A DNA stretch of 64,000 nucleotides from Candidatus Fermentithermobacillus carboniphilus (GTDB lineage: Bacteria > Bacillota > Sulfobacillia > Fermentithermobacillales > Fermentithermobacillaceae): the NCBI GenBank assembly GCA_018208355.1, contig CP062796.1:1768494-1832493 (forward strand), written 5' to 3'. How positions within the stretch are numbered: the stretch's first letter is position 1; each line of letters opens with the position of its first letter. The position numbers and the translations under genes are program-made. Under the pieces are notes generated by a model. The model saw nothing but the letters and a program-made list of their open reading frames with translations, searched no databases and was not told the origin of the DNA. This document shows, one piece after another, positions 1 through 64,000 of this stretch.

Positions 1-474
1 CTGGGTGGCGTGATCGGGATGGCAGCGTATGCGCGGACGAAAGAAATCCCATTCGGGAGAGTTTCTGACATCGTCGCTCCCTCGATAGCCCTTGGCCAAT
101 CACTGGGGAGGATCGGATGTTTTTTGAATGGGTGTTGTTACGGGGTCGAGACGGGCGGGAGCTGGGGTTTTATGACGAGGTACGCCCCGGGTCTCAGACA
201 TCCTTACCAGCTTTATGAAAGTCTCCTTGACTTCGTCCTCTTTTTGGTGCTGTTGAAACTCGATACCAAGCTCAAGGTCGAGGGCGAGCTCTTTTTAGTG
301 TATCTTTTCGGTTACTCGTTCTTCAGGTTCTTCCTGGAGTTTGTGAGGGAAAATGACAGATATTTTCTGGGTTTAAGCTACGGGCAATGGACCTCGGCAG
401 GACTGGCCCTTCTGGCTGCTATCATTTTCCTTTACATCGAAAAAAAGAGCCGTCCGAACCTGTATACCGAATAG
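1..474 (+). CDS. lgt: Prolipoprotein diacylglyceryl transferase, 3' part (cut by window edge)
   Basis: Integral membrane enzyme that transfers diacylglycerol from phosphatidylglycerol to the lipobox cysteine of prolipoproteins. The reading frame is open from base 1, so the N-terminal part lies outside the window; 157 residues remain. The family signature around GRIGCFLNGCCYG and the HPYQLYES motif are both visible, followed by hydrophobic segments with the order expected of the C-terminal half of Lgt. The ATGs near the left edge are internal methionines, not starts. Two lipoprotein substrates are encoded further along (the OppA-like and lysine-binding proteins). Identification is secure; only the start is missing. 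Confidence 0.95.
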   Translation: MGGVIGMAAYARTKEIPFGRVSDIVAPSIALGQSLGRIGCFLNGCCYGVETGGSWGFMTRYAPGLRHPYQLYESLLDFVLFLVLLKLDTKLKVEGELFLVYLFGYSFFRFFLEFVRENDRYFLGLSYGQWTSAGLALLAAIIFLYIEKKSRPNLYTE

Positions 475-559
475 TTCGAGAACCCTGACGACGGAAGCGA
501 GGCGAGAGTGGTTCTGTCAATAGCGGATAACAGGCTTCTTCTGGCAAAACCTCTGGCTC

Positions 560-1909
560 ATGCGAGAGTACGTTGATCTTGAAAAGATCCCTTTCAAAAT
601 CAGGGCTATGGCCTCAGCCATAAAGGAGGCCGGCGGGCGCGCTTTCATCGTCGGAGGCGCGGTCAGGGATATGCTTTTGGGCCTTGAACCTGCCGATTGG
701 GACATCGGCACCGATCTCGAACCCCGTGAAATCCTCATGGTTTTTCCCGGAGCATCCACCTGCGGAATCGAGTTCGGACGGGTGCTTGTCGGAGATGTCG
801 ACGTGGTGTCATTCCGAGCAGAAAGAGATTACGAGGACAAAAGGCACCCTGGTAAGGTTATTTACGGTGTCCCGCTTGAGAAAGATCTGGAGCGAAGGGA
901 TTTCACGGTGAACGCCATGGCGCTAGATCCGTTTTCAGGTGAACTGTTCGACCCCTTCGGTGGCCGGGAGGACATAAGGGCCCGGGTGTTGAGGACCGTG
1001 GGTGACCCCGTTACGCGGTTCCAGGAAGATCCTCTCAGGATACTCAGGGCCATCAGGCTCAAAGTAACTCTCGGGTTGAACCTGGATCCTGAGGTCTCTA
1101 TGGCCATCGTGAATACCGCGGGGCTGCTTCAGCACGTGTCCGGAGAACGAATTTTCCGGGAACTGAAGCAGATCCTTCTCTCAGACTCGGTTTGCGCTGG
1201 ATTGACGGATCTTGAATCCTATGGCATAGGGCCGGTGATATTGCCTGAAGTGTTTTCGGCGCGGGTTGGAGATGTCGCGAGGGCCGTGAGCTTTTCCGGG
1301 AAAGACCTTGCCACAAGACTTACCCTTCTTCTCCGGCGGCCTGTGCCAGGAGGTTCTACTGAAGGATCGTTTTCAGTGGTCGATAAGATTGGGACCCGCT
1401 TCAACCTTCCCGCGAAACTCACGCAAGACATCCGGTGGCTCCTGGAACACTGTGACCCGGAGGTCCCCCTGAACCCCTCCAGTTCCTGCGCCCGGGGAAT
1501 CCGGGGTTCACGTCCCGCTCGAGATAATCCGCAAGACGGTGAATCAGGTCACTTTGCAGATCCCGCCTACGTCGTGAGAAGGATAATTTACCATTACGGC
1601 GAAAGGCAATTGGAGCGTCTTATAGATGTCAAGTGGTCTCTCTGGCGCGGGTTCGGTAAGGATGGGATTCCCGGTGGGGTCTTGTTCCTGGTTTCGGGCC
1701 TCTGGCGCGCAAAGGCTGAAGAGACCGGCGATTTTCACAGGGTTGCCCTGAGCGGTGATGATATCATGGAGATCCTGGGAGTGAAATCCGGTCCCGTGGT
1801 CGGTGAGGCCATAAGTTATCTGGAAGAGGAGATTCTCAAAGACCCTCGAAAGAACAAAAGAGACGAGCTAGTCGGGATGCTTTTGGAATGGTGGAGCAAT
1901 AGGCGTTGA
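560..1909 (+). CDS. cca: CCA-adding tRNA nucleotidyltransferase / poly(A) polymerase family
   Basis: Adds or repairs the 3' CCA of tRNA (class II nucleotidyltransferase). The head domain has GGAVRD at residues 32-37 and the metal-binding DWD at 46-48, followed by the RRDFTVNAMA motif near residue 110 and an RNA-binding domain. Length is 449 aa, normal for the family, but around residues 300-330 there is a stretch rich in S, R, G and D that looks like a low-complexity insert. The ATG at 560 has no strong Shine-Dalgarno sequence. The stop overlaps the TTG start of the next gene by four bases, so the two are probably co-transcribed. Whether it acts as CCA-adding enzyme or poly(A) polymerase cannot be told from sequence alone. 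Confidence 0.93.
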   Translation: MREYVDLEKIPFKIRAMASAIKEAGGRAFIVGGAVRDMLLGLEPADWDIGTDLEPREILMVFPGASTCGIEFGRVLVGDVDVVSFRAERDYEDKRHPGKVIYGVPLEKDLERRDFTVNAMALDPFSGELFDPFGGREDIRARVLRTVGDPVTRFQEDPLRILRAIRLKVTLGLNLDPEVSMAIVNTAGLLQHVSGERIFRELKQILLSDSVCAGLTDLESYGIGPVILPEVFSARVGDVARAVSFSGKDLATRLTLLLRRPVPGGSTEGSFSVVDKIGTRFNLPAKLTQDIRWLLEHCDPEVPLNPSSSCARGIRGSRPARDNPQDGESGHFADPAYVVRRIIYHYGERQLERLIDVKWSLWRGFGKDGIPGGVLFLVSGLWRAKAEETGDFHRVALSGDDIMEILGVKSGPVVGEAISYLEEEILKDPRKNKRDELVGMLLEWWSNRR

Positions 1910-2430
1910 CACAGGCAAATGTTCGGAAGATCACAAAAATCTCTATCCTTGTAGCTTTGGCCGGCATACTCCATGCGGTTGAGGCCGTGATTCCGGTACC
2001 TTACGTGATTCCGGGTGCAAAATTGGGGCTTGCCAATGTAGTGGCTTTGTTCGCGGTAGTTACCCAGGGCCTCGGCCAGTCGCTTCTCATAAGTTTCCTG
2101 AGGACTCTCATCGGAAGCCTCATTTCCGGTACTTTCTTGAACGTGGGGTACTACTTGAGCGTTTCAGGAGCCATAGTCTCCACTTTGGCCATGTACGCCG
2201 CAAATCGCCTTTCCCGGGGGCGTCTCTCTGTGGTGGGGATCAGCGTGGCGGGGGCTTTTGCCCACAATACGGCCCAGCTGGTCACCGCAAGCTTGATCCT
2301 GCGGCAAGCTGGCGTGTTCTTCTACCTCCCTTATCTCTTGTTTTTCGCCATCCCTACGGGTATTTTCGTGGGCTTCCTCGCGGGGCGAATTATCTCATTC
2401 GCCGAAAAGTTTCCAAAATTAGGTCGGTAG
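1906..2430 (+). CDS. Gx transporter / heptaprenyl diphosphate synthase component I family membrane protein
   Basis: A small (174 aa) very hydrophobic protein with about five membrane segments. It matches the Hpre_diP_synt_I family by its conserved IPGAKLGLANV and GTFLNVGYYLS stretches. The family was first named after a heptaprenyl synthase component, but its membrane topology resembles substrate-binding S components and the biochemical role is unsettled. It starts with TTG inside the stop region of cca (TTGA overlap). Its link to isoprenoids is interesting because a broken polyprenyl synthase and a broken C35 terpene cyclase occur near 48-50 kb in the same window. Function is inferred only from family membership. 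Confidence 0.82.
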   Translation: MTQANVRKITKISILVALAGILHAVEAVIPVPYVIPGAKLGLANVVALFAVVTQGLGQSLLISFLRTLIGSLISGTFLNVGYYLSVSGAIVSTLAMYAANRLSRGRLSVVGISVAGAFAHNTAQLVTASLILRQAGVFFYLPYLLFFAIPTGIFVGFLAGRIISFAEKFPKLGR

Positions 2431-2480
2431 TTGCCGTCAAATGTACGTGCCTGTACAATTTTGACAGGGAGGTGCCGGGT

Positions 2481-3113
2481 ATGATCCGCAACAAGATTCC
2501 TGACGTTGTCATCAAACGGTTGGTCACGTATTTGAGGATTCTCAAGGACAGAGATGCGGGACCTGAAGACTACATATCTTCGGCGGAACTTGGCGACTTG
2601 GCCGCGGTCAACAGCGCTCAAGTGCGCAAGGATTTGGCCATGTTCGGCGAGTTCGGAAAACAGGGTGTCGGATATCCCGTCTTAAGGCTGAAAGCAGAAC
2701 TCATCAAAATCCTCGGAGCCGATAGGGAAATGTCCGTAGCTATATTCGGCATAGGTGAACTCGGCACGGCCCTCACGAGGTTCCTTTCGACCAGAAGGCG
2801 GTTTAACCCCGAATACAGGTTCGTGGTCAAAGCGCTTTTCGACGTCGACAAGAAGAAGATCGGCACCAAGGTCGAAGGACTTGTAATAAGGCCTCTGTCG
2901 GACTTGGGAGAAGTTGCCCGTAAGGAAGAAATCAAGATCGGGATCATAACAGTCCCTTCTTTCGCAGCTCAGGATGTGGTGAATGAGGCGATCGCCAGCG
3001 GGATAAAGGGCTTTTTGAATTTTGCCCCCGTGAAACTCAAGACTCCTCCCGACGTGAGGGTGCACTACAGCGACGTAACGTCCGATCTGCAGGAGCTGGC
3101 TTTCTACCTGTAA
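2481..3113 (+). CDS. rex: Redox-sensing transcriptional repressor Rex
   Basis: NADH/NAD+-responsive repressor of anaerobic fermentation genes in Gram-positive bacteria. The N-terminal winged-helix has the typical pattern, with SAQVRKDLA in the recognition region (residues 45-53), and the Rossmann nucleotide-binding site reads GIGELG at 90-95. Length 210 aa is normal. An upstream in-frame GTG at 2472 exists, but the GGGAGG at 2467-2472 is spaced properly for the ATG at 2481, so I chose 2481. The following decarboxylase operon would be a sensible target; a 7-8-7 inverted repeat at 3219-3240 starting TTG and ending CAA lies between them. Confidence 0.95.
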   Translation: MIRNKIPDVVIKRLVTYLRILKDRDAGPEDYISSAELGDLAAVNSAQVRKDLAMFGEFGKQGVGYPVLRLKAELIKILGADREMSVAIFGIGELGTALTRFLSTRRRFNPEYRFVVKALFDVDKKKIGTKVEGLVIRPLSDLGEVARKEEIKIGIITVPSFAAQDVVNEAIASGIKGFLNFAPVKLKTPPDVRVHYSDVTSDLQELAFYL

Positions 3114-3218
3114 GGCTGCTGAGGTGAGGGAGTAAATACGTGGCCGAACTCGCTAAGGATGACCATAAAGTGCTTAAGGCTACTGGCGCGCTACGTGACC
3201 CTCCCCATGCTGCCACAA

Positions 3219-3240
3219 TTGGATCATATTTAAGATCCAA
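3219..3240. promoter_or_regulatory. Inverted repeat between rex and mmdA, possible operator or weak terminator
   Basis: TTGGATC (3219-3225) is matched by GATCCAA (3234-3240) with an A/T-rich 8-base centre. It lacks a following T tract. The TTG...CAA ends recall Rex operators, but the usual Rex site is shorter (TTGTGAA-N4-TTCACAA type), so the assignment is weak. About 90 bases downstream, near 3304, the sequence TGTTATGCT resembles an extended -10 element for the decarboxylase operon. No coding sequence is convincing in 3114-3394. Confidence 0.3.
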
Positions 3241-3394
3241 AACTGCTCACGCACCTAAGAGGCTATCATACGCGATCCTGCTTTTCGGCTTCACTCCTTT
3301 GTGTTATGCTATCGGTGGTTTGATGTAAGCTTTTGTTCAGGATTGGTTGGGCCAAAGTATGGTCTTGTCAAGACCCCTGGTGGAGGTGGACCGG

Positions 3395-4960
3395 TTGCAG
3401 GAATCCTTGTCACAGCTGGAAGAGAAACTCAAGGATCTCAAGAGTCGCCGGGAGAAAGTGGAAAAGGGTGGCGGGGCCGCCAGGATCGAGCGTCAGCACA
3501 AGGCAGGCAAAATGACCGCTCGGGAAAGGATCGCCGCCTTTTTTGATCCTGGCACTTTCGTCGAGATCGACGCGTTCGTCACGCACCGGGCGAAAGAGTT
3601 CGGTATGGACAAAGTTGAGGCGCCCGGGGAAGGAGTGGTTACCGGGTACGGATTGGTTAACGGGAGGGCGGTGTGCGTTGCTGCACAAGACTTCACCGTC
3701 ATCGGCGGTTCTTTAGGCGAGATGCATGCTCAGAAGATTACCAAGTGCATGGACCTGGCTGCCAGGGTCGGCATCCCCTTTGTGTTTTTGAATGATTCCG
3801 GTGGAGCCAGGATCCAGGAAGGCGTGGATGCCCTCAAAGGGTACGGCGAGATCTTTTACAGGAACGTGAAGTATTCGGGTATTATTCCGCAGATTTCGGT
3901 CATACTAGGACCCTGTGCCGGCGGGGCCGTGTATTCGCCAGCCCTTACTGACTTTATCTTCATGGTTTCGGGGATATCCAATATGTTCATAACCGGGCCG
4001 CAGGTGATCAAGGCGGTTACCGGAGAAGAAGTGACCGTGGAACAGCTGGGCGGTGCCGCCGTTCACAACCAGGTGAGTGGCGTTGCCCAGTTCATGGCGC
4101 CTGACGAGAAGACCTGCTTCGATATGGTCAAGACGCTGTTGTCGTACTTGCCCTCGAATAATCAGGAAGACCCGCCTTATGTGGAGCCCCAGGACGATCC
4201 CGGGAGGCTGGAACCTTCTCTTCGGGAGGTCGTCCCGGTCGACCCCAATAAAGGTTACAATATGTATGACGTGATCAACCTCATGGTGGACGATGGGGTT
4301 TTCTTTGAAGTCGCGCGGGATTTTGCGGCTAACATAATTACGGGATTTGCCAGACTTAACGGCAGGGTCGTCGGGATTGTGGCTTCTCAGCCACAGGTGA
4401 AGGCCGGGTGTCTTGACATCGATGCGTCGGACAAGGCCTCGAGGTTCGTCCGCTTCTGCGATGCCTTCAACATTCCCCTCGTTACCCTGGTGGACGTACC
4501 CGGGTATCTCCCAGGAGTGGACCAGGAATACGGCGGAATCATAAGACACGGCGCAAAGCTGCTGTACGCGTATTCAGAGGCGACCGTCCCCAAGGTGACG
4601 GTCATAACCCGAAAAGCTTACGGTGGAGCGTATATCGCCATGTGTTCCAGGCACCTTGGAGCAGACATGGTATTCGCTTTCCCGACGGCCGAGATAGCCG
4701 TAATGGGACCCGAAGGGGCTGCCAACGTGGTGTTCAAGGACGAGATCGCCGCTGCCGAGAATCCTGAAGAGAAGCGCAAAGAGAAGATCAAGGAGTTCAG
4801 AGACGTTTTCGCCAATCCATACGTGGCGGCCTCGAGAGGTTACGTGGATGACGTCATAGATCCTCAGGAGCTCAGGCCCAAGGTCATAGGCGCCCTCGAG
4901 CTGACGATAACCAAGAAACCCGAGGTAATGCCAAAGAAACACGGCAATATGCCTGTCTAG
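3395..4960 (+). CDS. mmdA: Methylmalonyl-CoA decarboxylase alpha subunit (carboxyltransferase)
   Basis: Carboxyltransferase subunit of the Na+-translocating decarboxylase: it moves the carboxyl group of methylmalonyl-CoA to biotin on the carrier subunit. It shows the two crotonase-like halves of the family, with ARIQEGVDAL and CAGGAVYSPA in the first half and YGGAYIAM plus AVMGPEGA in the second. The frame is open from 3347, but GGAGGTG at 3382-3388 sits six bases before TTG 3395, giving 521 aa, the usual length; earlier starts lack a good ribosome site. Next come the OadG-like, biotin carrier and beta subunits, which favours the sodium-pump decarboxylase over propionyl-CoA carboxylase. Confidence 0.92.
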   Translation: MQESLSQLEEKLKDLKSRREKVEKGGGAARIERQHKAGKMTARERIAAFFDPGTFVEIDAFVTHRAKEFGMDKVEAPGEGVVTGYGLVNGRAVCVAAQDFTVIGGSLGEMHAQKITKCMDLAARVGIPFVFLNDSGGARIQEGVDALKGYGEIFYRNVKYSGIIPQISVILGPCAGGAVYSPALTDFIFMVSGISNMFITGPQVIKAVTGEEVTVEQLGGAAVHNQVSGVAQFMAPDEKTCFDMVKTLLSYLPSNNQEDPPYVEPQDDPGRLEPSLREVVPVDPNKGYNMYDVINLMVDDGVFFEVARDFAANIITGFARLNGRVVGIVASQPQVKAGCLDIDASDKASRFVRFCDAFNIPLVTLVDVPGYLPGVDQEYGGIIRHGAKLLYAYSEATVPKVTVITRKAYGGAYIAMCSRHLGADMVFAFPTAEIAVMGPEGAANVVFKDEIAAAENPEEKRKEKIKEFRDVFANPYVAASRGYVDDVIDPQELRPKVIGALELTITKKPEVMPKKHGNMPV

Positions 4961-5036
4961 CGGTAAGGGTCGGGCAGAAGCTGTTTGCAACTGGCCCCAG
5001 TCGGCTTGATTGGACGCCTTGTTTGGAGGGAGAAAA

Positions 5037-5417
5037 ATGATACCTGATACTCTTGGAGGGAGCCTGATTCTCAGCCTGGTCAATATGTCAGTGGTATTCC
5101 TGGTCCTGGGAATTCTGGCTCTCATCATCCAATTGACTCACAGGATATTGAAAAGTACTGGAGCAGTCTCAAAGGATCAAAAGGAGAGGAAAGAGACTGA
5201 AGCCCGCCTGGACGCGGTTCCAGAGGAAGATAGAGTACCTCTCGAATCCCTTGAAAGTCCGGTTAAAGCGGCTATCGCTGCGGCGCTTGCCGTGTATCTC
5301 GGCGCTCCGGCTGCTTCTGTTTTTGTGAGAAGGATACCTGATTCCGGTGCGTGGGGCAAATCCTCGAGAGCCGGGTTCAACCAGATGATATGGTCCCGGG
5401 CCCATCACCGGAGATAG
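5037..5417 (+). CDS. mmdD: OadG-like small membrane subunit of the Na+ pump decarboxylase
   Basis: A 126-aa protein with one N-terminal membrane segment (about residues 10-32) and a charged tail, ending in a hydrophobic AAIAAALAVYL stretch and a basic C terminus containing a Trp. This is the layout of the gamma/delta (OadG) subunit, which holds the alpha and beta subunits together. GGAGGG at 5025-5030 precedes ATG 5037 at a normal distance, so the longer open frame from 5010 is not the start. It lies between the alpha subunit and the biotin carrier, as in characterised mmd operons. Small and variable family; the call rests on topology plus position. Confidence 0.85.
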   Translation: MIPDTLGGSLILSLVNMSVVFLVLGILALIIQLTHRILKSTGAVSKDQKERKETEARLDAVPEEDRVPLESLESPVKAAIAAALAVYLGAPAASVFVRRIPDSGAWGKSSRAGFNQMIWSRAHHRR

Positions 5418-5448
5418 TTCCAGCCATCACGCTGAAGGAGGATTAGCC

Positions 5449-5892
5449 GTGCGAAAGTTCAGAGTTAAAGTGAACGACGAGGTATTTGAGGTCGAAGTTG
5501 AAGAAATCGGTCGCGAAGCTACCGGGGCGGAGGTTCCGGCGGCCCCTCGCGTGACAGCGCCTGCGGTAACTGCGCCGGTTGCCCTTCCTTCTAAAAAGGT
5601 GACCCCAGTGGCTTCGGCGCCTGTTCCCAAACGTGAAACTCCGGCGACGCCGGCGACCGGGGCGACAAAAGACGGACCGGGCGCCGTGGTGGCTCCTATA
5701 CCGGGCGTGGTAAGCGAGGTAAAGGTGTCTCCGGGGCAGAGCGTGAAAAAGGGAGAAGTTCTTCTCTTGCTCGAGGCCATGAAGATGCAGAATGAGATCC
5801 TGGCGCCCTACGATGCCGTCGTAAAGGAAGTGGCCGTCAACCAAGGAGCCTCGGTGCAGACCGGAGACCTCCTGGTGAGACTCGATAGATAG
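5449..5892 (+). CDS. mmdC: Biotin carboxyl carrier subunit of methylmalonyl-CoA decarboxylase
   Basis: Carries the carboxyl group between the alpha and beta subunits. The C-terminal biotinyl domain contains the EAMKM motif with the biotinylated lysine at residue 112, about 35 residues from the end as usual. Before it, residues 25-75 form an Ala/Pro/Thr-rich flexible linker. Start is GTG 5449, seven bases after AAGGAGG. A short N-terminal strand-rich segment (residues 1-20) is typical of MmdC/GcdC-type carriers. Fourth-base spacing and strand place it in the same operon as mmdA and mmdB. Confidence 0.93.
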   Translation: MRKFRVKVNDEVFEVEVEEIGREATGAEVPAAPRVTAPAVTAPVALPSKKVTPVASAPVPKRETPATPATGATKDGPGAVVAPIPGVVSEVKVSPGQSVKKGEVLLLLEAMKMQNEILAPYDAVVKEVAVNQGASVQTGDLLVRLDR

Positions 5893-5937
5893 GCAGGCTG
5901 ACCCACACCGTATACCGGAGGAAGGTGTCTTCAAAAC

Positions 5938-7077
5938 ATGGATTTAGGCGTACTGGCCGAAAGACTGTGGGAGTCTACAGGGCTGGTTGGGCTTACCCCG
6001 GGAAACCTGGTGATGATCGGCGTCGGGGTGCTGCTCTTGTACCTTGCCATATTCAAGAAGTTCGAACCCCTGTTGCTCCTCCCCATCGGGTTCGGGGCAA
6101 TACTTGCCAACCTGCCTTTTGCACCCATCATGAACCCTCCGACGGATTCCATGCCGGGAGGGCTTCTGTATTATCTCCACTTCGGGGTCGAAAAAGAAAT
6201 TTTCCCGCCTCTCATCTTTCTCGGGGTGGGGGCCATGACCGACTTCGGACCTCTACTTGCGAACCCGTCTACGTTGCTCTTGGGTGCGGCCGCACAGCTG
6301 GGAATATTTATCGCCATGCTTATAGCCAAGGCGCTGGGGTTCAGCATCTCTCAGGCGGCTGCCATCGGCATAATCGGAGGAGCAGATGGTCCGACGGCTA
6401 TCTACACTGCAATGAAGCTCGCCCCTGAGCTTCTGGGGCCTATCGCCGTCGCGGCATACACCTATATGTCCCTGGTTCCTTTGATTCAGCCGCCCATCAT
6501 GAGGGCGCTGACCACACCTAAGGAAAGAAGCACCGTGATGAGTCAGCTCAGGGAAGTATCCCGCGTCGAGAAAATCATTTTCCCCATAGTGGTAACAGTG
6601 ATCGTAAGCCTCCTGCTGCCACCCATTGCCCCTCTCGTCGGGATGCTCATGCTAGGGAACCTCTTCAGGGAGTGCGGGGTGGTAGACAGGCTTTCAAAGA
6701 CCGCGGCCAACGAACTCAACAACATCATCGTGATTTTCCTGGCGACATCCGTCGGCGCGACCATGAGCGCCGAGAATTTCCTCAAGCTCCAGACCATAGA
6801 GATCATCGCTCTGGGCCTTGTGGCCTTTGCCGGCGGCACTGCAGGTGGCGTCCTCCTCGGGAAACTCATGTATTACGTTACGGGCGGCAAAGTAAACCCG
6901 CTCATAGGTTCGGCGGGAGTATCGGCAGTCCCGATGGCCGCAAGGGTGAGCCAGGTCGTGGGCCAGAAGGAGAACCCGCAGAACTTTCTGTTGATGCACG
7001 CCATGGGACCCAACGTCGCCGGCGTCATCGGGACCGCGGTTGTCGCAGGAGTCATGCTGGCATTACTCCTCAAGTAA
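5938..7077 (+). CDS. mmdB: Na+-translocating decarboxylase beta subunit
   Basis: The membrane subunit (379 aa) that couples decarboxylation of carboxybiotin to Na+ export. It has about ten hydrophobic segments. The family hallmarks are visible: [11 protein letters not shown] in the re-entrant region in the middle of the protein, [12 protein letters not shown], and the C-terminal segment with [17 protein letters not shown]. Ribosome site GGAGG lies about 15 bases ahead of ATG 5938. It completes the decarboxylase operon, so the enzyme has all its parts. Inference: energy from methylmalonyl-CoA decarboxylation to propionyl-CoA is stored as a sodium gradient. Confidence 0.95.
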
Positions 7078-7108
7078 TTTCTTTGAAGAACGCGAGGGAG
7101 GGTTCTGG

Positions 7109-7522
7109 ATGTCTAGGACAATCCGGGTTCTGGTAGGAAAGCCGGGCCTCGATGGTCACGACCGCGGGGCAAAAGTCATAGCGCGGGCCTACCGGGATGC
7201 GGGTATGGAAGTCATCTATAGCGGACTCCACCGTACCCCGGAAGAGTTGGCCCGTATGGCTGTGGAAGAGGATGTCGACGTTGTGGCTCTCTCGATCCTG
7301 TCGGGAGCCCACGCGACGCTCCTTCCGAAGGTGGTTGACTGTCTCAAAAAGGAAAAAGGCTCTGATCAACTGGACGTCCTGATCCTGGCAGGCGGGATCA
7401 TCCCCGCGGAAGACGTGGCGTTCTTGAAGGAACACGGGATAGACGAGGTTTTTGGGCCTGGGACCAGCACGGAAGAGATCGTCCAGTACACGAGAACGCA
7501 TCTTAAGAGGGAGATCGCTTAA
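7109..7522 (+). CDS. mcmB: Methylmalonyl-CoA mutase small subunit (B12-binding domain)
   Basis: A stand-alone cobalamin-binding domain of 137 aa. The DxHxxG cobalamin ligand motif is present as D15, H17, G20, followed by SILSGAH and the AGGIIP loop that cradle the B12 tail. In two-subunit mutases this protein pairs with a large TIM-barrel subunit that binds the acyl-CoA. The large subunit is not in this window, so it must be encoded elsewhere or upstream. GAGGGAGG before ATG 7109 fixes the start. Six bases separate it from meaB. Succinyl-CoA to methylmalonyl-CoA isomerisation would feed the decarboxylase encoded just upstream. Confidence 0.9.
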
Positions 7523-7527
7523 GTAGA

Positions 7528-8481
7528 GTGGATGTCGAAGAAATCCTGGAAGGGATAGAGGCAAAAAAACGGACCTACCTCGCCCGGGCGATATCGCTTG
7601 TGGAAGACGGTTCGCCTCTGGGTCGGGAAGTCGTAGCCCGGGCCTTCAAGTCTAAGAAAAACGCCAAGGTTTTGGGGATAACGGGAGCCCCGGGGGTCGG
7701 CAAGTCGACCCTCGTTGATGGGCTCATTGGAAAACTCCGTGAACGGGGAGGTTCGGTTGGGGTCATCGCCGTCGACCCCTCTTCTCCTTTCACGGGAGGG
7801 GCCATACTGGGTGACCGCGTGCGGATGCGCTCCCGGACGCTGGACGAAGGCGTGTTTTTCAGGAGCCTCGCGACCCGGGGGCACCTGGGAGGGCTTTCTC
7901 GCCACACGGCCGAGGTCATCGTGCTCATGGACGCATTCGGTTTCGACTATATCGTCGTTGAAACCGTCGGGGTCGGACAGTCTGAGGTCGACGTCATGAA
8001 ATACGCGCACTCTGTCGTGGTGGTGCTGGCCCCGGGCTTGGGTGACGACATCCAGGCCATCAAAGCGGGGATCCTGGAGATCGGGGATGTCCTGTGTGTC
8101 AACAAGGCCGACCTCCCGGGGGCAGAGCGCACCAGGAAGGAGCTTGAGATGATGCTTGGCCTCAAGGAATTTGAGGGTTGGAAACCTCCCGTCGTGGAGA
8201 CGATCGCGTCTTCCGGCGAGGGCCTGGACAGGCTGCTTGAGTCAGTCCTCCAGCACCAGGATTATCTGGTTGCGTCCGGGCTTTTGGAGAAGAAGGTGAG
8301 GGAGAGCCACCATGCCGTCCTCGTGGAATACGTCAAGCGCGAGACCTTGGACAAAATCATGGAAAAGGCCGAATCTGACGGCACCCTTGACCGAATCCTG
8401 AGAGATCTTGTGGAAGGGGCCGGCGATCCCGAAAGCGGGGCCAGGGCGCTCGTGGAAAAGTACTTCGGGACCACCATCTAA
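7528..8481 (+). CDS. meaB: Methylmalonyl-CoA mutase-associated GTPase MeaB
   Basis: G3E-family P-loop GTPase that guards loading and repair of the B12 cofactor of methylmalonyl-CoA mutase. The P-loop GAPGVGKST is at residues 53-61, followed by the AVDPSSPF switch I stretch, VETVGVGQSE and the NKAD base-recognition motif. Length 317 aa is normal. The start is GTG 7528, directly after mcmB; the only purine-rich site lies within the end of mcmB, suggesting translational coupling. It is the last gene of the operon; a 12-bp stem at 8568-8611 follows. Confidence 0.95.
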   Translation: MDVEEILEGIEAKKRTYLARAISLVEDGSPLGREVVARAFKSKKNAKVLGITGAPGVGKSTLVDGLIGKLRERGGSVGVIAVDPSSPFTGGAILGDRVRMRSRTLDEGVFFRSLATRGHLGGLSRHTAEVIVLMDAFGFDYIVVETVGVGQSEVDVMKYAHSVVVVLAPGLGDDIQAIKAGILEIGDVLCVNKADLPGAERTRKELEMMLGLKEFEGWKPPVVETIASSGEGLDRLLESVLQHQDYLVASGLLEKKVRESHHAVLVEYVKRETLDKIMEKAESDGTLDRILRDLVEGAGDPESGARALVEKYFGTTI

Positions 8482-8567
8482 AAGGGTCCGGGAGTATCGT
8501 ACGAGAACCAAGGATGCAAAAACTGAGGATACATGCAAAAGAGCTTAGGCGGTAATGACACGGTAGA

Positions 8568-8611
8568 AAGAAGGCCGGGGCAGGAGTCTTACCCGTAGTC
8601 CCGGCCTTCTT
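8568..8611. terminator. Inverted repeat between convergent meaB and oppF
   Basis: A perfect 12-bp stem (8568-8579 with 8600-8611) encloses a 20-base loop. It sits between two genes that end towards each other, so it probably stops transcription from both sides, but neither side has a clear T tract. The same layout recurs at other convergent junctions in the window. Confidence 0.6.
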
Positions 8612-8690
8612 ACGTCATTCAGCCGTCGCAGAGGCGAGAAACCTGGCGACGCCACCGCTTTCCCGGGCCGTAGGCGCGGGTGGGCGACTT

Positions 8691-9650
8691 TCAGCCGTAA
8701 AGGAAGCAAGAGACCCAGTGACCGGGCGATACCTCTCTAAGTTCAGGGTCTTCTTTGCGGCATCTTTCCATGGCTCGCACGCACCTGGATGCAAACCGGC
8801 AGCCGGGAGGCGGGTTGATAGGGCTCGGCACTTCCCCGGGCAGTACGATCCTGGAACGTTCGGATTCTACCTTTGGGTCAGGGATTGGGTTAGCCGACAT
8901 AAGGGCCTGGGTGTATGGATTCAGGGGCTCTTTGTAGATCTCTTCCGACGGGGCTATCTCTACTATCTTTCCGAGATACATGACAGCTACCCTGTGGGAT
9001 ATGTGGCGGACCATCGAAAGATCGTGGGCTATGAACATGAAAGTCAGCCCGCGCTCTTCCTGAAGGTTGGTCAGGAGGTTCACCACTTGAGCCTGGATCG
9101 AGACATCGAGAGAAGAAATGGGTTCGTCGGCTATGATGAACTCCGGGTCAACCGCAAGAGCCCTCGCTATACCGATCCTCTGTCTTTGCCCCCCCGAGAA
9201 CTCGTGTGGGAACCTATTTGCGTGTTCAGGATCCAGTCCCACGAGTTCGAGAAGGTACCGGATACGTTCAAGCCGTTCTTTTCCGGAGGCTATGTGGTGG
9301 ACGTCCATGGGCTCACCGATTATCTCTCCGACCGTCATCCTCGGGTCCAGCGATGCGTAAGGGTCCTGGAATATCATCTGAAGTTTCCTTCTGAACCAAA
9401 GAAGTTCGGATTCTTGAGCGTTGGTCACGTCGCGCCCTTCGAAGATGATGCTTCCGGAAGTGGGTTCATATAGCCTGGCTATGGTCCTGCCGAGGGTAGT
9501 CTTCCCGCAGCCGCTTTCGCCCACGACCCCGAGGACATGTCCTCTTTCCAGGCTAAAGCTGACGTTATCGACTGCTTTCAGGATCTTCCGGCGCCCTACC
9601 CGGAAGTACTTGGTCAAATTCTTGACCTCGAGGGTAACTTCGGCTGTCAT
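8691..9650 (-). CDS. oppF: Oligopeptide ABC transporter ATP-binding protein OppF
   Basis: One of the two ATPases of the peptide importer. Walker A is GESGCGKTT, the signature is [14 protein letters not shown], and Walker B ends IADEP; the C-terminal oligopeptide/dipeptide extension with CRFASRC and CRKEDPEL cysteines (an iron-sulfur-type Cys cluster in this family) is present. Length 319 aa is normal. The start overlaps the end of oppD by four bases. Last gene of the five-gene leftward opp operon. Confidence 0.93.
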
Positions 9651-10750
9651 AGGTCAAACCCCCCGTTCGTGTGGTCGCTCTTAGGCGGGTGAGGATTGTC
9701 TTTGTGCCAGAGCCAGCACGAGACCCGGTGACCCGGTTCGGTCTCTATCGGGTCGGCGTCGTGCTCGACGCAGATCCTCATAGTGTGCCTGCATCTAGGG
9801 GCGAAAGCGCAACCCCTTGGGGGCACGAACAAGTCCGGGGGTGTGCCTGGGATCGATTCGAGCCTGGTCCTTGTAGGTCTGTCCAGCCTCGGCACGGATT
9901 TCAAGAGGGCTCTTGTGTAGGGGTGCATCGCATTGTAGAATACTTGCGCTGAAGAACCTTTTTCCACAACTTTTCCCGCGTACATTACCACGATGTCTTT
10001 GGCCAGCCGGGCCACGACGCCAAGGTTATGGGTTATGAGGATGATAGTCATACCCAGTTTTTCCTGGAGCTCTTTCAGAAGGTCAAGGATCTGCGCCTGG
10101 ATAGTCACGTCAAGGGAGGTCGTGGGCTCGTCGGCGATCAGGAGGAGAGGTTCGCACGCCAGCGCCATGGCGATCATGGCCCTCTGCCTCATGCCCCCGC
10201 TGAACTGATGAGGGTACTGGGTAGCCCGGACGGCTGGATTCGGGATCTCTACCATGTTGAGCATCTCCACGGCTTTCTCCCACGCGGCTCTCCTGGACAG
10301 TCGCTGGTGTTTGATGAGGGCCTCCACGATCTGGTTGCCGACCGTCATCGTTGGGTTCAAGCCCGTCATGGGATCCTGAAAGATCATGCCGATTTCTTTG
10401 CCTCTTACAGACTGCATTTCTCTTTCTGAAAGGGACAGGATGTCTTTGCCGTTGAAAAAGATCTTACCGCCTTTGATCTCCCCAGGAGGTATAGGGGTGA
10501 GACGCATTACTGCCTGAGCGGTAACGGTCTTACCGCAACCCGACTCACCCACCACCGCCAGGGAACCGCCCCGCTCAACCGAGTATGAGACTCCGCGGAC
10601 GGCATGCACCTCGCCGGCGTACGTATGGAAGGAGACCTGGAGGTCTTCTATGGAAAGGAGCGTAGAGCGCGAGGAGGCGAGGTCCTGGCGTTTTTTAGCT
10701 TGGATCAGATCCCTGGTCTGTTCTCCCCTGTTATCGTGCACTGCTTCCAT
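9647..10750 (-). CDS. oppD: Oligopeptide ABC transporter ATP-binding protein OppD
   Basis: The second ATPase of the importer (367 aa). Walker A is GESGCGKTV, the signature is [14 protein letters not shown], and the C-terminal Cys-rich extension [11 protein letters not shown] is present. The first 25 or so residues are a charged tail longer than usual. The ATG at 10750 has GGGAGG eight bases upstream, so the long N terminus appears real. It is 15 bases from oppC and overlaps oppF, consistent with one transcript. Confidence 0.93.
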
Positions 10751-10765
10751 GAGACACGCGCCTCC

Positions 10766-11689
10766 CTACTGCCTGAGCCTTGGATCGAGAGCGTCTCTCA
10801 ATCCATCGCCGACGAAGTTAAATGAGAGTATGAGCAAGATTATCGTCAGAGCCGGGATAATGACGTTGTGGGGATATACCAGAAGTACCTGATAGCCTTC
10901 GTTTGCCAGAGTTCCCAGGCTCGCCAGTGGCATCGGGACTCCCAGCCCTATGAAGCTGAGGAAGGCCTCCCCGAATATCGCTCCGGGGATCGACATGGTG
11001 AGGCTCACCAGGACCACGCCCATGGTGTTGGGCACGAGATGGCGGGCGATGATCCGCCGGGGCGAAGCGCCCACAGAACGGGCGGCAAGGACGTACTCCA
11101 TTTCCTTGAGCTGGAGGATTTGTCCTCTCACCAGCCTGGCCATGCCGGTCCAGCCAGTCAGGCTCATGGCCAGGATGATGGTCCAGAGCCCTGGTTCCAT
11201 GACGACGAGCAGCAGGATGACCACCAGAAGGTAGGGGATGCCGTATAGGATGTCCACTATGCGCATCATGATGTCGTCGACGAGCCCGCCAAAATACCCG
11301 GAAATCCCGCCCCAAACCACGCCGATGCACAAATCGAGTAGAGCGGCGGTTATCCCGATGAATATGGAGATCCTGGTTCCGAACCAAAGACGCGTGAACA
11401 TGTCTCTCCCCAGGTAGTCAGTGCCGAACCAGTGCCGGGCGCTTATGAATTCATTTATGTGGTTGTAATCGCACTCTCTGTAGTCCCAGGGGGAGATTAT
11501 GGGACCGATGATGGCCATGAAGGTCAAGATGGCGAGGACCGTCAAGCCGGTGAGCGCCAGCCGGTTCTTCTTGAAGCGCATCCACACGTCCTGCCAGTAA
11601 CTGATATGGGGTCTCGTTATGGCTTCCCCTTCGCGCTGGTCTAGAGAAATAGGTTCGAAGTCGGAGGGTTTGAGGTTCATCTCGAGCAC
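10766..11689 (-). CDS. oppC: Oligopeptide ABC transporter permease OppC
   Basis: Inner-membrane permease subunit, 307 aa, with an N-terminal cytoplasmic segment, a first membrane helix around residues 40-60 and the binding-protein-dependent transport domain after it. The EAA loop is recognisable as the stretch around AARSVGASPRRIIARHL, which contacts the ATPases. The GTG start at 11689 lies just after the oppB stop and uses GGGAGG inside the oppB 3' end, implying coupled translation. Confidence 0.92.
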   Translation of the reverse strand: MLEMNLKPSDFEPISLDQREGEAITRPHISYWQDVWMRFKKNRLALTGLTVLAILTFMAIIGPIISPWDYRECDYNHINEFISARHWFGTDYLGRDMFTRLWFGTRISIFIGITAALLDLCIGVVWGGISGYFGGLVDDIMMRIVDILYGIPYLLVVILLLVVMEPGLWTIILAMSLTGWTGMARLVRGQILQLKEMEYVLAARSVGASPRRIIARHLVPNTMGVVLVSLTMSIPGAIFGEAFLSFIGLGVPMPLASLGTLANEGYQVLLVYPHNVIIPALTIILLILSFNFVGDGLRDALDPRLRQ

Positions 11690-11690
11690 G

Positions 11691-12617
11691 TCAATCCCTC
11701 CCTTTCACCAGGCGGATCCTTGGATCTACGATCGCGTATGTTATGTCTACGAGGAAAGTCATGAGCAAGAGAATGGCTGCATAGAACACGGTTGTCCCCA
11801 TGATGAGGGGATAGTCCCTATTGTAGATACTTTCGACGAAATACCTACCGAGGCCCGGTATCCCGAACATCCTTTCAACCACCAAAGTCCCCGTGGTTAT
11901 ATTGGCGATAAGTGGCCCCAGGATGGTGACTATGGGCAGTATTGCGTTGCGGATGCAGTGGCGCCAGGTCACCTGGACAGGTGAAAGGCCCTTGGCTTTG
12001 GCCGTCCTGATATAATCCTGGTTGACGACTTCCAGCATGCTAGATCTCATCATTCTCGCCATGGTCGCCAACGTCCCCAGGCCCAGAGAAAAGGCGGGCA
12101 GGATGTGGTATTTGGGGCCTTCCCACCTCGCTATGGGCAATATCTTCAATTTTGCTCCCAAAATGTACTGGAGCGTCGAGGCTACCACGAAGTTGGGCAC
12201 GGAAACTCCGATGATCGCTATGATTATGGCGATGTAGTCTATGGTTCTCCCCCGATAGAGGGCTGCTATGATCCCGAGGGCGAGCCCGGTAGTGACCGCG
12301 AAGCAAAGAGCCTCAATCCCCACGACCAGCGATACCGGAAAGCAGCTCTTTATGATCGAGTTGACGCTCCTACCGCGTTCCCTGATTGATATCCCGAGGT
12401 CAAACCGTAAGAGGTTCTTAAGATAGGTTAGATACTGTTCCCACTTGGGCCTGTCTAAGTTGTACTTGCGCTCGAGCTGTTTCAGCACCTGAGGAGTGAG
12501 TTTTGCGCTGGAAAACGGGTTTCCCGGCACGACGTTCATGAGTATGAATGTTATGGTAACGATAACCCAGAGCGACAGGACCATGAAACCAAATCTTCTC
12601 AAAATATACCTTAACAC
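11691..12617 (-). CDS. oppB: Oligopeptide ABC transporter permease OppB
   Basis: Second permease, 308 aa, beginning LRYILRRFG as OppB proteins typically do and containing six membrane segments. The EAA motif region reads TAKAKGLSPVQVTWRH. The GTG start is preceded by GGGAGCGAGG. Between oppA and oppB lies a strong 13-bp hairpin, so oppB and the genes after it may be expressed at a lower level than oppA. Confidence 0.92.
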   Translation of the reverse strand: MLRYILRRFGFMVLSLWVIVTITFILMNVVPGNPFSSAKLTPQVLKQLERKYNLDRPKWEQYLTYLKNLLRFDLGISIRERGRSVNSIIKSCFPVSLVVGIEALCFAVTTGLALGIIAALYRGRTIDYIAIIIAIIGVSVPNFVVASTLQYILGAKLKILPIARWEGPKYHILPAFSLGLGTLATMARMMRSSMLEVVNQDYIRTAKAKGLSPVQVTWRHCIRNAILPIVTILGPLIANITTGTLVVERMFGIPGLGRYFVESIYNRDYPLIMGTTVFYAAILLLMTFLVDITYAIVDPRIRLVKGRD

Positions 12618-12638
12618 AAACCTCGCTCCCTTTCATGT

Positions 12639-12672
12639 AAGACGAGGAGCCGGAGAATGGGCTCCTCGTCTT
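12639..12672 (-). terminator. Hairpin between oppA and oppB (attenuator or mRNA stabiliser)
   Basis: A perfect 13-bp stem (12639-12651 with 12660-12672) with an 8-base loop lies between the oppA stop and the oppB start. No T tract follows in the direction of transcription. Such hairpins between the binding protein and permease genes of ABC operons usually protect the upstream mRNA and lower downstream expression; that role is inferred here. Confidence 0.6.
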
Positions 12673-12755
12673 GACGTCGTCATTTATGCCTTTTTATGCC
12701 CGTTAAACCGGCCAGTGCTCGAAGCATTGCCGCTCGTTCCTGGTGCGGGCCGCGC

Positions 12756-14465
12756 TTACTTCTGCTTAGGCAAAGCGTAACCCAGTTGTTTCAACGACTC
12801 TTTCAGAAGTTTCTGGGCTTCCTGCGGATTTCCAGTCGCAGGCAGGATATTGCCGATGTACTTGTCGTGGAAGGATTCGGTGGCATCTTTGCCTGCGATT
12901 GACGGAGGAGTAAGCCCTGTCGCCGGCTTGGAATAGTTCCTGAGTACGTTGTCGCAGTACGCCTGCCTATCAATTGCCATGGAGAGGGCTTTTCGGAACT
13001 TGGGATCCTTGAGTACCGGATGGTTCAAGTTGCACTCCAGATACCAGGCCACGGCTTCGGCCATCTGGTGGAACTCCTGCGGCCGTTCTTTCTGGAACTT
13101 GGGTATGAAGTCTCCGGGCACACCGATGGCGTCCAGCTGGTTAGCCTCATACATGCTGATTGGCGTGTTGATGTCCTTGATCATGTCGAACTGGATGTAC
13201 TCGAGCTTGACATTCTTGGCATCCCAGTAATTGGGATTCTTTTTGAGGACCATCTTGCTGCCATGCTCCCACTGGTCGATTACGAAAGGCCCGCAGAAGA
13301 GCATCTTGTCTTTCTCGGTCGCGTACTTGTCTCCCCACTTCTCGTGGGCTTTCTGGTTGAGCGGGAAGTAGGTCGGGAACGCGGTGAGGCTGATGAATAT
13401 GTTGTTCTTGGCGACGAGTTCGACTTCGAGGGTCAGGTCGTCGACGGCCTTGACGCCCATCTTGTCCATTGCGGCCTGGATGGCAGCTTCGGCCTCTTTG
13501 TACTTGGCGGGTTCTTTCTCCTTGTCGGGGAGCTGGATGTTGGCTACGTCTTCAGCACCTTTGATGTAGAAAAGCATGTAGTTGTACTGAGAAGCGGTCC
13601 TGGGGTCGACGGCCTTCTTCCAGGCATACTCGAAATCGTGGGCGGTAAGCGGGGTTCCGTCAGACCATTTTAGACCTTTCTTAAGCTTGAAGGTATACTT
13701 GGTCCCATCCTCCGAGACGGTCCAGCTTTCGGCAAGGCCGGAGCCCTGCTTGTACTGACCGTCGGGTCCGAGCCTGACGAGACCTTCGAGACATGCGTTG
13801 AGGACATCAAATGAAACCGTGTCGGTGGTGGTTATCGACTGCAGATCCGGGGGTTCTTCGCCCAGGTTGAGGTTGAGATGCTGCGGATCGTCTCCGCCGG
13901 GACGTCCTTCAGTGTACGCGAATTTCCAGTCGTTACCCGGTCCAATGGCGGTACGGATGATGCCCTTGACCCACGGATGTTCCGCGTAGTTCCGCTGAGG
14001 CCAGTAGATGGGGATGATGGGCAGCTCTTCCAGCAGGATCTTTTCTGCCTGAGCCATGAGGTTCATGCGCTCTGCCTGGTCACCCGACGCCTTTGCCTTC
14101 GCAATGAGATCGTCGTACTGTTTGTTGGACCATTTCACGTCGTTGTACGGGGAATTCGTGGTCCACATGTCGAGGAACGTCATGGGGTCGTTATAGTCGG
14201 CGGCCCAACCGGCCATGACTATGGCGAAGTCGCCGTCCCTCATCTTCTGGAGTCTTGTCTTGAAGTCGACGTTCTCCAGGGTGAGCTCAATGCCCAATCC
14301 CTTCCTGACGATTTCCTGCAGGCCCATTGCGTACTTCTTGGCGACTTCGCTATCTCCGCTCAGGAACTTGATCGGAGGCAGCGGTTGCCCGGGTGAGCAG
14401 CCGGCGACCAAGGAAAGCAGCAACAAGCCGCAGACCAGTGCCGAAAACCACTTCTTGAATCGCAT
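12756..14465 (-). CDS. oppA: Oligopeptide-binding lipoprotein OppA, circularly permuted
   Basis: Substrate-binding protein of the peptide importer (SBP_bac_5, cluster C), 569 aa. A lipoprotein signal ends in LVAGC with the lipid-anchor Cys at 23. The order of the rest is unusual. Residues 30-187 contain the segment that normally ends the family (GWAADYNDPMTFLD, the EELPIIPIYW region, and a terminal FAYTEGR). The normal N-terminal start, LNLNLGEEPP, only comes at 196, followed by KWSDGTPLTAHDF, NPNYWDAKNV and AIDRQAY. The protein ends LGYALPKQK, exactly where a normal OppA would continue into the segment that here sits at residue 29 (PLPPIKFL). So nothing is duplicated or missing; the chain is permuted with a break inside the last domain. 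ATG 14465 has a GGGAGGGGG site. First gene of the opp operon. Confidence 0.88.
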   Translation of the reverse strand: MRFKKWFSALVCGLLLLSLVAGCSPGQPLPPIKFLSGDSEVAKKYAMGLQEIVRKGLGIELTLENVDFKTRLQKMRDGDFAIVMAGWAADYNDPMTFLDMWTTNSPYNDVKWSNKQYDDLIAKAKASGDQAERMNLMAQAEKILLEELPIIPIYWPQRNYAEHPWVKGIIRTAIGPGNDWKFAYTEGRPGGDDPQHLNLNLGEEPPDLQSITTTDTVSFDVLNACLEGLVRLGPDGQYKQGSGLAESWTVSEDGTKYTFKLKKGLKWSDGTPLTAHDFEYAWKKAVDPRTASQYNYMLFYIKGAEDVANIQLPDKEKEPAKYKEAEAAIQAAMDKMGVKAVDDLTLEVELVAKNNIFISLTAFPTYFPLNQKAHEKWGDKYATEKDKMLFCGPFVIDQWEHGSKMVLKKNPNYWDAKNVKLEYIQFDMIKDINTPISMYEANQLDAIGVPGDFIPKFQKERPQEFHQMAEAVAWYLECNLNHPVLKDPKFRKALSMAIDRQAYCDNVLRNYSKPATGLTPPSIAGKDATESFHDKYIGNILPATGNPQEAQKLLKESLKQLGYALPKQK

Positions 14466-14502
14466 TAGATCCCCCTCCCAAGGTTGTTAAAAAGTGTGTG
14501 CA

Positions 14503-14525
14503 GCAAGACCTTTATTCGGTCTTGC
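14503..14525 (-). promoter_or_regulatory. Leader hairpin upstream of oppA
   Basis: GCAAGACC (14503-14510) pairs perfectly with GGTCTTGC (14518-14525) around a 7-base loop. In the oppA mRNA direction it is followed about nine bases later by a run of five T, about 25 bases before the ribosome site. It could be an attenuator or stabilising 5' hairpin. The rest of 14526-14733, the divergent promoter region of oppA and the chemoreceptor, is A/T-rich; GCCGACTA near 14634 with TCAA 16 bases before it weakly resembles a flagellar-type (sigma-D) promoter for the chemoreceptor. Confidence 0.4.
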
Positions 14526-14733
14526 ATTTCCTTGGAAAATACTTTCTAGCAGAATATGGCGAATTCCTTCTTAAATACAGCCCTGTCCAGTTATTTTTTG
14601 CAATTGTTTAACCTTCAACGACCAGCCTGAAACGGCCGACTATTCTTCAAGATCGCTTTCCGTTTCTCGATACCTAATGTGTAAGACGCCGTCATCACAT
14701 CAGCTTTTCATAGAATCCCAGGGGGGTAAACAA

Positions 14734-16593
14734 GTGAGAAGCAAAATAGGGATGAAAATCATGACTGGATACCTTCTTGTGATCCTTCTCGTGATAGCGC
14801 TGGCATGGACTTCTTCCAGCGAGTTTTCCAAAATCAGTGATATTTACACCGGCCAGATCAGAAAGAACGCCGAGATCCGCAGGCTCATGCGAGAATTGGA
14901 GTTGGGCTTAAGTCACCAGGATGCGTGCCTTAAGGATCTGGTCCTGACGGGAAAAACTCAGTATGCCGAAGATTTCCAAAAACGGGCCGAGGCGGTGACT
15001 GTTGCCCTTAATCAGCTTGTGAAAGAAGCAGGCGATGCGTCCAAGGGTTATGCGGATACAGTTTCTGGGTACCTTGATACTTACAAGACCATCGGTGACC
15101 GGGCAGCGGAGATGGTGAAGTCATGGCGCAGACAAGACGCAGTGTCCCTCTTGGAGGCACAGGGGGCCCAGGTCCGGGCGAACATTGAGTCTACCCTCAG
15201 TGAATGGCAGGCGGTTATCGATAAAGCGGCGATGGATGCCGTGAGCGAGGCAACCCGGTCGGTCGTTAAGTCAACACAGGTGGTCCAGCTGGTAGCGGCC
15301 CTTGGAATAGCTGCGAGTTTGTCGCTTTCTCTGGGCGTCACTTTCAACCTTGCGAAGAGACTGAGAAAGATCGCAGATGTCACAGAGGCGGTTTCCAGGG
15401 GCGACTTCAGTATCGAGGTCCAGGCGTCAAAAGGCAACGACGAGATATCCAGGGCTGAGAAGGCTCTGGCCTCAATGCTCGAGAATTTGAGAAATCTTGT
15501 TACCAAGGCCACTGAACTTGCGGAACAGGTGGCTGCATCCAGCGAAGAACTCTCTGCAACGTCCGAGGAGGCGTCGGCGGCTACAGCTCAAATCTCCGAG
15601 ATAGTCCAGGGAATATCGGCTTCGGCGCAAGAGCAGGCGAAGTTCGCTAAAGAGACGGGACACGTAGCTTCTCAGCTCCGCGTGGCTGTGGCCGAATTGG
15701 CTGCAGGAGCCGAAAATCAGTCCAGGTCGGTCCAGGATACCACCGAATTCGTGCGGCAGATGGATCTTTCGGTGCAGAAGGTGGCTTCGGCCATAAACAG
15801 CCTGTACGATTCCGCAGGTGGGATGCGAGAGGCCGCGTCCAGCGGTGATTTGGCGGTCACCAAGACCATGGACGGTATGACCAGGATCGTTGAAATGGCC
15901 GAAAAGGTCACGGCCCATCTTGACAGCCTAAGTTCCGAATCGGAAAAGGTCGGGCAAATCGTGAACGTCATCAGCGAGATAGCGAGTCAGACCAACCTTC
16001 TGGCTCTCAATGCTGCGATAGAAGCTGCGAGGGCCGGCGAGTACGGCAGGGGTTTTGCGGTCGTCGCCGACGAGGTTCGCAAACTCGCCGAACAATCCTC
16101 GGCGTCGGCGAAGGAAATCGCGCAGATAATCAGCAGTATCCAGAAAAGCATACAGCTGGCGGTCAACTCTATGGCTGAAGGAAACAATGCCATAAAGTCG
16201 GGCATGGCCATGGCGGACGACACCAGGGCCGCCCTAAACCACATAGTCGAGGCCATATCCATCACTAATGACGAGATACAAAAGGTATCCCAGGCCATAG
16301 GGGAAATCTCCGAGCTGAGCAAGGAAGTCTCCAACCGTATGACTGAAGTCGCCCGGATAATAGAGCAGACCACTACGGCGACCGAGCAGATGGCGGCTTC
16401 TAGTAACAGCGTCGAAGAAGTCGCTTCCCGCGGAGTTGAAACCGCCCAGAGCATCGCGGTTGCCGTTGGAGAAGTGAGTACCTCTGCTCAGGAGATAGCG
16501 GCTTCTTCCCAGGATATCGCGAGGGCCGCTCAGAACCTTGCCCGCATGGCCCAGGAACTTGCAAACGTGGTGGCGTCGTTCAAAGCGAGCTGA
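14734..16593 (+). CDS. Methyl-accepting chemotaxis protein
   Basis: Transmembrane chemoreceptor of 619 aa. TM1 spans about residues 6-26, then a four-helix-bundle type periplasmic (extracytoplasmic) sensor to about residue 185, TM2 at about 188-208, a HAMP domain, and a long coiled-coil signalling domain. The highly conserved hairpin tip is present ([20 protein letters not shown] and [14 protein letters not shown]). GTG 14734 has the GGGGGGT ribosome site seven bases upstream; an earlier ATG at 14677 lacks one. The C terminus has no CheR-binding pentapeptide. Divergent from oppA, so it may sense peptides, but the ligand is unknown. Confidence 0.93.
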
Positions 16594-16621
16594 AAAAGGT
16601 GGTACGAGGAAATCGGTGCCC

Positions 16622-16655
16622 GGACCCTCCCGACGGGGGTTCGGGTCCTTCTTTT
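16622..16655 (+). terminator. Terminator after the chemoreceptor gene
   Basis: GGACCC (16622-16627) pairs with GGGTCC (16643-16648) with partial pairing inside, followed by TTCTTTT. A rho-independent terminator in the expected place. Confidence 0.6.
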
Positions 16656-16750
16656 GGACGAAGCGTCCGTCCCGGGTCAACCTTCCCACTGGCCAACTTG
16701 TGAAGGTCCGGGTTCTTTTCTTGGCTCATCAAACTCTTGGCGCATGAAAC

Positions 16751-16779
16751 TTGACTGGACACGACAAGAAGCTTATTAA
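16751..16779 (+). promoter_or_regulatory. Sigma-A-type promoter of the hspR-dnaK-grpE operon
   Basis: TTGACT (16751-16756), a 17-base spacer, and TATTAA (16774-16779) form a near-consensus vegetative promoter. Transcription would start near 16786, immediately before the inverted repeat at 16788-16818. Confidence 0.65.
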
Positions 16780-16787
16780 TATTTGAG

Positions 16788-16818
16788 AAGAAACCTCCTA
16801 GATCACGATAGGTTTCTT
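16788..16818. promoter_or_regulatory. Inverted repeat at the predicted start of the heat-shock operon
   Basis: AAGAAACCT (16788-16796) and AGGTTTCTT (16810-16818) form a perfect 9-13-9 inverted repeat at the predicted transcription start and just before the hspR ribosome site. The position is like that of CIRCE, but the sequence is neither CIRCE nor the HspR-binding HAIR element. It could be an operator for the MerR-type regulator encoded next, or a 5' RNA hairpin. Confidence 0.45.
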
Positions 16819-16837
16819 AACAAGGGGAGATGATTGC

Positions 16838-17224
16838 GTGGCATTTTTCCATGGCCCGGACGATCCGGTGTACACCATCAGCGTCGCTGCGCGTCTTCTC
16901 GGTGTGACGCCGCAGTTTCTGCGGCAGATAGAGGGGGAAGGCCTGATTTCTCCGGCCCGCACCGACTCCAACATCCGCCTTTACTCCGACAACGACTTAA
17001 AACTTTTGGCCAGGATTATCTATCTGTGGAAAGACTGCGGAATAAACCCGCAAGGCGTGAGAGTGATCATTTCCATGGAGGAGGGATATTCTAAAGATAC
17101 TGACGCAGCGCACTTCCGCGAGACAACACCCCCGTCTCGGGTGGGAGGAGATTACGGAAATCGCGCACAAAGACCGGGAGTTCGGAAAGTAACCGATAAT
17201 GACCTGGTGAAAGAAAATCGCTGA
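16838..17224 (+). CDS. HspR-like MerR-family heat-shock regulator
   Basis: A 128-aa MerR-type winged-helix protein. Residues 11-32 ([14 protein letters not shown] and the following QFLRQIE) form the helix-turn-helix, then [12 protein letters not shown] and a coiled segment; the last 35 residues are charged and variable. It lies 31 bases ahead of dnaK. That position, and the N-terminal sequence, are those of HspR, which in actinobacteria and some other Gram-positives represses its own dnaK operon with DnaK as co-repressor. The GTG start is preceded by AAGGGGAGA. Autoregulation is an inference from family knowledge. Confidence 0.8.
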
Positions 17225-17255
17225 AATAAGTCGCTTAGTGTTCGGAGGTGTATGT

Positions 17256-19184
17256 ATGTCCAAGATTGTTGGCATCGATCTTGGTACCACTAACTCAGTC
17301 ATAGCAGTGATGGAAGGCTCGGAACCGACGGTGATCATAAACGCGGAAGGGTCAAGGCTGACCCCGTCGGTCGTGGCGTTCACGAAAAAACGGGAGAAGC
17401 TGGTGGGACAGCTGGCAAAAAGGCAGGCTGTCCTTAACCCCGAAAACACGGTATTCTCAATAAAACGTTTCATAGGTCGCCGCTACGACGAGGTCGAAGC
17501 CGAGAGGAAACGAGTCCCGTACGAGATTCGTCGGGGGAAACACGATGAGGTCAGGGTCTATCTGCCGGCCATCGACAACGAAATCACCCCCGAAGAGATC
17601 TCCGCTCATGTGTTGCGGAAACTCAAAGAGGATGCCGAGAAGTACCTGGGAGAACCGGTGACTAAGGCCGTCATCACCGTCCCCGCCTATTTCAACGACG
17701 CCCAGCGTCAGGCAACCAAAGACGCCGGTAGGATAGCCGGTCTTGAAGTCTTGAGGATCATCAACGAGCCTACGGCTGCGTCCCTGGCCTATGGCATAGA
17801 CAAAAAGAAGAATCAGAAGATCCTGGTCTGGGACCTTGGCGGCGGTACTTTTGACGTGTCCCTCCTGGAGGTCGGCGACGGCGTAGTGGAGGTTCTGGCG
17901 ACCGCAGGCGATACTCACCTGGGCGGTGACGACTACGACCAGAGGATAGTCAACTACGCGGCCGAAGAGTTCAAACGCGAATACGGAATTGACCTGCGTA
18001 AAGACAGGCAGGCTCTTCAGAGGCTGATTGAAGCTGCCGAAAAGGCCAAAATCGAACTCTCTCAGGTCCTGGAGACCACCATAAGTCTTCCCTTCATAAC
18101 GGCTGACAGGGATGGGCAGCCTCTGCACCTCGAAGTCAGGATAACCAGAGCCAAGTTCGAGGAAATCACCGAGGATCTTACAAAAAGATGCATAGCTCCG
18201 TTCCGGCAGGTCTTAGAAGACGCCAAAGTCAAAGTGGAGGAACTTGACGAAGTCATCCTTGTCGGAGGCTCAACCAGGATGCCCAAGATACAGGAACTGG
18301 TGCGGACCCTCACCGGCAAGGAGCCCAATAGGAGCGTCAACCCGGACGAAGTGGTGGCCGTAGGTGCGGCGATACAAGCCGGGGTCCTCGCCGGGGAAGT
18401 CAAGGACATCGTCCTTCTCGACGTCACACCTCTCACGCTGGGCGTTGAGACTTTGGGAGGGGTCATGACTCCGATCATCCCGAGGAACACGACCATACCC
18501 GTGCGGAAGAGCCAGATATTCACCACTACAGCCGATTTCCAGCCTCAGGTGGAAATTCACGTGCTTCAGGGAGAACGCCAGATGGCGAGGGATAACAGGT
18601 CTTTAGGGCGTTTCATGCTGACCGGAATACCTCCGGCACCGAGAGGGGTACCTCAGATAGAAGTCACTTTCGATATCGACGCCAATGGCATCTTGAACGT
18701 GTCAGCTAAAGACCTGGGGACCGGAAAGCAGCAGCAGATCACCATAAAGGCCTCGACGCAGCTTCCCAGGGAGGAAGTCGACAGGCTTGTGGAAGAGGCC
18801 AGGCGCCACGCTGAGGAAGACAAGAAGAAGAGGGAAGAGATAGAAGCTAGGAACCAGCTGGACCAGCTCATTTACTCGGTCGAGAAGAGCCTCAAGGACG
18901 TGGGAGACAAGATTTCGTCCGATGACAAATCGAAGATCGAGAAGTCTCTTTCGGAAGCACGCGAGGTCCTGAAGGGCAACGATATAGAGGCCATTAAGCG
19001 GGCCTCGGACCAGCTCAGAGACGCGGCTGCAAAGCTTGCTGAAGAACTGTACCGTAACGTAGCCTCGAATAGCCAGGCAGCCGGTTCAGGCAGCGGTTCG
19101 GACGGAAATGCGAACTCCGGCGGCAACGTCTATGACGCCGAGTTCAGGGAAAAAAACGATAATCAGAAGAAGGGCGAGAAGTAG
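17256..19184 (+). CDS. dnaK: Chaperone DnaK (Hsp70)
   Basis: ATP-dependent folding chaperone, 642 aa. It begins [14 protein letters not shown], contains the ATPase signatures ([43 protein letters not shown]), the substrate-binding domain from about residue 390, and a helical lid; the tail is rich in Ser, Gly and Asn and lacks the EEVD-like end of some species. ATG 17256 is set by GGAGG at 17244-17248; an out-of-frame ATG lies four bases earlier. Followed after five bases by grpE. Confidence 0.97.
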
Positions 19185-19189
19185 CGATC

Positions 19190-19924
19190 ATGAGGAGAGA
19201 CGAGGATAGAGAGATTCGCGACGAAGGCCAGGAGAACATCGGCGCGGCGAAAGAGACCGGAGGTACACAAGAGAAAGACCAGGATAAAACGGGGAGCCGG
19301 TCACAGGACAAGGGTGGAGTCCAGGACAAGGAGTCGCCGGGTTCCGGTGGAAAAGGAGCCGGCGCAGGCGATGAACGCTGCGGTGAAGAGTCCGAGTTGC
19401 CGGCGGAGAGCCTCCGGGAAAAGCTTGAAAAAGCCTGTCTCGAGATAGACTCCCTTACCAAGGAGAGGGATGAGTGGAAATCCAAGGCCCAAGCCATCTG
19501 GGATCAGTACCTGAGAGCTCGGGCAGACATGGAGAATTTCCGCAAGCGTACCGAAAGAGATATCGAAGACAGGGTCAGACGGGGAAAAGCAGATTTCCTT
19601 CTGAATTTCCTCGAGGTCGTAGACAATTTCGAGAGATTCTTAAGCGCGGGGGAAAAAACTCTCGCCGGCAGAGAGGATTCCGGGTTCAGGGCCTTCGTCA
19701 AAGGAGTCGAGATGATCTACAGGCAAATGATGGACCTACTTTCGAAAGAGGGAGTGGTGCCCATCGAGTGCCCTGTAGGAAAGCAGCTTGACCCGCAGTA
19801 CCATGAAGCCGTAATGACCCAGGACGGTGGAGGCGAGCACGGAACCGTCGTGGAAGAACTCCGGAGAGGCTATCTGTACCGGGGAAACGTGTTAAGACCG
19901 TCAAGGGTGAAAGTGATAAAGTAA
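19190..19924 (+). CDS. grpE: Nucleotide exchange factor GrpE
   Basis: Dimeric ADP-release factor for DnaK. Residues 1-70 are highly charged and low in complexity (Asp, Glu, Lys, Gly), longer than usual, then a coiled coil from about 75 to 115 (containing YLRARADMENFRKRTERD) and the C-terminal beta domain with DPQYHEAVM and a final VKVIK. Length 244 aa. It is placed after dnaK rather than before it, and dnaJ is not downstream: a strong terminator follows within 20 bases. Order hspR-dnaK-grpE without dnaJ is uncommon. Confidence 0.95.
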   Translation: MRRDEDREIRDEGQENIGAAKETGGTQEKDQDKTGSRSQDKGGVQDKESPGSGGKGAGAGDERCGEESELPAESLREKLEKACLEIDSLTKERDEWKSKAQAIWDQYLRARADMENFRKRTERDIEDRVRRGKADFLLNFLEVVDNFERFLSAGEKTLAGREDSGFRAFVKGVEMIYRQMMDLLSKEGVVPIECPVGKQLDPQYHEAVMTQDGGGEHGTVVEELRRGYLYRGNVLRPSRVKVIK

Positions 19925-19940
19925 GGCGGAGGTATCAGCG

Positions 19941-19968
19941 AGGAGGGGGCTTGTTCCCCCTCCTTTTT
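19941..19968 (+). terminator. Rho-independent terminator of the dnaK operon
   Basis: AGGAGGGGG (19941-19949) and CCCCCTCCT (19956-19964) form a perfect 9-bp stem with a 6-base loop, followed by five T. It closes the operon before the oppositely oriented sugar cluster. Nothing recognisable lies in 19969-20125. Confidence 0.9.
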
Positions 19969-20125
19969 GACTCTCGCGGGAATAGGATACCTGTTCGACC
20001 GCCAGACCAGTCAACCCGACGCTGCTACAGACGCTGCGACAGTTGTCCTATTTCAACCGGGTGAAAATCTGGAATGGTTGCGCGGAGAAATTCAGCGTGG
20101 TTCCGCGAACAAATCCGGTATGGTT

Positions 20126-21142
20126 CTAGATCACCAGTTCCCCGGGCAAGTCGACCCGCGGAAAAGTTTCTATCGCCCTCTTACGTACCGCTCCTCTTGA
20201 GTCGACGTTCATTTTCTCCAAGGCCATAAGATAAGCGCCGCCGGACGGCTCAATCTCCGGCAACTTGAATTCGGCGAGAGGTACGTACCGGTGACAGGAT
20301 GCCTTGAAATGGTCGACCATTAGAGGGTTCGATCCTTTTGTGAAGAGGCTTCCTACCATCACAACTTCCTGGGGAAGATGAGAAGAACCCAATCTCCTGA
20401 TCATGCCGCCGACGATCTCGCCCATGACCTTGCCTGACCTGGATAGAATCTCGCAAGCGACCTCGTCTCCACCATTTGCCAGCTCGAAGAGGGCCGGGAC
20501 GATCCTGGCCGCTTTCATGTAGATTTTGCTGAATTCTCCCGCGACCTGGTACATATAAAAGGCAAGGTCGTCGTAGGAAGAGAAGCCCAGGACAGAGAGG
20601 ACCGTTTCCTCCAGCGCCGTCTTGGGGCCGGTCCCGTCGTGAGACCTGAAAGCGAAATGGAGAGCCTGCCTGATGAGGCTGCCCGCGCCTCCCTCTGAAC
20701 CCCACTCGTACCCCATACCTCTTCCTGTGATCATCCGGCCGTCGGGAGCTTTGGCTGCGAAATTCGCGCCCGTACCTGCTATGACAACCGCGCCGTAATC
20801 TTTATCGGTTCCTGATCTGAACCCGACCCAGGTATCGTTGACCAGTTCGAAGCTAAGCTCCGGGTAAAGATGCTTGATTCCCCGGGTGAGGTTTTCAAAG
20901 TCCACCGGGAAATCAGCGCCTGCAAGTCCGAAGACGGCAAATTCAACCTGTTCCATGGAGACCTTCGCCGAAGAGAGGGCCATCTGGACACTGTCGCTGA
21001 GGTTTTTCATGGCTGCTTCAAGGCCTATGAGTTGGTAGTTTGTGGGTCCCGCCAATCCTACCCCGAGGATCTGGCCGGTCTCGTCGCCCACTGCAGCCAT
21101 AGTTTTGGTGGCTCCTCCATCGACGCCTAAGGCGATTCTCAA
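20126..21142 (-). CDS. N-acetylglucosamine kinase-like protein (BadF/BadG/BcrA/BcrD ATPase family)
   Basis: ASKHA-fold kinase of 338 aa. The phosphate-1 motif GVDGGATKT is at residues 7-15; further on are GLAGAD, VNDTWVGF and the adenosine-binding GTGANF stretch. Family members phosphorylate N-acetylglucosamine or related amino sugars at O6. It is the last gene of a leftward group that starts with the PIG-L deacetylase and includes a GH4 enzyme, which fits a role in providing the 6-phosphate that GH4 6-phospho-glycosidases need when no phosphotransferase system is present. The exact sugar is not shown by the sequence. Confidence 0.82.
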   Translation of the reverse strand: MRIALGVDGGATKTMAAVGDETGQILGVGLAGPTNYQLIGLEAAMKNLSDSVQMALSSAKVSMEQVEFAVFGLAGADFPVDFENLTRGIKHLYPELSFELVNDTWVGFRSGTDKDYGAVVIAGTGANFAAKAPDGRMITGRGMGYEWGSEGGAGSLIRQALHFAFRSHDGTGPKTALEETVLSVLGFSSYDDLAFYMYQVAGEFSKIYMKAARIVPALFELANGGDEVACEILSRSGKVMGEIVGGMIRRLGSSHLPQEVVMVGSLFTKGSNPLMVDHFKASCHRYVPLAEFKLPEIEPSGGAYLMALEKMNVDSRGAVRKRAIETFPRVDLPGELVI

Positions 21143-21159
21143 AGTAACGTCCTCCTTTC

Positions 21160-22482
21160 TCAGACCTCCGTTTTTCCTTTGAACTGGGGCAGGAATTCCG
21201 CGTTCTCGGCGAGGATGTCTTTGAGGATTGAGGCTGCCGTGTCCGCGTCGGGTACGAGCGGATGGTTCAACAACGCGAAGAAGGCCTTCTGGACGTCGCC
21301 GTGGACTGCTGCCTCGACGGTGAGACTCTCGTAGGCTTTCACTTTTTGGACGAGGCCGAGAACTTCGGGGGGAAGGGGCTTTTGAGCGATGGGGCTTGGT
21401 CCTCTTCCGTCAACCATGCAGCTGACTTCCACGACCGCGTCCGGCTGGATGCCCGGTACGGCTCCTTTGTTTTTGACGTTGAGGGCCTCTACCACTGGCC
21501 TGTCGTTTACCATGGCCGAGATAGAGTTGAGCGCCACGTCCGAGTAGTAGGCTCCGCCCCGCTTTTTCAGCTGGGGAGGCATCTCGTCGACCCGGGGATC
21601 CGCATACATCTCGAAAAGCTCTTTCTCGATCTTCATCACCTCGTCGGCCCGGGTGCCCTTGCCGGCTTCCACGTCCTTCTTTTCCTTTTCCAGTGCCCTG
21701 TTTTTGCCCCAGTAGTACTGAAGGTAGCTAGAGGGGATGATTTTCAGGTGTTGGAGGTATGGAGCCATTATTTTCCCTATGCCCGTCTGGTCGAGGTAGA
21801 GCGGGAAGAGCGGGGAACCGAAAACCTGATCGCTGACGTCTTTTCCGTCAAGATAAACCCCGGTGACGAAGGAGAGGTGGTTGAGCCCGGAAACGTCTAT
21901 GCTCACCCTTTCGGGGCTGGCAAGAAGAGCTTTGGCCAGGGCCATCTTGATCCCTATGGGGACGTTGCACAGGCCGAATGTGTTGACGTCCGAGTATCTC
22001 AAAAGAGCCTCGGTTACCAAACCGGAGGGGTTCGTGAAATTTAAAAGCCAGGCCTTAGGGCAGATCCGGACTATGTCCTGAGCCAGTTCCAGGGATACCG
22101 GGATGGTCCTGAGAGCGTTGGCGAACCCGCCGGGCCCCGTGGTTTCCTGGCCGATAACTCCGTACTTTAGCGGTAAGTGCTCGTCCATGCTGCGGGCCTT
22201 CATCCCGCCGACCCTCATCTGGCTCACGACAAAGGAGGCTCCGTCCAGCGCTTCTTGCCGGTTTGTGGTGCTTGTAATCCTTGCGGGCATCCCGGCCTTC
22301 TGGACCATCCTCTGTATGAACGCGGAAACGGTCTCCAGCCTTTTTTGACCTTGGGGGATATCGACGAGGACGATTTCTCTTGCCAGAAATTCGCCCTGTT
22401 TCCACCGGCTTATGAGACCGCCCGCAAGTTCAGGAGTGTACGACGAACCGCCGCCGATGATCACCAGCTTAAACTCTTTCAT
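21160..22482 (-). CDS. GH4-family 6-phospho-beta-glucosidase-like enzyme
   Basis: Glycoside hydrolase family 4, 440 aa. GH4 enzymes cleave by an NAD+ and Mn2+ dependent oxidation-elimination mechanism. Seen here: the NAD-binding GGGSSYTP at residues 10-17, GQETTGPGG at 111-119, NPSG at 151-154, the metal-ligand Cys172 in LCNVP, and His202 in NHL. These motifs are closest to the 6-phospho-beta-glucosidase branch (CelF/ChbF/LicH type). It lies 17 bases ahead of the kinase gene and about 100 bases after the PIG-L gene. A second GH4 gene at 24991-26358 has a different metal site (CDEP). Substrate inferred only. Confidence 0.88.
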   Translation of the reverse strand: MKEFKLVIIGGGSSYTPELAGGLISRWKQGEFLAREIVLVDIPQGQKRLETVSAFIQRMVQKAGMPARITSTTNRQEALDGASFVVSQMRVGGMKARSMDEHLPLKYGVIGQETTGPGGFANALRTIPVSLELAQDIVRICPKAWLLNFTNPSGLVTEALLRYSDVNTFGLCNVPIGIKMALAKALLASPERVSIDVSGLNHLSFVTGVYLDGKDVSDQVFGSPLFPLYLDQTGIGKIMAPYLQHLKIIPSSYLQYYWGKNRALEKEKKDVEAGKGTRADEVMKIEKELFEMYADPRVDEMPPQLKKRGGAYYSDVALNSISAMVNDRPVVEALNVKNKGAVPGIQPDAVVEVSCMVDGRGPSPIAQKPLPPEVLGLVQKVKAYESLTVEAAVHGDVQKAFFALLNHPLVPDADTAASILKDILAENAEFLPQFKGKTEV

Positions 22483-22584
22483 TCTATTTCACCTTCTTCG
22501 ACTCAGCCGATTGCCTTCGGGCACTTCTGTCCCACCGGTCGGAAACCCCTGTTTTCGGGATCTCTCTTCCGGCCATCCTGCTTT

Positions 22585-23340
22585 TCAGACCCTCCAGGTA
22601 TCAACCATAACGTGAAGGTGAGTCGGGCTTAAAACCTTGAAAACCTCTGCGACCTTTGCACCGATCTCCTTTCCGTATTCCTGGGATTTGGCCAGGATAT
22701 AAGGGAAGAAGGTGTTCCACACTTCCTCCGGGAACTGCGACCTGTGACACAGGATTGCCTGTATTTTCTTGTCCCACGTTTTTTCTATGTTTATGAAGGT
22801 GTTGGGGTGGGTTGATAGGGCAAGAGCTATGCCTGTGACCTGCCAGGGCAAAAATCCCTTATCCAAATCCTCGGGATAAGCCAGTGGTAATGGGGCGAAA
22901 AGACAGGCTTCTACAGCCGCCATGGCAGTCCTCCGGTGGTCAGGATGGGCTTCGTAAGGGAGCCAGGGGTCAAGGGTGATCACGAAATCGGGCCTGACCC
23001 TTCTTATAAGGGAAACCATGCTTTTCCTCAGGGTCTCTGGTTCAGGTACCCGGCCATCTTCAAACCCGAGCCACTCGATGTGACTGACGCCGAGGATGCC
23101 GGCGGCTTCGGCCTGTTCTTTCCTCCTCAAGCGAGATACTTCTTCTCTCGAGGCCCGGGGATCAAAAGAACCCATTCCTCCGTCGGTGACCGGAGCGTAA
23201 GTCACGGTCGCACCTTCTCCGGTTAGGAGAGCGACCGTGCCACCCGCAACCAGTTCTGCGTCGTCGGGATGAGGGAAGATGACCAGGACGTTCCTGGCCC
23301 GCCTCAGTTCGGGTGTGGGGACCAGGTCTTTGATATTCAT
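22585..23340 (-). CDS. PIG-L family (LmbE-like) N-deacetylase
   Basis: Zinc-dependent deacetylase fold, 251 aa. The metal-binding motif PHPDDAE is at residues 23-29 and the second His ligand pair is in HPDHR in the middle of the protein. Relatives remove N-acetyl groups from GlcNAc-containing molecules (MshB, BshB, archaeal diacetylchitobiose deacetylase). The start at 23340 is chosen because AAAGGAG lies nine bases before it; the frame is open to 23385 but earlier starts lack a spaced ribosome site. Being next to two GH4 genes and an amino-sugar kinase suggests a catabolic role on a GlcNAc-containing disaccharide rather than thiol biosynthesis. Confidence 0.85.
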   Translation of the reverse strand: MNIKDLVPTPELRRARNVLVIFPHPDDAELVAGGTVALLTGEGATVTYAPVTDGGMGSFDPRASREEVSRLRRKEQAEAAGILGVSHIEWLGFEDGRVPEPETLRKSMVSLIRRVRPDFVITLDPWLPYEAHPDHRRTAMAAVEACLFAPLPLAYPEDLDKGFLPWQVTGIALALSTHPNTFINIEKTWDKKIQAILCHRSQFPEEVWNTFFPYILAKSQEYGKEIGAKVAEVFKVLSPTHLHVMVDTWRV

Positions 23341-23549
23341 CCCATTCATCTCCTTTGAGGTGGCGGAGGAATCTTCCAGAGCCACCTCGAATTGTTCCCG
23401 TGGAAAGTTCGCTGGGGAAGGCGGGTTTCCCTTCCCCTGAGTGTGGTACTAACCCGTGATCGCGGGGCAGCCGGGGTTTTCCGGGGAGTTACAAAGGAGC
23501 ATGAAATTGCTATCCCAAGCCAGGGGACTACGACAAAGGAGTGTGAGGT

Positions 23550-24881
23550 GTGAGCTCGTATAAAGACTTTACCTACTCTCTTGGTTCCTTTTCTGCATCC
23601 ATCCTGGGTCAGACGGTGAGCGCTTTTGCCATATTTTTCTATGTCGACGTATTGAAGGTACCTACCAGGCTCATAAGCCTGGCGATGGTCTTTTACGGGA
23701 TCTGGAACGCAGTAAACGATCCTCTCTTCGGCCAGATATCAGACAGGACCAGGACCCGGTGGGGGAGAAGGAAACCTTACATCATCTGGTTCACGGTTCC
23801 CCTTTGCGTCGCTTTCGCTCTTTTGTGGATGCCGCCATTTCCCGAGGGTGCGGCTCACCAGCTCTTCGTCTATTATTTCATCGTCATTTTCTTCTTTGAC
23901 GGTCTTTTCACTATTGTGGTACTGAACTGGACGGCGTTGTTTCCCGAAATGTATCCGGAGCTCGAGGACAGAGCAAGGGTCTCGGCCTTAAGACAGATCC
24001 TCGGCATACTGGGACTAATTGCAGCTGTAGCCCTTCCGCCTATGATATACGGCAGCCTGGGCTGGAAATTCCTCGGGGTTCTCTACGGCGCCCTGGGCCT
24101 CGTGACCATGTATGCTTCTCTCCTCGGTGCCCAGGAACGACCGGAATTCGCCCAGGACCAGGGACTGGGGTTGTTGCAGGCTCTCAGGTATACCTTCATC
24201 AACAAATCGTTCATGACTTACGTCATTCCCGCCATGTTGATACAGTACACATTTGTCGCGCTCCCTGCGGCCATACCCTTTTACGCCAAGTACGTGCTGA
24301 AAGCAACTGACTTTCAAACAACGCTTTTTCTGGGCACTCTCTTCGTCATGGCGATTCCCTTTGCGGCAGTGTGGGCAAAGATTGTATCCCGCTTGGGACC
24401 AAAAAAGTCGTTTATCAGGGCAATGATTTACTACGGCGTTTGCCTCTTGCCGTTCTTTATAGCTCAGAACTACATCCATGCGATCATCATAGCCGTCCTT
24501 CTTTCCTTCGGCCTTGCCGGCCTCATGGTCCTCCTCGACATTTTCATAGCTGACGTGACCGATGAGGACGAAGTAAGGACCGGGGTTAGGCGCGAGGGGA
24601 TGTACTTCGGGGTCAACGGGTTCATGATCCGCCTCGGGATATCGATGAATGCAGTGATAATGGGATCCATTCTCGACAGCTTCGGCTACAACCCAAACCT
24701 ACCCGAGCAACCGGCCAGCGCCCTTTTGGGCATGAGGCTTCTTATGACTCTCATCCCCATAGCGGCGGTGGCCCTGGCTCTTCTGATCTTCAGGTACTAC
24801 CCTCTGGAAGGTGAAAGACTCAGGGAAATAAAAATGAAGGTAAATGCCCTGCACCTCGAAAAGGCTTCCCGTAAAAGGTAG
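23550..24881 (+). CDS. GPH-family sugar:cation symporter (MFS)
   Basis: A 443-aa transporter with about twelve membrane segments of the glycoside-pentoside-hexuronide (MelB/XynP) type. The hallmark cytoplasmic motif is visible as GIWNAVNDPLFGQISDRTRT followed by RWGRRKPYI, and the second-half DVTDEDEVRTG motif is present. Such carriers import oligosaccharides or glycosides with Na+ or H+. GTG 23550 is preceded by GTGAGGTG. It faces away from the deacetylase-GH4-kinase group and towards the second GH4 gene, with which it shares a terminator-like repeat, so it is likely the cluster's importer. Confidence 0.9.
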   Translation: MSSYKDFTYSLGSFSASILGQTVSAFAIFFYVDVLKVPTRLISLAMVFYGIWNAVNDPLFGQISDRTRTRWGRRKPYIIWFTVPLCVAFALLWMPPFPEGAAHQLFVYYFIVIFFFDGLFTIVVLNWTALFPEMYPELEDRARVSALRQILGILGLIAAVALPPMIYGSLGWKFLGVLYGALGLVTMYASLLGAQERPEFAQDQGLGLLQALRYTFINKSFMTYVIPAMLIQYTFVALPAAIPFYAKYVLKATDFQTTLFLGTLFVMAIPFAAVWAKIVSRLGPKKSFIRAMIYYGVCLLPFFIAQNYIHAIIIAVLLSFGLAGLMVLLDIFIADVTDEDEVRTGVRREGMYFGVNGFMIRLGISMNAVIMGSILDSFGYNPNLPEQPASALLGMRLLMTLIPIAAVALALLIFRYYPLEGERLREIKMKVNALHLEKASRKR

Positions 24882-24886
24882 GATAT

Positions 24887-24971
24887 AAGGCCCGGCCGGC
24901 GCATGTCTTTTTTGAGGCAAAAGAGTTCCGGGCAGAGCTTTGGGTTCGGACCTGAAGCGGGGCCGGGCCTT
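24887..24971. terminator. Long-loop inverted repeat between the GPH gene and the second GH4 gene
   Basis: A perfect 11-bp stem (24887-24897 with 24961-24971) encloses 63 bases and fills almost the whole gap between two convergent genes. No terminal T tract. Same pattern as at 28418-28501, 33408-33458 and 60471-60547. Confidence 0.5.
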
Positions 24972-24990
24972 TAATCACGCTGTCCCCGAA

Positions 24991-26358
24991 TCAGGACGTC
25001 TTCGACCTAAACTGCGGGAGATATTCCCGGTGCTCGTCGAGGTAGGCATCCAGGATCTTTCGGGCTACTGTCCGGGACGGAACCAGGGGGTGGCATCCCA
25101 GTGCCTGTAGAGCTTTTTCGTAGGACCCCTCCAGGGCAGCCTCGACCGTAAGCTCTTCGTAGGCTGCCACTGCCTGGATAAGCCCTCTCACTTCTTTAGG
25201 CATCCTGCCTGCGGCCAGAGGGTGGGCACCTCCGGCATCGACAAGGGCCGGTACCTCCACTATCTTCTCGTATGGAAGGTCTGGTATGGACCCTCGATTT
25301 GGGACGTTCACGATGTAAACCTCTCGTGTGTCGCTGGCGATGGCCCCCAGCATACCTACCATCATATCGGCGTGCCATTTACCGCCCCGCCGGATCTCCA
25401 GCGCCCTGACTCCCTGCGTCACCAAACGGTATTCTGACAAGAGATCCTTCTCAAGCTCCATGACTTCCTGAGCCCTTGTTTTCCCGGTCTTCCTCTGGTA
25501 CGAGAGGATTTCGTCGGTAAAGAAGTAATACTGCAGGTAGGGGGACGGCAGCATCCCTGTTTCCACGAAAATCCGCAGGGTATTCTCAAGCTCCATCCTG
25601 ACTTTCGGGTCTTTCAGGACTTCTTCTCCGAAAAGAGGCTCGATCTTTTCAAAAGGCACCTCTCGAACCGCTCTTCTGAGCTCGGGCAGGATATCTTTTC
25701 CCTGAAGGAATACCCGTCGGGCCCAGGCCAGGTGGTTGAGGCCAAAATAATCGAAGAACAGCTTTTCCGGGGGGACTTTCAGGAAAGAGGCGAGGGATTC
25801 TTGAAGCACCATTGGTTCGTCACATATGGATATGTGCTTTATGTTGGAAGTCCGCTTTATGGCTTCGGCTACAAGGCCGGTTGGATTCGTGTAATTGATG
25901 AGCCAGGCAGAGGGATTCAGGGCCTCGATTTCCCGGGCTATCTCCACCATTACCGGGATAGTCCTCAAAGCCATGGAGAATCCCCCGGGACCGGTTGTTT
26001 CCTGACCTATGACACCGAACCTTAAGGGCACAGACTCGTCTACGTGACGGGCGGCAAGGCCTCCCACCCGGATCTGGCACAGAATGAAGTCCATCCCGCG
26101 TATAGCCCTGGCCCGGTCTCCGGTAAGGGTAACTCTCACGCCCGGCAGTTCTTTTTCCACCATGCGCGATACGAGCGATCCTACCGTCTCAAGTTTTTCC
26201 CCATCGATGTCCATGAGGACCAGCTCTTTGAGGGGTACTTTGTGTTTTTGCCGGATGAAGCCTTCTATGAGGCCGGGAGTGTAGGCGCTTCCGCCGCCCA
26301 GGATCGAAACTCTCAGACCCTCTGACCGGTCAGTTATGTTTGTGTAATCTGCACCCAT
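24991..26358 (-). CDS. Second GH4-family glycosidase
   Basis: GH4 enzyme of 455 aa, a distant paralogue of the product of 21160-22482. GGGSAYTP is at residues 21-28, GQETTGPGG at 118-126, NPTG at 158-161, the metal-ligand Cys179 in ICDEP and His209 in NHLAW. The CDEP metal site differs from the CNVP of the first enzyme, so substrate preference probably differs (for example another anomer, epimer or a 6-phospho-glycoside with different aglycone). AAAGGAGGG precedes ATG 26358 by about 12 bases. Monocistronic, facing the GPH symporter gene. Confidence 0.87.
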   Translation of the reverse strand: MGADYTNITDRSEGLRVSILGGGSAYTPGLIEGFIRQKHKVPLKELVLMDIDGEKLETVGSLVSRMVEKELPGVRVTLTGDRARAIRGMDFILCQIRVGGLAARHVDESVPLRFGVIGQETTGPGGFSMALRTIPVMVEIAREIEALNPSAWLINYTNPTGLVAEAIKRTSNIKHISICDEPMVLQESLASFLKVPPEKLFFDYFGLNHLAWARRVFLQGKDILPELRRAVREVPFEKIEPLFGEEVLKDPKVRMELENTLRIFVETGMLPSPYLQYYFFTDEILSYQRKTGKTRAQEVMELEKDLLSEYRLVTQGVRALEIRRGGKWHADMMVGMLGAIASDTREVYIVNVPNRGSIPDLPYEKIVEVPALVDAGGAHPLAAGRMPKEVRGLIQAVAAYEELTVEAALEGSYEKALQALGCHPLVPSRTVARKILDAYLDEHREYLPQFRSKTS

Positions 26359-26478
26359 GCTGACCTGTGCCCTCCTTTGGAATCATGTAACCTCACGAGA
26401 TAAGAGCCGTACAACCGCATTTCCTTGACAGCCCGCGACCAACATACCTAGTATGGGGAAGAAAGGAGTGGCGGCTGT

Positions 26479-27642
26479 TTGGGGAAGAACCGTATACGGG
26501 TAGCGGTAGCCATGTCGGGAGGGGTCGACAGTTCCGTGGCCTGCGCTCTCCTTGTCGATAGAGGATTTGATGTGGTAGGTTTCACCATGAAGCTTCTTGC
26601 CAACCCTCCTTCCTATCTCGACCCCGCCGCAAGACCCTGCTGTACCCTGGAGATGACGGAGGATGCCAAGAAGATTTGCTATCTTCTCGGAATTCCCCAC
26701 TACACGATCAATCTCGTAGATGAATTCGAGGAGGAGGTCATTCATCCCTTTATTGAAGAATATGTCCGAGGCAGGACTCCCAATCCGTGCCTGTGGTGCA
26801 ACAGCAAGATGAAATTCGGGCATCTCCTCAAAAAGGCCAGAGAGATCGGAGCCCAGTACCTTGCGACCGGGCACTACGTTCGTTCCGGGAGGTTTACTCC
26901 GGAGGGAGAGTTCGTCGAAAACTACGATGCTTACGAAGATCCCCGAGAATCAAGAACTTTGCTTCTCCGCGGAAAAGATAGGTTTAAAGACCAGAGCTAC
27001 GCACTTTACGATCTCAACCAGGATATGCTTTCTTGCTCCATGTTCCCCCTGGGGCGTTTGACCAAGAAAAGGGTCCGAGAACTGGCAAGAGAAAAAGGAC
27101 TTGTTACAGCGGAAAAGCCTGAGAGCCAGGAGATATGCTTCGTCACGGCTGGAAATTACAGGACCTTTCTCGAGGAGCGGGGAGTCAAGCTTGAACCTGG
27201 GTTCATCCGGGATACTTCTGGGAGGATCCTGGGACGGCACCACGGCATACCTTTTTACACAGTCGGCCAGCGGAAGGGGCTGGGGATCAGCGCTCCGGAG
27301 CCTTTGTACGTCGTAGCTATCGATCCGGAAGCGAACGAGATCATCGTAGGCAGGCGAGAAGAGGCGTATTCCGTCGGGGCATACGTCGAAAACCTCAACC
27401 TCATCGCACGGTCAAGCCTTGGCGATCCGGTGAGAGGTACCTGCATGGTGAGGTACAGAGGTAAGGAGGTTCCCGCGACGATGATGGAAGACGAGGCCGG
27501 GAAAGAAACCGGAGTTTCTTCACGGGCCCTGGTAAAATTCGACGAACCCCAGTTTGCCGTCACCCCTGGTCAAGCGCTTGTTTTCTACCAAGGGGAAGTA
27601 GTTTTTGGCGGTGGAATCATCTCCCGGCCCGCCCGGCCTTAG
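26479..27642 (+). CDS. mnmA: tRNA-specific 2-thiouridylase MnmA
   Basis: Makes 2-thiouridine at the wobble position of Lys, Glu and Gln tRNAs. The PP-loop AMSGGVDSS is near the N terminus, the first catalytic Cys is in GRTPNPCLWCN, the second in ESQEICFV, and the tRNA-binding domains follow with GQRKGLGI. Length is 387 aa. It starts with TTG at 26479, seven bases after AAAGGAG. A ten-residue insert around FTPEGEFVENYD is slightly longer than usual. Both active cysteines are present, so it should be functional. Confidence 0.95.
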   Translation: MGKNRIRVAVAMSGGVDSSVACALLVDRGFDVVGFTMKLLANPPSYLDPAARPCCTLEMTEDAKKICYLLGIPHYTINLVDEFEEEVIHPFIEEYVRGRTPNPCLWCNSKMKFGHLLKKAREIGAQYLATGHYVRSGRFTPEGEFVENYDAYEDPRESRTLLLRGKDRFKDQSYALYDLNQDMLSCSMFPLGRLTKKRVRELAREKGLVTAEKPESQEICFVTAGNYRTFLEERGVKLEPGFIRDTSGRILGRHHGIPFYTVGQRKGLGISAPEPLYVVAIDPEANEIIVGRREEAYSVGAYVENLNLIARSSLGDPVRGTCMVRYRGKEVPATMMEDEAGKETGVSSRALVKFDEPQFAVTPGQALVFYQGEVVFGGGIISRPARP

Positions 27643-27780
27643 ATAGCTCCTCTTGGACCGCTTGAACCTGCCGTTCAATGTCAGTTTCTTTATCACACCC
27701 GGGTCAAGGCTTGTGCCCTGGAGGAATGCACCTGTAAACCGGCGAAAGGAATTCTAATCCGACCTGGGGAGGGGTCTTTC

Positions 27781-28410
27781 GTGTTTGTCAGGGACATAAT
27801 GACCCACAATCCTGTTTCCATAAGCCCGGAGGCGACCCTGAGAGAACTTCTGTCGGTCATGACCGATAAAACCTTTGAGGCCATTCCCGTCAAGAAAAAC
27901 GGGAAGGTTGTCGGTATAGTGACCGATTGGGATGTAGTGGTCAACTATTCCAACCGCGAGGCCGGGAACTACTTGGACTCGACGAGGGTAAAGGATGTCA
28001 TGACGTCTAACGTGGCTACCGTTAGTCCTGACGAAATAGTCGAAATGGCTGCCTACCACATGTACTTTCACGACCTGGACGCTATTCCGGTGGTTGATGA
28101 AAAAGATAATCTTGTAGGTATAGTGACGCAGTCGGACCTCTTTCGTACGTTTGTGACTCTCATGGGACTTAGGACCAGGGGGACTCGAATTACCCTGGAC
28201 GTCCCCGACAAGGTGGGGATTTTGGCGGAAATAACGAGGATCGTCAAGGATGCAGGGATTTCCATAGCCAGCCTGTCGACTTACACTCCTCCCGAGAAGA
28301 AGCGGGGAAATGTAATACTCCGGGTCAAGACCGGTCATGTCAAGGAACTAGTTGACAAGTTCATCGACGAGGGATTCCACGTGGTCCACGTCTCACAGGT
28401 GTGGGAATGA
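27781..28410 (+). CDS. CBS-pair and ACT domain protein (AcuB-like)
   Basis: A 209-aa soluble regulatory protein. Two CBS repeats occupy about residues 1-125 (VRDIMTHNPVSI, then VKDVMTSNVATV), which normally bind adenine nucleotides, and an ACT-like domain follows at about 137-209 (ITLDVPDKVGILAEIT). The same layout occurs in AcuB of Bacillus, linked to acetoin or acetate use, though the mechanism there is unclear. GTG 27781 follows GGGGAGGGG. Nothing nearby reveals its partner; mnmA ends 138 bases upstream. Confidence 0.85.
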   Translation: MFVRDIMTHNPVSISPEATLRELLSVMTDKTFEAIPVKKNGKVVGIVTDWDVVVNYSNREAGNYLDSTRVKDVMTSNVATVSPDEIVEMAAYHMYFHDLDAIPVVDEKDNLVGIVTQSDLFRTFVTLMGLRTRGTRITLDVPDKVGILAEITRIVKDAGISIASLSTYTPPEKKRGNVILRVKTGHVKELVDKFIDEGFHVVHVSQVWE

Positions 28411-28417
28411 AAATGGC

Positions 28418-28501
28418 GGAGCAGACCCGTAACCTGAACCCAAAAGCTCCTCCCCGACTCACAGGGGACCCAACTAGCCGCCGCCTCTCTGGGTCTGCTC
28501 C
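28418..28501. terminator. Long-loop inverted repeat between convergent genes
   Basis: GGAGCAGACCC (28418-28428) is perfectly complementary to GGGTCTGCTCC (28491-28501), enclosing 62 bases. It lies directly after the CBS-ACT gene and before the end of the ATP-grasp gene. No T tract is present on either side. Confidence 0.5.
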
Positions 28502-28584
28502 AATCTGACCATATGTCGATATGCTTGGCCTATATGCTAGCGGACGCAATAAATTTTACAGTTAAACTACACGGAGTAGATGGG

Positions 28585-29952
28585 TTACTCGACGTTTCTG
28601 GCTTTTCCGAGGATGTGCTTCAGATAATAGATTCCGGGCAGGGGATCGGCGAGGTCGAACACTCCAGTTTTTGCCCTAAGCGAAAGGAAGTCCGCCAGGG
28701 AACCCAGAAAGTAGCCAAACCGGTTGGAAGCGGTTCTCGAGTATTCGAGGCAGGATAATAGGTCTTGTGGAAGGAACCTGATCCTGACTCCGTCTTTCTG
28801 TACCGTAGATGGCCTGACTTCTTGGCCGGTTACCAGCCTGTAGTACAGGAGAGGGAAGTCCACGCCCGCGTCGATGGCAAGAGCCAGGCTTCCCCAAAAC
28901 CTCGGATTTATCTCGAGGAGCCTGAACTCGCCCTGCGCGTCTTTTCGGAAATCTGCCATGGCTATCCCGTGCCATTTCAGAGCTCTTAAGAGTCTTACAA
29001 GCCTTTCCGAGAGAATCGGCATGGTCACGCTTTCGGCGTAGGTAGTCGGGCCGCCCGCTTTGGGATGTTGTCTTATACTCCTATAAGTGAACGAAGCCAC
29101 TATGTCCGTACCCCGGTTCATGAGAATGGCGGCTCCGAAATCCTCGCCCTCGATGTACTCCTCTATAAGTGGGTACGGTTGCCTGGAGTGTATCATGAGG
29201 TATGCTCGTACCAGTTCTCCAGGGTCCCGGCAAACCCTGTACCGGTCCTTTGCAGGAACCCCCAGATCTTCACCCGACCGGTATTTAACTATGACCGGGT
29301 ATGGAAGGATTTCTGCCCAGGATGAAAGCTCATGGATGGTGCTCGAGTCTATCCTGCGTGATTCGGCCGATGTCTCCCTTGTTGCAGGAGGCAGCGGTAC
29401 GCCGTGTTTCACCGGGTCAAAGTGACGGGGGACGGGGATACCCAAGCCTTCTGCCAGGGCCGTGCACTTCGCTTTATCGTGGGCCGTCCTGAGAGACTCA
29501 AGGGGAGGCAATGCAACCTTTTGCGCTATCTCCAGGGGTCCGGGCCAGGGAGGAGCCTCTTCGGTTCCAGCTTCCGCATGCTCCGAGGTCAGAATCTGGT
29601 TGGCTCTTGGAGATGCGAGTGACTCGATGTATGAAGCAAGTCCAAACACCGCCTGCCCCGAGACTGCAAACACAGCGTCTACGCGGGAAGCGGCTTTGAT
29701 CAATTCCCGTATGAAGGAGAGGTTGCTTCCTTCGGAGGTGCGCGGAAGCCGTATCCGGTCCGTCACGTATTTCGAATGAAAGCCGATGATGGGGCGCCCG
29801 TCACCAAAATCCTGCTCAGCCACGGTCACCGATATTCCGGCTCTGCCGAGAGACCTGATTATCGGGAGCGTCATCCTCAGTCTAGCATCTGTGACCAACG
29901 CCGTACCTTGCGACGTCCAGGCCCCGGCTTTCATGCGAGCTGGTACCCCCAT
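28585..29952 (-). CDS. ATP-grasp domain protein (carboxylate-amine ligase type)
   Basis: A 455-aa protein with an N-terminal pre-ATP-grasp domain and an ATP-grasp fold in the C-terminal two-thirds: PVIVKYRSGEDLG carries the ATP-binding lysine, LIEEYIEGEDFG the adenine-contacting segment, and LLEINPRFWGS the Mg2+-binding Glu/Asn pair. Such proteins join a carboxylate to an amine through an acyl phosphate. Two low-complexity stretches (about residues 120-145 and 180-205) look like inserts. The substrate is unknown; no biosynthetic partners lie next to it. The exact start is uncertain, with ATGs at 29952 and six codons later. Confidence 0.75.
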   Translation of the reverse strand: MGVPARMKAGAWTSQGTALVTDARLRMTLPIIRSLGRAGISVTVAEQDFGDGRPIIGFHSKYVTDRIRLPRTSEGSNLSFIRELIKAASRVDAVFAVSGQAVFGLASYIESLASPRANQILTSEHAEAGTEEAPPWPGPLEIAQKVALPPLESLRTAHDKAKCTALAEGLGIPVPRHFDPVKHGVPLPPATRETSAESRRIDSSTIHELSSWAEILPYPVIVKYRSGEDLGVPAKDRYRVCRDPGELVRAYLMIHSRQPYPLIEEYIEGEDFGAAILMNRGTDIVASFTYRSIRQHPKAGGPTTYAESVTMPILSERLVRLLRALKWHGIAMADFRKDAQGEFRLLEINPRFWGSLALAIDAGVDFPLLYYRLVTGQEVRPSTVQKDGVRIRFLPQDLLSCLEYSRTASNRFGYFLGSLADFLSLRAKTGVFDLADPLPGIYYLKHILGKARNVE

Positions 29953-30142
29953 GTCCTCATGTCTCGAAGTTCATTCAGTAAGTCCCATCGTTCATATGCA
30001 CTGGAGTCATGCTATCCGCTCTCTTTATAGGTGTCAAGAAAACGAGATGGTGTGCTCGTTTCTCAAGGTTAGGCGGCAAAGGAAAGGGAAAATTTCCTGG
30101 CGAAAACCGTCAAGTAGACTAAACGGGAATGGGGGAGATAAA

Positions 30143-31729
30143 TTGACGTCTTATTTGTTCTACGGAGGGCGCATCCATACAATGGGGCGCCCGGGAGTTG
30201 TAGATGCCATGCTGGTAGTGGGGGACAAGGTCAGGGCTGTAGGTACTGAAGGCGAGATGAGGGCTTTTGCTCTTTCAGATACGCGTGAAGTCGATCTCAA
30301 AGGAAAGGCAGTTTACCCGGGTTTTCACGATTCTCACATTCATTTCATGCAGTACGCTATGAGCCTCCGGAGAGTAAACCTCCACGGGGTGGACTCTTTG
30401 GAAAAAGGACTTGAGGTGGTAAGAGAGGCGGTTAAAAAAGCCGGGCCCGGTTCGTGGGTTGTGGGTGGTGGGTGGGATAAAAGTCTATGGCTGAGATTCC
30501 CCACGAGGAGGGAGCTTGATTCTGTTTCTGGGGATACGCCAGTTGTGCTTTCCAGTAAAGATGGCCACAGCGTCTGGGTAAACAGCAGGGTTTTGTCAAT
30601 CGCGGGAATCACGAGCGAGACAGCTACACCGGCTGGAGGGGCGATCTTGAAAGATGAAAGGGGCGAACCTACGGGGATCCTCCAAGACGCAGCTCAGGAC
30701 CTGGTGTGGCGCTTCGTCCCGGAGGACACATTTGAAGAGCTGCTGGAAGCATGCACCGAAGCCATACCACGCCTCTGGAGCATGGGCATAACCTGCGTCC
30801 ATGCGCCCGACGGCATCGAGTTGTTCAAGATTGGCCGGAAAATCCGCGAGAAAGGCGAATACCCCTTGCGCATAGCAGTCATGCCTCCCGTAAGCGCCCT
30901 TTCTGTGTTGTCGGCCTTGGACATCCGGCAGGGCTTCGGCGATGATTGGGTCTGGACTGCCCAGATCAAGATGTTCAAGGACGGGTCTCTAGGTTCGTCT
31001 ACCGCGCTCTTATTTGAGCCTTACGAACATCTTCCGGGATACTACGGAGTGGAGGTTACGTCCGACCGAGACCTCGAACGGGATGTACGGCGGTGCGTGG
31101 AGGCAGGGTACGGTGCGGCGATCCACGCTATAGGGGACAGGGCGGTCGCCCGAGCCCTCGATGCTATCGAGGCCAATTTCGCTGAAAGCCGGCGGAAGGG
31201 AATCCGGCACAGGATCGAACATGCGCAGATGGTGAGAGAACAGGATATCCCCAGGTTCAAGGAACTGGACGTTATTGCCTCGGTGCAGCCGGCGCACGTG
31301 GTTGCAGACAGGTACATGGCAGACAGGGAATGGGGTAAGAGGTCCGAAAGGGCCTATTCATTCGGACAGCTGAAAAGATCCGGCGTACTTTTGGCTTTCG
31401 GTTCAGATGCCCCGGTTGAAACCCCCGATCCGATCTTCGGTATACACTGCGCGGTCAACAGGAACCTGCCGGGTGAAGGTCCCGAAACCCAGTGGCACCC
31501 GTCCGAAAAAGTGACGGTGGAGGACGCAGTTAGGGCATATACGAAAAACGCCGCGTACGCGGTTGGCCGTGAGCAGGTACTCGGGGAACTCGTGCCCGGG
31601 AAATGCGCGGACTTTGTCGTGCTGTCCGTAGACCTGACAGAGGTACCTCCCGATAGGATCGGGGAGGTGAGAGTCCTCGCCACAAGTATCGGGGGAGAGG
31701 TTGTCTACGGTATGGAGAATCTCGGGTAG
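30143..31729 (+). CDS. YtcJ-like metal-dependent amidohydrolase
   Basis: An amidohydrolase-superfamily enzyme of 528 aa. Metal-binding motifs are visible in order: GFHDSHIHF (HxH), AIHAIGDRA, RHRIEHAQ and FGSDAPVE. The reading frame is open from 29786, but GGGGGAGA at 30131-30138 is five bases before TTG 30143, where homologues begin (a short strand ending in YGGRIHT). YtcJ relatives act on small N-acyl or formamide-like molecules, but substrate cannot be predicted. Divergent from the ATP-grasp gene; a beta-lactamase-fold gene follows on the same strand. Confidence 0.88.
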   Translation: MTSYLFYGGRIHTMGRPGVVDAMLVVGDKVRAVGTEGEMRAFALSDTREVDLKGKAVYPGFHDSHIHFMQYAMSLRRVNLHGVDSLEKGLEVVREAVKKAGPGSWVVGGGWDKSLWLRFPTRRELDSVSGDTPVVLSSKDGHSVWVNSRVLSIAGITSETATPAGGAILKDERGEPTGILQDAAQDLVWRFVPEDTFEELLEACTEAIPRLWSMGITCVHAPDGIELFKIGRKIREKGEYPLRIAVMPPVSALSVLSALDIRQGFGDDWVWTAQIKMFKDGSLGSSTALLFEPYEHLPGYYGVEVTSDRDLERDVRRCVEAGYGAAIHAIGDRAVARALDAIEANFAESRRKGIRHRIEHAQMVREQDIPRFKELDVIASVQPAHVVADRYMADREWGKRSERAYSFGQLKRSGVLLAFGSDAPVETPDPIFGIHCAVNRNLPGEGPETQWHPSEKVTVEDAVRAYTKNAAYAVGREQVLGELVPGKCADFVVLSVDLTEVPPDRIGEVRVLATSIGGEVVYGMENLG

Positions 31730-31968
31730 CCGGACAGGGGCAGCTATGACCGGAGGTTTTGGTTTTCGGGAACCAGGGGCGCGGCTTCGTCCTGGTTTGT
31801 CGTACGCTGGCCTACGTGGGAAGGTTTTGACCGTATCAACAGAGAAATCGGATGTACCTGCGGGTGCGAGTTGTCCTCGCCCGGTTTTTAGTTACCGGGT
31901 CCTGGCCTCGTAGTCCCGGGGGGGATACACACGCTCCAAGTTGTAATTGCGTTCGGGAGGGATCTCGT

Positions 31969-33393
31969 TTGTCCGAAAATGTGACGGGCGCGGAATTCAA
32001 TGTCCCAGTATTCGAAGAATTCGTAAAAAGCCTCATAGAAGAGCACAATGCTCCTGGCCTCGCGGTCGGGGTTATCTCGGGAGGGAATGTAATCTATTGC
32101 CGGGGGTTTGGTTACCGGGACCTCGATAAGAAACTGCCCGTTACCGAGAACACCGTTTTTGGCATAGCCTCTGTCTCCAAGTCTTTCACGGCTCTCGGAA
32201 TCCTCCAGCTTTCTGAGAAAGGGCTGGTTTCAATCGAACATCCTGTTAAAAGATATTTGCCCGAATTCGGGCTTCCGGACCCGGCCATGGCAGATAGGGT
32301 TACCATCCACAACTTTCTCACCCATACCTCAGGCATTCCACCGCTTCCGTCCTTGGATTATGCGATAATCGAAAGCACTCCTCCGGACGAGAAAGACAAG
32401 AAGGAGCTGGAGTCCGAAGGGGTTCCTGAAAAACGCCCCAGCATGAAGACACCTGAAGACCTCATGAAGTTTATCGCGACTCATGAGTACAAGCTGTTAG
32501 GCGTTCCGGGGCAGTACCTGAGCTATTCTAATGATGCTTACGGTCTTCTGGGAACCATAATCGAGAGAGTCTCGGGGAAAGATTACGAGACTTATCTGAG
32601 AGAGAACATACTTGACCCCTTGGAGATGGACCACACTACGACTCTCCTGAGGAAAGTGAAGGGTTTTCCGGACGTCACCGAACTCTACTATAAGGATAGG
32701 GAAGACAAACTCTGTACCACTAAAAACTGGCAGGAAGCGCCTGCCCTCACAGCCTGCGGGTTTTTGAGGTCCAACGTAAAAGACCTTTTGAAATACGTGC
32801 AGATGTACCTGGGCCGCGGCGTGTATGCAGGTAGGAGAATCGCATCTGGCGATAGCATATCCAGGATGATAACGCCCTACTACCCCTACGTCAGAGACTC
32901 ATGGTACGGATACGGTTTCAGCGTGAGACCGGCATACGGTCCGGGTGTCACGCTGGTGCAGCACAGTGGTTTGCTAAGGGGAGTCGCATCCAACCTGGGG
33001 TTCGTCCCGGAAAAGGGAATTGGAGCTGTTGTCCTCTGCAACCTATCCGGTTTTCCTTCGTCCAAGGTCTGGCTCGGTGCCGTGAACCTCCTCCTCGGGC
33101 TTCCCGTTGACCACCCAATCACCGAAGCAGCGACCGTCGAAATACCGGAGTCGAGGATGGCAAGGATTTCGGGGCGGTACAAGTCCGGCGAGGGCGCGGA
33201 CATAAAGATATCGATACAAGGGAAGGAACTCGTGGCCGAAATAGACTCAAAGACCTACCCCTTGCGGATGACCGGCCCCGATACCGCCGTCGTGACCATC
33301 AAAGGCGTGGACTCCCACCTCCGTTTCCTTTTCGACCCCGACGGAAAAGTGTGGGCCATGGGGTATGGATCTAGGATCATATATAGGGCTTGA
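31969..33393 (+). CDS. Serine beta-lactamase-like hydrolase (CubicO/class C family)
   Basis: Serine hydrolase of 474 aa with the class C/esterase fold. The nucleophile motif SVSK is at residues 68-71, the YSN motif is near residue 181, and the third motif appears as HSG near residue 325. The last 90 residues form a beta-rich extension found in D-aminopeptidase/esterase relatives. No signal peptide is seen, so it should be cytoplasmic. TTG 31969 lies eight bases after GGGAGG; the frame is open further upstream without a good site. Likely a peptidase or esterase, perhaps acting with the amidohydrolase before it. Confidence 0.86.
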   Translation: MSENVTGAEFNVPVFEEFVKSLIEEHNAPGLAVGVISGGNVIYCRGFGYRDLDKKLPVTENTVFGIASVSKSFTALGILQLSEKGLVSIEHPVKRYLPEFGLPDPAMADRVTIHNFLTHTSGIPPLPSLDYAIIESTPPDEKDKKELESEGVPEKRPSMKTPEDLMKFIATHEYKLLGVPGQYLSYSNDAYGLLGTIIERVSGKDYETYLRENILDPLEMDHTTTLLRKVKGFPDVTELYYKDREDKLCTTKNWQEAPALTACGFLRSNVKDLLKYVQMYLGRGVYAGRRIASGDSISRMITPYYPYVRDSWYGYGFSVRPAYGPGVTLVQHSGLLRGVASNLGFVPEKGIGAVVLCNLSGFPSSKVWLGAVNLLLGLPVDHPITEAATVEIPESRMARISGRYKSGEGADIKISIQGKELVAEIDSKTYPLRMTGPDTAVVTIKGVDSHLRFLFDPDGKVWAMGYGSRIIYRA

Positions 33394-33407
33394 GCCGGAG
33401 AATGCGT

Positions 33408-33458
33408 AACCCGGGGCGGGGCAGGACCGGGAAATTCCTGCAATCCCCGCCCCGGGTT
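33408..33458. terminator. 14-bp inverted repeat between convergent genes
   Basis: A perfect 14-bp G/C-rich stem (33408-33421 with 33445-33458) with a 23-base loop directly follows the beta-lactamase-like gene. It is the strongest of the convergent-junction repeats; no T tract beyond three T. Confidence 0.65.
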
Positions 33459-33507
33459 TCATGGCCCCAGATCGAAGCAGATTTTCAAATTACCAGAGGT
33501 TTACCGT

Positions 33508-33609
33508 TTCGTCTCCGGTACAACGGCCGCGCCAGAGTCACTTTTCCCAAAAAGTGCAGCTGTCGGGCCGTGGGGTTCGTCTCCGGTATAACAACCGGGC
33601 CAGAGTCAC
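33508..33609. repeat. Pair of 34-base direct repeats separated by 34 bases
   Basis: 33508-33541 and 33576-33609 match at 30 of 34 positions (shared ends TTCGTCTCCGGTA and GCCAGAGTCAC) and are separated by exactly 34 bases. The second copy overlaps the last codons of the ABC ATPase gene. Looks like a duplication with spacing equal to the unit length. Confidence 0.7.
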
Positions 33610-34385
33610 CGCGCGCCTAATGCCGCCGGGAGCTGCGCTCGGCGTCCTTCGAGGACTCTGGAGAGAAACTCCCTGGTTCTCTTGTTTTTCGGGACCGATA
33701 GGACCTGCCCTGGCGGACCCTCTTCGACGATGCTTCCGTCCACGAGAACCACGATCCTGTCTGACACATCCCTGGCAAATTCCATTTCGTGAGTGACGAC
33801 GAGCATGGTCATGCCGCTGGATGCCAGGTCCCTCATCACTGCTAGCACCTCCCCCACAAGTTCGGGGTCGAGGGCCGACGTAGCCTCATCGAACAGCATG
33901 ACTTCCGGTTGCATGGCAAGAGCCCTGGCAATCGCCACCCTCTGCTTCTGCCCCCCTGAAAGCTGGTGCGGGTAAGCATTTTCTTTGTCAGACAGCCCTA
34001 CCCTGGCGAGAAGAGAGCGCGCCATCTCGATTGACTCTGACCGCGGCATCTTTTTTACCTGAACCGGGCCCTCTATGACGTTTCCAAGGGCGGTCATGTG
34101 AGGGAACAGGTTGAAATGCTGGAACACCACGCCTATCCTGCTTCTTGCGAGATTCAGGGTCCGCTCGTCGGAAGGAGGAGGATTGCCTGCAATTCTTATC
34201 ACACCTGAATCGACTTTCTCCAGGTAATTAATGCACCTCAAAAGCGTGCTCTTGCCCGAACCGCTCGGGCCGATGATGCTGACCACCTCTCCTTTCTGCA
34301 CCTCAAGGCTTACATCTTTAAGCACATCGAGAGCGCCGTACCGCTTCCACACATGGCTGACTTGGACCATAGGCTGAGACATCAT
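33606..34385 (-). CDS. Polar amino-acid (lysine) ABC transporter ATP-binding protein
   Basis: GlnQ/HisP-type ATPase, 259 aa. Walker A is GPSGSGKST, the signature [15 protein letters not shown], Walker [13 protein letters not shown] and the switch His is in VTHEM. The start overlaps the permease stop by four bases. The C-terminal tail beyond LSRVL overlaps the second copy of a 34-base direct repeat, so the last residues may be recent. Last gene of a three-gene transporter operon under a lysine riboswitch. Confidence 0.92.
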
Positions 34386-35053
34386 TGCTGTAGCCTCCTC
34401 TCGCCGAACCGCACGAGGCAGGAGAAAAGTGCCGTGAGGGACAGGTAGATACCGGCCACGGTCAGGTATACCGGCCAGGGCCGGAAAGTGGCGCTTATGA
34501 TATGCTGGCCCGCCCGGGTGAGTTCTTCGCCGCCGATCAAAGCGATGAGAGACGTGTCCTTCAGCATGGCGATGAACTCATTGCCGAGCGGAGGTAGAAG
34601 CCGCCGGTAGGTCTGGGGGATGATAACCCGCCTCATCGCCAGGCCGTAACTCATGCCCAGAGACCTTGCTGCCTCCATCTGGCCCTTATCGATGGATTCT
34701 ATGGCGGCCCTTATGATCTCGGCGATGTATGCCCCAGCGTTTATCCCGAGGGCTACCACCGCAGACCAAAACCTATCCAATTTCACCCCGATTTGCGGAA
34801 GGGCAAAATAGATGATCAGGATCTGGACCACGAGAGGAGTCCCCCTGAAAAAGGTCACATATGCGAGGCTGAGAGACGATAACAGCCTGTTTCTGGAGAT
34901 CCTCATGAGTGCCGCGAGGGTGCCGATGGCAAGGCCCACGCACATAGCGAGTACCGTCAGTTTCAAAGTCACCCCGGTCGCCTTCAGAAGAGTAGGGAGA
35001 ATCCCTGCTACAAATCCCCACAGGGGAGCGACCCCGTCGTACAATTCCATCAT
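34382..35053 (-). CDS. Polar amino-acid (lysine) ABC transporter permease
   Basis: HisM/GlnP-type permease, 223 aa, with about five membrane segments. The conserved start of the transport domain reads [18 protein letters not shown] and the EAA loop is recognisable as [19 protein letters not shown] single permease gene indicates a homodimer. It lies 19 bases after the binding-protein gene and overlaps the ATPase gene. Confidence 0.92.
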
Positions 35054-35072
35054 CTCCCGAAAACAGGATTAA

Positions 35073-35870
35073 TTACTTCTGAAACCACTTCCGGCAAATT
35101 TCGTCGAACTTTCCGTCCTGCTTCATATCTGATAGAGCTTTCGCGATGGCGTCCCTGAGGCGTATATCACTCTTGCGGAGGGCGATACCGACGGGCATTT
35201 TATCGCTCGCGACCCCGGTTATCTTAAAGGAATCGGGATCTTTGCTCTGGTAATAGAGAGCCACGGGCTCATCGATGATGATGGCATCGCACCTTCCGTT
35301 CTTAAGCTCCATGAAGGTTGTGTCGAAACTCTCGAAGCTCGATACTTTGGCATCCTTTATGCCCTTGGCCATGGTTTCGCTCGTAGTTGATACCTGAACC
35401 GCAATGCGCTTTCCCTGTAACCCCTCGAGGTTTGTCACCGGTTGGGCGTCGGGAGACATGACTATTACCTGGGCCCAGCGCATGTACTCCACGAAATTCA
35501 CCTGCTTTTCGCGGTCAGGTGTGATGTTCATGCTGGAGATCACGGCATCGTACTGCTTTCCGTTAAGGCCGGTGAGAAGGCCGTCCCACTTAGTCGAAAT
35601 GAAGCGGGCCTTAACACCAAGCCTGGAGGCTATTTCTGTCATGAGGTCGATGTCGAAACCGACTATCTCGCCGTTCTCGTTCCATTCGAGAGGCGGGTAC
35701 GTATCATCAGTGGCCACGAGAATGACGCCTCGTTTCTTTACGTCAGAAAGACTGGTATCGTCGACGTTTTTGCCGCACCCTGTGACCAGCAGGACGATGG
35801 CCAGTACGGCGACTGTCACAAGGATTCCTCGGACGTTGATTCTAACGGTCCTTTTACCGAACGACCGCAT
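35073..35870 (-). CDS. Lysine-type amino-acid binding lipoprotein
   Basis: Family 3 solute-binding protein, 265 aa. The N terminus is basic, then hydrophobic, ending in a lipobox VTGC with Cys at about residue 32. The SBP domain starts VILVATDDTYPPLEW and contains the usual GFDIDLM and the amino-acid-binding region around VNFVEYM. GGAGG precedes ATG 35870 by ten bases. The mRNA leader of about 535 bases contains a lysine riboswitch, which points to lysine (or a lysine analogue) as the ligand. Paralogues bind Arg, Gln or His, so sequence alone would not have decided this. Confidence 0.9.
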   Translation of the reverse strand: MRSFGKRTVRINVRGILVTVAVLAIVLLVTGCGKNVDDTSLSDVKKRGVILVATDDTYPPLEWNENGEIVGFDIDLMTEIASRLGVKARFISTKWDGLLTGLNGKQYDAVISSMNITPDREKQVNFVEYMRWAQVIVMSPDAQPVTNLEGLQGKRIAVQVSTTSETMAKGIKDAKVSSFESFDTTFMELKNGRCDAIIIDEPVALYYQSKDPDSFKITGVASDKMPVGIALRKSDIRLRDAIAKALSDMKQDGKFDEICRKWFQK

Positions 35871-35921
35871 CCGGATCTACCTCCGTTTTCCCTGTCAAGG
35901 ATTTTATTTTCGTGCTCTGCG

Positions 35922-35975
35922 ACGGGCCTACGTTTGGCGAGACATTCGCGGATTGCGAAATGTCCGGCGGCCCGT
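35922..35975 (-). promoter_or_regulatory. Hairpin between lysine riboswitch and start codon
   Basis: Outer arms 35922-35928 and 35969-35975 pair perfectly; inner arms 35941-35949 and 35955-35964 pair with one bulged base. It lies about 50 bases before the ribosome site, after the riboswitch. A run of six T (mRNA sense) at 36046-36041 lies between the two, preceded only by a weak stem (six pairs with one G-U). The expression platform could therefore be a weak terminator there or this structure. Confidence 0.45.
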
Positions 35976-36149
35976 TTGCAGGCAAAAGCAACCTAGCCCT
36001 CGGGTACCGCGGTCCTGGACCTCGGGCGAGGAAAATATGGAAAAAACCTCCAGCAACTACGAGAACGACGGTACGATGAAGAGGCTGCCGGTACACCGGC
36101 CTACTGCGTGGCTAGCGCAGGCGATCCAGCTCCCACTCCTTCCCCCCGT

Positions 36150-36364
36150 GTGAGATAGCGCTTCACCGGGAAAATGGGGGCTTTTCCCGGCGACAGTACG
36201 GCACCTAGTCCGATGCCGTCCCAACCTCAGGTTCCGGGATACGGGCGCCAGCTGTCAGGCCAGCGGCCCAAGCCCTGAGATTTCGGCGGATATGTGTCCT
36301 TCCCCCGGTTCAACGTTTCCCGAAACTCCCCGGGGTACCACCACTCTCCGCGCCTCTACCTCAC
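36150..36364 (-). promoter_or_regulatory. Lysine riboswitch (L-box)
   Basis: Reading the minus strand, P1 forms from GTGAGGTAG (36364-36356) and CTATCTCAC (36158-36150), nine pairs with one G-U. Between them the order of L-box core elements is right: AGAGGCGC after P1, the CCGCCGAAA motif, a CTGAGGTTGGG junction, a hairpin ending in ACTGTC, a hairpin with arms CCGGGAAAA and TTTTCCCGG, and the closing GAAGCGCTATCTC. This matches the known architecture of lysine riboswitches, which lower expression of lysine synthesis or uptake genes when lysine is bound. It sits in the leader of the amino-acid ABC operon. Nothing coding was found in 35871-36491. Confidence 0.9.
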
Positions 36365-36411
36365 CCTTTTCAGGATGAGGCGGTCATTTAAGGTGAGTAT
36401 TTGTTGTAGGC

Positions 36412-36440
36412 ATGATAAGCCTATGTGAAAGTTTAGTCAA
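36412..36440 (-). promoter_or_regulatory. Promoter of the lysine ABC transporter operon
   Basis: On the minus strand TTGACT (36440-36435), 17 bases, and TATCAT (36417-36412) form a good vegetative promoter. The start point near 36405 lies 40 bases before the riboswitch. Confidence 0.75.
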
Positions 36441-36491
36441 CAGGATTTTTACAAGGATTTTAATAAAACCACGACACGCAATCGGTGGCAC

Positions 36492-37556
36492 CTACCCTGG
36501 AAGGTGGTAACCATCCTCGAACAAGATGGGGAGAATATTGGGATCGAGCCGGATTTCTTCGGGAGAAACTTTGCAGCGGTAGGCTAAGACCTTAACTCCC
36601 GCAAGGTGCGCTTCTTCAAGGGCTTTTGCAAAAACCGGGTCGGTCTCCTTGTTGGCTGCGACTGCCCGGACATCTTCGCGCTGGGCGATGAATACTATGT
36701 AGGGATAGTACCCGGCTTGTATGGCCTCAGTGAGTTCGCGCAGGTGGCGCACCGCCCTCTCGGTCGGCGCATCGGGAAAAAGGCCGGTGCCGTTTCTACA
36801 CAAAGTCACAGACTTGACTTCTACCAGCGCCGGAGGGACGTCTGGACCTTCCAGGAGAAAGTCAATCCGGGAACCGATTTTGCGGGGACCAGTCGTCCGA
36901 GGATCTTTTCCCCGGGAGGGTTTCGGGGAAGCGCCGGTGAGTTCGGTCGCTGTGAGGTTACCAACAGCGTACTCCCGGCGCACGCTGGTGTACCTTTCAA
37001 ACTGGGCCACCTTCCGCGCGACGAGTGCCTGCTCGAAGAGCCGGTTGGGATACCTCGTGTCTACCGACACCCAGATTGGTTTTCCGCTAAAACTTCGTCC
37101 AACGCCGGTCTCGCCGTCCAGGGGGTCTCGAGAGGATATATTTCCCGGGTCAACGCTATCACCGGTGCAACCGACAGAAACCCCGGATGGTTTGTAACAG
37201 GGACGTTTCTCTTTCACGGTGCCTTGAGCCTCGGTGTTACTGGTGTTACTGACAGGAGACCCCGCTTTTGTAGGTTCTGCGTAGCTTCCGTGAGCGTATT
37301 GGGCAAGGACCAGGTCATACCGGGTTTTTCGTTCGGTTCCCGCGGCGGAGTTTTCTTCCAGTACCTTCCGGATCATTACCCGGTTTCCGGGAAAAAGGAG
37401 CTCTTTGAGCCGTCCCGAGTCAGCAACATGGGCTTGGACCTCGCGACCTTTGAGATTAACGAGGGCTACGAAACGGTTGAGCCGCGAGATGACCGTGGCT
37501 TCCTCGAGACGTCCCAGTGATATCGAAAGAGATCTGGAATCGCAAGGGTCCTGCAT
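36492..37556 (-). CDS. sfsA: SfsA-family protein with large low-complexity inserts
   Basis: Homologue of the sugar fermentation stimulation protein, a nuclease-like fold of unclear function. Family motifs are present: HVADSGRLKELLFPGNRV, TRYDLVLAQ, VSVDTRYPNRL, SRIDFLLEG, LVEVKSVTL and GLFPDAPTERAVRHL. It has 354 aa against about 230 usually. The surplus is an insert of roughly 70 residues (about 90-160, rich in Ser, Gly, Pro, Thr) and another of about 20 (near 210-230, rich in Ser, Lys, Pro, Arg). Both keep the frame open, and the core motifs on either side are intact. It lies 14 bases after the amidase gene. Confidence 0.88.
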   Translation of the reverse strand: MQDPCDSRSLSISLGRLEEATVISRLNRFVALVNLKGREVQAHVADSGRLKELLFPGNRVMIRKVLEENSAAGTERKTRYDLVLAQYAHGSYAEPTKAGSPVSNTSNTEAQGTVKEKRPCYKPSGVSVGCTGDSVDPGNISSRDPLDGETGVGRSFSGKPIWVSVDTRYPNRLFEQALVARKVAQFERYTSVRREYAVGNLTATELTGASPKPSRGKDPRTTGPRKIGSRIDFLLEGPDVPPALVEVKSVTLCRNGTGLFPDAPTERAVRHLRELTEAIQAGYYPYIVFIAQREDVRAVAANKETDPVFAKALEEAHLAGVKVLAYRCKVSPEEIRLDPNILPILFEDGYHLPG

Positions 37557-37570
37557 GTCATCGTCAGCTT

Positions 37571-39028
37571 CTACTCCAGTTTGGGTGGCCTCCTGTGCTT
37601 GGTAACCTGCTCAAAAGCATACGCCAGCCGGATGAGGATGGGTTCCGAATATGCTCCCGCTGTGAAAGTGATCCCCATCGGGCGACCTGCCTGCGTGTAT
37701 CCTGCTGGAACGGTGATGGAAGGGTACCCTGCTTTCGCCGCTATAGCTGCCCCGAACACATGCGGAAATACGATTGCGTCGAGGCGATAAGTCGAAAGGA
37801 TCCGGTCAATTCCAAAAGTCCGCGACATATAGAGATCTCTGGCCCTGGCCGTGATATACTCGGGTTCCGTGAGAGTTCCGCTGGTTTTCTCAGAAGCCAC
37901 GAGGAGAGTCTGGCCGTATTTGAGCATCCTTTCAGGGTCCTTTTCGTTGAACTCTATCAGTTCCTTCAAAGAATGTATCGGGACGCTCGGGTCGAGGCGG
38001 CGTAAATACGCGTTCAAGTCGGACTTGAACTCATAGGTGAGGACGGTGATGTCTTTGGGCGCTTCTGGCATCTCAATATCAACAAGTTCAGCTCCCGCAT
38101 CTTTCAGCGCCTCCAAAGCCGCGTCCATCAAAGGTAACCTATCGTCTCCGAGCTTTTCAAAAGTGCTGCGAGGGATCCCGAGCCTGGAGCCTTTCAAACC
38201 GTCGGGATGTAGGAATTGAGTGTAGTCTCGGAAATAGCGCCCTTCCGAAGACCACGTCGCGGGGTCTCTGGCATCCACCCCCACCAGTGCGCCCAGGAGG
38301 ATCGCTGCATCGGTGACCGTCCGGGCCAGCGGGCCCGCAGTGTCCTGGCTGTGAGCGATGGGAATGATGCCGCTGCGGCTTATGAGTCCGACAGTCGGCT
38401 TAATTCCTACAATTGAGTTGGCGCTGGCCGGGTTCAGTATGGAACCGGATGTCTCAGTCCCGACCGCCAGTGTGACCAGGTTGGCGGCAACGGCAGCCGC
38501 AGAACCTGAACTTGAGCCTCCCACGTCGTGTTTCCCGGGCCCGTAGGGGTTCAGCACCTGTCCGCCGCGAGAGCTGTATCCATTTGGCATGTTGTCAGTC
38601 ATAAAGTTGGCCCATTCAGTCATGTTAGCTTTTCCGAGGATGACTGCCCCTTCCTCGCGAAGCCTGCGGGCCACGAAGGAATCTTCAGGAGCGTATGATC
38701 CTGCCAGGGCGAGGGAACCGGCGCTCGTATGCATCTTGTCGCCCGTATCGATGTTGTCCTTGAGTAGGACCGGGATTCCGTGGAGCGGTCCCCGGGGGCC
38801 CTTCCGCGCTCTTTCCCGGTCCATGGCTTCGGCTATGTGAAGAGCGTCGGGATTTATCTCAAGGACAGAGTTCAGTCTGGGACCACTCTTGTCGTACGCT
38901 GCGATTCTCTCGAGGTACCCCATAACCAGTTCAAAGGATGTCAGATCGCCGTCATCCATCATACGCTGGAGAGTTTCGACGGTCGCTTCTTCAAGGAATA
39001 TGGCCTTTCCGGTTTCGGCCTTACTCAT
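37571..39028 (-). CDS. Amidase signature family enzyme
   Basis: Ser-Ser-Lys hydrolase of 485 aa. The catalytic Lys is in VLLKDNIDTG, the glycine/serine-rich signature GGSSSGSAAA carries the cis-Ser and downstream ETSGSIL the nucleophile. The long C-terminal part ends in a conserved GYTQAGRPMGITF stretch. It resembles stand-alone amidases (GatA-like) and not the tRNA-dependent GatA subunit, because gatB and gatC are absent. Ribosome site AGGAGG precedes ATG 39028. Flanked by a nucleoside phosphorylase-like gene and sfsA on the same strand. Confidence 0.9.
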   Translation of the reverse strand: MSKAETGKAIFLEEATVETLQRMMDDGDLTSFELVMGYLERIAAYDKSGPRLNSVLEINPDALHIAEAMDRERARKGPRGPLHGIPVLLKDNIDTGDKMHTSAGSLALAGSYAPEDSFVARRLREEGAVILGKANMTEWANFMTDNMPNGYSSRGGQVLNPYGPGKHDVGGSSSGSAAAVAANLVTLAVGTETSGSILNPASANSIVGIKPTVGLISRSGIIPIAHSQDTAGPLARTVTDAAILLGALVGVDARDPATWSSEGRYFRDYTQFLHPDGLKGSRLGIPRSTFEKLGDDRLPLMDAALEALKDAGAELVDIEMPEAPKDITVLTYEFKSDLNAYLRRLDPSVPIHSLKELIEFNEKDPERMLKYGQTLLVASEKTSGTLTEPEYITARARDLYMSRTFGIDRILSTYRLDAIVFPHVFGAAIAAKAGYPSITVPAGYTQAGRPMGITFTAGAYSEPILIRLAYAFEQVTKHRRPPKLE

Positions 39029-39171
39029 ACGTGTAACCTCCTTGACGGGACTTCATAGCCTTCACAGGCGGTTCGGGCATGTGCGTCATCCTAAGGTTCG
39101 GGCGACTGGAGGGATTCACCGCCGGCAACTGTAATTCCTTCTGCAAATCCTCTAACAGTGACGCTGGCCGG

Positions 39172-40143
39172 TCACCGGAAGTTGTCCGCGAGCCTCTGTA
39201 CCATGTCCAAAAACACCAACCAGGCATTTCTCGTACTTTCGACCTCGACCCACCCGAGGTCGCCTTTGCCGGTCCTAAGATACTCGCCGTAAGCCGGATT
39301 AATGAGCTCGTTGTCGCTGATTCCCCGGATGACCACAAAAGGTTTTCCGTGCATGGAGGCCACCTGTGCTACCGCCACTCCTTCACATTCCTCGACATCT
39401 ATTCCGTATTCTTTGCGGAGCCGCTCGAGGACTCGAGGGTCTGAGTTTATCTGATCGGCGCTGCCAACGGTCGCCGCAACACATTTGGGTCTTCCGAAGG
39501 GGACAGGCCAGTCCGCCGCTCCCGGCCAATTTGCGAAGCGGCTTTCACACCTCTGGCCCGCCTGTAGGGCGGCCTCCACCAGTTCGGGAGTGGCCTCGAG
39601 GTAACGCACGCGTTTTCGGACACTGCTCTGATGATAGCCTGTCCTGGATTCGTTCAACCTGTAGTTTGTCCGGAACCTGATCGCAGGAAAGTCCAGGTTA
39701 AGGGAACCGTCGGGGAGGGTCTGAAAACTGGAATAGTAAGCCAGGGACTTTGCCACTACCACATCGCCCGGCAGGAGATGAGGGGCTACAGCTCCGGCGC
39801 AGCCCACCAGCGCGACTATGTCAGGTTCCCATTCGGCGATAAGGCGCTCGGTGGCTGCGGCGCATGCTACGAGCCCTGTTCCGCTGATCGTCACACCTAC
39901 GGTGACTGACCCCGGAATCTCGCCGTCATTGCTGATATAACCCCCAAGGCCGTAAACCGCGGATTCCTGGTCACCCGACCCGGTACCACCGGCCGCCTGT
40001 CCACATGTCTCGGCCCGTTCATGGACTTCCCAAATTCCCATTCGTCTCCTGCAAGGAAAATCGGCCATTTCGAAGAGAGTCAGGGCCTCCTCAACCATAG
40101 GCACCACGACTCCGACCCGTATTTCCAAGCTTCCTTCGCGCAT
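39172..40143 (-). CDS. Nucleoside phosphorylase / MTA-SAH nucleosidase superfamily protein
   Basis: A 323-aa protein of the PNP/UDP phosphorylase fold. Visible are VGVVVPMVEEA at the N terminus, VGCAGAVAPHLLPGDVVVA in the middle, and near the end the ECEGVAVAQVA nucleoside-binding motif (the Glu contacts ribose) and VIRGISDNE, with the catalytic Asp. It is about 90 aa longer than Escherichia coli MTA/SAH nucleosidase; part of the excess is a Gly/Ser-rich insert around residues 47-75 and a longer loop before ECEG. Probably cleaves a nucleoside; the substrate is not assignable. AAGAGGAG precedes ATG 40143. Confidence 0.8.
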   Translation of the reverse strand: MREGSLEIRVGVVVPMVEEALTLFEMADFPCRRRMGIWEVHERAETCGQAAGGTGSGDQESAVYGLGGYISNDGEIPGSVTVGVTISGTGLVACAAATERLIAEWEPDIVALVGCAGAVAPHLLPGDVVVAKSLAYYSSFQTLPDGSLNLDFPAIRFRTNYRLNESRTGYHQSSVRKRVRYLEATPELVEAALQAGQRCESRFANWPGAADWPVPFGRPKCVAATVGSADQINSDPRVLERLRKEYGIDVEECEGVAVAQVASMHGKPFVVIRGISDNELINPAYGEYLRTGKGDLGWVEVESTRNAWLVFLDMVQRLADNFR

Positions 40144-40462
40144 AACTATCCGCTCCTCTTGGGTGTTTTTGGGGTATACCCTTAGGTCAGGCCACTTTAG
40201 TTCATGGTTCTTGAGCCCGGGCCGGTGCCCTGCGCTTGATTTATCCGGTGCCCAGAACCTCGGATTTCTTCTGCCAGTAAACCTACTTCCAGATGATATC
40301 AGACGAAAGTGCCCGTTGCGAGTGCAGATTGCTTAAACCCGGCCTGCACATTGCAGCCTCGGATACCTTTTTGACAAGGAATATGTGACTATCAAGTTGA
40401 ATCTGGAAGATAGGCGATTTTGCAGCCGAACGAATTAGACTTTCATGTGCGGAGGGATGAGA
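40144..40462. other. Divergent intergenic region without a recognisable gene
   Basis: About 320 bases between the nucleosidase-like gene and the D-threonine aldolase-like gene. A TTGACA at 40371-40376 could be a -35 element, but no good -10 element lies 16-18 bases after it. A six-base inverted repeat (GTGCAG/CTGCAC) around 40322-40348 was noticed. No riboswitch or small gene was recognised. Confidence 0.5.
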
Positions 40463-41641
40463 TTGTTTTCAGAGGCAGAAATCCAAAAGACCCGAGAGAC
40501 CATCGGCAAAAGCATCTTAGAGATCGAAACTCCCGCTCTCCTCGTGGACCTTGATATCCTGAACGAAAACATCGACAAGATGAACATGTTCGTGACCCAA
40601 CACGGCGTAGGGATCAGGCCTCATGCGAAGACTCACAAGACTCCCGAGATAGCGAGACTCCAGATGGAAAGAGGAGCTTTGGGGATCACCTGCGCCAAGG
40701 TCGGCGAGGCGGAGGCCTTGGCGGAAGGTGGCATCACAGATATATTGATCGCCAACCAGGTAATCGGGACCGGGAAGATAGACCGGGTGGTGGCGCTGTC
40801 TAAAAAGATAGACGTCAAGGTAGCGGTGGATTCTGCTGGAAACCTAAAGGACATCTCGCGCCGCTCGGCTTTGGTCGGCGGGAACGTCGGTATCGTCGTT
40901 GAAGTGGAGGTCGGCAACAACAGGTCAGGGGTCCGGTCGATCGAAGAAGTTGTGGAATTGGCGAGGCTGACAGCGAATTTACCGGGTGTTTCATTCCGGG
41001 GAATCATGGGGTACGAGGGGCACTGCGTATTTGTGAAAAGCCTCGAGGACCGGACTGGTCAGGCGAATAAGGCTTACGACGTGCTGCTCTCGGCAAGAGA
41101 TGCCGTGATGAGGGCGGGATTGGCCCCCGAGATCGTCAGCACCGGAGGTACGGGAACATACCTCCTGGCAGGCCGGCGTCAAGGGATCACGGATATTCAG
41201 GCGGGATCGTACATCTTTATGGACACCCGGTACAAGGATATCGAAGGGGTCGACTTTAAACAGTCTCTCGCCGTGCTCTCAACCATAGTGAGTCACCCCG
41301 AAAAAGACCTTTACGTGTGCGATGCGGGCCTCAAGTCGATGACGGGGGAGTTCGGCCTGGTGGGAATACTTCCGTCCTACGGGTTGAGGGTCCTCTCAAT
41401 GTCTGAGGAGCATATCAGACTGGGTCCCGGCGACGCGATGGCTGAGGTTCCGCCGGGCTGGGCCGATCTGGATAATAAATATGCGAAAAGAGCAGGAGGT
41501 CCTTTGGGCGTCGGGGACAAGATCCTTCTAATACCGAGTCACTGCTGTACCACAGTGAATCTACATGAAGTGATGTACGCCGTGAAGGACGGCCTTGTGC
41601 AGGATGTCTGGAGAATAACCGGGAGAGGACGTTTCGCATAA
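40463..41641 (+). CDS. D-threonine aldolase-like PLP enzyme (alanine racemase N-terminal fold)
   Basis: Fold-type III PLP enzyme of 392 aa. The N-terminal TIM barrel carries the PLP-lysine in IRPHAKTHKTPEIA; the C-terminal metal-binding end has IPSHCCTTVNLHE, typical of D-threonine aldolase/D-serine dehydratase (DSD1) proteins, where the His and Cys bind a metal ion. The open frame starts at 40445, but GGAGGG at 40451-40456 is spaced for TTG 40463. Expected to cleave or dehydrate a D-hydroxy amino acid. Followed after 70 bases by a LarA-type gene. Confidence 0.87.
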   Translation: MFSEAEIQKTRETIGKSILEIETPALLVDLDILNENIDKMNMFVTQHGVGIRPHAKTHKTPEIARLQMERGALGITCAKVGEAEALAEGGITDILIANQVIGTGKIDRVVALSKKIDVKVAVDSAGNLKDISRRSALVGGNVGIVVEVEVGNNRSGVRSIEEVVELARLTANLPGVSFRGIMGYEGHCVFVKSLEDRTGQANKAYDVLLSARDAVMRAGLAPEIVSTGGTGTYLLAGRRQGITDIQAGSYIFMDTRYKDIEGVDFKQSLAVLSTIVSHPEKDLYVCDAGLKSMTGEFGLVGILPSYGLRVLSMSEEHIRLGPGDAMAEVPPGWADLDNKYAKRAGGPLGVGDKILLIPSHCCTTVNLHEVMYAVKDGLVQDVWRITGRGRFA

Positions 41642-41712
41642 ACCTGAGTACTACCGGTGGCTTGAGAATTGCCTGAGTAACTGCGGTGAGCAGGAGCGAG
41701 GAGAGGGGAATT

Positions 41713-42975
41713 ATGGATCGCATGCCATGTTCTGATATCGAGATGGGGTACGGGAAATCAAAGGTCAGGCTAAATATGCCGGGTAAGAACATTATCGGCA
41801 TCCTCAGACCGGTTGAACCCGAGGTTCCGGCTTCGGAAGAAGCAGAAATCGAGGGCGCCCTCGATAATCCCATCGGCTCCGGGAGACTTGAGGAAATCGT
41901 CAGGCCTGGTATGAAAGTCGTCATCATGGCGAGCGACATAACCAGGCCTTCCCCCACGAAGAAACTCCTACCTCCCCTGATTAGAAGACTTGAGAGGGCA
42001 GGAGTGAAAGACGAAGATGTAACCGTCGTCTTCGGCACGGGTATCCACAGGAACCACACTGAAGAAGAGAAACGCCTGCTAGTAGGCGCGGAAATGTACG
42101 AAAGGTTCAGGTGCGTAGATAGCACCGAGACCGGCGATTTTGTCTTTCTCGGGGAGACCTCCAGGGGAACGCCCGTGGAAGTATGCAGGCCGGTTGCGGA
42201 ATGCGACTTCTTGATTGGCACTGGTAACGTCGAATATCACTACTTTGTGGGTTACTCGGGAGGTGCCAAAGCGGTACTTCCTGGTGCATGCAGCCGCCGT
42301 ACCGTCGAGGCCAACCACTCTATGCAGCTTTTGCCGGGAGCGGAAATCGCGAGGTACGATGACAACCCGGTCCGGCAAGACATAGAAGAAGCAGGTGAAA
42401 TCATCGGGATAGATTATATCATTAATGTGGTGCTTGATGATAAGAAGCGTATTGTAAAGGCCGTGGCCGGTCACCCCAGGATCGCCCATGCGGCAGCCCG
42501 TCAGGTGGTGGACAGCATATACGGCGTCAAGATACCCGAGCGGGCCGACATCGTAATCGCTTCGGCAGGAGGTTATCCCAAGGACGTCAACCTCTATCAG
42601 GCGCAGAAAGGGCTGGATAACGCCGGAAAAGCCGTCCGGGATGGGGGGACCATCATCCTCCTGGGTGAATGTCCCGAGGGACTTGGTGAGAAGACTTTCG
42701 AGAAGTACATGACTGAGATGGATGTCGACGATATCTTGGAATCGATTAGGAGAAAGTTCGTCCTCGGTGGACACAAGGCGGCAGCCATAGCGAGAATCCT
42801 GAAGAGGGCCGACGTATTCCTGGTTTCATCCATGGATCCCGAACTGGTTCGGCGGTGCAAGCTCCGCCCATTCAGGACATTGGAAGAAGCTCTTGAAGCA
42901 GCTTTCAATAAGCACGGACCGGATGCCAGGGTACTCGTAATGCCGTATGCCGGTTCGACGGTGCCGCTCATTTGA
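41713..42975 (+). CDS. Lactate racemase LarA-family protein
   Basis: Nickel-pincer (NPN) cofactor-dependent racemase family, 420 aa. Seen: DITRPSPT, GTGIHRNHT with metal-type His, and EYHYFVGYSGGAKAVLPG, whose Lys corresponds to the residue that anchors the cofactor. The C-terminal domain contains IASAGGYPKDVNLYQAQKG, also conserved in the family. Many LarA homologues racemise other 2-hydroxy acids, so the substrate is open. larB, larC and larE for cofactor synthesis are not in the window. ATG 41713 is preceded by GAGAGGGGAA. Confidence 0.88.
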   Translation: MDRMPCSDIEMGYGKSKVRLNMPGKNIIGILRPVEPEVPASEEAEIEGALDNPIGSGRLEEIVRPGMKVVIMASDITRPSPTKKLLPPLIRRLERAGVKDEDVTVVFGTGIHRNHTEEEKRLLVGAEMYERFRCVDSTETGDFVFLGETSRGTPVEVCRPVAECDFLIGTGNVEYHYFVGYSGGAKAVLPGACSRRTVEANHSMQLLPGAEIARYDDNPVRQDIEEAGEIIGIDYIINVVLDDKKRIVKAVAGHPRIAHAAARQVVDSIYGVKIPERADIVIASAGGYPKDVNLYQAQKGLDNAGKAVRDGGTIILLGECPEGLGEKTFEKYMTEMDVDDILESIRRKFVLGGHKAAAIARILKRADVFLVSSMDPELVRRCKLRPFRTLEEALEAAFNKHGPDARVLVMPYAGSTVPLI

Positions 42976-42997
42976 GATGAGTAGAGGAGGAGTACTT

Positions 42998-43660
42998 GTG
43001 GTGGATAGGAGCACGTGGCTTAAAGAGAGGCGAAAGATGGCCGAATATAGATACGACGCTATTTTTTCCAGGGACTACGACGAGAAATATGGTCGCATAG
43101 ATCCCACTCACAGGCAATTCGTCAAGAAACTTTTGTCACTTTCGCCCGCAGGGTGCACAGTCCTCGACGCTGCCTGCGGTACCGGCAAATACTGGTCAAT
43201 GATCCGCGATGGTGGGCGATCCGTAGTTGGGACCGATCAGTCGTCTGAAATGCTTAAACTGGCGGCAAAAAAGCATCCAGGAGTCCCAACGGCGAAAATT
43301 GGTCTTCAGGAGATGACGTACACTGACGAGTTCTTTGCTATCATGTGCGTGGATGCTATGGAAAACGTGCCTCCTGAAGATTGGGCTTTGGTCCTAGGGA
43401 ATTTTGCCCGTGCGCTGAAATCTGGCGGTTACCTCTATTTTACGGTCGAAGTTGCTGAAGAATCTGAAATACAGGAGGCTTACCGGCGCGCCCGGGAGAT
43501 GGGGCTACCGGTCGTTCGCGGCGAATACGCGCATCACGGAGGCTATCACTACTATCCTCGGCCTCAGCAAGTAGAGAGGTGGGTTGCCCAGTCCGGTCTA
43601 GAGATCGTGGAGAAGTCCGTGGGTGATGGGTACTTGCACTACCTGGTGCGTAAGGACTAG
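42998..43660 (+). CDS. Class I SAM-dependent methyltransferase
   Basis: A 220-aa Rossmann-fold methyltransferase. Motif I is VLDAACGTGKYW, with VVGTDQSSEML for the acidic residue at strand 2, and FARALKSGGYLYFTVE for the post-motif. The frame is open from 42947 inside the preceding gene, but GAGGAGGA at 42984-42991 is spaced for GTG 42998. It lies 22 bases after the LarA-type gene and may be in the same transcript. Substrate unknown. Confidence 0.85.
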   Translation: MVDRSTWLKERRKMAEYRYDAIFSRDYDEKYGRIDPTHRQFVKKLLSLSPAGCTVLDAACGTGKYWSMIRDGGRSVVGTDQSSEMLKLAAKKHPGVPTAKIGLQEMTYTDEFFAIMCVDAMENVPPEDWALVLGNFARALKSGGYLYFTVEVAEESEIQEAYRRAREMGLPVVRGEYAHHGGYHYYPRPQQVERWVAQSGLEIVEKSVGDGYLHYLVRKD

Positions 43661-43722
43661 CCGGGACTTATCCCTGTTGTGTGATGCTTTCAAATCCATT
43701 GGAGAGGAGATTGGCAAAAACT

Positions 43723-44271
43723 TTAGACCAGGAACTGCCTTCCCGGGTATTTTTCGATGAATTCCTCCTTGAGCATTCCGAACACGATCAGGTCCCGGTA
43801 AGAGCCGGCGGTGTATTCGTGCTTTCTGAGGATCCCTTCCTGGACGAATCCCACCGACTTAAAGAGAGCTGTAGAAGCTTTGTTGAAGTCGTAAGCATAA
43901 CCCATGACTTTGTGCATGTTCCTTATGTGGAACAAGTACTGGAGGAAAGTGATGACCGCATCTTTCCCGTAACCCTTGCGCCGATAGGGCTTGTCAATGA
44001 GTATGCCGATTTCTCCCCGCCTTTGGTTCCAGTCTATTAGGACCAGATCGATCTTTCCGATAGGGAGTTCGGAAACCTCAATTATCATGGAAATCGTATC
44101 TTCGGGGGGATTGAGGATTCGCTTCTCAATCCGTTCTCTCATGTAAGGTATCGACCGCAGGCTTGACCAGCCAGTCAAAATGTTCTGTTCCAAATCGCTG
44201 TACCAGCGTAATATTGAATCCACATCCTTGAGGTCCAACGGCCTGAGGACGACCTTATCTCCCCTGAACAT
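43723..44271 (-). CDS. GNAT-family N-acetyltransferase (RimJ/RimL type)
   Basis: An 182-aa acetyltransferase. It starts VVLRPLDLKDVDSILRW as RimJ/L proteins do, has the acetyl-CoA pyrophosphate-binding loop PYRRKGYGKDAV and the C-terminal SVGFVQEGILRKHEYTAG segment. Targets range from ribosomal protein N termini to small molecules. Its 3' end is 62 bases from the methyltransferase stop; no terminator hairpin was seen in that gap. Confidence 0.88.
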   Translation of the reverse strand: MFRGDKVVLRPLDLKDVDSILRWYSDLEQNILTGWSSLRSIPYMRERIEKRILNPPEDTISMIIEVSELPIGKIDLVLIDWNQRRGEIGILIDKPYRRKGYGKDAVITFLQYLFHIRNMHKVMGYAYDFNKASTALFKSVGFVQEGILRKHEYTAGSYRDLIVFGMLKEEFIEKYPGRQFLV

Positions 44272-44415
44272 GGCTCTTCCCCCAATCCGCTCACACGCGC
44301 GCTGCGCTTCCGTGCTTGACCATGTTATTCTCCCTACAGGAAATTGTCCCCTTCTTGTTCACCGGAAAAGCTGCAGGCGCACATCCGGGGGCGGTCAACC
44401 TGCCCCCTAGTCAAC

Positions 44416-47256
44416 TTAAGATATCGTCTCCCGCCTCCTGCGTATAAACTTCGCTATCTCATTGCCTGTTGCGGGGATAAGTCCGTACAGGAAAGCCACA
44501 CCCCAGTCTCGGGCGCTGAGGTTGACTGTAGAGAAAACCGCGCTCAGGACGGGGACTTCGACGACCAAGAGTATAAGAGCGAAGGAGATGAGCACTCCAG
44601 CGTTCATGAAGGTATTGCGGAAAAGTCCGGTTGAGAACACTGATTTCGTTTCGGATCTAGCGGTAAAGGCTCGCAGGAGCTCGGCGAATCCCAGAGTGAC
44701 GAAAGCCAGCGTGCGCGAGTAATCCCCATCACTGCCCGCACGCATCCCATGCAGAAACACGCCGACCGTTGCTGCCCCAATCAGGAAGGCTTGAATCAGG
44801 ATGGTGCTCCACCGCCTCCCTGTAAGAAGAGGCTCACTGGGTGGCCTTGGGGGACGCTTCATGGCATCAGGTTCACCCGGCTCAAATCCGAGGGCCAGAG
44901 CAGGGAATCCGTCTGTAACCAGGTTCAGCCACAGTATCTGGACTGGCTGCAGGATGAGGGGGAGGCGCATCAACATGCTCCCTGTGACTGCCACAATCTC
45001 GCCCATGTTACACGAGAGGAGATACACGACAAACTTGGCGATGTTGGAATAAATGGTTCTCCCCTCGGCCACTGCCGTTACTATGGTGGCGAAATTATCG
45101 TCGGCAAGCACCATGTCGGCGGCTTCTTTCGCTACATCGGTCCCGGTTATTCCCATTGAAACCCCGATGTCGGCCCGCTTCAGCGCCGGGGCGTCGTTGA
45201 CCCCGTCGCCGGTCATGGCCACCACCTCGCCACGGATTTTGAAGGCGTCGACGATCTTTACCTTGTGGTCCGGCGATACCCTTCCGTAAACCCGGATTTC
45301 CTTGACCTTGCTGGCGAGCGCCTCTGTGTCAATGGAGGCTAACTCCTGCCCGGACATGCATCTATCATTCTGACCCGCGATCCCGACCATTCTGGCGATG
45401 GCGAGGGCCGTGACGGGATTATCCCCAGTAATCATTATTGGCATTATGCCGGCTTCTTTGCAACGCGCGACCGCCTCCGCGACCCCGGGACGCGGAGGAT
45501 CGATCATGCCCAGAAGCCCGGTAGGTACCAGGTCCGTTTCCAGGTCTTCCGATATCCTGTCGGGAAGGGCGCCGAGTATCCTGTACGCGACCGCGATGAC
45601 TCTCAGGCCATGTTCCGCCATGATGAGGTTGGCCCGGTTGAACGCCTGGAAGGTCTCATGATTGTAGAGGCAGCTGGCCAGTACCATTTCCGGCGCGCCT
45701 TTGACGAGGATCAGGTGTCTACCGCCAGGCAGTGAGTGGACGGTGGTCATTCTCTTTCTAACAGAGTCAAAGGGGATTTCACCGACCCTCGGGAAGCGTT
45801 TCTCGAGTTTCGATTTATTGAATCCCGCTTCAAGAGCCGCCGCCACAAGGGCTACCTCAGTTGGATCTCCGATTATGTCTTTGTGTATTGTATCTTTACT
45901 TCTGTTGTGGTACCCGTTGTTGGGTGTGGCGTTCACGGAGTTCCCGGAAACCTGGGTACCGCTATCCAGTATCACCGCATCGCTTGCGAGAGCAGCCCCG
46001 AAAAGCGTGAACGAAAGGTCCTGTTCGGCTCGAGATGGAATCGCCGGAACTGGTGGGTCCGCTGAGGACCCCATCTCTCCCGTGCCGAATGTTACCCCAG
46101 GTACCGTTAGAGGTAGAGAACCCGGAAACGGATCAGGCTCGGCAAACCCTTCTGCCTGAAACCGCCCCAAGATTTCTTCCGGGATGTTTTCCTTATAGAA
46201 AAACTTCCCGCCAGCGTAAGCGGCGACCACTGTCATCTCGTTCTGAGTGATGGTACCTGTTTTGTCGGAACATATAACAGTCGTCGACCCCAGCGTTTCA
46301 ACTGCAGGGAGTTTCTTGACTATCGCGTTCTGAGCAGCCATTTTCTTGATGCCTATTGCCAGGACCACGGTTACCACCGCCGGAAGACCTTCGGGGATGG
46401 CCGCCACCGCCAGGCTCACCGCCACAAGGAACATGTCGAGAGGTCGCTCTCCTCTGGCGATACCCAGGACGAAAATTCCGAAAGATATAGCCAATACGAT
46501 GATGCCCAGGACCTTTCCCAGGGTGGTGAGGGACTTTTGCAGCGGCGTCTTCTCGCGGACAACTGATTTCAACGCGCCCGCGATTTTCCCGACTTCGGTT
46601 CTCATGCCGGTAGCGACGACAACGCCCCGGGCGCGCCCCTGGGTGACAACGGTTCCGGCGTATGCCATGTTTCTTCGTTCTGCCAGGTCAGCCTCGACCG
46701 GCAGAACGACGGATGCATCTTTATCCACCGGTACAGACTCCCCGGTCAGAGCGGATTCATCGCATCGAAATGTATGGGTCTCGATGAGGCGGACGTCTGC
46801 CGGGATTCTGTCTCCGGCTTCGAGAAGGATGATGTCTCCCGGGACGACCTCACTGGCTGGTATGACTGCCGGCACCCCGTGTCGGAGTACCCGGGCGTTT
46901 GGGGCCGAGAGCTTCTCAAGAGACTTTAGGGCTTGTTCTGCCTTTCCTTCCTGGATGAGTCCTATTACTGCGTTGAGAAGGACGATGATACTGATAACTG
47001 CGGCGTCGAGGGTCTCTCCAAGAAGACCCGACACCAGGGCAGCTAATATGAGGATAATCACCAGGAAATCCGAAAACTGCGCCATAAATCGGCGGAGCAG
47101 GCCGGGTTCCGGAGGTCTTTCGAGGACGTTGCCCCCGTATATTTCAGCGCGTCGCTTTACTTCCGTGGACGAAAGACCTTCCCGCGCATCCGTACCCCAG
47201 CGGCTCAGAACTTCTTGTAGCGGCTCAGCGTGTTCGTTGCCACGGACTTCGGACAT
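44416..47256 (-). CDS. Calcium-type P-type ATPase (PacL/SERCA-like)
   Basis: Cation-exporting ATPase of 946 aa. The phosphorylation site is CSDKTGTIT, the actuator motif TGESVPVDK, the hinge MTGDGVNDAPALKRADIG, and the M4 ion-binding motif AAIPEGLPAVV, as in Ca2+ pumps. Ten membrane segments are predicted, with the four C-terminal ones after residue 730. The nucleotide-binding domain carries two Pro/Gly/Ser/Asn-rich stretches (about residues 370-400 and 415-445) absent from close relatives, before the conserved GDPTEVALV. A GC-rich hairpin (44387-44392 with 44402-44407) follows the stop without a T tract. Confidence 0.93.
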   Translation of the reverse strand: MSEVRGNEHAEPLQEVLSRWGTDAREGLSSTEVKRRAEIYGGNVLERPPEPGLLRRFMAQFSDFLVIILILAALVSGLLGETLDAAVISIIVLLNAVIGLIQEGKAEQALKSLEKLSAPNARVLRHGVPAVIPASEVVPGDIILLEAGDRIPADVRLIETHTFRCDESALTGESVPVDKDASVVLPVEADLAERRNMAYAGTVVTQGRARGVVVATGMRTEVGKIAGALKSVVREKTPLQKSLTTLGKVLGIIVLAISFGIFVLGIARGERPLDMFLVAVSLAVAAIPEGLPAVVTVVLAIGIKKMAAQNAIVKKLPAVETLGSTTVICSDKTGTITQNEMTVVAAYAGGKFFYKENIPEEILGRFQAEGFAEPDPFPGSLPLTVPGVTFGTGEMGSSADPPVPAIPSRAEQDLSFTLFGAALASDAVILDSGTQVSGNSVNATPNNGYHNRSKDTIHKDIIGDPTEVALVAAALEAGFNKSKLEKRFPRVGEIPFDSVRKRMTTVHSLPGGRHLILVKGAPEMVLASCLYNHETFQAFNRANLIMAEHGLRVIAVAYRILGALPDRISEDLETDLVPTGLLGMIDPPRPGVAEAVARCKEAGIMPIMITGDNPVTALAIARMVGIAGQNDRCMSGQELASIDTEALASKVKEIRVYGRVSPDHKVKIVDAFKIRGEVVAMTGDGVNDAPALKRADIGVSMGITGTDVAKEAADMVLADDNFATIVTAVAEGRTIYSNIAKFVVYLLSCNMGEIVAVTGSMLMRLPLILQPVQILWLNLVTDGFPALALGFEPGEPDAMKRPPRPPSEPLLTGRRWSTILIQAFLIGAATVGVFLHGMRAGSDGDYSRTLAFVTLGFAELLRAFTARSETKSVFSTGLFRNTFMNAGVLISFALILLVVEVPVLSAVFSTVNLSARDWGVAFLYGLIPATGNEIAKFIRRRRETIS

Positions 47257-47505
47257 CGGCCATACCTCACTTCAGTAGCATTTCGACTAAGGCTCTCCCA
47301 CATAGAAACCGGGTCAACCGGTGATCGATCAAGACATATTTACTAGACGAACTATATCTTACCGGGAGATTTCGAAAAAAACCACAAGTCTTGATATAAC
47401 CGCGGGGGTGTCACGAACCCGATTTTTCAGACCCGTTACGGATAACCAAGACTATGGCCTCCAGGTCTGTGTGCTCCCGTAGGTGCTCCAGGAATGGGGT
47501 TCATG

Positions 47506-47514
47506 TGCTATAAT
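47506..47514 (+). promoter_or_regulatory. Extended -10 promoter before the HAD fragment
   Basis: TGCTATAAT (TG at 47506-47507, TATAAT at 47509-47514) is a consensus extended -10 element about 70 bases before the HAD start codon; the -35 position (near 47486) is not conserved. The rest of 47257-47583, between the divergently placed ATPase and HAD genes, shows no other feature. Confidence 0.6.
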
Positions 47515-47583
47515 CCTGGATCGTGCAAGCGTATGGCAGTTACGAGTCCCCGGGTTTTATGAGTATCTTCTGGAGGTACGTTC

Positions 47584-47760
47584 ATGCCGATTCGTTTGGT
47601 TATGACCGACGTTGATGGAACTCTTCTCAGGAGCGACGGTACCCTATCTTGCGAAAATGCCAGGGAACTCCAGCGCATTCGGCAGAAAGGAACCCAGGTT
47701 GTGTTGGCCACTGGCCGGATACCCGAAATGCTTAAGGACCTCCTGGGCCATGCTTTGCGC
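47584..47760 (+). pseudogene. N-terminal fragment of a Cof-type HAD phosphatase
   Basis: The first 55-58 residues are a clear Cof-type HAD phosphatase start: motif I MTDVDGTLLRSDGT at residues 7-20 and the LATGRIPEM stretch. Homology stops near 47750 and the frame ends at 47841 in unrelated residues. In another frame, sequence of the terpene cyclase family starts at about the same point. So the rest of the HAD gene (about 200 codons), including motifs II-IV, has been lost at a deletion junction near 47745-47765. Promoter and start look intact, so a short peptide may still be made. Confidence 0.75.
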
Positions 47761-48574
47761 GGTCGACCCTTCAAGGCGGGTCTCCGACTATTACGAACTA
47801 TACCCGGTGGAGCACCCGCAAAAAGACGGAGGTTACCTTGACTCTTTAGTGCAGGCGTCAAGGGCGGTTCTTTTGGAACTAGACAATTACGAGGCAGTTC
47901 GGCCCGCGGTCGTGCGTCTTGCCACCCTGTATTCGGAAATGCAGTCGCTAAAACACCTTTTGCCCCATGCCAGGGAGAGTTTCATGCACGGGTGGTTCCT
48001 CCAGAGGAGTAAGGGGACATGTGTGGCGGGTTTCGGCGGCTTTGAAGGCTGCAACCTGAAATGGTGGGAATACGGAGCTGCGGCCGGTTCCACTCTGGGT
48101 ATCTTCACCCTGCTCTCGTACTCTTCAAGACCTCGAGACGGCCAGGAACGACTGCCAAAGGGTCGGTCGCATCCGGGGAAGACTTTCTCGGAAAGTGAAG
48201 CGCGTGCCCTCGGACGGGTGTATTTTCCAGCCATTTCGGCCCGTCACATACTCCTCGACTACTACATCGACCAGGAAGAAGACAAGACATCGGGGGACCT
48301 GAATTTTGTCCCGTACTACTCTTTGGGTCCTGAGAGGCTAAACGGGTTGCGCAGATTTCTTGACCTCTCCCTAGCACGGGCAGATGCTGAACTGCAAGAG
48401 CCCTGGTTCCACCGGGCGGTGGTGAAAGGCCTTCTCGCGATGTATCTTTCTGATCCGAAAGTGAAGGATCAGGGTCTTCTGGCCGACACGTTGAGACTCA
48501 CGGCTGCTGCTGGTTTTCCGGCGGAGTCTCTCAGAAAGACCTGCGGGTTTATTAGGGCCGTGTTAGGGTTCTAG
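47757..48574 (+). pseudogene. C-terminal part of a YtpB-type (DUF2600) tetraprenyl-beta-curcumene synthase
   Basis: About 270 residues matching the last three quarters of YtpB, the large terpene cyclase that acts on heptaprenyl diphosphate (C35) in bacilli: QKDGGYLDSLV, AAAGSTLGIF, HILLDYYIDQEED and GDLNF are all present. The first 110-115 residues, which precede QKDGGYL in Bacillus YtpB, are missing and replaced, out of frame, by the beginning of a HAD gene. There is no own start codon with a ribosome site. A low-complexity stretch (Ser, Arg, Pro, Gly) interrupts the region after LLSYSS. Read as a deletion remnant. Confidence 0.75.
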
Positions 48575-48640
48575 GTCAGTTGGCAACGGAAGCAAACAAG
48601 TCCGGCGTGTCTAGGCTCGGAGCACGAGGTTATAAAGATG

Positions 48641-48664
48641 GGGAGGGGGTTTAGGCCCCCTCCC
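48641..48664. terminator. Hairpin between convergent YtpB remnant and ferritin-like gene
   Basis: GGGAGGGGG (48641-48649) pairs perfectly with CCCCCTCCC (48656-48664), loop of six. No T tract. Confidence 0.65.
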
Positions 48665-48764
48665 GGACAATCGTCTGCACCTTACCGCGTTTCGATCTTT
48701 TCCGGTTCTTCCCGGGCTCATTCGACACGGTCTTTACATACCGTTACCTCTCTTTCCTCGATTT

Positions 48765-49292
48765 CTACTTCTTATCCTCCTCAGAGAAACGGCCTGGCAT
48801 CCAACCGGGACCGGGTGGAACGGGGGTCAAATGCATCCAGCCCAGAGCCAAGACGATCGTGTTCCAAAATACGGCCTCCTGAAGTTCTTCATCAGCCATC
48901 TGGAGTATGATTCTTTGTACGTGCGGGTCCGAAGACAGGGCAGCCAGGTTCATGAGCATGGAGACGTGATGCATTTCCATATGCCGGACCGTCCTGACCA
49001 TATCAAGCCACGTCCTCTGGCCGTAGCCGGGGCTGTCCATATCGGTCATCATGATTGGGCTGGAGCGCGTGGGAAACATGTCATGGAGCGCTCGCAGCGC
49101 CTCTACATCGTGTTGCTGTTCATCGATCATGGCCTCTATCGTCCTTCTAAGGGGTTCACTTGGGGCCATCCGGGCCAGTTCAGTGTACAGCTGAATCTCC
49201 CTCTCCTCTGACCTTATCAGGTGGTCGATTATCATGTGTGGATCCATGTGGGTGCCTATCCAATCGTCCATCATGTCCTTAACCTCGTCCAT
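48765..49292 (-). CDS. Ferritin-like four-helix protein
   Basis: A 175-aa, mostly helical protein with two Glu/His-rich helix pairs: SEEREIQLYTELA and DEQQHDVEAL in the first half, HMEMHHVSMLMNL and ADEELQEAVF in the second, the spacing expected of a ferritin/bacterioferritin-like diiron fold. The tail is Pro/Gly-rich. The frame is open to 49526, but GAGGAGGTGAC before ATG 49292 sets the start. Possible role in iron or peroxide handling; rubrerythrin is encoded 12 kb away. Not assignable to a named subfamily by eye. Confidence 0.7.
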   Translation of the reverse strand: MDEVKDMMDDWIGTHMDPHMIIDHLIRSEEREIQLYTELARMAPSEPLRRTIEAMIDEQQHDVEALRALHDMFPTRSSPIMMTDMDSPGYGQRTWLDMVRTVRHMEMHHVSMLMNLAALSSDPHVQRIILQMADEELQEAVFWNTIVLALGWMHLTPVPPGPGWMPGRFSEEDKK

Positions 49293-49641
49293 CTTTGTCA
49301 CCTCCTCAAAATCCGTTCGGAACATTGTTATGTAAACGGGATCAAATGAGTGACACACTCCGACCACGCGACCGCAGTAAAATATTCGCCTGGTTGGGTA
49401 CGGATCGCTCGACGGAGGCGAGCAGTGCGGCTTTTGGAAACCAGGAGTAGGAAAGAGCTCGTTCACATCGGGGCACGGCTTGAGCCATTTGTAGGTTGTG
49501 AGGAAACGGCGCTTCTGGAGACGCATGTTCTTACGTCAGCGGTTTCATATTACTCACATCTTCTTGAAATAATAGGAAAGCGCCTTTTCGCCGTATAAGA
49601 ACGGCAGACACGGGACTAAGGAATCGAGGGATAGAAGTTGG
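49293..49641. other. Divergent intergenic region without a recognisable gene
   Basis: About 350 bases between the ferritin-like gene and the broken polyprenyl synthase gene. Open frames run through it but lack family resemblance. Nothing else was recognised apart from a small direct repeat (GAAGTTGGATGAA) next to the synthase start. Confidence 0.5.
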
Positions 49642-50668
49642 ATGAAGAAGTTGGATGAACTAGTAGGTGAAGGCGGGGACCATGTTCCGGAGGAATTGAA
49701 GGGCGAGGAACTCGTGACGCGGGCAGCCGGCGACAATATCTGTGGACCCGAACTCACGCTCGGGGTCCTGTCGAGGAGCGTCTGCTCCCACGGGCGACCC
49801 AGCGGGCTACCCGGGAGAGACCTGGAGGTACTCGTGGAGAAGACGATGCGGGATGCCCTGGCAGGTTCAGGACTTCTCAAGCCTATTATGGATTATCTCA
49901 TGTCAGGGCAGGGGAAATTCCTAAGACCCAAATTGGTCATATGGAGTGCAGGGGCGTGTGAATCTACATTCAGGGGCGGTTTTCCCTCCCGAGATAACGA
50001 CAAAACTGTCGTAGCTGAAATAGGGGCAGCGTGCGAGATGATTCACGTGGCCTCGCTCATCCACGATGACGTGATAGACGGGGCTTCGATGAGGAGAGGG
50101 CTTCCTGCCGTACACGTGCTTTGGGGAGTTCACTCTATTCCAGGACAATCGCCTCTTCGATCCTACTGTGACAGAACAGGACTATTTTTATCAGGTAAGT
50201 CGCAAGACGGCAGCCCTGATGGCGGCAGCATGCAAAGCCGGAGCTTTCGCCGGAGGCGCACCTCAAGGTGCCGCGGAAGCATTGTGGCTTTTCGGGATGG
50301 AGCTCGGTGTGGCATTTCAAATAGCTGATGACATTCTTGACATCCTCTCAGACGAGAAGACCCTGGGCAAACCCATCTTCAATGACCTGAGGAGAGGGAC
50401 ACTTACTCTTCCTCTAATCTTTGGCATGAAGACGGAACTAAAAGAGGACATCTTGAGGTGTTTCGAACTCAAGGAGGTACCCCACGAGATTGCCGCCAGG
50501 GTGCGGCAGAAACTTCGTGAATACGGCTGCATCGACAGGGCAAAGGAGATCGTTGGCGAGCTTACGGGGTCCGCCCAGTCCCGCCTGGAAGTCCTCTCAC
50601 CCTCCGAATCCAAATCCATGCTCTTGAACCTCGCAAAGAGCATAAAGGCGAGGGTTGACCAATCGTAA
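49642..50668 (+). pseudogene. Polyprenyl diphosphate synthase with internal deletion and frameshift
   Basis: Trans-isoprenyl diphosphate synthase (HepT/IspB type). The N-terminal part has GKFLRPKLVIW, the first aspartate-rich region LIHDDVIDGASMRRG and ends at HVLWGVH (about 50130). The C-terminal part continues in another frame from DNRLFDPTVTEQDYFYQ (about 50145), with RKTAALMAAAC and the second aspartate-rich motif in IADDILD. Family members have about 60-70 residues between these points, including the GDYLFA motif; they are absent. So there is an internal deletion that also shifts the frame. A Gly/Asp/Glu-rich insert lies near the N terminus. The enzyme cannot be made from this sequence as given. 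Confidence 0.8.
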
Positions 50669-50695
50669 AAGCAAGGTTTCGACTCTCCGCTATCT

Positions 50696-51097
50696 CTAGA
50701 AATACCTTTTCGCAAGTTTGAGGAGGTCCCTGAAAAACGCGATCTCCTTTGTTTCACATTCTCTGAGAATGGAGATTGTCTCTTTCAGAAGCTCCTCCCG
50801 CACCGGATCTTCTCGGGGCTTTGAAAAAACATGACTGTCAGGCGCTCTGTCCGCATCCCGGACAACAGCGAGCTCCTTATCCGGTTCCAGAGACTTAACT
50901 ATCGATGAGAGCGGGATGTCCAATGCGTGGGCAAGCTCGATGAGCGTTTCCAGGCTGGGGAACCTTTCCCCGGACTCGAGTTTAGCTATGTATGTCGGAT
51001 GTAGCTCGGTACGCTCCGCGAGTTGCTCTTGCGTCATCCCTCTCTGCTTGCGGAAAGTTTTTATTGCCTCGCCCAAAGCCCGTGCCTTGTCCCGCAA
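50696..51097 (-). CDS. XRE-family transcriptional regulator
   Basis: A 133-aa protein with a Cro/CI-type helix-turn-helix at residues 11-66: MTQEQLAERTELHPTYIAKLESGERFPSLETL. The C-terminal half is charged and ends in a helical segment. TTG 51097 is preceded by GGAGGAG at the right distance; an earlier in-frame ATG has no ribosome site. A perfect 10-6-10 palindrome at 51133-51158, 36 bases before the start, is a natural autoregulatory operator. Targets are unknown. Confidence 0.88.
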   Translation of the reverse strand: MRDKARALGEAIKTFRKQRGMTQEQLAERTELHPTYIAKLESGERFPSLETLIELAHALDIPLSSIVKSLEPDKELAVVRDADRAPDSHVFSKPREDPVREELLKETISILRECETKEIAFFRDLLKLAKRYF

Positions 51098-51132
51098 AAC
51101 CAGTCTCCTCCGGAATAGTCGCCGCACTTGGT

Positions 51133-51158
51133 ACGTCTGGAAGAATCATTCCAGACGT
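51133..51158. promoter_or_regulatory. Perfect palindrome upstream of the XRE gene, probable operator
   Basis: ACGTCTGGAA (51133-51142) is the exact reverse complement of TTCCAGACGT (51149-51158), with a six-base spacer. Dyad of this length immediately before a Cro/CI-type regulator gene suggests its own binding site. Confidence 0.6.
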
Positions 51159-51182
51159 GGCGGCTTGAAGGAATAGACCCCT

Positions 51183-51227
51183 AGTCTGTAGAATATGACT
51201 GTAAGTCTTTGTGTAGTCTCGCAGTCT
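51183..51227. repeat. Four AGTCT repeats, partly helix-phased
   Basis: AGTCT occurs at 51183, 51204, 51215 and 51223, giving spacings of 21, 11 and 8 bases. The first three are on one helix face. They lie 40-85 bases ahead of an extended -10-like TGTTATAAG (51264-51272) on the plus strand. Possible activator-binding repeats. Confidence 0.35.
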
Positions 51228-51788
51228 AAAATCCAGGAAAAGCTCAATAGTTCCCGGCACATATGTTATAAGTATCACCGGCGACTTTAACTTCATGGGG
51301 TGAAAGCGGAGTAAGAACCTCAGTAAGGGCCCCGGCGGCTGCACCTACGAGGGTTTGGACAGCGGAGCGTCCTATGGCGTGTAGCCGCCGGTGGCTGGCT
51401 GAGCGGCGCGTGCCAAACGGCCTAACCAGGGATAGAGCTCGTGTACAGCATGTAGCCTCATGAACCCGGTGCTCCAGAAGACAGCCACGTTCTTTGTCCG
51501 CACTGGGTAACTTCTTCCGGCTTTCAAGGTCGCTGGCGTACCCGTGAGTCTACCCATCCAGCCCGCACGGTAAGTTCGTGACAGATGCGGCAGCCAGAGA
51601 ATTTGCCATTGATTGTGCCTTGAGAAGCGTGTTTTTGCCGAGAACATCCCGCATGTTTCGTGGTATGTATATCATGGAGCAGTGCGCCTGCCTATGCTCG
51701 AAGAGCCGTAAAGGTTTAACGAACTTGTAATCCGGTTTTTGAGGAACCACTTGTAAAAGGCCCAACAGGAGGATCAGTTTAGGAGGGA
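51228..51788. other. Unassigned region with predicted promoter and strong RNA stem
   Basis: About 560 bases with no recognisable intact gene. An extended -10-like element lies at 51264-51272. A 12-bp inverted repeat with one G-U (51333-51344 with 51379-51390, loop of 34) would form in a plus-strand transcript. On the minus strand a frame over 51550-51765 encodes 71 residues with natural-looking composition (contains MIYIPRNMRDVLGKN) but no family I recognise; it may be a gene remnant. The transcript could be a leader of the following gene or a non-coding RNA. Confidence 0.35.
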
Positions 51789-51794
51789 TTGGAT

Positions 51795-52331
51795 ATGTCT
51801 GAAAACAGAGATAATGCTAAAGAATCAGAGAAGGTTGCAGGCAGCGAGCTCCTGCCGCCTCTACACCAGCAAGTTCTAGAGCTAATCCTGAAAGCCCTGG
51901 CAGGTGTCGACATTCCTTGGGCTCTAACAGGCAGCACTGCTTTTGCTATACAGGGGGTTCCGGTCACTCCGGAGGATATCGACATCCAGACCTCTCCAGA
52001 TGGTGCCTACGTGGTAGAAAGACTCTTGCCTGGTGAGCCACTACAGCCGGTTGCGGAACGCGTATCAGAGAGGATAAGGTCTCATTTCGGAGCGGTGCTT
52101 GTGCGTGAGCTCAGAGTGGAAATAATGGGAGGGATTCAAAAGAGGTTGCCCGGAGGAGAGTGGGAACCCCCCGTGGATGTCGGCGCGCTCAGAGTAAGCG
52201 TTCCCTGGCACGGCTACCAGGTGCCGGTTCTTCCTCTGGAATATGAGTACAATGCATATCTCCGGCTGGGGAGGAGCGATAGGGCGAGGCTCTTGAAGGA
52301 ATTTATGGACAGTTTCGGACGTCGCAGCTGA
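51795..52331 (+). CDS. Nucleotidyltransferase-fold protein (MNT-like)
   Basis: A 178-aa protein with the minimal nucleotidyltransferase pattern: WALTGSTAFAIQG contains the GS motif and EDIDIQT the catalytic Asp pair; VEIMGGIQKRLP follows with a further acidic residue in EIMG. Relatives include toxin-antitoxin MNT proteins and aminoglycoside nucleotidyltransferase-like proteins. No HEPN partner gene is adjacent. AGGAGGG at 51781-51787 is spaced for ATG 51795, seven bases on. Function open. Confidence 0.75.
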   Translation: MSENRDNAKESEKVAGSELLPPLHQQVLELILKALAGVDIPWALTGSTAFAIQGVPVTPEDIDIQTSPDGAYVVERLLPGEPLQPVAERVSERIRSHFGAVLVRELRVEIMGGIQKRLPGGEWEPPVDVGALRVSVPWHGYQVPVLPLEYEYNAYLRLGRSDRARLLKEFMDSFGRRS

Positions 52332-52485
52332 GTCAAGGTGAGAGAACTGTTGCAAAAAGTCAAATCGACCACCGAGATGACGATGAAATGATTAAATTTT
52401 TTGGCCAGATCAAAGCCTCTAGTTCAATCTCGTGGTCTACAATACCATTAGCGTCATGGAATCTCGTAATTGGGAGTGGTTGCAG

Positions 52486-53019
52486 ATGACCGGGAGGAAA
52501 TTGGCGTTCGGCGGGCTATTTGTGGCTCTGGCGATTCTCCTACCTATCATGTTTCATATGGTGGGACTCGGACAGGTATTCTTGCCAATGCATATCCCGG
52601 TGTTGCTTGCCGGGTTTTTCTCCGGCCCAATAGTGGGAATGTTGGTCGGCATGGTTAGCCCGATACTTAGCGCGCTGATAACTGGTATGCCGCCTCTCAT
52701 GCCACCAGTGGCCCAGATGATGGTGGTCGAATTGGCGCTCTATGGGCTTCTGACCGGATTCTTATACGAGAGGCTACATCTGGGGGCATACATCTCGCTG
52801 ATCGGGGCCATGGTTGGCGGGCGTGTGGCATATGGTATTCTGGGTTACTTAGTTTTGCCTATCTTCGGTTTTCAGAGGATCCCGTTGTGGGCACCGTTGC
52901 TCGGAGCCATTGGACGGTCGCTCCCAGGCGTGATAATCCAGCTCGTTTGCATCCCCCTGGTGCTATCACTAAGCAAGCGCGATTGGCGTGTGCTATTTCC
53001 CGAGAAGAAAAATGCCTGA
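52486..53019 (+). CDS. ECF transporter S component
   Basis: A 177-aa membrane protein with six hydrophobic segments and the look of a vitamin-binding S component of energy-coupling factor transporters: ALAILLPIMFHM, GQVFLPMHIPVLLAGFFSGP and LSALITGMPPLMPPVAQMM are typical. The ligand cannot be read from sequence, and the shared EcfA/EcfT module is not in the window. ATG 52486 follows TGGGAGTGG; upstream in-frame starts are possible. A partly paired stem (52377-52387 with 52428-52437) lies in the leader. A methyltransferase gene follows after 17 bases. Confidence 0.8.
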   Translation: MTGRKLAFGGLFVALAILLPIMFHMVGLGQVFLPMHIPVLLAGFFSGPIVGMLVGMVSPILSALITGMPPLMPPVAQMMVVELALYGLLTGFLYERLHLGAYISLIGAMVGGRVAYGILGYLVLPIFGFQRIPLWAPLLGAIGRSLPGVIIQLVCIPLVLSLSKRDWRVLFPEKKNA

Positions 53020-53036
53020 CTCTGGGGGCCGTCGCG

Positions 53037-53516
53037 ATGGGCAATCATAGCGACATGAGGGCGTTCTTTGATGCGCTGGCAAGTTCATGGGATGAGAATG
53101 TAGATCCTCTCAGGGTTCAAGATATTCTGGTCACTGCGGGAATTAGGTCGGGCCACGCCGTCTTGGACGTGGGCTCTGGTACAGGTGTTCTTCTACCATT
53201 CCTCGTGGAAGCTGTCGGACCTGAGGGGCGGGTCTTTGCCCTCGACATCTCAACAGCCACACATTTTGCTGACAAGCAAGCGGCTACCAAGGAAATCAGT
53301 CGTGTCCTGGTGCCGGGCGGATGCATGGTGACCGCTCATCCTCAGAGTCGAGAGGAACTCAACGAGATGCATCGGCACATGAGTGGTCCGGTCAGCGGTG
53401 ATTTCCTGCCGGACGATGATACCATGATGATGCTGGTGGAGTCTGCCGGCCTAACGAATGTCCGGATCTATAATGGCCCTTCTGGCTACAAGCTACTTGC
53501 AGTTAAGCCAGCCTGA
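53037..53516 (+). pseudogene. SAM-dependent methyltransferase with an internal in-frame deletion
   Basis: A class I methyltransferase gene reduced to 159 aa. Motif I VLDVGSGTGVLLPFL and the second-strand VFALDIS are intact, then the sequence jumps straight to HFADKQAATKEISRVLVPGG, which in relatives comes about 45-50 residues later, after the helix, strand and motif that complete the SAM pocket. The junction is near 53245-53260. The frame is kept, so a protein could be made, but the SAM-binding domain is incomplete. Relatives often accompany ECF S components, as here (ATG 53037 is 18 bases after that stop). Confidence 0.65.
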
Positions 53517-53528
53517 GTAGTTGCACAG

Positions 53529-53558
53529 GTTTCAATCCACGCCTCCGTGCGGGGCAGC
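53529..53558. repeat. Solitary CRISPR repeat-like sequence (type I-C-like)
   Basis: The 30 bases from 53529 begin GTTTCAATCCACGCC and continue with CCGTGCGGGG, close to the reverse orientation of the widespread type I-C repeat (which has GTTTCAATCCACGCCCCCGT...). There is only one copy; no second copy follows within the window and no cas genes are present. It lies 12 bases after the truncated methyltransferase gene. Interpreted as the relic of an array or a chance capture of a repeat. The remainder to 53770 holds no recognisable gene. Confidence 0.5.
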
Positions 53559-53770
53559 CTTCTGGCAAGGATGCGGGAGATACCCTGCCTGTGTGCCTAC
53601 CATAACAAGATGTCCGGCGACGACATAAGCAATGAAATGGCCCAAGCTGCCACTGCCATATCTGGCTGCGGCGAAACGTGCTCCAGCCGTAGAGATCAGG
53701 ACGTGTTGAGGGCATTGGGTGTAGTGGGCCGACAAGGAAAGGAACGGACCTCACCTGATCTGGAACTTCA

Positions 53771-55519
53771 TCAAGCTGGAGTTCCAGAGGCTCTCAGAGT
53801 TCCTTCTTTATCCAACCACAATCGAACATCTTTTTCCTCCCTATTGAAGTGGTAAGCCTGTCCGCCCAGCAATACCAAGGCGTGCTCGAAGGCGTATTTT
53901 ACGGTAACCACAGAGTTCGGACCAGCTACCACCTTAGTAACGGCCCCACCCCTGGTTCCGAGCTCTCCCACTTGTACATCTCCGCCAGCCTGGATCTCGC
54001 CTCCGCGAAAGACCCCGGATACAATCACCTTTTTGCCAGCCTGAATTCGCGAATTGTAACAACCGCCACCAGTCACTATGACATCACCGGTTGCTATAAC
54101 GGTCGAATTGAGGATATTTGAGGCTACCACATCACCTTCTGCCGACGGCGGAGACGCAAAGACTTGCTCCCATTCCGCGGCTCGTTGAGCCAATGTTTCT
54201 ACCTCCGCGAGGTCACGTACAGCTAAAGGTGAGTAAACCAGCACCCGCTCGATTTCCCGTACAAATTCTTCCAGCTGTTGATCGGCTAATCCTGGGGGCA
54301 TAGTTTCAACTTGTTTCTTAAAGGTATCAACCACGGAGGGAAGGTGATAAAACTTCCCCTCCAACAGTAATTTGATTAATGGACCGATCCCGTGCTTCAG
54401 ATCGCCCTGTTTGAACGCTGGGTGAGCCAGTAACTGCCGGATAGCCATGGCTATCTGTTGCAGACCGTCTGCTAAAGCACGAACCTGTGGTAACAATCCT
54501 TGTAGAAAGGCTGGAGTTCCTCCTGCGGCTACTACCGATGACAGGATATTCCTGCCGATCAGGATGGATCCCATAGCTTGAACCCTCGCACCGGAAACCA
54601 ACCCTCCTACCCTGACATTCCCGCCCGCTTCTACTACCATCCCTTCTGTGATATTACCGGCAATTAGGATGTCCCCCTTAAATGCAATGTTACCTGAAGC
54701 GAGGTCTACGTCACCATCATGTACCAGTTCGTGCAATACGGTTACTCTCACTAAGTTGCGCCAGCGGGAGACCACTGGACGTCCGGCTCGGGCCGCTACA
54801 GCCTGTTCACCATCCCCAGTAAGTACCGCTCCTTCACCTACAGAAAGGATAACGTCTTGGGGCGACGGCGGTGCAATTCTCTCGCCCTTGACGGTTGTGC
54901 CAGGACGTCCCAGCCGGGGCGGGTGTTTAATAGCCAGGATTTCGCCAGTCTCTACTGAAGTAAAAACGTAGCGCTTTCGCAAATCTACCGGTTCGTCTTC
55001 TCCCGCCAGTACCGGCACCTTGGAATCGGAAGGGAAAAGCAATTCTACCTGGCCATCTATTCCTGGTTCCGCAGGGACACCTCGGGCGATAACCACCTCT
55101 TCTTCGTCCCAGGAAGTGACAGCGCGAGCGCATGCTTCCCAGTCTATACCATATTTAATTCCCTGCCGGGATAACTCCTGCAATAGTTCATCCCATGTGA
55201 GCGGTGGAAGACGTTCCTCCCGCTCGACTACCGATAGTCTTAACATTCTGGCAGGCGGGAGATCCGCCAATTCCCGGTGAACTACTACCCTAGGACGCAT
55301 TCGCAATATCGCTTGTAGACCATCGGAAGAAACTGTCACAGACCATTTTCCTTCTCTGCGCTCTTCTACCGCTTCCACGTGTACCGTATCCCTCGTGGAT
55401 ATGGGGATGGGTTGGGTGCATTCCCGGCCGTTAACAATCAATCTTACTCCTGGGCAAGGCACTACTACCGGGTAAGGTCCGTCGCTGCTGTGCTGGACGA
55501 AGATCCGTCCATCCTTCAC
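53771..55519 (-). CDS. FapA-type DUF342 protein
   Basis: A 582-aa protein (as far as the frame is open without the poly-C tract) of the FapA/DUF342 family: a beta-strand-rich N-terminal part, the PSPQDVILSVGEGA stretch, and a right-handed beta-helix core with repeated GNI, GGNVRVGG and GSILIG turns, then coiled-coil and another beta-helix piece. Members relate to flagellar assembly or polar localisation and cell-cycle signalling in other bacteria; role unclear here. GTG 55519 lacks a ribosome site. A strong AGGAGGTGAG site and GTG at 55668 would give an N terminus through a 17-base C tract that is out of frame by two bases. The stop lies in the loop of an 8-bp hairpin (53760-53787). Confidence 0.85.
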   Translation of the reverse strand: MKDGRIFVQHSSDGPYPVVVPCPGVRLIVNGRECTQPIPISTRDTVHVEAVEERREGKWSVTVSSDGLQAILRMRPRVVVHRELADLPPARMLRLSVVEREERLPPLTWDELLQELSRQGIKYGIDWEACARAVTSWDEEEVVIARGVPAEPGIDGQVELLFPSDSKVPVLAGEDEPVDLRKRYVFTSVETGEILAIKHPPRLGRPGTTVKGERIAPPSPQDVILSVGEGAVLTGDGEQAVAARAGRPVVSRWRNLVRVTVLHELVHDGDVDLASGNIAFKGDILIAGNITEGMVVEAGGNVRVGGLVSGARVQAMGSILIGRNILSSVVAAGGTPAFLQGLLPQVRALADGLQQIAMAIRQLLAHPAFKQGDLKHGIGPLIKLLLEGKFYHLPSVVDTFKKQVETMPPGLADQQLEEFVREIERVLVYSPLAVRDLAEVETLAQRAAEWEQVFASPPSAEGDVVASNILNSTVIATGDVIVTGGGCYNSRIQAGKKVIVSGVFRGGEIQAGGDVQVGELGTRGGAVTKVVAGPNSVVTVKYAFEHALVLLGGQAYHFNREEKDVRLWLDKEGTLRASGTPA

Positions 55520-55627
55520 AAAAGCGTGTGGCTCTGCCGATTCTCCTTGCAGCCGAACATTGGGATTGGTACCAGGTGGTGTCCCTAGGCAGTGTGTGTT
55601 ATGTGCGTGCGGGTGGTGGTGTGTATT

Positions 55628-55644
55628 GGGGGGGGGGGGGGGGG
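55628..55644 (-). repeat. 17-base homopolymer (C17 in the coding sense) at the start of the fapA-like gene
   Basis: Seventeen consecutive G on the plus strand. In the gene sense, GTG 55668 with a strong ribosome site is followed by eight codons and then this C tract. With 15 or 18 C the frame continues into the DUF342 protein; with the 17 present it meets TAG about 22 codons later. The neighbouring 55590-55627 is G/T-rich low complexity, so a two-colour sequencing artefact is also possible. Confidence 0.6.
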
Positions 55645-55675
55645 AACACGGCTAAGCTTTTCTGTCACGAGGAAC

Positions 55676-56005
55676 TCACCTCCTGCTAAGAGTTGGGATT
55701 AGTTTCCAGGATCGCCAGCGCCCGAAAAAACCTATCACTTCTAGGTCTTCACGGATAAGATCGGGGACACGAACAATTTTCAGGGTGCGTCCTTGCCTGT
55801 ACAGGCGTCTTGCTTGGCTCAGGAGCATTCCTGCCCCGGAAGAGTCTATGAACCGAAGTCCCTGCAAATCTATTTCTACTACTTCCTCTGGTCGTCTTTC
55901 AATTTCTTGTTGCAACTGTTCTATGGTGCTAAAATCCAGTTCGCCTTCGACCTCCAGGATCGCCCGTCCTTTCTCTTGGTGGACTCTAATCTCCACCCGT
56001 TTCAC
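55676..56005 (-). CDS. STAS-domain anti-anti-sigma factor
   Basis: A 109-aa SpoIIAA/RsbV-like protein. The phosphorylatable serine region is IDSSGAGMLL, preceded by the strand EIDLQGLRF. In partner switching, the unphosphorylated form binds an anti-sigma kinase. Its gene overlaps the end of the PP2C phosphatase gene by 20 bases, and such phosphatases dephosphorylate STAS proteins, so these two are likely partners. The stop codon lies inside the ribosome site of the next gene's upstream GTG start (55668), implying coupling to fapA. Confidence 0.9.
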   Translation of the reverse strand: MKRVEIRVHQEKGRAILEVEGELDFSTIEQLQQEIERRPEEVVEIDLQGLRFIDSSGAGMLLSQARRLYRQGRTLKIVRVPDLIREDLEVIGFFGRWRSWKLIPTLSRR

Positions 56006-56711
56006 CTACCTTTCCAGTCACCTTAATCACAACCAGCGTCACATCATCTTTTTGAGAAAAACCGCAGGTAAATGTCTCCAGGTCAGCTAAAATGTTTTGT
56101 TTCATCGTGTCTGCATCAGCACCATACTGTAGGCCAATTACTTCTTTCAACCGTTCCTGACCATATCTTCGCTTGCCAGGGCCGGATGCTTCCACTAGTC
56201 CATCGGTATACAATACTACTGCATCTCCGGCGGCAAGAGAAAATTCCTCTGCGCCTGACCCAAGATAATCCTCCAACAGGCCCAAGGCGACTCCCCGGGA
56301 CTGCGCCACCTTTACCATACCGTTAGACAAGACAATGGGAGGGTGGTGTCCTGCATTCACACAGGTGACGTGCCCAGTTCTTCCATCAAAACACAGCAGG
56401 CATAGGGTGGCAAAAGCCCCGAATTTACGCAGCTCATACCCTCCCACCTTGTTCAGCCGGCGCACTACGTCGAGAGGATCTGGATTGATCCTGATACACT
56501 CCTGGAGCATTTGGCGGATTGTTTCCATCAGTCGGGCGGCAGTGAATCCTTTGCCCATTACATCTCCGATTGCGGCAAATACGGTTCTGTCGTCGGAGGA
56601 AATGAACTCAAAAAAATCTCCCCCGACCTGTCCAGCAGGCAGGTTACACCCACTACCTTCTAACCAGCAAGTCTTTAATACTTTCCCATTCCCCGTTATT
56701 GCTTCTCTCAT
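55986..56711 (-). CDS. SpoIIE-type PP2C serine phosphatase
   Basis: A 241-aa stand-alone PP2C/SpoIIE domain. Metal-binding motifs are GQVGGDFFEF, AIGDVMGKGFTAA, and near the end VLYTDGLVEA and QKDDVTLVV. There is no sensor or membrane domain attached. Its probable substrate is the STAS protein encoded next. Upstream, in the same direction, lies a second, truncated STAS gene (56719-56832). Confidence 0.9.
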   Translation of the reverse strand: MREAITGNGKVLKTCWLEGSGCNLPAGQVGGDFFEFISSDDRTVFAAIGDVMGKGFTAARLMETIRQMLQECIRINPDPLDVVRRLNKVGGYELRKFGAFATLCLLCFDGRTGHVTCVNAGHHPPIVLSNGMVKVAQSRGVALGLLEDYLGSGAEEFSLAAGDAVVLYTDGLVEASGPGKRRYGQERLKEVIGLQYGADADTMKQNILADLETFTCGFSQKDDVTLVVIKVTGKVGETGGD

Positions 56712-56718
56712 CCTGCTT

Positions 56719-56832
56719 CTACCTCTTTTCTCCGTTCGGAGCGCTGTCTGACGCCAGGAGCCTGTCCAGCCCCACCAGCTGCATCACCTCCGCTACATCA
56801 GGTTGCGGGTTCAAAATAAGCAGCTGGCCTCC
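56719..56832 (-). pseudogene. C-terminal remnant of a second STAS-domain gene
   Basis: In the minus-strand frame ending at TAG 56721-56719, about 37 residues read GGQLLILNPQPDVAEVMQLV and so on to LLASDS, closely resembling the last third of STAS proteins (strand, then DVxxVMxLxGLDRL helix). The frame is closed by stops upstream, and the serine-bearing core is absent. It directly precedes the PP2C gene, so the ancestral operon probably had STAS-PP2C-STAS. Confidence 0.55.
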
Positions 56833-57479
56833 TTTTCAGCAAGAGCATCACCTTCTTTCCCAGAGTAAGTCTGGCCCGGTTTTTGAGCCATCTGAAGGCG
56901 TAATGCCGAAGTCCAGGGCGAGGGTGGTACCTGACCGTCCTGTATTGCAGTTAGTCTGCCACCTCTTTTCTGCAGGCGAATTCTTGCAAGATTTCAAGCG
57001 GTGCTCTTTAGCTTAGACGTTCTACAACCCAATGCGTCTGCTCCCTGGTTTGCAGAGCGTGTCACCTGAGGAAATTCCACGTTTTGCAGGGTCAGATCAG
57101 GGCAAACAGATGAACGTTTTGGACTACCTAATGCTGCTTGAGGCACTAGGAGCACTATTCTACGAGAAGGAGGTGGCGAACCGACCGTGGCGAACGTGAC
57201 ATTGATTGGTTGAGTAATCCGGCAGGTGTGGACAGATTGACGGCGGTGAACGATAAGGATGGTAAGATGGTAATCTGTTTGGGATGGTAATCTGTTTGGG
57301 TACGATATGGCAAATGGCGGATAGATGCAATGCAGTGTACGGTGTGCAGGGTAGAACCGCACCGTTGACGGAGTTATGCTGCCAGCATTGCGACCGTAGT
57401 GTCCCAGGGCTGAGTCGCGGTGACGGCGGCTTGAAACAGGCCGAAGTCCTTGAACGGTGGCTGAGTGCGGGAGATCGAC
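56833..57479. other. Intergenic region with a tandem repeat and a possible small gene
   Basis: About 650 bases between divergent genes. A 17-base unit beginning GATGGTAATC is present twice in tandem at 57266-57299. On the plus strand 57032-57199 could encode a 55-aa peptide (ending ALFYEKEVANRPWRT) with plausible composition, but I do not recognise it and see no clear ribosome site; it may be a remnant. No other feature was seen. Confidence 0.4.
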
Positions 57480-60449
57480 ATGTTTGAGGTGAAGTCCTCG
57501 TTCTATGAAGATATAGCGCAGACGGGTTTGCACGAACTACTGGAGAGCATGGGACGGATCCTACAACTGGGGATTATCGTGACGCACCCGGATGGACATC
57601 TGCTGGCCAACGCATCAAACTTATGTTCTTTCTGTGCCATTCTTGGTGGTAACCGAAAAGGGCGGTCCATGTGCGCTGCTTCGCGTGAAGCTTCTGTGAG
57701 AACGGCTGTGGCTGCAGGAAAAGAGATTTTCCACACCTGTCATGCGGGGCTGGTTTATGGGGCGATTCCACTGCAGGTAGCCGGAGAAACGGTAGCCGTG
57801 GTGCTGGTCGGAAACGTTACTTTGCGACCGTTGGCAGAAGAGGCGGTGGCACGGCTGGCAGTGGAAGCGGGTATTGATCGGGAAAAGCTTTTGGCGGCGG
57901 CTCACGCGGTACCAGTCTGGACACAGGAACGTCTCACGATGGCGATGGCTGCGGTAAGGAAGGTGATGGATACTGTAACCCAGTTGCTCTACGCTAAAGA
58001 GGAACTGGAGAGAAAAATGACCACGCTGGGCACGAGCCTGGGGCTTGCGCTTGAGAATGCGCGTCTTTTCCGGAAGTTACAGGCGAGGGCGGCGGTGCTG
58101 GAGCGGTTGATCGAAGCAGGACGACAGATATCGAGCAGCCTGGACACGGGTATCGTGATTGAATCTGTTCTGGAGAGCGTCATGGATGTTTTGGGAGCAG
58201 ACATGTGCGCGCTGCGGTTGATTGATGAGGATAGTGGCGAACTGGTGTTGAAGGGGAGCGTAGGCTCAGACGCGGACCTGCAGGTACAGGCAGGGCGTGT
58301 TCGAGTGGAGGGTACCGTTTTTGGGAAGGTGCTGCAGACTGAGAAACCGGTGGTTGTGGATGACCTGACCGCTAGTACGAGAGAGGAGGAAGTGCCCTGT
58401 TACTTGGGGGAGATGCGGGCGCTTGCAATTGTGCCGGTTCTGGCGGGTGAAAAGGTTCTGGGCACGCTGGAGATTTGGTCTCGTATACCGGGGCGGTGGA
58501 GTGAGGAAGATGTCGGATACCTAGGTATCATCGGGAGCCAGGCGGGGCTGGCGCTGGAGAACGCCCGCCTGCACCTGTCGCTGAGGGAATACTATTGGAC
58601 CGCGGTACAATCGGTGGCAGCAGCCGTTGAGGCGAAAGATGTTTACACGTGTGGGCATTCCCTGAGGGTGGCACGCTGGGCGCGGACATGCGCGAAGGCG
58701 CTGGGACTGAATGAAGAAGAACAGGAACAAGCGTACCTGGCTGGACTTTTACACGACGTAGGCAAAATCGGTGTGCGAGAAGATATCCTCTTGAAACCTG
58801 GGGCTCTTAACGGGGAGGAAAGGAAACAAATAAGGACCCACCCTGTAGTGGGGGCCATGATTCTGGAACCGGCAAGGTTTCCGGAAGCGGTTGTTTCTGC
58901 TGTTCGGTACCATCATGAAGACTACAACGGCGGGGGTTATCCTGCGGGCTTAGCGGGAGAAGAGATTCCTCTTCTGGCGCGAATAATTAGGGTTGCAGAT
59001 GCGTACGACGCCATGACATCCGCGAGGTCTTATCGGCAGCGACTTGGCACAGAGGATGCTTGGGAAGAACTACGGCGGGGTGCGGGTCAGCAGTTTGACC
59101 CGCGGGTGGTAGAGGTTTTTCAGAGGGTAGCGGCGGAGGGTCTGGAAGTCGCTGGCAATGGGGGGGGGGGGTACTATTATGGATCTTCTTGGCGAGATAC
59201 TGTTTTCGTTGAGACAGGTATCTGCGGTAGCCAGGGGGAGCCGGAAAAAAGGTTTGAAGCCGGCGACCAGAAGCGTACGAAGCAGTCATATAACGAGGTG
59301 AGTTTCTTGGACAATGAGGTTTCGGGTTCTGATAAGGCTAAATTCATTCCTCCAACCCAAGAAGAATGGCGGGTCCTTTATTCGGCCTCGGTTTTATACA
59401 GGGATCTTGCGCCTTGGAACTGGGTAGAAGAGACGGAGTTGTTCGGTGTTAGGGATCCGTGGTCGGGAGAGATTGGGTGGTGCGTAATAGTGGGTTCCCT
59501 GGGTCAGATGCCCGGCCTTGTAGTCTACAGAGGTGACCGCGGATACAAGTCTTACGCCGATACCATAAGCGGCCGAAAACTCAATTTTGAAAGAGTCGTT
59601 GAGTTGGATGTACTTACCGCATTTTTCAGCGACAGGAAAGAGCTTTCCCGGCAGGATGTCCAGGTTATCAAGGACCTCGGCCTCACCTTCCGAGGCCGCA
59701 AGCAGTGGCCTTGCTTTAGGAGCCAGCATCCCTGGCGTCTTTCCTGGTACCTCACCAGTCATGAGGCCAGATTCTTGGCGATGGCACTGCTCGAATCGAT
59801 TAGAGTAGCTGTCAGGATTCGCGGAGATGAGCCGTTACGGGTAAAACGTGCCGGAAAGATCCTCGTGAGAGAGATGAACGCGAGTCCGGAGGTTCTGGAA
59901 CCGCTTTTTGCAGCGGGTTTGCCGCCAGTACTGAGGAATGTCGGTGAGGGACTGTCAGAACCGTACATGATTCCGGGGGAAGTAGGACAGGGCCAAACTG
60001 ACCTTTGGGTTGACACCTGGGCCAAACCAAAAGCTTACAAGGAACCGATACCAAAGATACCGTATGACTTAAACAAAGTTCGCCAGATCGCCGCCCAAGC
60101 ATCAAAAGGTGGGTCCTGGGACGTCGATATTTTTCCGCTGGAAGCTACTATAAGAGATGAGACCGTTCCTTATTATCCGGCGACGTTGCTTGTGGCAGAC
60201 GAAAAGACGGGTTTTCTTCTATATACTCAAATAGCAAAACCCGATGACAGGTGGACTGCCTTAACGGACAAGTTTCTGGATTTCTTGCTCGATAACAGGC
60301 AAATTCCAGCCGAAATCAGGGTCGAGCGGGAGAGTCTTTTGGAAGCTTGGACGCCTCTTTGCCGGAATCTCGGGATTGAGATCAGAAAAGTCACTAGTCT
60401 TCCTATGATCACGTTCGCCAAGAAAGAATTCATTCGGTCACTCAGGTGA
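57480..60449 (+). CDS. PocR-GAF-HD-GYP signalling protein, reading through in frame into a second protein
   Basis: As sequenced, one 989-aa frame. Residues about 10-165 are a PocR-type sensory domain (LCSFCAILGG, FHTCHAGLVYGA, Cys-rich), then a GAF domain (about 205-350), then HD-GYP with HDVGKIG and HHEDYNGGGYPAGL (about 375-560), a c-di-GMP phosphodiesterase signature. At 59160-59171 a run of 12 G joins this to about 45 unrelated residues and then a separate domain (see 59307-60449). HD-GYP proteins normally end where the G run begins, so the fusion depends on the number of G. ATG 57480 is preceded by GGGAG. Confidence 0.8.
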   Translation: MFEVKSSFYEDIAQTGLHELLESMGRILQLGIIVTHPDGHLLANASNLCSFCAILGGNRKGRSMCAASREASVRTAVAAGKEIFHTCHAGLVYGAIPLQVAGETVAVVLVGNVTLRPLAEEAVARLAVEAGIDREKLLAAAHAVPVWTQERLTMAMAAVRKVMDTVTQLLYAKEELERKMTTLGTSLGLALENARLFRKLQARAAVLERLIEAGRQISSSLDTGIVIESVLESVMDVLGADMCALRLIDEDSGELVLKGSVGSDADLQVQAGRVRVEGTVFGKVLQTEKPVVVDDLTASTREEEVPCYLGEMRALAIVPVLAGEKVLGTLEIWSRIPGRWSEEDVGYLGIIGSQAGLALENARLHLSLREYYWTAVQSVAAAVEAKDVYTCGHSLRVARWARTCAKALGLNEEEQEQAYLAGLLHDVGKIGVREDILLKPGALNGEERKQIRTHPVVGAMILEPARFPEAVVSAVRYHHEDYNGGGYPAGLAGEEIPLLARIIRVADAYDAMTSARSYRQRLGTEDAWEELRRGAGQQFDPRVVEVFQRVAAEGLEVAGNGGGGYYYGSSWRDTVFVETGICGSQGEPEKRFEAGDQKRTKQSYNEVSFLDNEVSGSDKAKFIPPTQEEWRVLYSASVLYRDLAPWNWVEETELFGVRDPWSGEIGWCVIVGSLGQMPGLVVYRGDRGYKSYADTISGRKLNFERVVELDVLTAFFSDRKELSRQDVQVIKDLGLTFRGRKQWPCFRSQHPWRLSWYLTSHEARFLAMALLESIRVAVRIRGDEPLRVKRAGKILVREMNASPEVLEPLFAAGLPPVLRNVGEGLSEPYMIPGEVGQGQTDLWVDTWAKPKAYKEPIPKIPYDLNKVRQIAAQASKGGSWDVDIFPLEATIRDETVPYYPATLLVADEKTGFLLYTQIAKPDDRWTALTDKFLDFLLDNRQIPAEIRVERESLLEAWTPLCRNLGIEIRKVTSLPMITFAKKEFIRSLR
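59160..59171 (+). repeat. 12-base G homopolymer at the end of the HD-GYP domain
   Basis: Twelve G in the coding strand. With 12 the HD-GYP frame continues into the next gene; with 13 it stops after about 14 codons; with 11 or 14 it continues for about 43 codons and stops at TGA 59299-59301. Second long G:C run within 4 kb. Confidence 0.7.
59307..60449 (+). CDS. Uncharacterised protein, probably a separate gene (DUF7309/DUF6930-like)
   Basis: A 380-aa soluble protein. The N-terminal part (EEWRVLYSASVLYRDLAPWNWVEE, ELFGVRDPWSGEIGWC) and the following FRGRKQWPCFRS and SHEARFLAMALLES segments resemble, from memory, uncharacterised DUF7309/DUF6930-type proteins of Bacillota, which are usually stand-alone. 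GAGGTGAG at 59296-59303 is a ribosome site for TTG 59307, in line with an independent start. The frame happens to be continuous with the HD-GYP gene. An 11+4-bp inverted repeat follows the stop. No function can be assigned. Confidence 0.7.
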   Translation: MDNEVSGSDKAKFIPPTQEEWRVLYSASVLYRDLAPWNWVEETELFGVRDPWSGEIGWCVIVGSLGQMPGLVVYRGDRGYKSYADTISGRKLNFERVVELDVLTAFFSDRKELSRQDVQVIKDLGLTFRGRKQWPCFRSQHPWRLSWYLTSHEARFLAMALLESIRVAVRIRGDEPLRVKRAGKILVREMNASPEVLEPLFAAGLPPVLRNVGEGLSEPYMIPGEVGQGQTDLWVDTWAKPKAYKEPIPKIPYDLNKVRQIAAQASKGGSWDVDIFPLEATIRDETVPYYPATLLVADEKTGFLLYTQIAKPDDRWTALTDKFLDFLLDNRQIPAEIRVERESLLEAWTPLCRNLGIEIRKVTSLPMITFAKKEFIRSLR

Positions 60450-60470
60450 CCGTGTTGAGTAGGCTGAGCG

Positions 60471-60547
60471 TTGCCGGACAGAGGCTCTCTCAGCAACCAG
60501 AAACTGTGGCAAGGTACCTGGCAGATGTGCGGCCTTCTGTCCGGCAA
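60471..60547. terminator. Long-loop inverted repeat before rubrerythrin 3' end
   Basis: TTGCCGGACAG (60471-60481) pairs perfectly with CTGTCCGGCAA (60537-60547); four more pairs follow inside after one bulged base. The loop is about 46 bases. It lies between two convergent genes. Confidence 0.55.
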
Positions 60548-60632
60548 ACTGAATGTAGATTCTGGGCAAATCTGTCAGCGAGTATACCCGCCGACCTTGA
60601 ATTTAGAAACTAAATATCAAAGGAAGTACCCA

Positions 60633-61166
60633 TCAGTAATTTTCTGCCAGAGGCTCATAGAAAGCCTTGGGGTGAGCGCACGCAGGGCATACCTCCGGTG
60701 GCTCCGTCCCTTCGTACACGTACCCGCAGTTGCGGCAGTGCCACTTGATAGGCTGAGGTCTAGAAAACACCGAACCGTTCTTCACTCTTTCGAGGAGTTT
60801 CCGGTAACGGATCTCGTGCTGTTCTTCGACCTCCGCTATTTCCCTGAAGAGTTTCGCTATCTCGTCAAACCCTTCTTTCTCTGCGACCTCGGCAAACTCT
60901 TTATACATTACTGTCCATTCGTAATGCTCCCCTTTGGCGGCTTCCTCGAGGTTTTGCTCCGTGTTTCCTATGTATCCCAGAAGTTTCGCCCATATTTTGG
61001 CGTGTTCTTTCTCGTTTTCGGCCGTTTCCTGGAAAATTGCGCTGATCTGCTCGTAGCCTTCCTTCCGCGCGACACTGGCAAAATACGTGTATTTGTTTCG
61101 GGCCTGTGACTCGCCTGCAAATGCCGCGAGAAGGTTCTTTTCTGTCTGAGTTCCCTTCAGATTCAT
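60633..61166 (-). CDS. rbr: Rubrerythrin
   Basis: Non-haem diiron peroxidase that protects anaerobes from hydrogen peroxide, 177 aa. The ferritin-like domain carries the ligand motifs [28 protein letters not shown] and [10 protein letters not shown]. The C-terminal rubredoxin-like domain has [10 protein letters not shown] and CPACAHPK, the four Cys for iron. Ribosome site AAAGGAGAA precedes ATG 61166. Supports an anaerobic, oxygen-exposed lifestyle. Confidence 0.96.
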
Positions 61167-61315
61167 CCGGATTCTCCTTTCTCAAAAACAACGTCATTTC
61201 ATTTTCTTAGTACGAGGTCTCCGGTAGTGATTCCTCCTCATGTTTCGAGTTCCATGAAAGGTTATGATTCCCTCGACCCTTACGTTGGCGGAAAGCGGGT
61301 CTCCCCTAAAAACTC

Positions 61316-61334
61316 CCGCCTTGCAGGCGGTTTT
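61316..61334. terminator. Small hairpin between rubrerythrin and the CitA-type gene
   Basis: CCGCC and GGCGG (within 61316-61330) form a stem followed by TTTT on the plus strand; on the minus strand the same stem is followed by AGTTTTTA. It lies between divergent genes, just before TATAAT (61338-61343), and may insulate the two promoters. Confidence 0.45.
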
Positions 61335-61337
61335 CAT

Positions 61338-61343
61338 TATAAT
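61338..61343 (+). promoter_or_regulatory. -10 element (TATAAT) before the CitA-type kinase gene
   Basis: A consensus TATAAT 28 bases before the GTG start; the -35 position falls in the G/C hairpin at 61316-61330 and is not consensus, so an activator may be needed. Confidence 0.5.
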
Positions 61344-61370
61344 CAAAATATTATTGGGGAGGTACAGACC

Positions 61371-62969
61371 GTGCGCTTCTTCAACAAGCCTCTATCTCTG
61401 CAATCGCACGTTTTAATACTGGTATTCTTGGTGCTCTTGATAGCTTTCATTCTGGTGGGCTTGATAGTAAGTCATACCGTGAGATCCGAACTGGAGTACC
61501 GGATTGGAATGCAAGCTCTCAACATTGCACGAGCTGTGGCCAAGCAGGACGTCCTCAAACGCTATCTCGGTCAACCGGATGGGGCCCGGTATATTCAGCC
61601 TGTGATGGAGGATATCCGGAAGGCAACGGGGGCATTGTTCATCGTAGCCATAGACAACGACGGTATCAGGTATTCGCACCCTGTTCCGGAAAGGATCGGG
61701 CAACACGTAGTCGGAGGGGACGAAGGGCCCGCCCTCGAGGGCCAGGAGTATGTATCCGTTGCACGCGGGACTCTGGGTATCTCGCAGCGCGGGTTCGCGC
61801 CAGTTTACGGCTATGATGGGCGCCAGGTAGGTGCCGTCCTGGTGGGGTTTTTGACGGACGACGTGAACGCGCAGATCAATAAGGTCCTGGACCAGGTGTA
61901 TCTCGCTATGGCCACAGGAGTTATCATCGCCATGGCCGGGTCTTTCTTCGTCGCGGAACGGGTCAAGGCCACCATGTTTAATATGGAGCCGGTAGAAATA
62001 GCCGCTCTCCTGGAAGAGAGAGATGCCATCCTTGCCTCCCTTCACGAGGGACTTTTGGCGGTGGATAAAGCAGGCAGGGTTACCCTGGCCAACCAGGAAG
62101 CGCAGCGTATTTTAAAGTGCGGTCCTGACATTGTAGGGCGTCCCGTCGAGGAAGTTATCCCTAACACGAGGCTTCCCGTAGTGCTGAAAACCGGCAAGCC
62201 AGAGCTCAACCACGAACAGCTCATCAACGACGTGGTGATCGTGACCTCTAGGGTTCCCATTAAAGTTAAAGGTACCGTAGTTGGGGCGGTAGCCAGCTTC
62301 CGCGATAAGACCGAGGTCAAGCAAATGGCGGAAGAACTTACAGGTGTGAAGCGGTATGCCGAAGCTTTGCGCACTCAGACTCACGAATTCCGGAACAGGC
62401 TCCATACCATCGCGGGACTCATACAACTCGGCGATTACGACCAGGCTCTTAACTATACGATGGAAGCGATCGACCGGCAGCAAGACCTTCTCGCGTTCTT
62501 GAACCGGAAAGTGCGGCCGGTGTCTCTGACAGCCCTTCTCCTCGGAAAAGGAGGAAGAGCCCGGGAACTGGGGATTAAGTTTACGCTGCTTCCCGAAACT
62601 CACGTGGACGAACTGCCTGGAGGCGTGGATGCTGACGACATTGGCACGATAGTCGGTAACCTGATCGAGAATGCCTTCGAGGCTGTCCTTACCCAGCCGC
62701 CGGAAAATAGACGCGTGGAGGTATGCCTGGAAACAGGGGAAGAAGGGCTTGAGATAGATGTGGCGGACTCAGGCCCTGGAGTTCCTCCGGAACTTCGCAC
62801 CAGGATCTTTGAAAGTGGTTTTTCGACAAAGAGTGAAGGAAGAGGGATTGGTCTCGCACTCGTGGACCAGCTCGTTAAAAATCTCCGGGGGACTATCTCA
62901 GTTGGCGATTCGGCCATAGGTGGAGCGCTGTTCACCGTCAAAATTCCCTGGCCGGAAGAGGTGAAGTAG
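61371..62969 (+). CDS. CitA/DcuS/MalK-type sensor histidine kinase
   Basis: Membrane sensor kinase of 532 aa. TM1 is at about residues 13-33, an extracytoplasmic CitA/DcuS-type PAS-fold (dCache-like) sensor at about 38-165, TM2 at about 168-187, a cytoplasmic PAS domain, the H-box RTQTHEFRNRLHTI that is typical of this family, then N-box GNLIENAFEA and G-boxes DSGPGVP and GRGIGLALV. GTG 61371 follows GGGGAGGT. Relatives sense citrate, fumarate, malate or other dicarboxylates; with the decarboxylase operon at 3-8 kb a C4-dicarboxylate is a reasonable guess only. The response regulator gene follows after two bases. Confidence 0.93.
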   Translation: MRFFNKPLSLQSHVLILVFLVLLIAFILVGLIVSHTVRSELEYRIGMQALNIARAVAKQDVLKRYLGQPDGARYIQPVMEDIRKATGALFIVAIDNDGIRYSHPVPERIGQHVVGGDEGPALEGQEYVSVARGTLGISQRGFAPVYGYDGRQVGAVLVGFLTDDVNAQINKVLDQVYLAMATGVIIAMAGSFFVAERVKATMFNMEPVEIAALLEERDAILASLHEGLLAVDKAGRVTLANQEAQRILKCGPDIVGRPVEEVIPNTRLPVVLKTGKPELNHEQLINDVVIVTSRVPIKVKGTVVGAVASFRDKTEVKQMAEELTGVKRYAEALRTQTHEFRNRLHTIAGLIQLGDYDQALNYTMEAIDRQQDLLAFLNRKVRPVSLTALLLGKGGRARELGIKFTLLPETHVDELPGGVDADDIGTIVGNLIENAFEAVLTQPPENRRVEVCLETGEEGLEIDVADSGPGVPPELRTRIFESGFSTKSEGRGIGLALVDQLVKNLRGTISVGDSAIGGALFTVKIPWPEEVK

Positions 62970-62971
62970 TG

Positions 62972-63649
62972 ATGGATGTTATCCCCGTCTTCATAGTGGA
63001 AGATGATCCGATGGTTTTGGAACTCCACCGGCGGTTCGTGGAATCTGTGGAAGGTTTCAAGGTAGTGGGCTCCGCGAGAGATGGTGAATCGGCCCTTCGG
63101 GAGGTCGAAAGAACAAAGCCAGAGCTCGTGATCCTGGATGTCTTTATGCCGGAGATGGATGGCCTTGCGCTCCTGCGGCGCCTTCGTGAGATGACTGCTC
63201 CGGTGGATGTCATCATGGTTACAGCCGCGCAGGAATCGACGACAGTAGGAGAAGCTTTGCGGCTTGGGGCGGTTGATTATCTCATAAAACCTTTCAGGCT
63301 CGAACGTTTCAGAGAGGCTCTCGAGCGTTACCGCGAGCGTCAAAAGCGTCTTCAAGATGAATCCTTAAGTCAAGAAGATGTGGACCGTTTATGGAATACC
63401 GGAGGGACTGCCCGGGGTCGAGAATTGCCCAAAGGTGTCCAGGCATACACTCTGAGCCGTGTCCGGAAGGTGCTCAAAGATCATGCAGGCAAGTCTCTTT
63501 CTGCCGAGGAGATGGCAGAACTTATAGGGATATCCAGGATAACGGCTAGACGGTACCTTGAACACCTGGTCGCTACCGGGTTGGCCAGGCTCGAACCTGA
63601 GTATGGGAGCGTTGGACGACCCGTAAACAGGTACCGCTGGGTCGGGTGA
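62972..63649 (+). CDS. CitB/DcuR-type response regulator
   Basis: A 225-aa regulator. The receiver has the acidic pair in VEDDP, the phosphorylated Asp in ILDVFMPEMDG, Thr in MVTAAQ and Lys in LIKPF; the C-terminal domain has the helix-turn-helix EEMAELIGISRITARRYLEHL, ending RPVNRYRWV as CitB/DctR-type regulators do. Paired with the kinase before it: the ATG is two bases after the kinase stop and its ribosome site lies inside the kinase gene. Target genes are outside the window. Confidence 0.93.
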   Translation: MDVIPVFIVEDDPMVLELHRRFVESVEGFKVVGSARDGESALREVERTKPELVILDVFMPEMDGLALLRRLREMTAPVDVIMVTAAQESTTVGEALRLGAVDYLIKPFRLERFREALERYRERQKRLQDESLSQEDVDRLWNTGGTARGRELPKGVQAYTLSRVRKVLKDHAGKSLSAEEMAELIGISRITARRYLEHLVATGLARLEPEYGSVGRPVNRYRWVG

Positions 63650-63722
63650 GGCACTGGCTTTAGCGACTGCTCTGCTAGAGCACTATTTGGAGCAAAAAGA
63701 ACAAAATGACCGATACTTTCAG

Positions 63723-63757
63723 AAACTTCCCCAAAAACGCGGGGAAGTTTATTTTTT
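63723..63757 (+). terminator. Strong rho-independent terminator of the two-component operon
   Basis: AAACTTCCCC (63723-63732) and GGGGAAGTTT (63741-63750) form a perfect 10-bp stem with an eight-base loop, followed by six T. The remaining 63758-64000 shows no gene or repeat that I can support. Confidence 0.92.
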
Positions 63758-64000
63758 ATGTGGGCCCTTGTCCCGGCGTGGACAACCTGTGACGCTCAGG
63801 ATGCGTTTTTTGCCACGTGGCTACTGGCCTAACGTTTGGCCTGCTTTGATACGAAGGCACAATTTTGCGGTTCTGGCCAGCTGCTCTAAAGTGACTTCAT
63901 CGTTATTTTGCGGTTTGATGCATTGGGGTTACTCTAGGAAGGGTCTCTTGGGACGTCTACTAATCATTGCACGAACTAGGAGACACTCAATTAGGCGAAA

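Follow-up and report, generated by a model that had tools for sequence, protein, structure and literature searches.

The window analysed here, a stretch of 64,000 nucleotides from the genome of Candidatus Fermentithermobacillus carboniphilus, carries a complete oppABCDF operon that is headed by a gene for an OppA-type lipoprotein (Table 1). Cluster C proteins, to which OppA belongs, are the peptide receptors of Opp/Dpp importers. The 569-aa product has a lipoprotein signal, with the lipobox LVAGC at residues 19 to 23 and its cysteine at position 23, and it belongs to the SBP_bac_5 family (PF00496), which Pfam recognizes with 294 bits against a cut-off of 32.4, distributed over two stretches of the protein.

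Table 1. Features of the opp operon and of the permuted oppA gene (positions within the window)
Feature	Position	Strand	Basis
Permuted oppA, peptide-binding lipoprotein, 569 aa	12756..14465	-	ORF with ATG start, Pfam, phmmer, doubled-sequence alignment
Signal peptide and lipobox, residues 1-23 (LVAG|C23)	14397..14465	-	Read from sequence
Native C-terminal segment of OppA, placed first, residues 29-187	13905..14381	-	Corresponds to 6npo 383-543
W87-A-A-D90, counterpart of the W..D motif (AliD W498/D501)	14196..14207	-	A3 alignment, PMC11192437
Linker from native C terminus to native N terminus, residues 188-196, PGGDDPQH region	13878..13904	-	Alignment with normal-order L028
Native N-terminal and middle part of OppA, placed last, residues 197-569	12759..13877	-	Corresponds to 6npo 36-379
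oppB permease	11691..12617	-	PF00528, synteny
oppC permease	10766..11689	-	PF00528 and PF12911 OppC_N
oppD ATPase	9647..10750	-	PF00005 and PF08352 oligo_HPY
oppF ATPase	8691..9650	-	PF00005 and PF08352 oligo_HPY

The segments of this protein do not follow the canonical N-to-C order, as the C-terminal segment comes first. When the protein was compared by phmmer with OppA of B. anthracis (6npo), residues 197 to 561 matched chain residues 36 to 379 and residues 29 to 185 matched chain residues 383 to 543; the order of the two blocks is inverted, and just 3 chain residues separate them. The same inversion was obtained with 5kzt and 8are. Residues 29 to 187 correspond to a C-terminal portion of domain III plus the last strands of domain I, and residues 197 to 569 cover SBP_bac_5 profile positions 5 to 278 of 368 and end at the loop LKQLGYALPKQK, and homology to all three domains (I, II, and III) of 6npo is present. 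Against the normal-order protein L025, the sequence as written gave two out-of-order matches, whereas the doubled sequence gave a single match of 537 columns with 50.7% identity (E value of 7e-175) to L025 residues 46 to 565. This is the outcome expected for a circular permutation, and with a normal OppA, rotation or doubling resulted in one full-length match at 50 to 51% identity (E value of about 1e-175). Based on these alignments, the 569-aa lipoprotein is a circularly permuted but complete OppA of cluster C (SBP_bac_5), and by the same evidence it is a permuted variant and not a canonical member of its family. The initial annotation of the window had placed first the segment that normally ends OppA and had named an uninterrupted match for the doubled sequence as the proof of permutation, and both points were borne out. 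That the first 160 residues belong to a different family was ruled out, as they match the C-terminal segments of OppA with E values of about 1e-24 to 1e-26.

The new ends lie at the surface, in a domain III loop that follows the helix ending in ..LKELG(Y) and precedes the strand that begins LPxIxFL. In the window protein, the new N terminus is found a few residues ahead of the strand LPPIKFLSGD and the new C terminus directly after the helix ending LKQLGY; in normal-order relatives these segments are contiguous (examples are KELGLTKAPQISFLSGD and KELGLSKLPTISFLSGD). The residues LP are found at both new ends, in ...LGYALPKQK at the C terminus and in ...QPLPPIKFL at the N terminus, and only once in normal relatives (for example, ELGLSKLPTISFLSGD), so an overlap of 2 to 3 residues is possible. 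A linker of about 9 residues connects the native ends, at FAYTEGRPGGDDPQHLNLNLGEEPP. In normal order, the protein L028 ends with WKWAYTQGRPNS (stop) and starts with QNQYLNLNLGEEPP, its chain after the tether beginning QNQYLNLNLGEEPPSLDPG, and the permuteins L125 and L126 read WKWAYTEGRPGGD..QYLNLNLGEEPP across the junction (also given as WKWAYTEGRPGGD..QYLNLNLGEEPPDLDPQ). This comparison indicates that almost none of the fold is lost and that one copy's signal peptide and tether are what is missing. The initial annotation had the ends matching without loss or duplication, which is approximately correct if the possible overlap and the linker are allowed for; it was also right to take LNLNLGEEPP as the normal OppA start, which begins at residue 197 and not, as it had stated, at 196. 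In AliD, domain I consists of residues 29 to 63, 191 to 296, and 583 to 617, and domain III of residues 297 to 582 (PMC11192437). By homology to AliD, both native termini would be located in domain I, in agreement with the earlier proposal that they lie in one domain, and the cut would fall inside domain III.

A search of relatives found the order of the window OppA in three more family groups (f149, f87, and f131) and, at 62 to 73% identity and on contigs from separate assemblies, in 10 other genomes that belong to its own family and order. The 10 genomes include members of the same family (G002, G006, G007, G009, G010, G012, and G013), G014 and G015 from the other family of the order, and G004, which has a truncated copy only. 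In G004 the permuted oppA (L050/L186, 2687-4045, reverse strand) lacks about the first 117 residues and the downstream oppBCD(F) genes are intact; this shortening may be a truncation or an assembly fault. The dN/dS ratio is 0.05 to 0.11 for close pairs and 0.17 for the window gene versus L022, and throughout two families of its order permuted oppA has remained open, with strong purifying selection acting on it. These ratios rule out a pseudogene. The order oppA-oppB-oppC-oppD-oppF is common to permuted (L044-L049 and L051) and normal-order (L055, L188, and L190) relatives, which indicates that the permutein is the orthologue in its usual operon slot. It is also the only clear OppA of its own genome, where the next-best match to it reaches 80 bits versus 1331. 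The W..D motif, which binds the peptide amino group in AliD and AliB (PMC11192437), is invariant across the permuted alignment (W64 and D67 in A3) and corresponds to W87 and D90 in the window protein.

Several of the relatives are MAGs, and one could suppose that two OppA fragments were joined in the wrong order by an assembly error or in a binning chimera. We see virtually no room for this, as at least 10 other genomes of the group have identical breakpoints, also on long contigs that had been polished (L048), the genome of the window is one 2.3-Mb contig, dN/dS is far below 1, and an isolate genome, that of Romboutsia timonensis, has permuted OppAs with a different cut; the independent recurrence of the permuted order rules out an assembly artefact. 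It is also conceivable that the permutein has lost its role in transport and is now a peptide sensor or scavenger lipoprotein, as two Romboutsia permuteins (L080 and L085) have no adjoining permease genes. For the window clade we consider this improbable: its gene heads an intact, conserved oppBCDF operon, the genome contains no other clear OppA, and the W..D peptide anchor is retained. The operon slot, the lack of another clear OppA, the dN/dS values, and the conserved W..D motif together make peptide reception for OppBCDF the best reading, which is inferred, as there are no binding or transport data. We are confident that the window protein is the working substrate-binding lipoprotein of an OppABCDF importer and a natural circular permutation of the OppA fold. 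The functional permutein of the initial annotation, with the signal peptide now in front of a new start within the last domain, is supported by the sequence, by independent genomes, by purifying selection, and by the operon context.

Any circular permutation joins the native C terminus to the native N terminus, and a profile of this junction should therefore find all permuteins; two such profiles were used. Matches to the OppA-type profile (A1) were bimodal, with spanning matches of at least 293 bits and, well apart from these, half matches that reach about 200 bits at most and come from normal-order proteins. Spanning matches were present in 10 of 398 genomes of the phylum; within the class they were confined to f1 and f2. 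The family of Romboutsia had 47 of them in 20 of its 71 genomes, with up to seven per genome (one at 224 bits and the others at 287 or more), and in the isolate R. timonensis all four OppA-like matches are permuted, intact copies. The cut in the Peptostreptococcaceae lies immediately ahead of ARKAIAMAIDK, where domain III begins, and differs from that of the window OppA. OppA-like proteins permuted at this cut are L249-L267 and the products of the R. timonensis genes L080 (5893-7533) and L085 (5701-7275); neither of these two genes has opp permease neighbours. The DppA-type profile (A2) resulted in many more spanning matches in class and phylum. A second permuted binding protein is found in the genome of the window itself (L011, 3528-5204, reverse strand, near G000:C1 249262-250071); it is DppA-like, about 27% identical, has the same cut as the window OppA, and has its own oppB/C/D neighbours. 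The permutation is part of a recurrent and widespread pattern in cluster C proteins.

To count origins, trees were built after rotating the permuted sequences into normal order. The OppA-like tree (80 rows) has exactly 3 changes of order, all forced (3 to 4 in the bootstrap), namely, in the window clade, in L051/L278, and in the Peptostreptococcaceae; in the combined tree, 8 changes are needed to account for the permuted state, and starred branches force at least 6 of them. Forcing the two OppA groups with the same cut together was rejected (lnL difference of 71; AU p = 0.0048), a p value that is somewhat optimistic because the groups were named after inspection of the tree. The OppA-like proteins acquired the permuted order on at least three occasions, twice with the cut of the window protein and once with another. 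The initial annotation had treated the window protein as a single oddity; the trees and the AU test make it one of several independent events. The window clade (f1 and f2 with f149, f87, and f131) is monophyletic in the OppA-like tree with weak support (44/25), so the number of origins inside it may be higher, and the number of DppA-like origins is uncertain, as normal-order proteins are thinly sampled in that part of the combined tree. One normal-order protein, L239 (G405), is placed inside a permuted DppA-like clade in a quick tree, which may reflect a reversion, an independent permutation, or a tree error.

This placement, and the identical cut of many permuteins, would also fit a single ancient permutation for all cases with repeated reversion to normal order. 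That reading is very hard to maintain against the forced changes in both trees, the rejected union of the two cut-I OppA groups, and the other cut of the Peptostreptococcaceae, and each reversion would demand the same multi-step rearrangement. Regarding the route, the simplest series of steps, which is plausible but inferred, is tandem duplication followed by trimming, as the initial annotation had proposed. After duplication of oppA, the C-terminal part of the first copy (C1) would be fused in frame to the N-terminal part of the second (N2), and N1 and the terminal C2 segment would then be lost, so that the signal peptide and lipobox of the first copy end up beside the domain III loop. A close normal-order relative (L053, Thermoanaerobacter wiegelii) has tandem normal-order oppA copies ahead of oppBCDF, which could be the raw material for this route; the second of these copies (8239-9755) is split across frames. 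It is possible that the C-terminal segment was instead translocated behind the signal peptide within one gene, or that the gene was split and re-fused in reverse order, since a one-step move of the segment would give an identical sequence and no duplicated intermediate (an N-C-N-C fusion) was found among all classified ORFs, which have only the orders NC, CN, and NCN (cut II). We rather doubt these other routes. Tandem OppA copies are common in relatives (L053, and L054, L058, L064, and L075 in the trees), fusion of the C end of an upstream copy to the N end of a downstream copy gives the observed junction directly, and the possible overlap of the new ends fits, weakly, with trimming of two copies.

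The permuted chain would be expected to fold into the usual three-domain Venus flytrap, although closure of the first 160 residues is unproven, and to bind peptides through the retained W..D anchor before handing them over to OppB/OppC. AlphaFold gave only a weak model of the window protein, with just 9 permuted sequences in the alignment (pLDDT of 67.3; pTM of 0.50), in which only residues 158 to 546 align with OppA/DppE structures (Z of about 25 with 8azb and 6npo; Z of 24.7 for residues 166 to 546 against 6npo). For a Romboutsia protein, with just 2 alignment rows, the model was useless (pLDDT of 39). For either junction profile, no permuted PDB chain was present among the 60 best matches that were listed; in these, the best stretch does not cross the native C/N join, and where there is a second stretch it stands apart. 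Should the chain keep the usual fold, its lipid anchor would leave from lobe 2 (domain III) and not from lobe 1 (domain I).

With the OppA/DppE-type proteins (cluster C, PF00496; 6npo, 8are, and 5kzt), the window protein shares all homologous segments, the lipobox, the W..D anchor, and the oppABCDF slot, and after rotation it is about 50% identical to normal-order relatives; it differs in that its chain starts in domain III and the native ends are fused. We found no permuted OppA, DppA, or SBP_bac_5 protein, or any other cluster C permutein, in the literature, of which most subscription journals were not covered. The closest precedent is TpMglB-2 (Tp0684) of Treponema pallidum, a circularly permuted glucose-binding lipoprotein of "cluster Bc" that has kept ligand binding and closure and whose permuted form is widespread in relatives (PMC4990184). 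Both are naturally permuted binding lipoproteins of ABC importers. However, TpMglB-2 is a cluster B sugar binder with an unrelated cut (in the N lobe) and an extra hinge crossing, whereas the permuteins described here are peptide-binding proteins of cluster C that arose several times independently and are cut at either of two sites. The window protein is not a member of cluster Bc, as its sequence is that of cluster C and not of the sugar-binding fold with strand order 5-4-6-1-2-3. It is a genuine natural permutein, and natural permutation of a binding protein was already known in cluster B. In the domain-swapped dimer of AliC, lobe connectivity of a cluster C protein is also rearranged with unaltered lobe architecture, but this is a three-dimensional swap of normal-order chains, and the gene order is unchanged (PMC11192437).

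The repeated cutting and rejoining at defined loops shows which ends the cluster C fold tolerates, and the natural pairs of permuted and normal proteins with about 50% identity may be used to test what influence the connectivity of the lobes and the position of the tether have on closure, on ligand affinity, and on docking to the permease. As profile tools give two partial matches in swapped order, permuteins can be misannotated as fragments. It is tempting to speculate, although we would not expect it to hold, that permutation of cluster C binding proteins at the domain III loop is a repeatable, selected outcome. The move of ends and membrane attachment from lobe 1 to lobe 2 would then usefully change closing dynamics or presentation to OppB/OppC, so that normal forms give way to permuted ones, which afterwards expand, the Peptostreptococcaceae being an example. 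In E. coli, the scoop motif of DppB touches DppA on both of its lobes (PMC12136057), so docking might be sensitive to a changed point of attachment. Tethering was suggested as a reason for the permutation by the authors of the TpMglB-2 study (PMC4990184). The OppA permuteins of f149, f87, and f131 have no lipobox, which indicates that lipid tethering is not the whole or general cause. These proteins (L125-L132) have an AxA-KPLP signal, and in their mature chain the first strand of the cut domain would follow almost directly on the N terminus. Another permuted binding protein (L185, 1271-3235, forward strand, in G017) has a C-terminal transmembrane segment and a basic tail (..FIGGLVVGAVLTLAILIFGRRRAPAVNA), and there the anchor may sit at the new C terminus.
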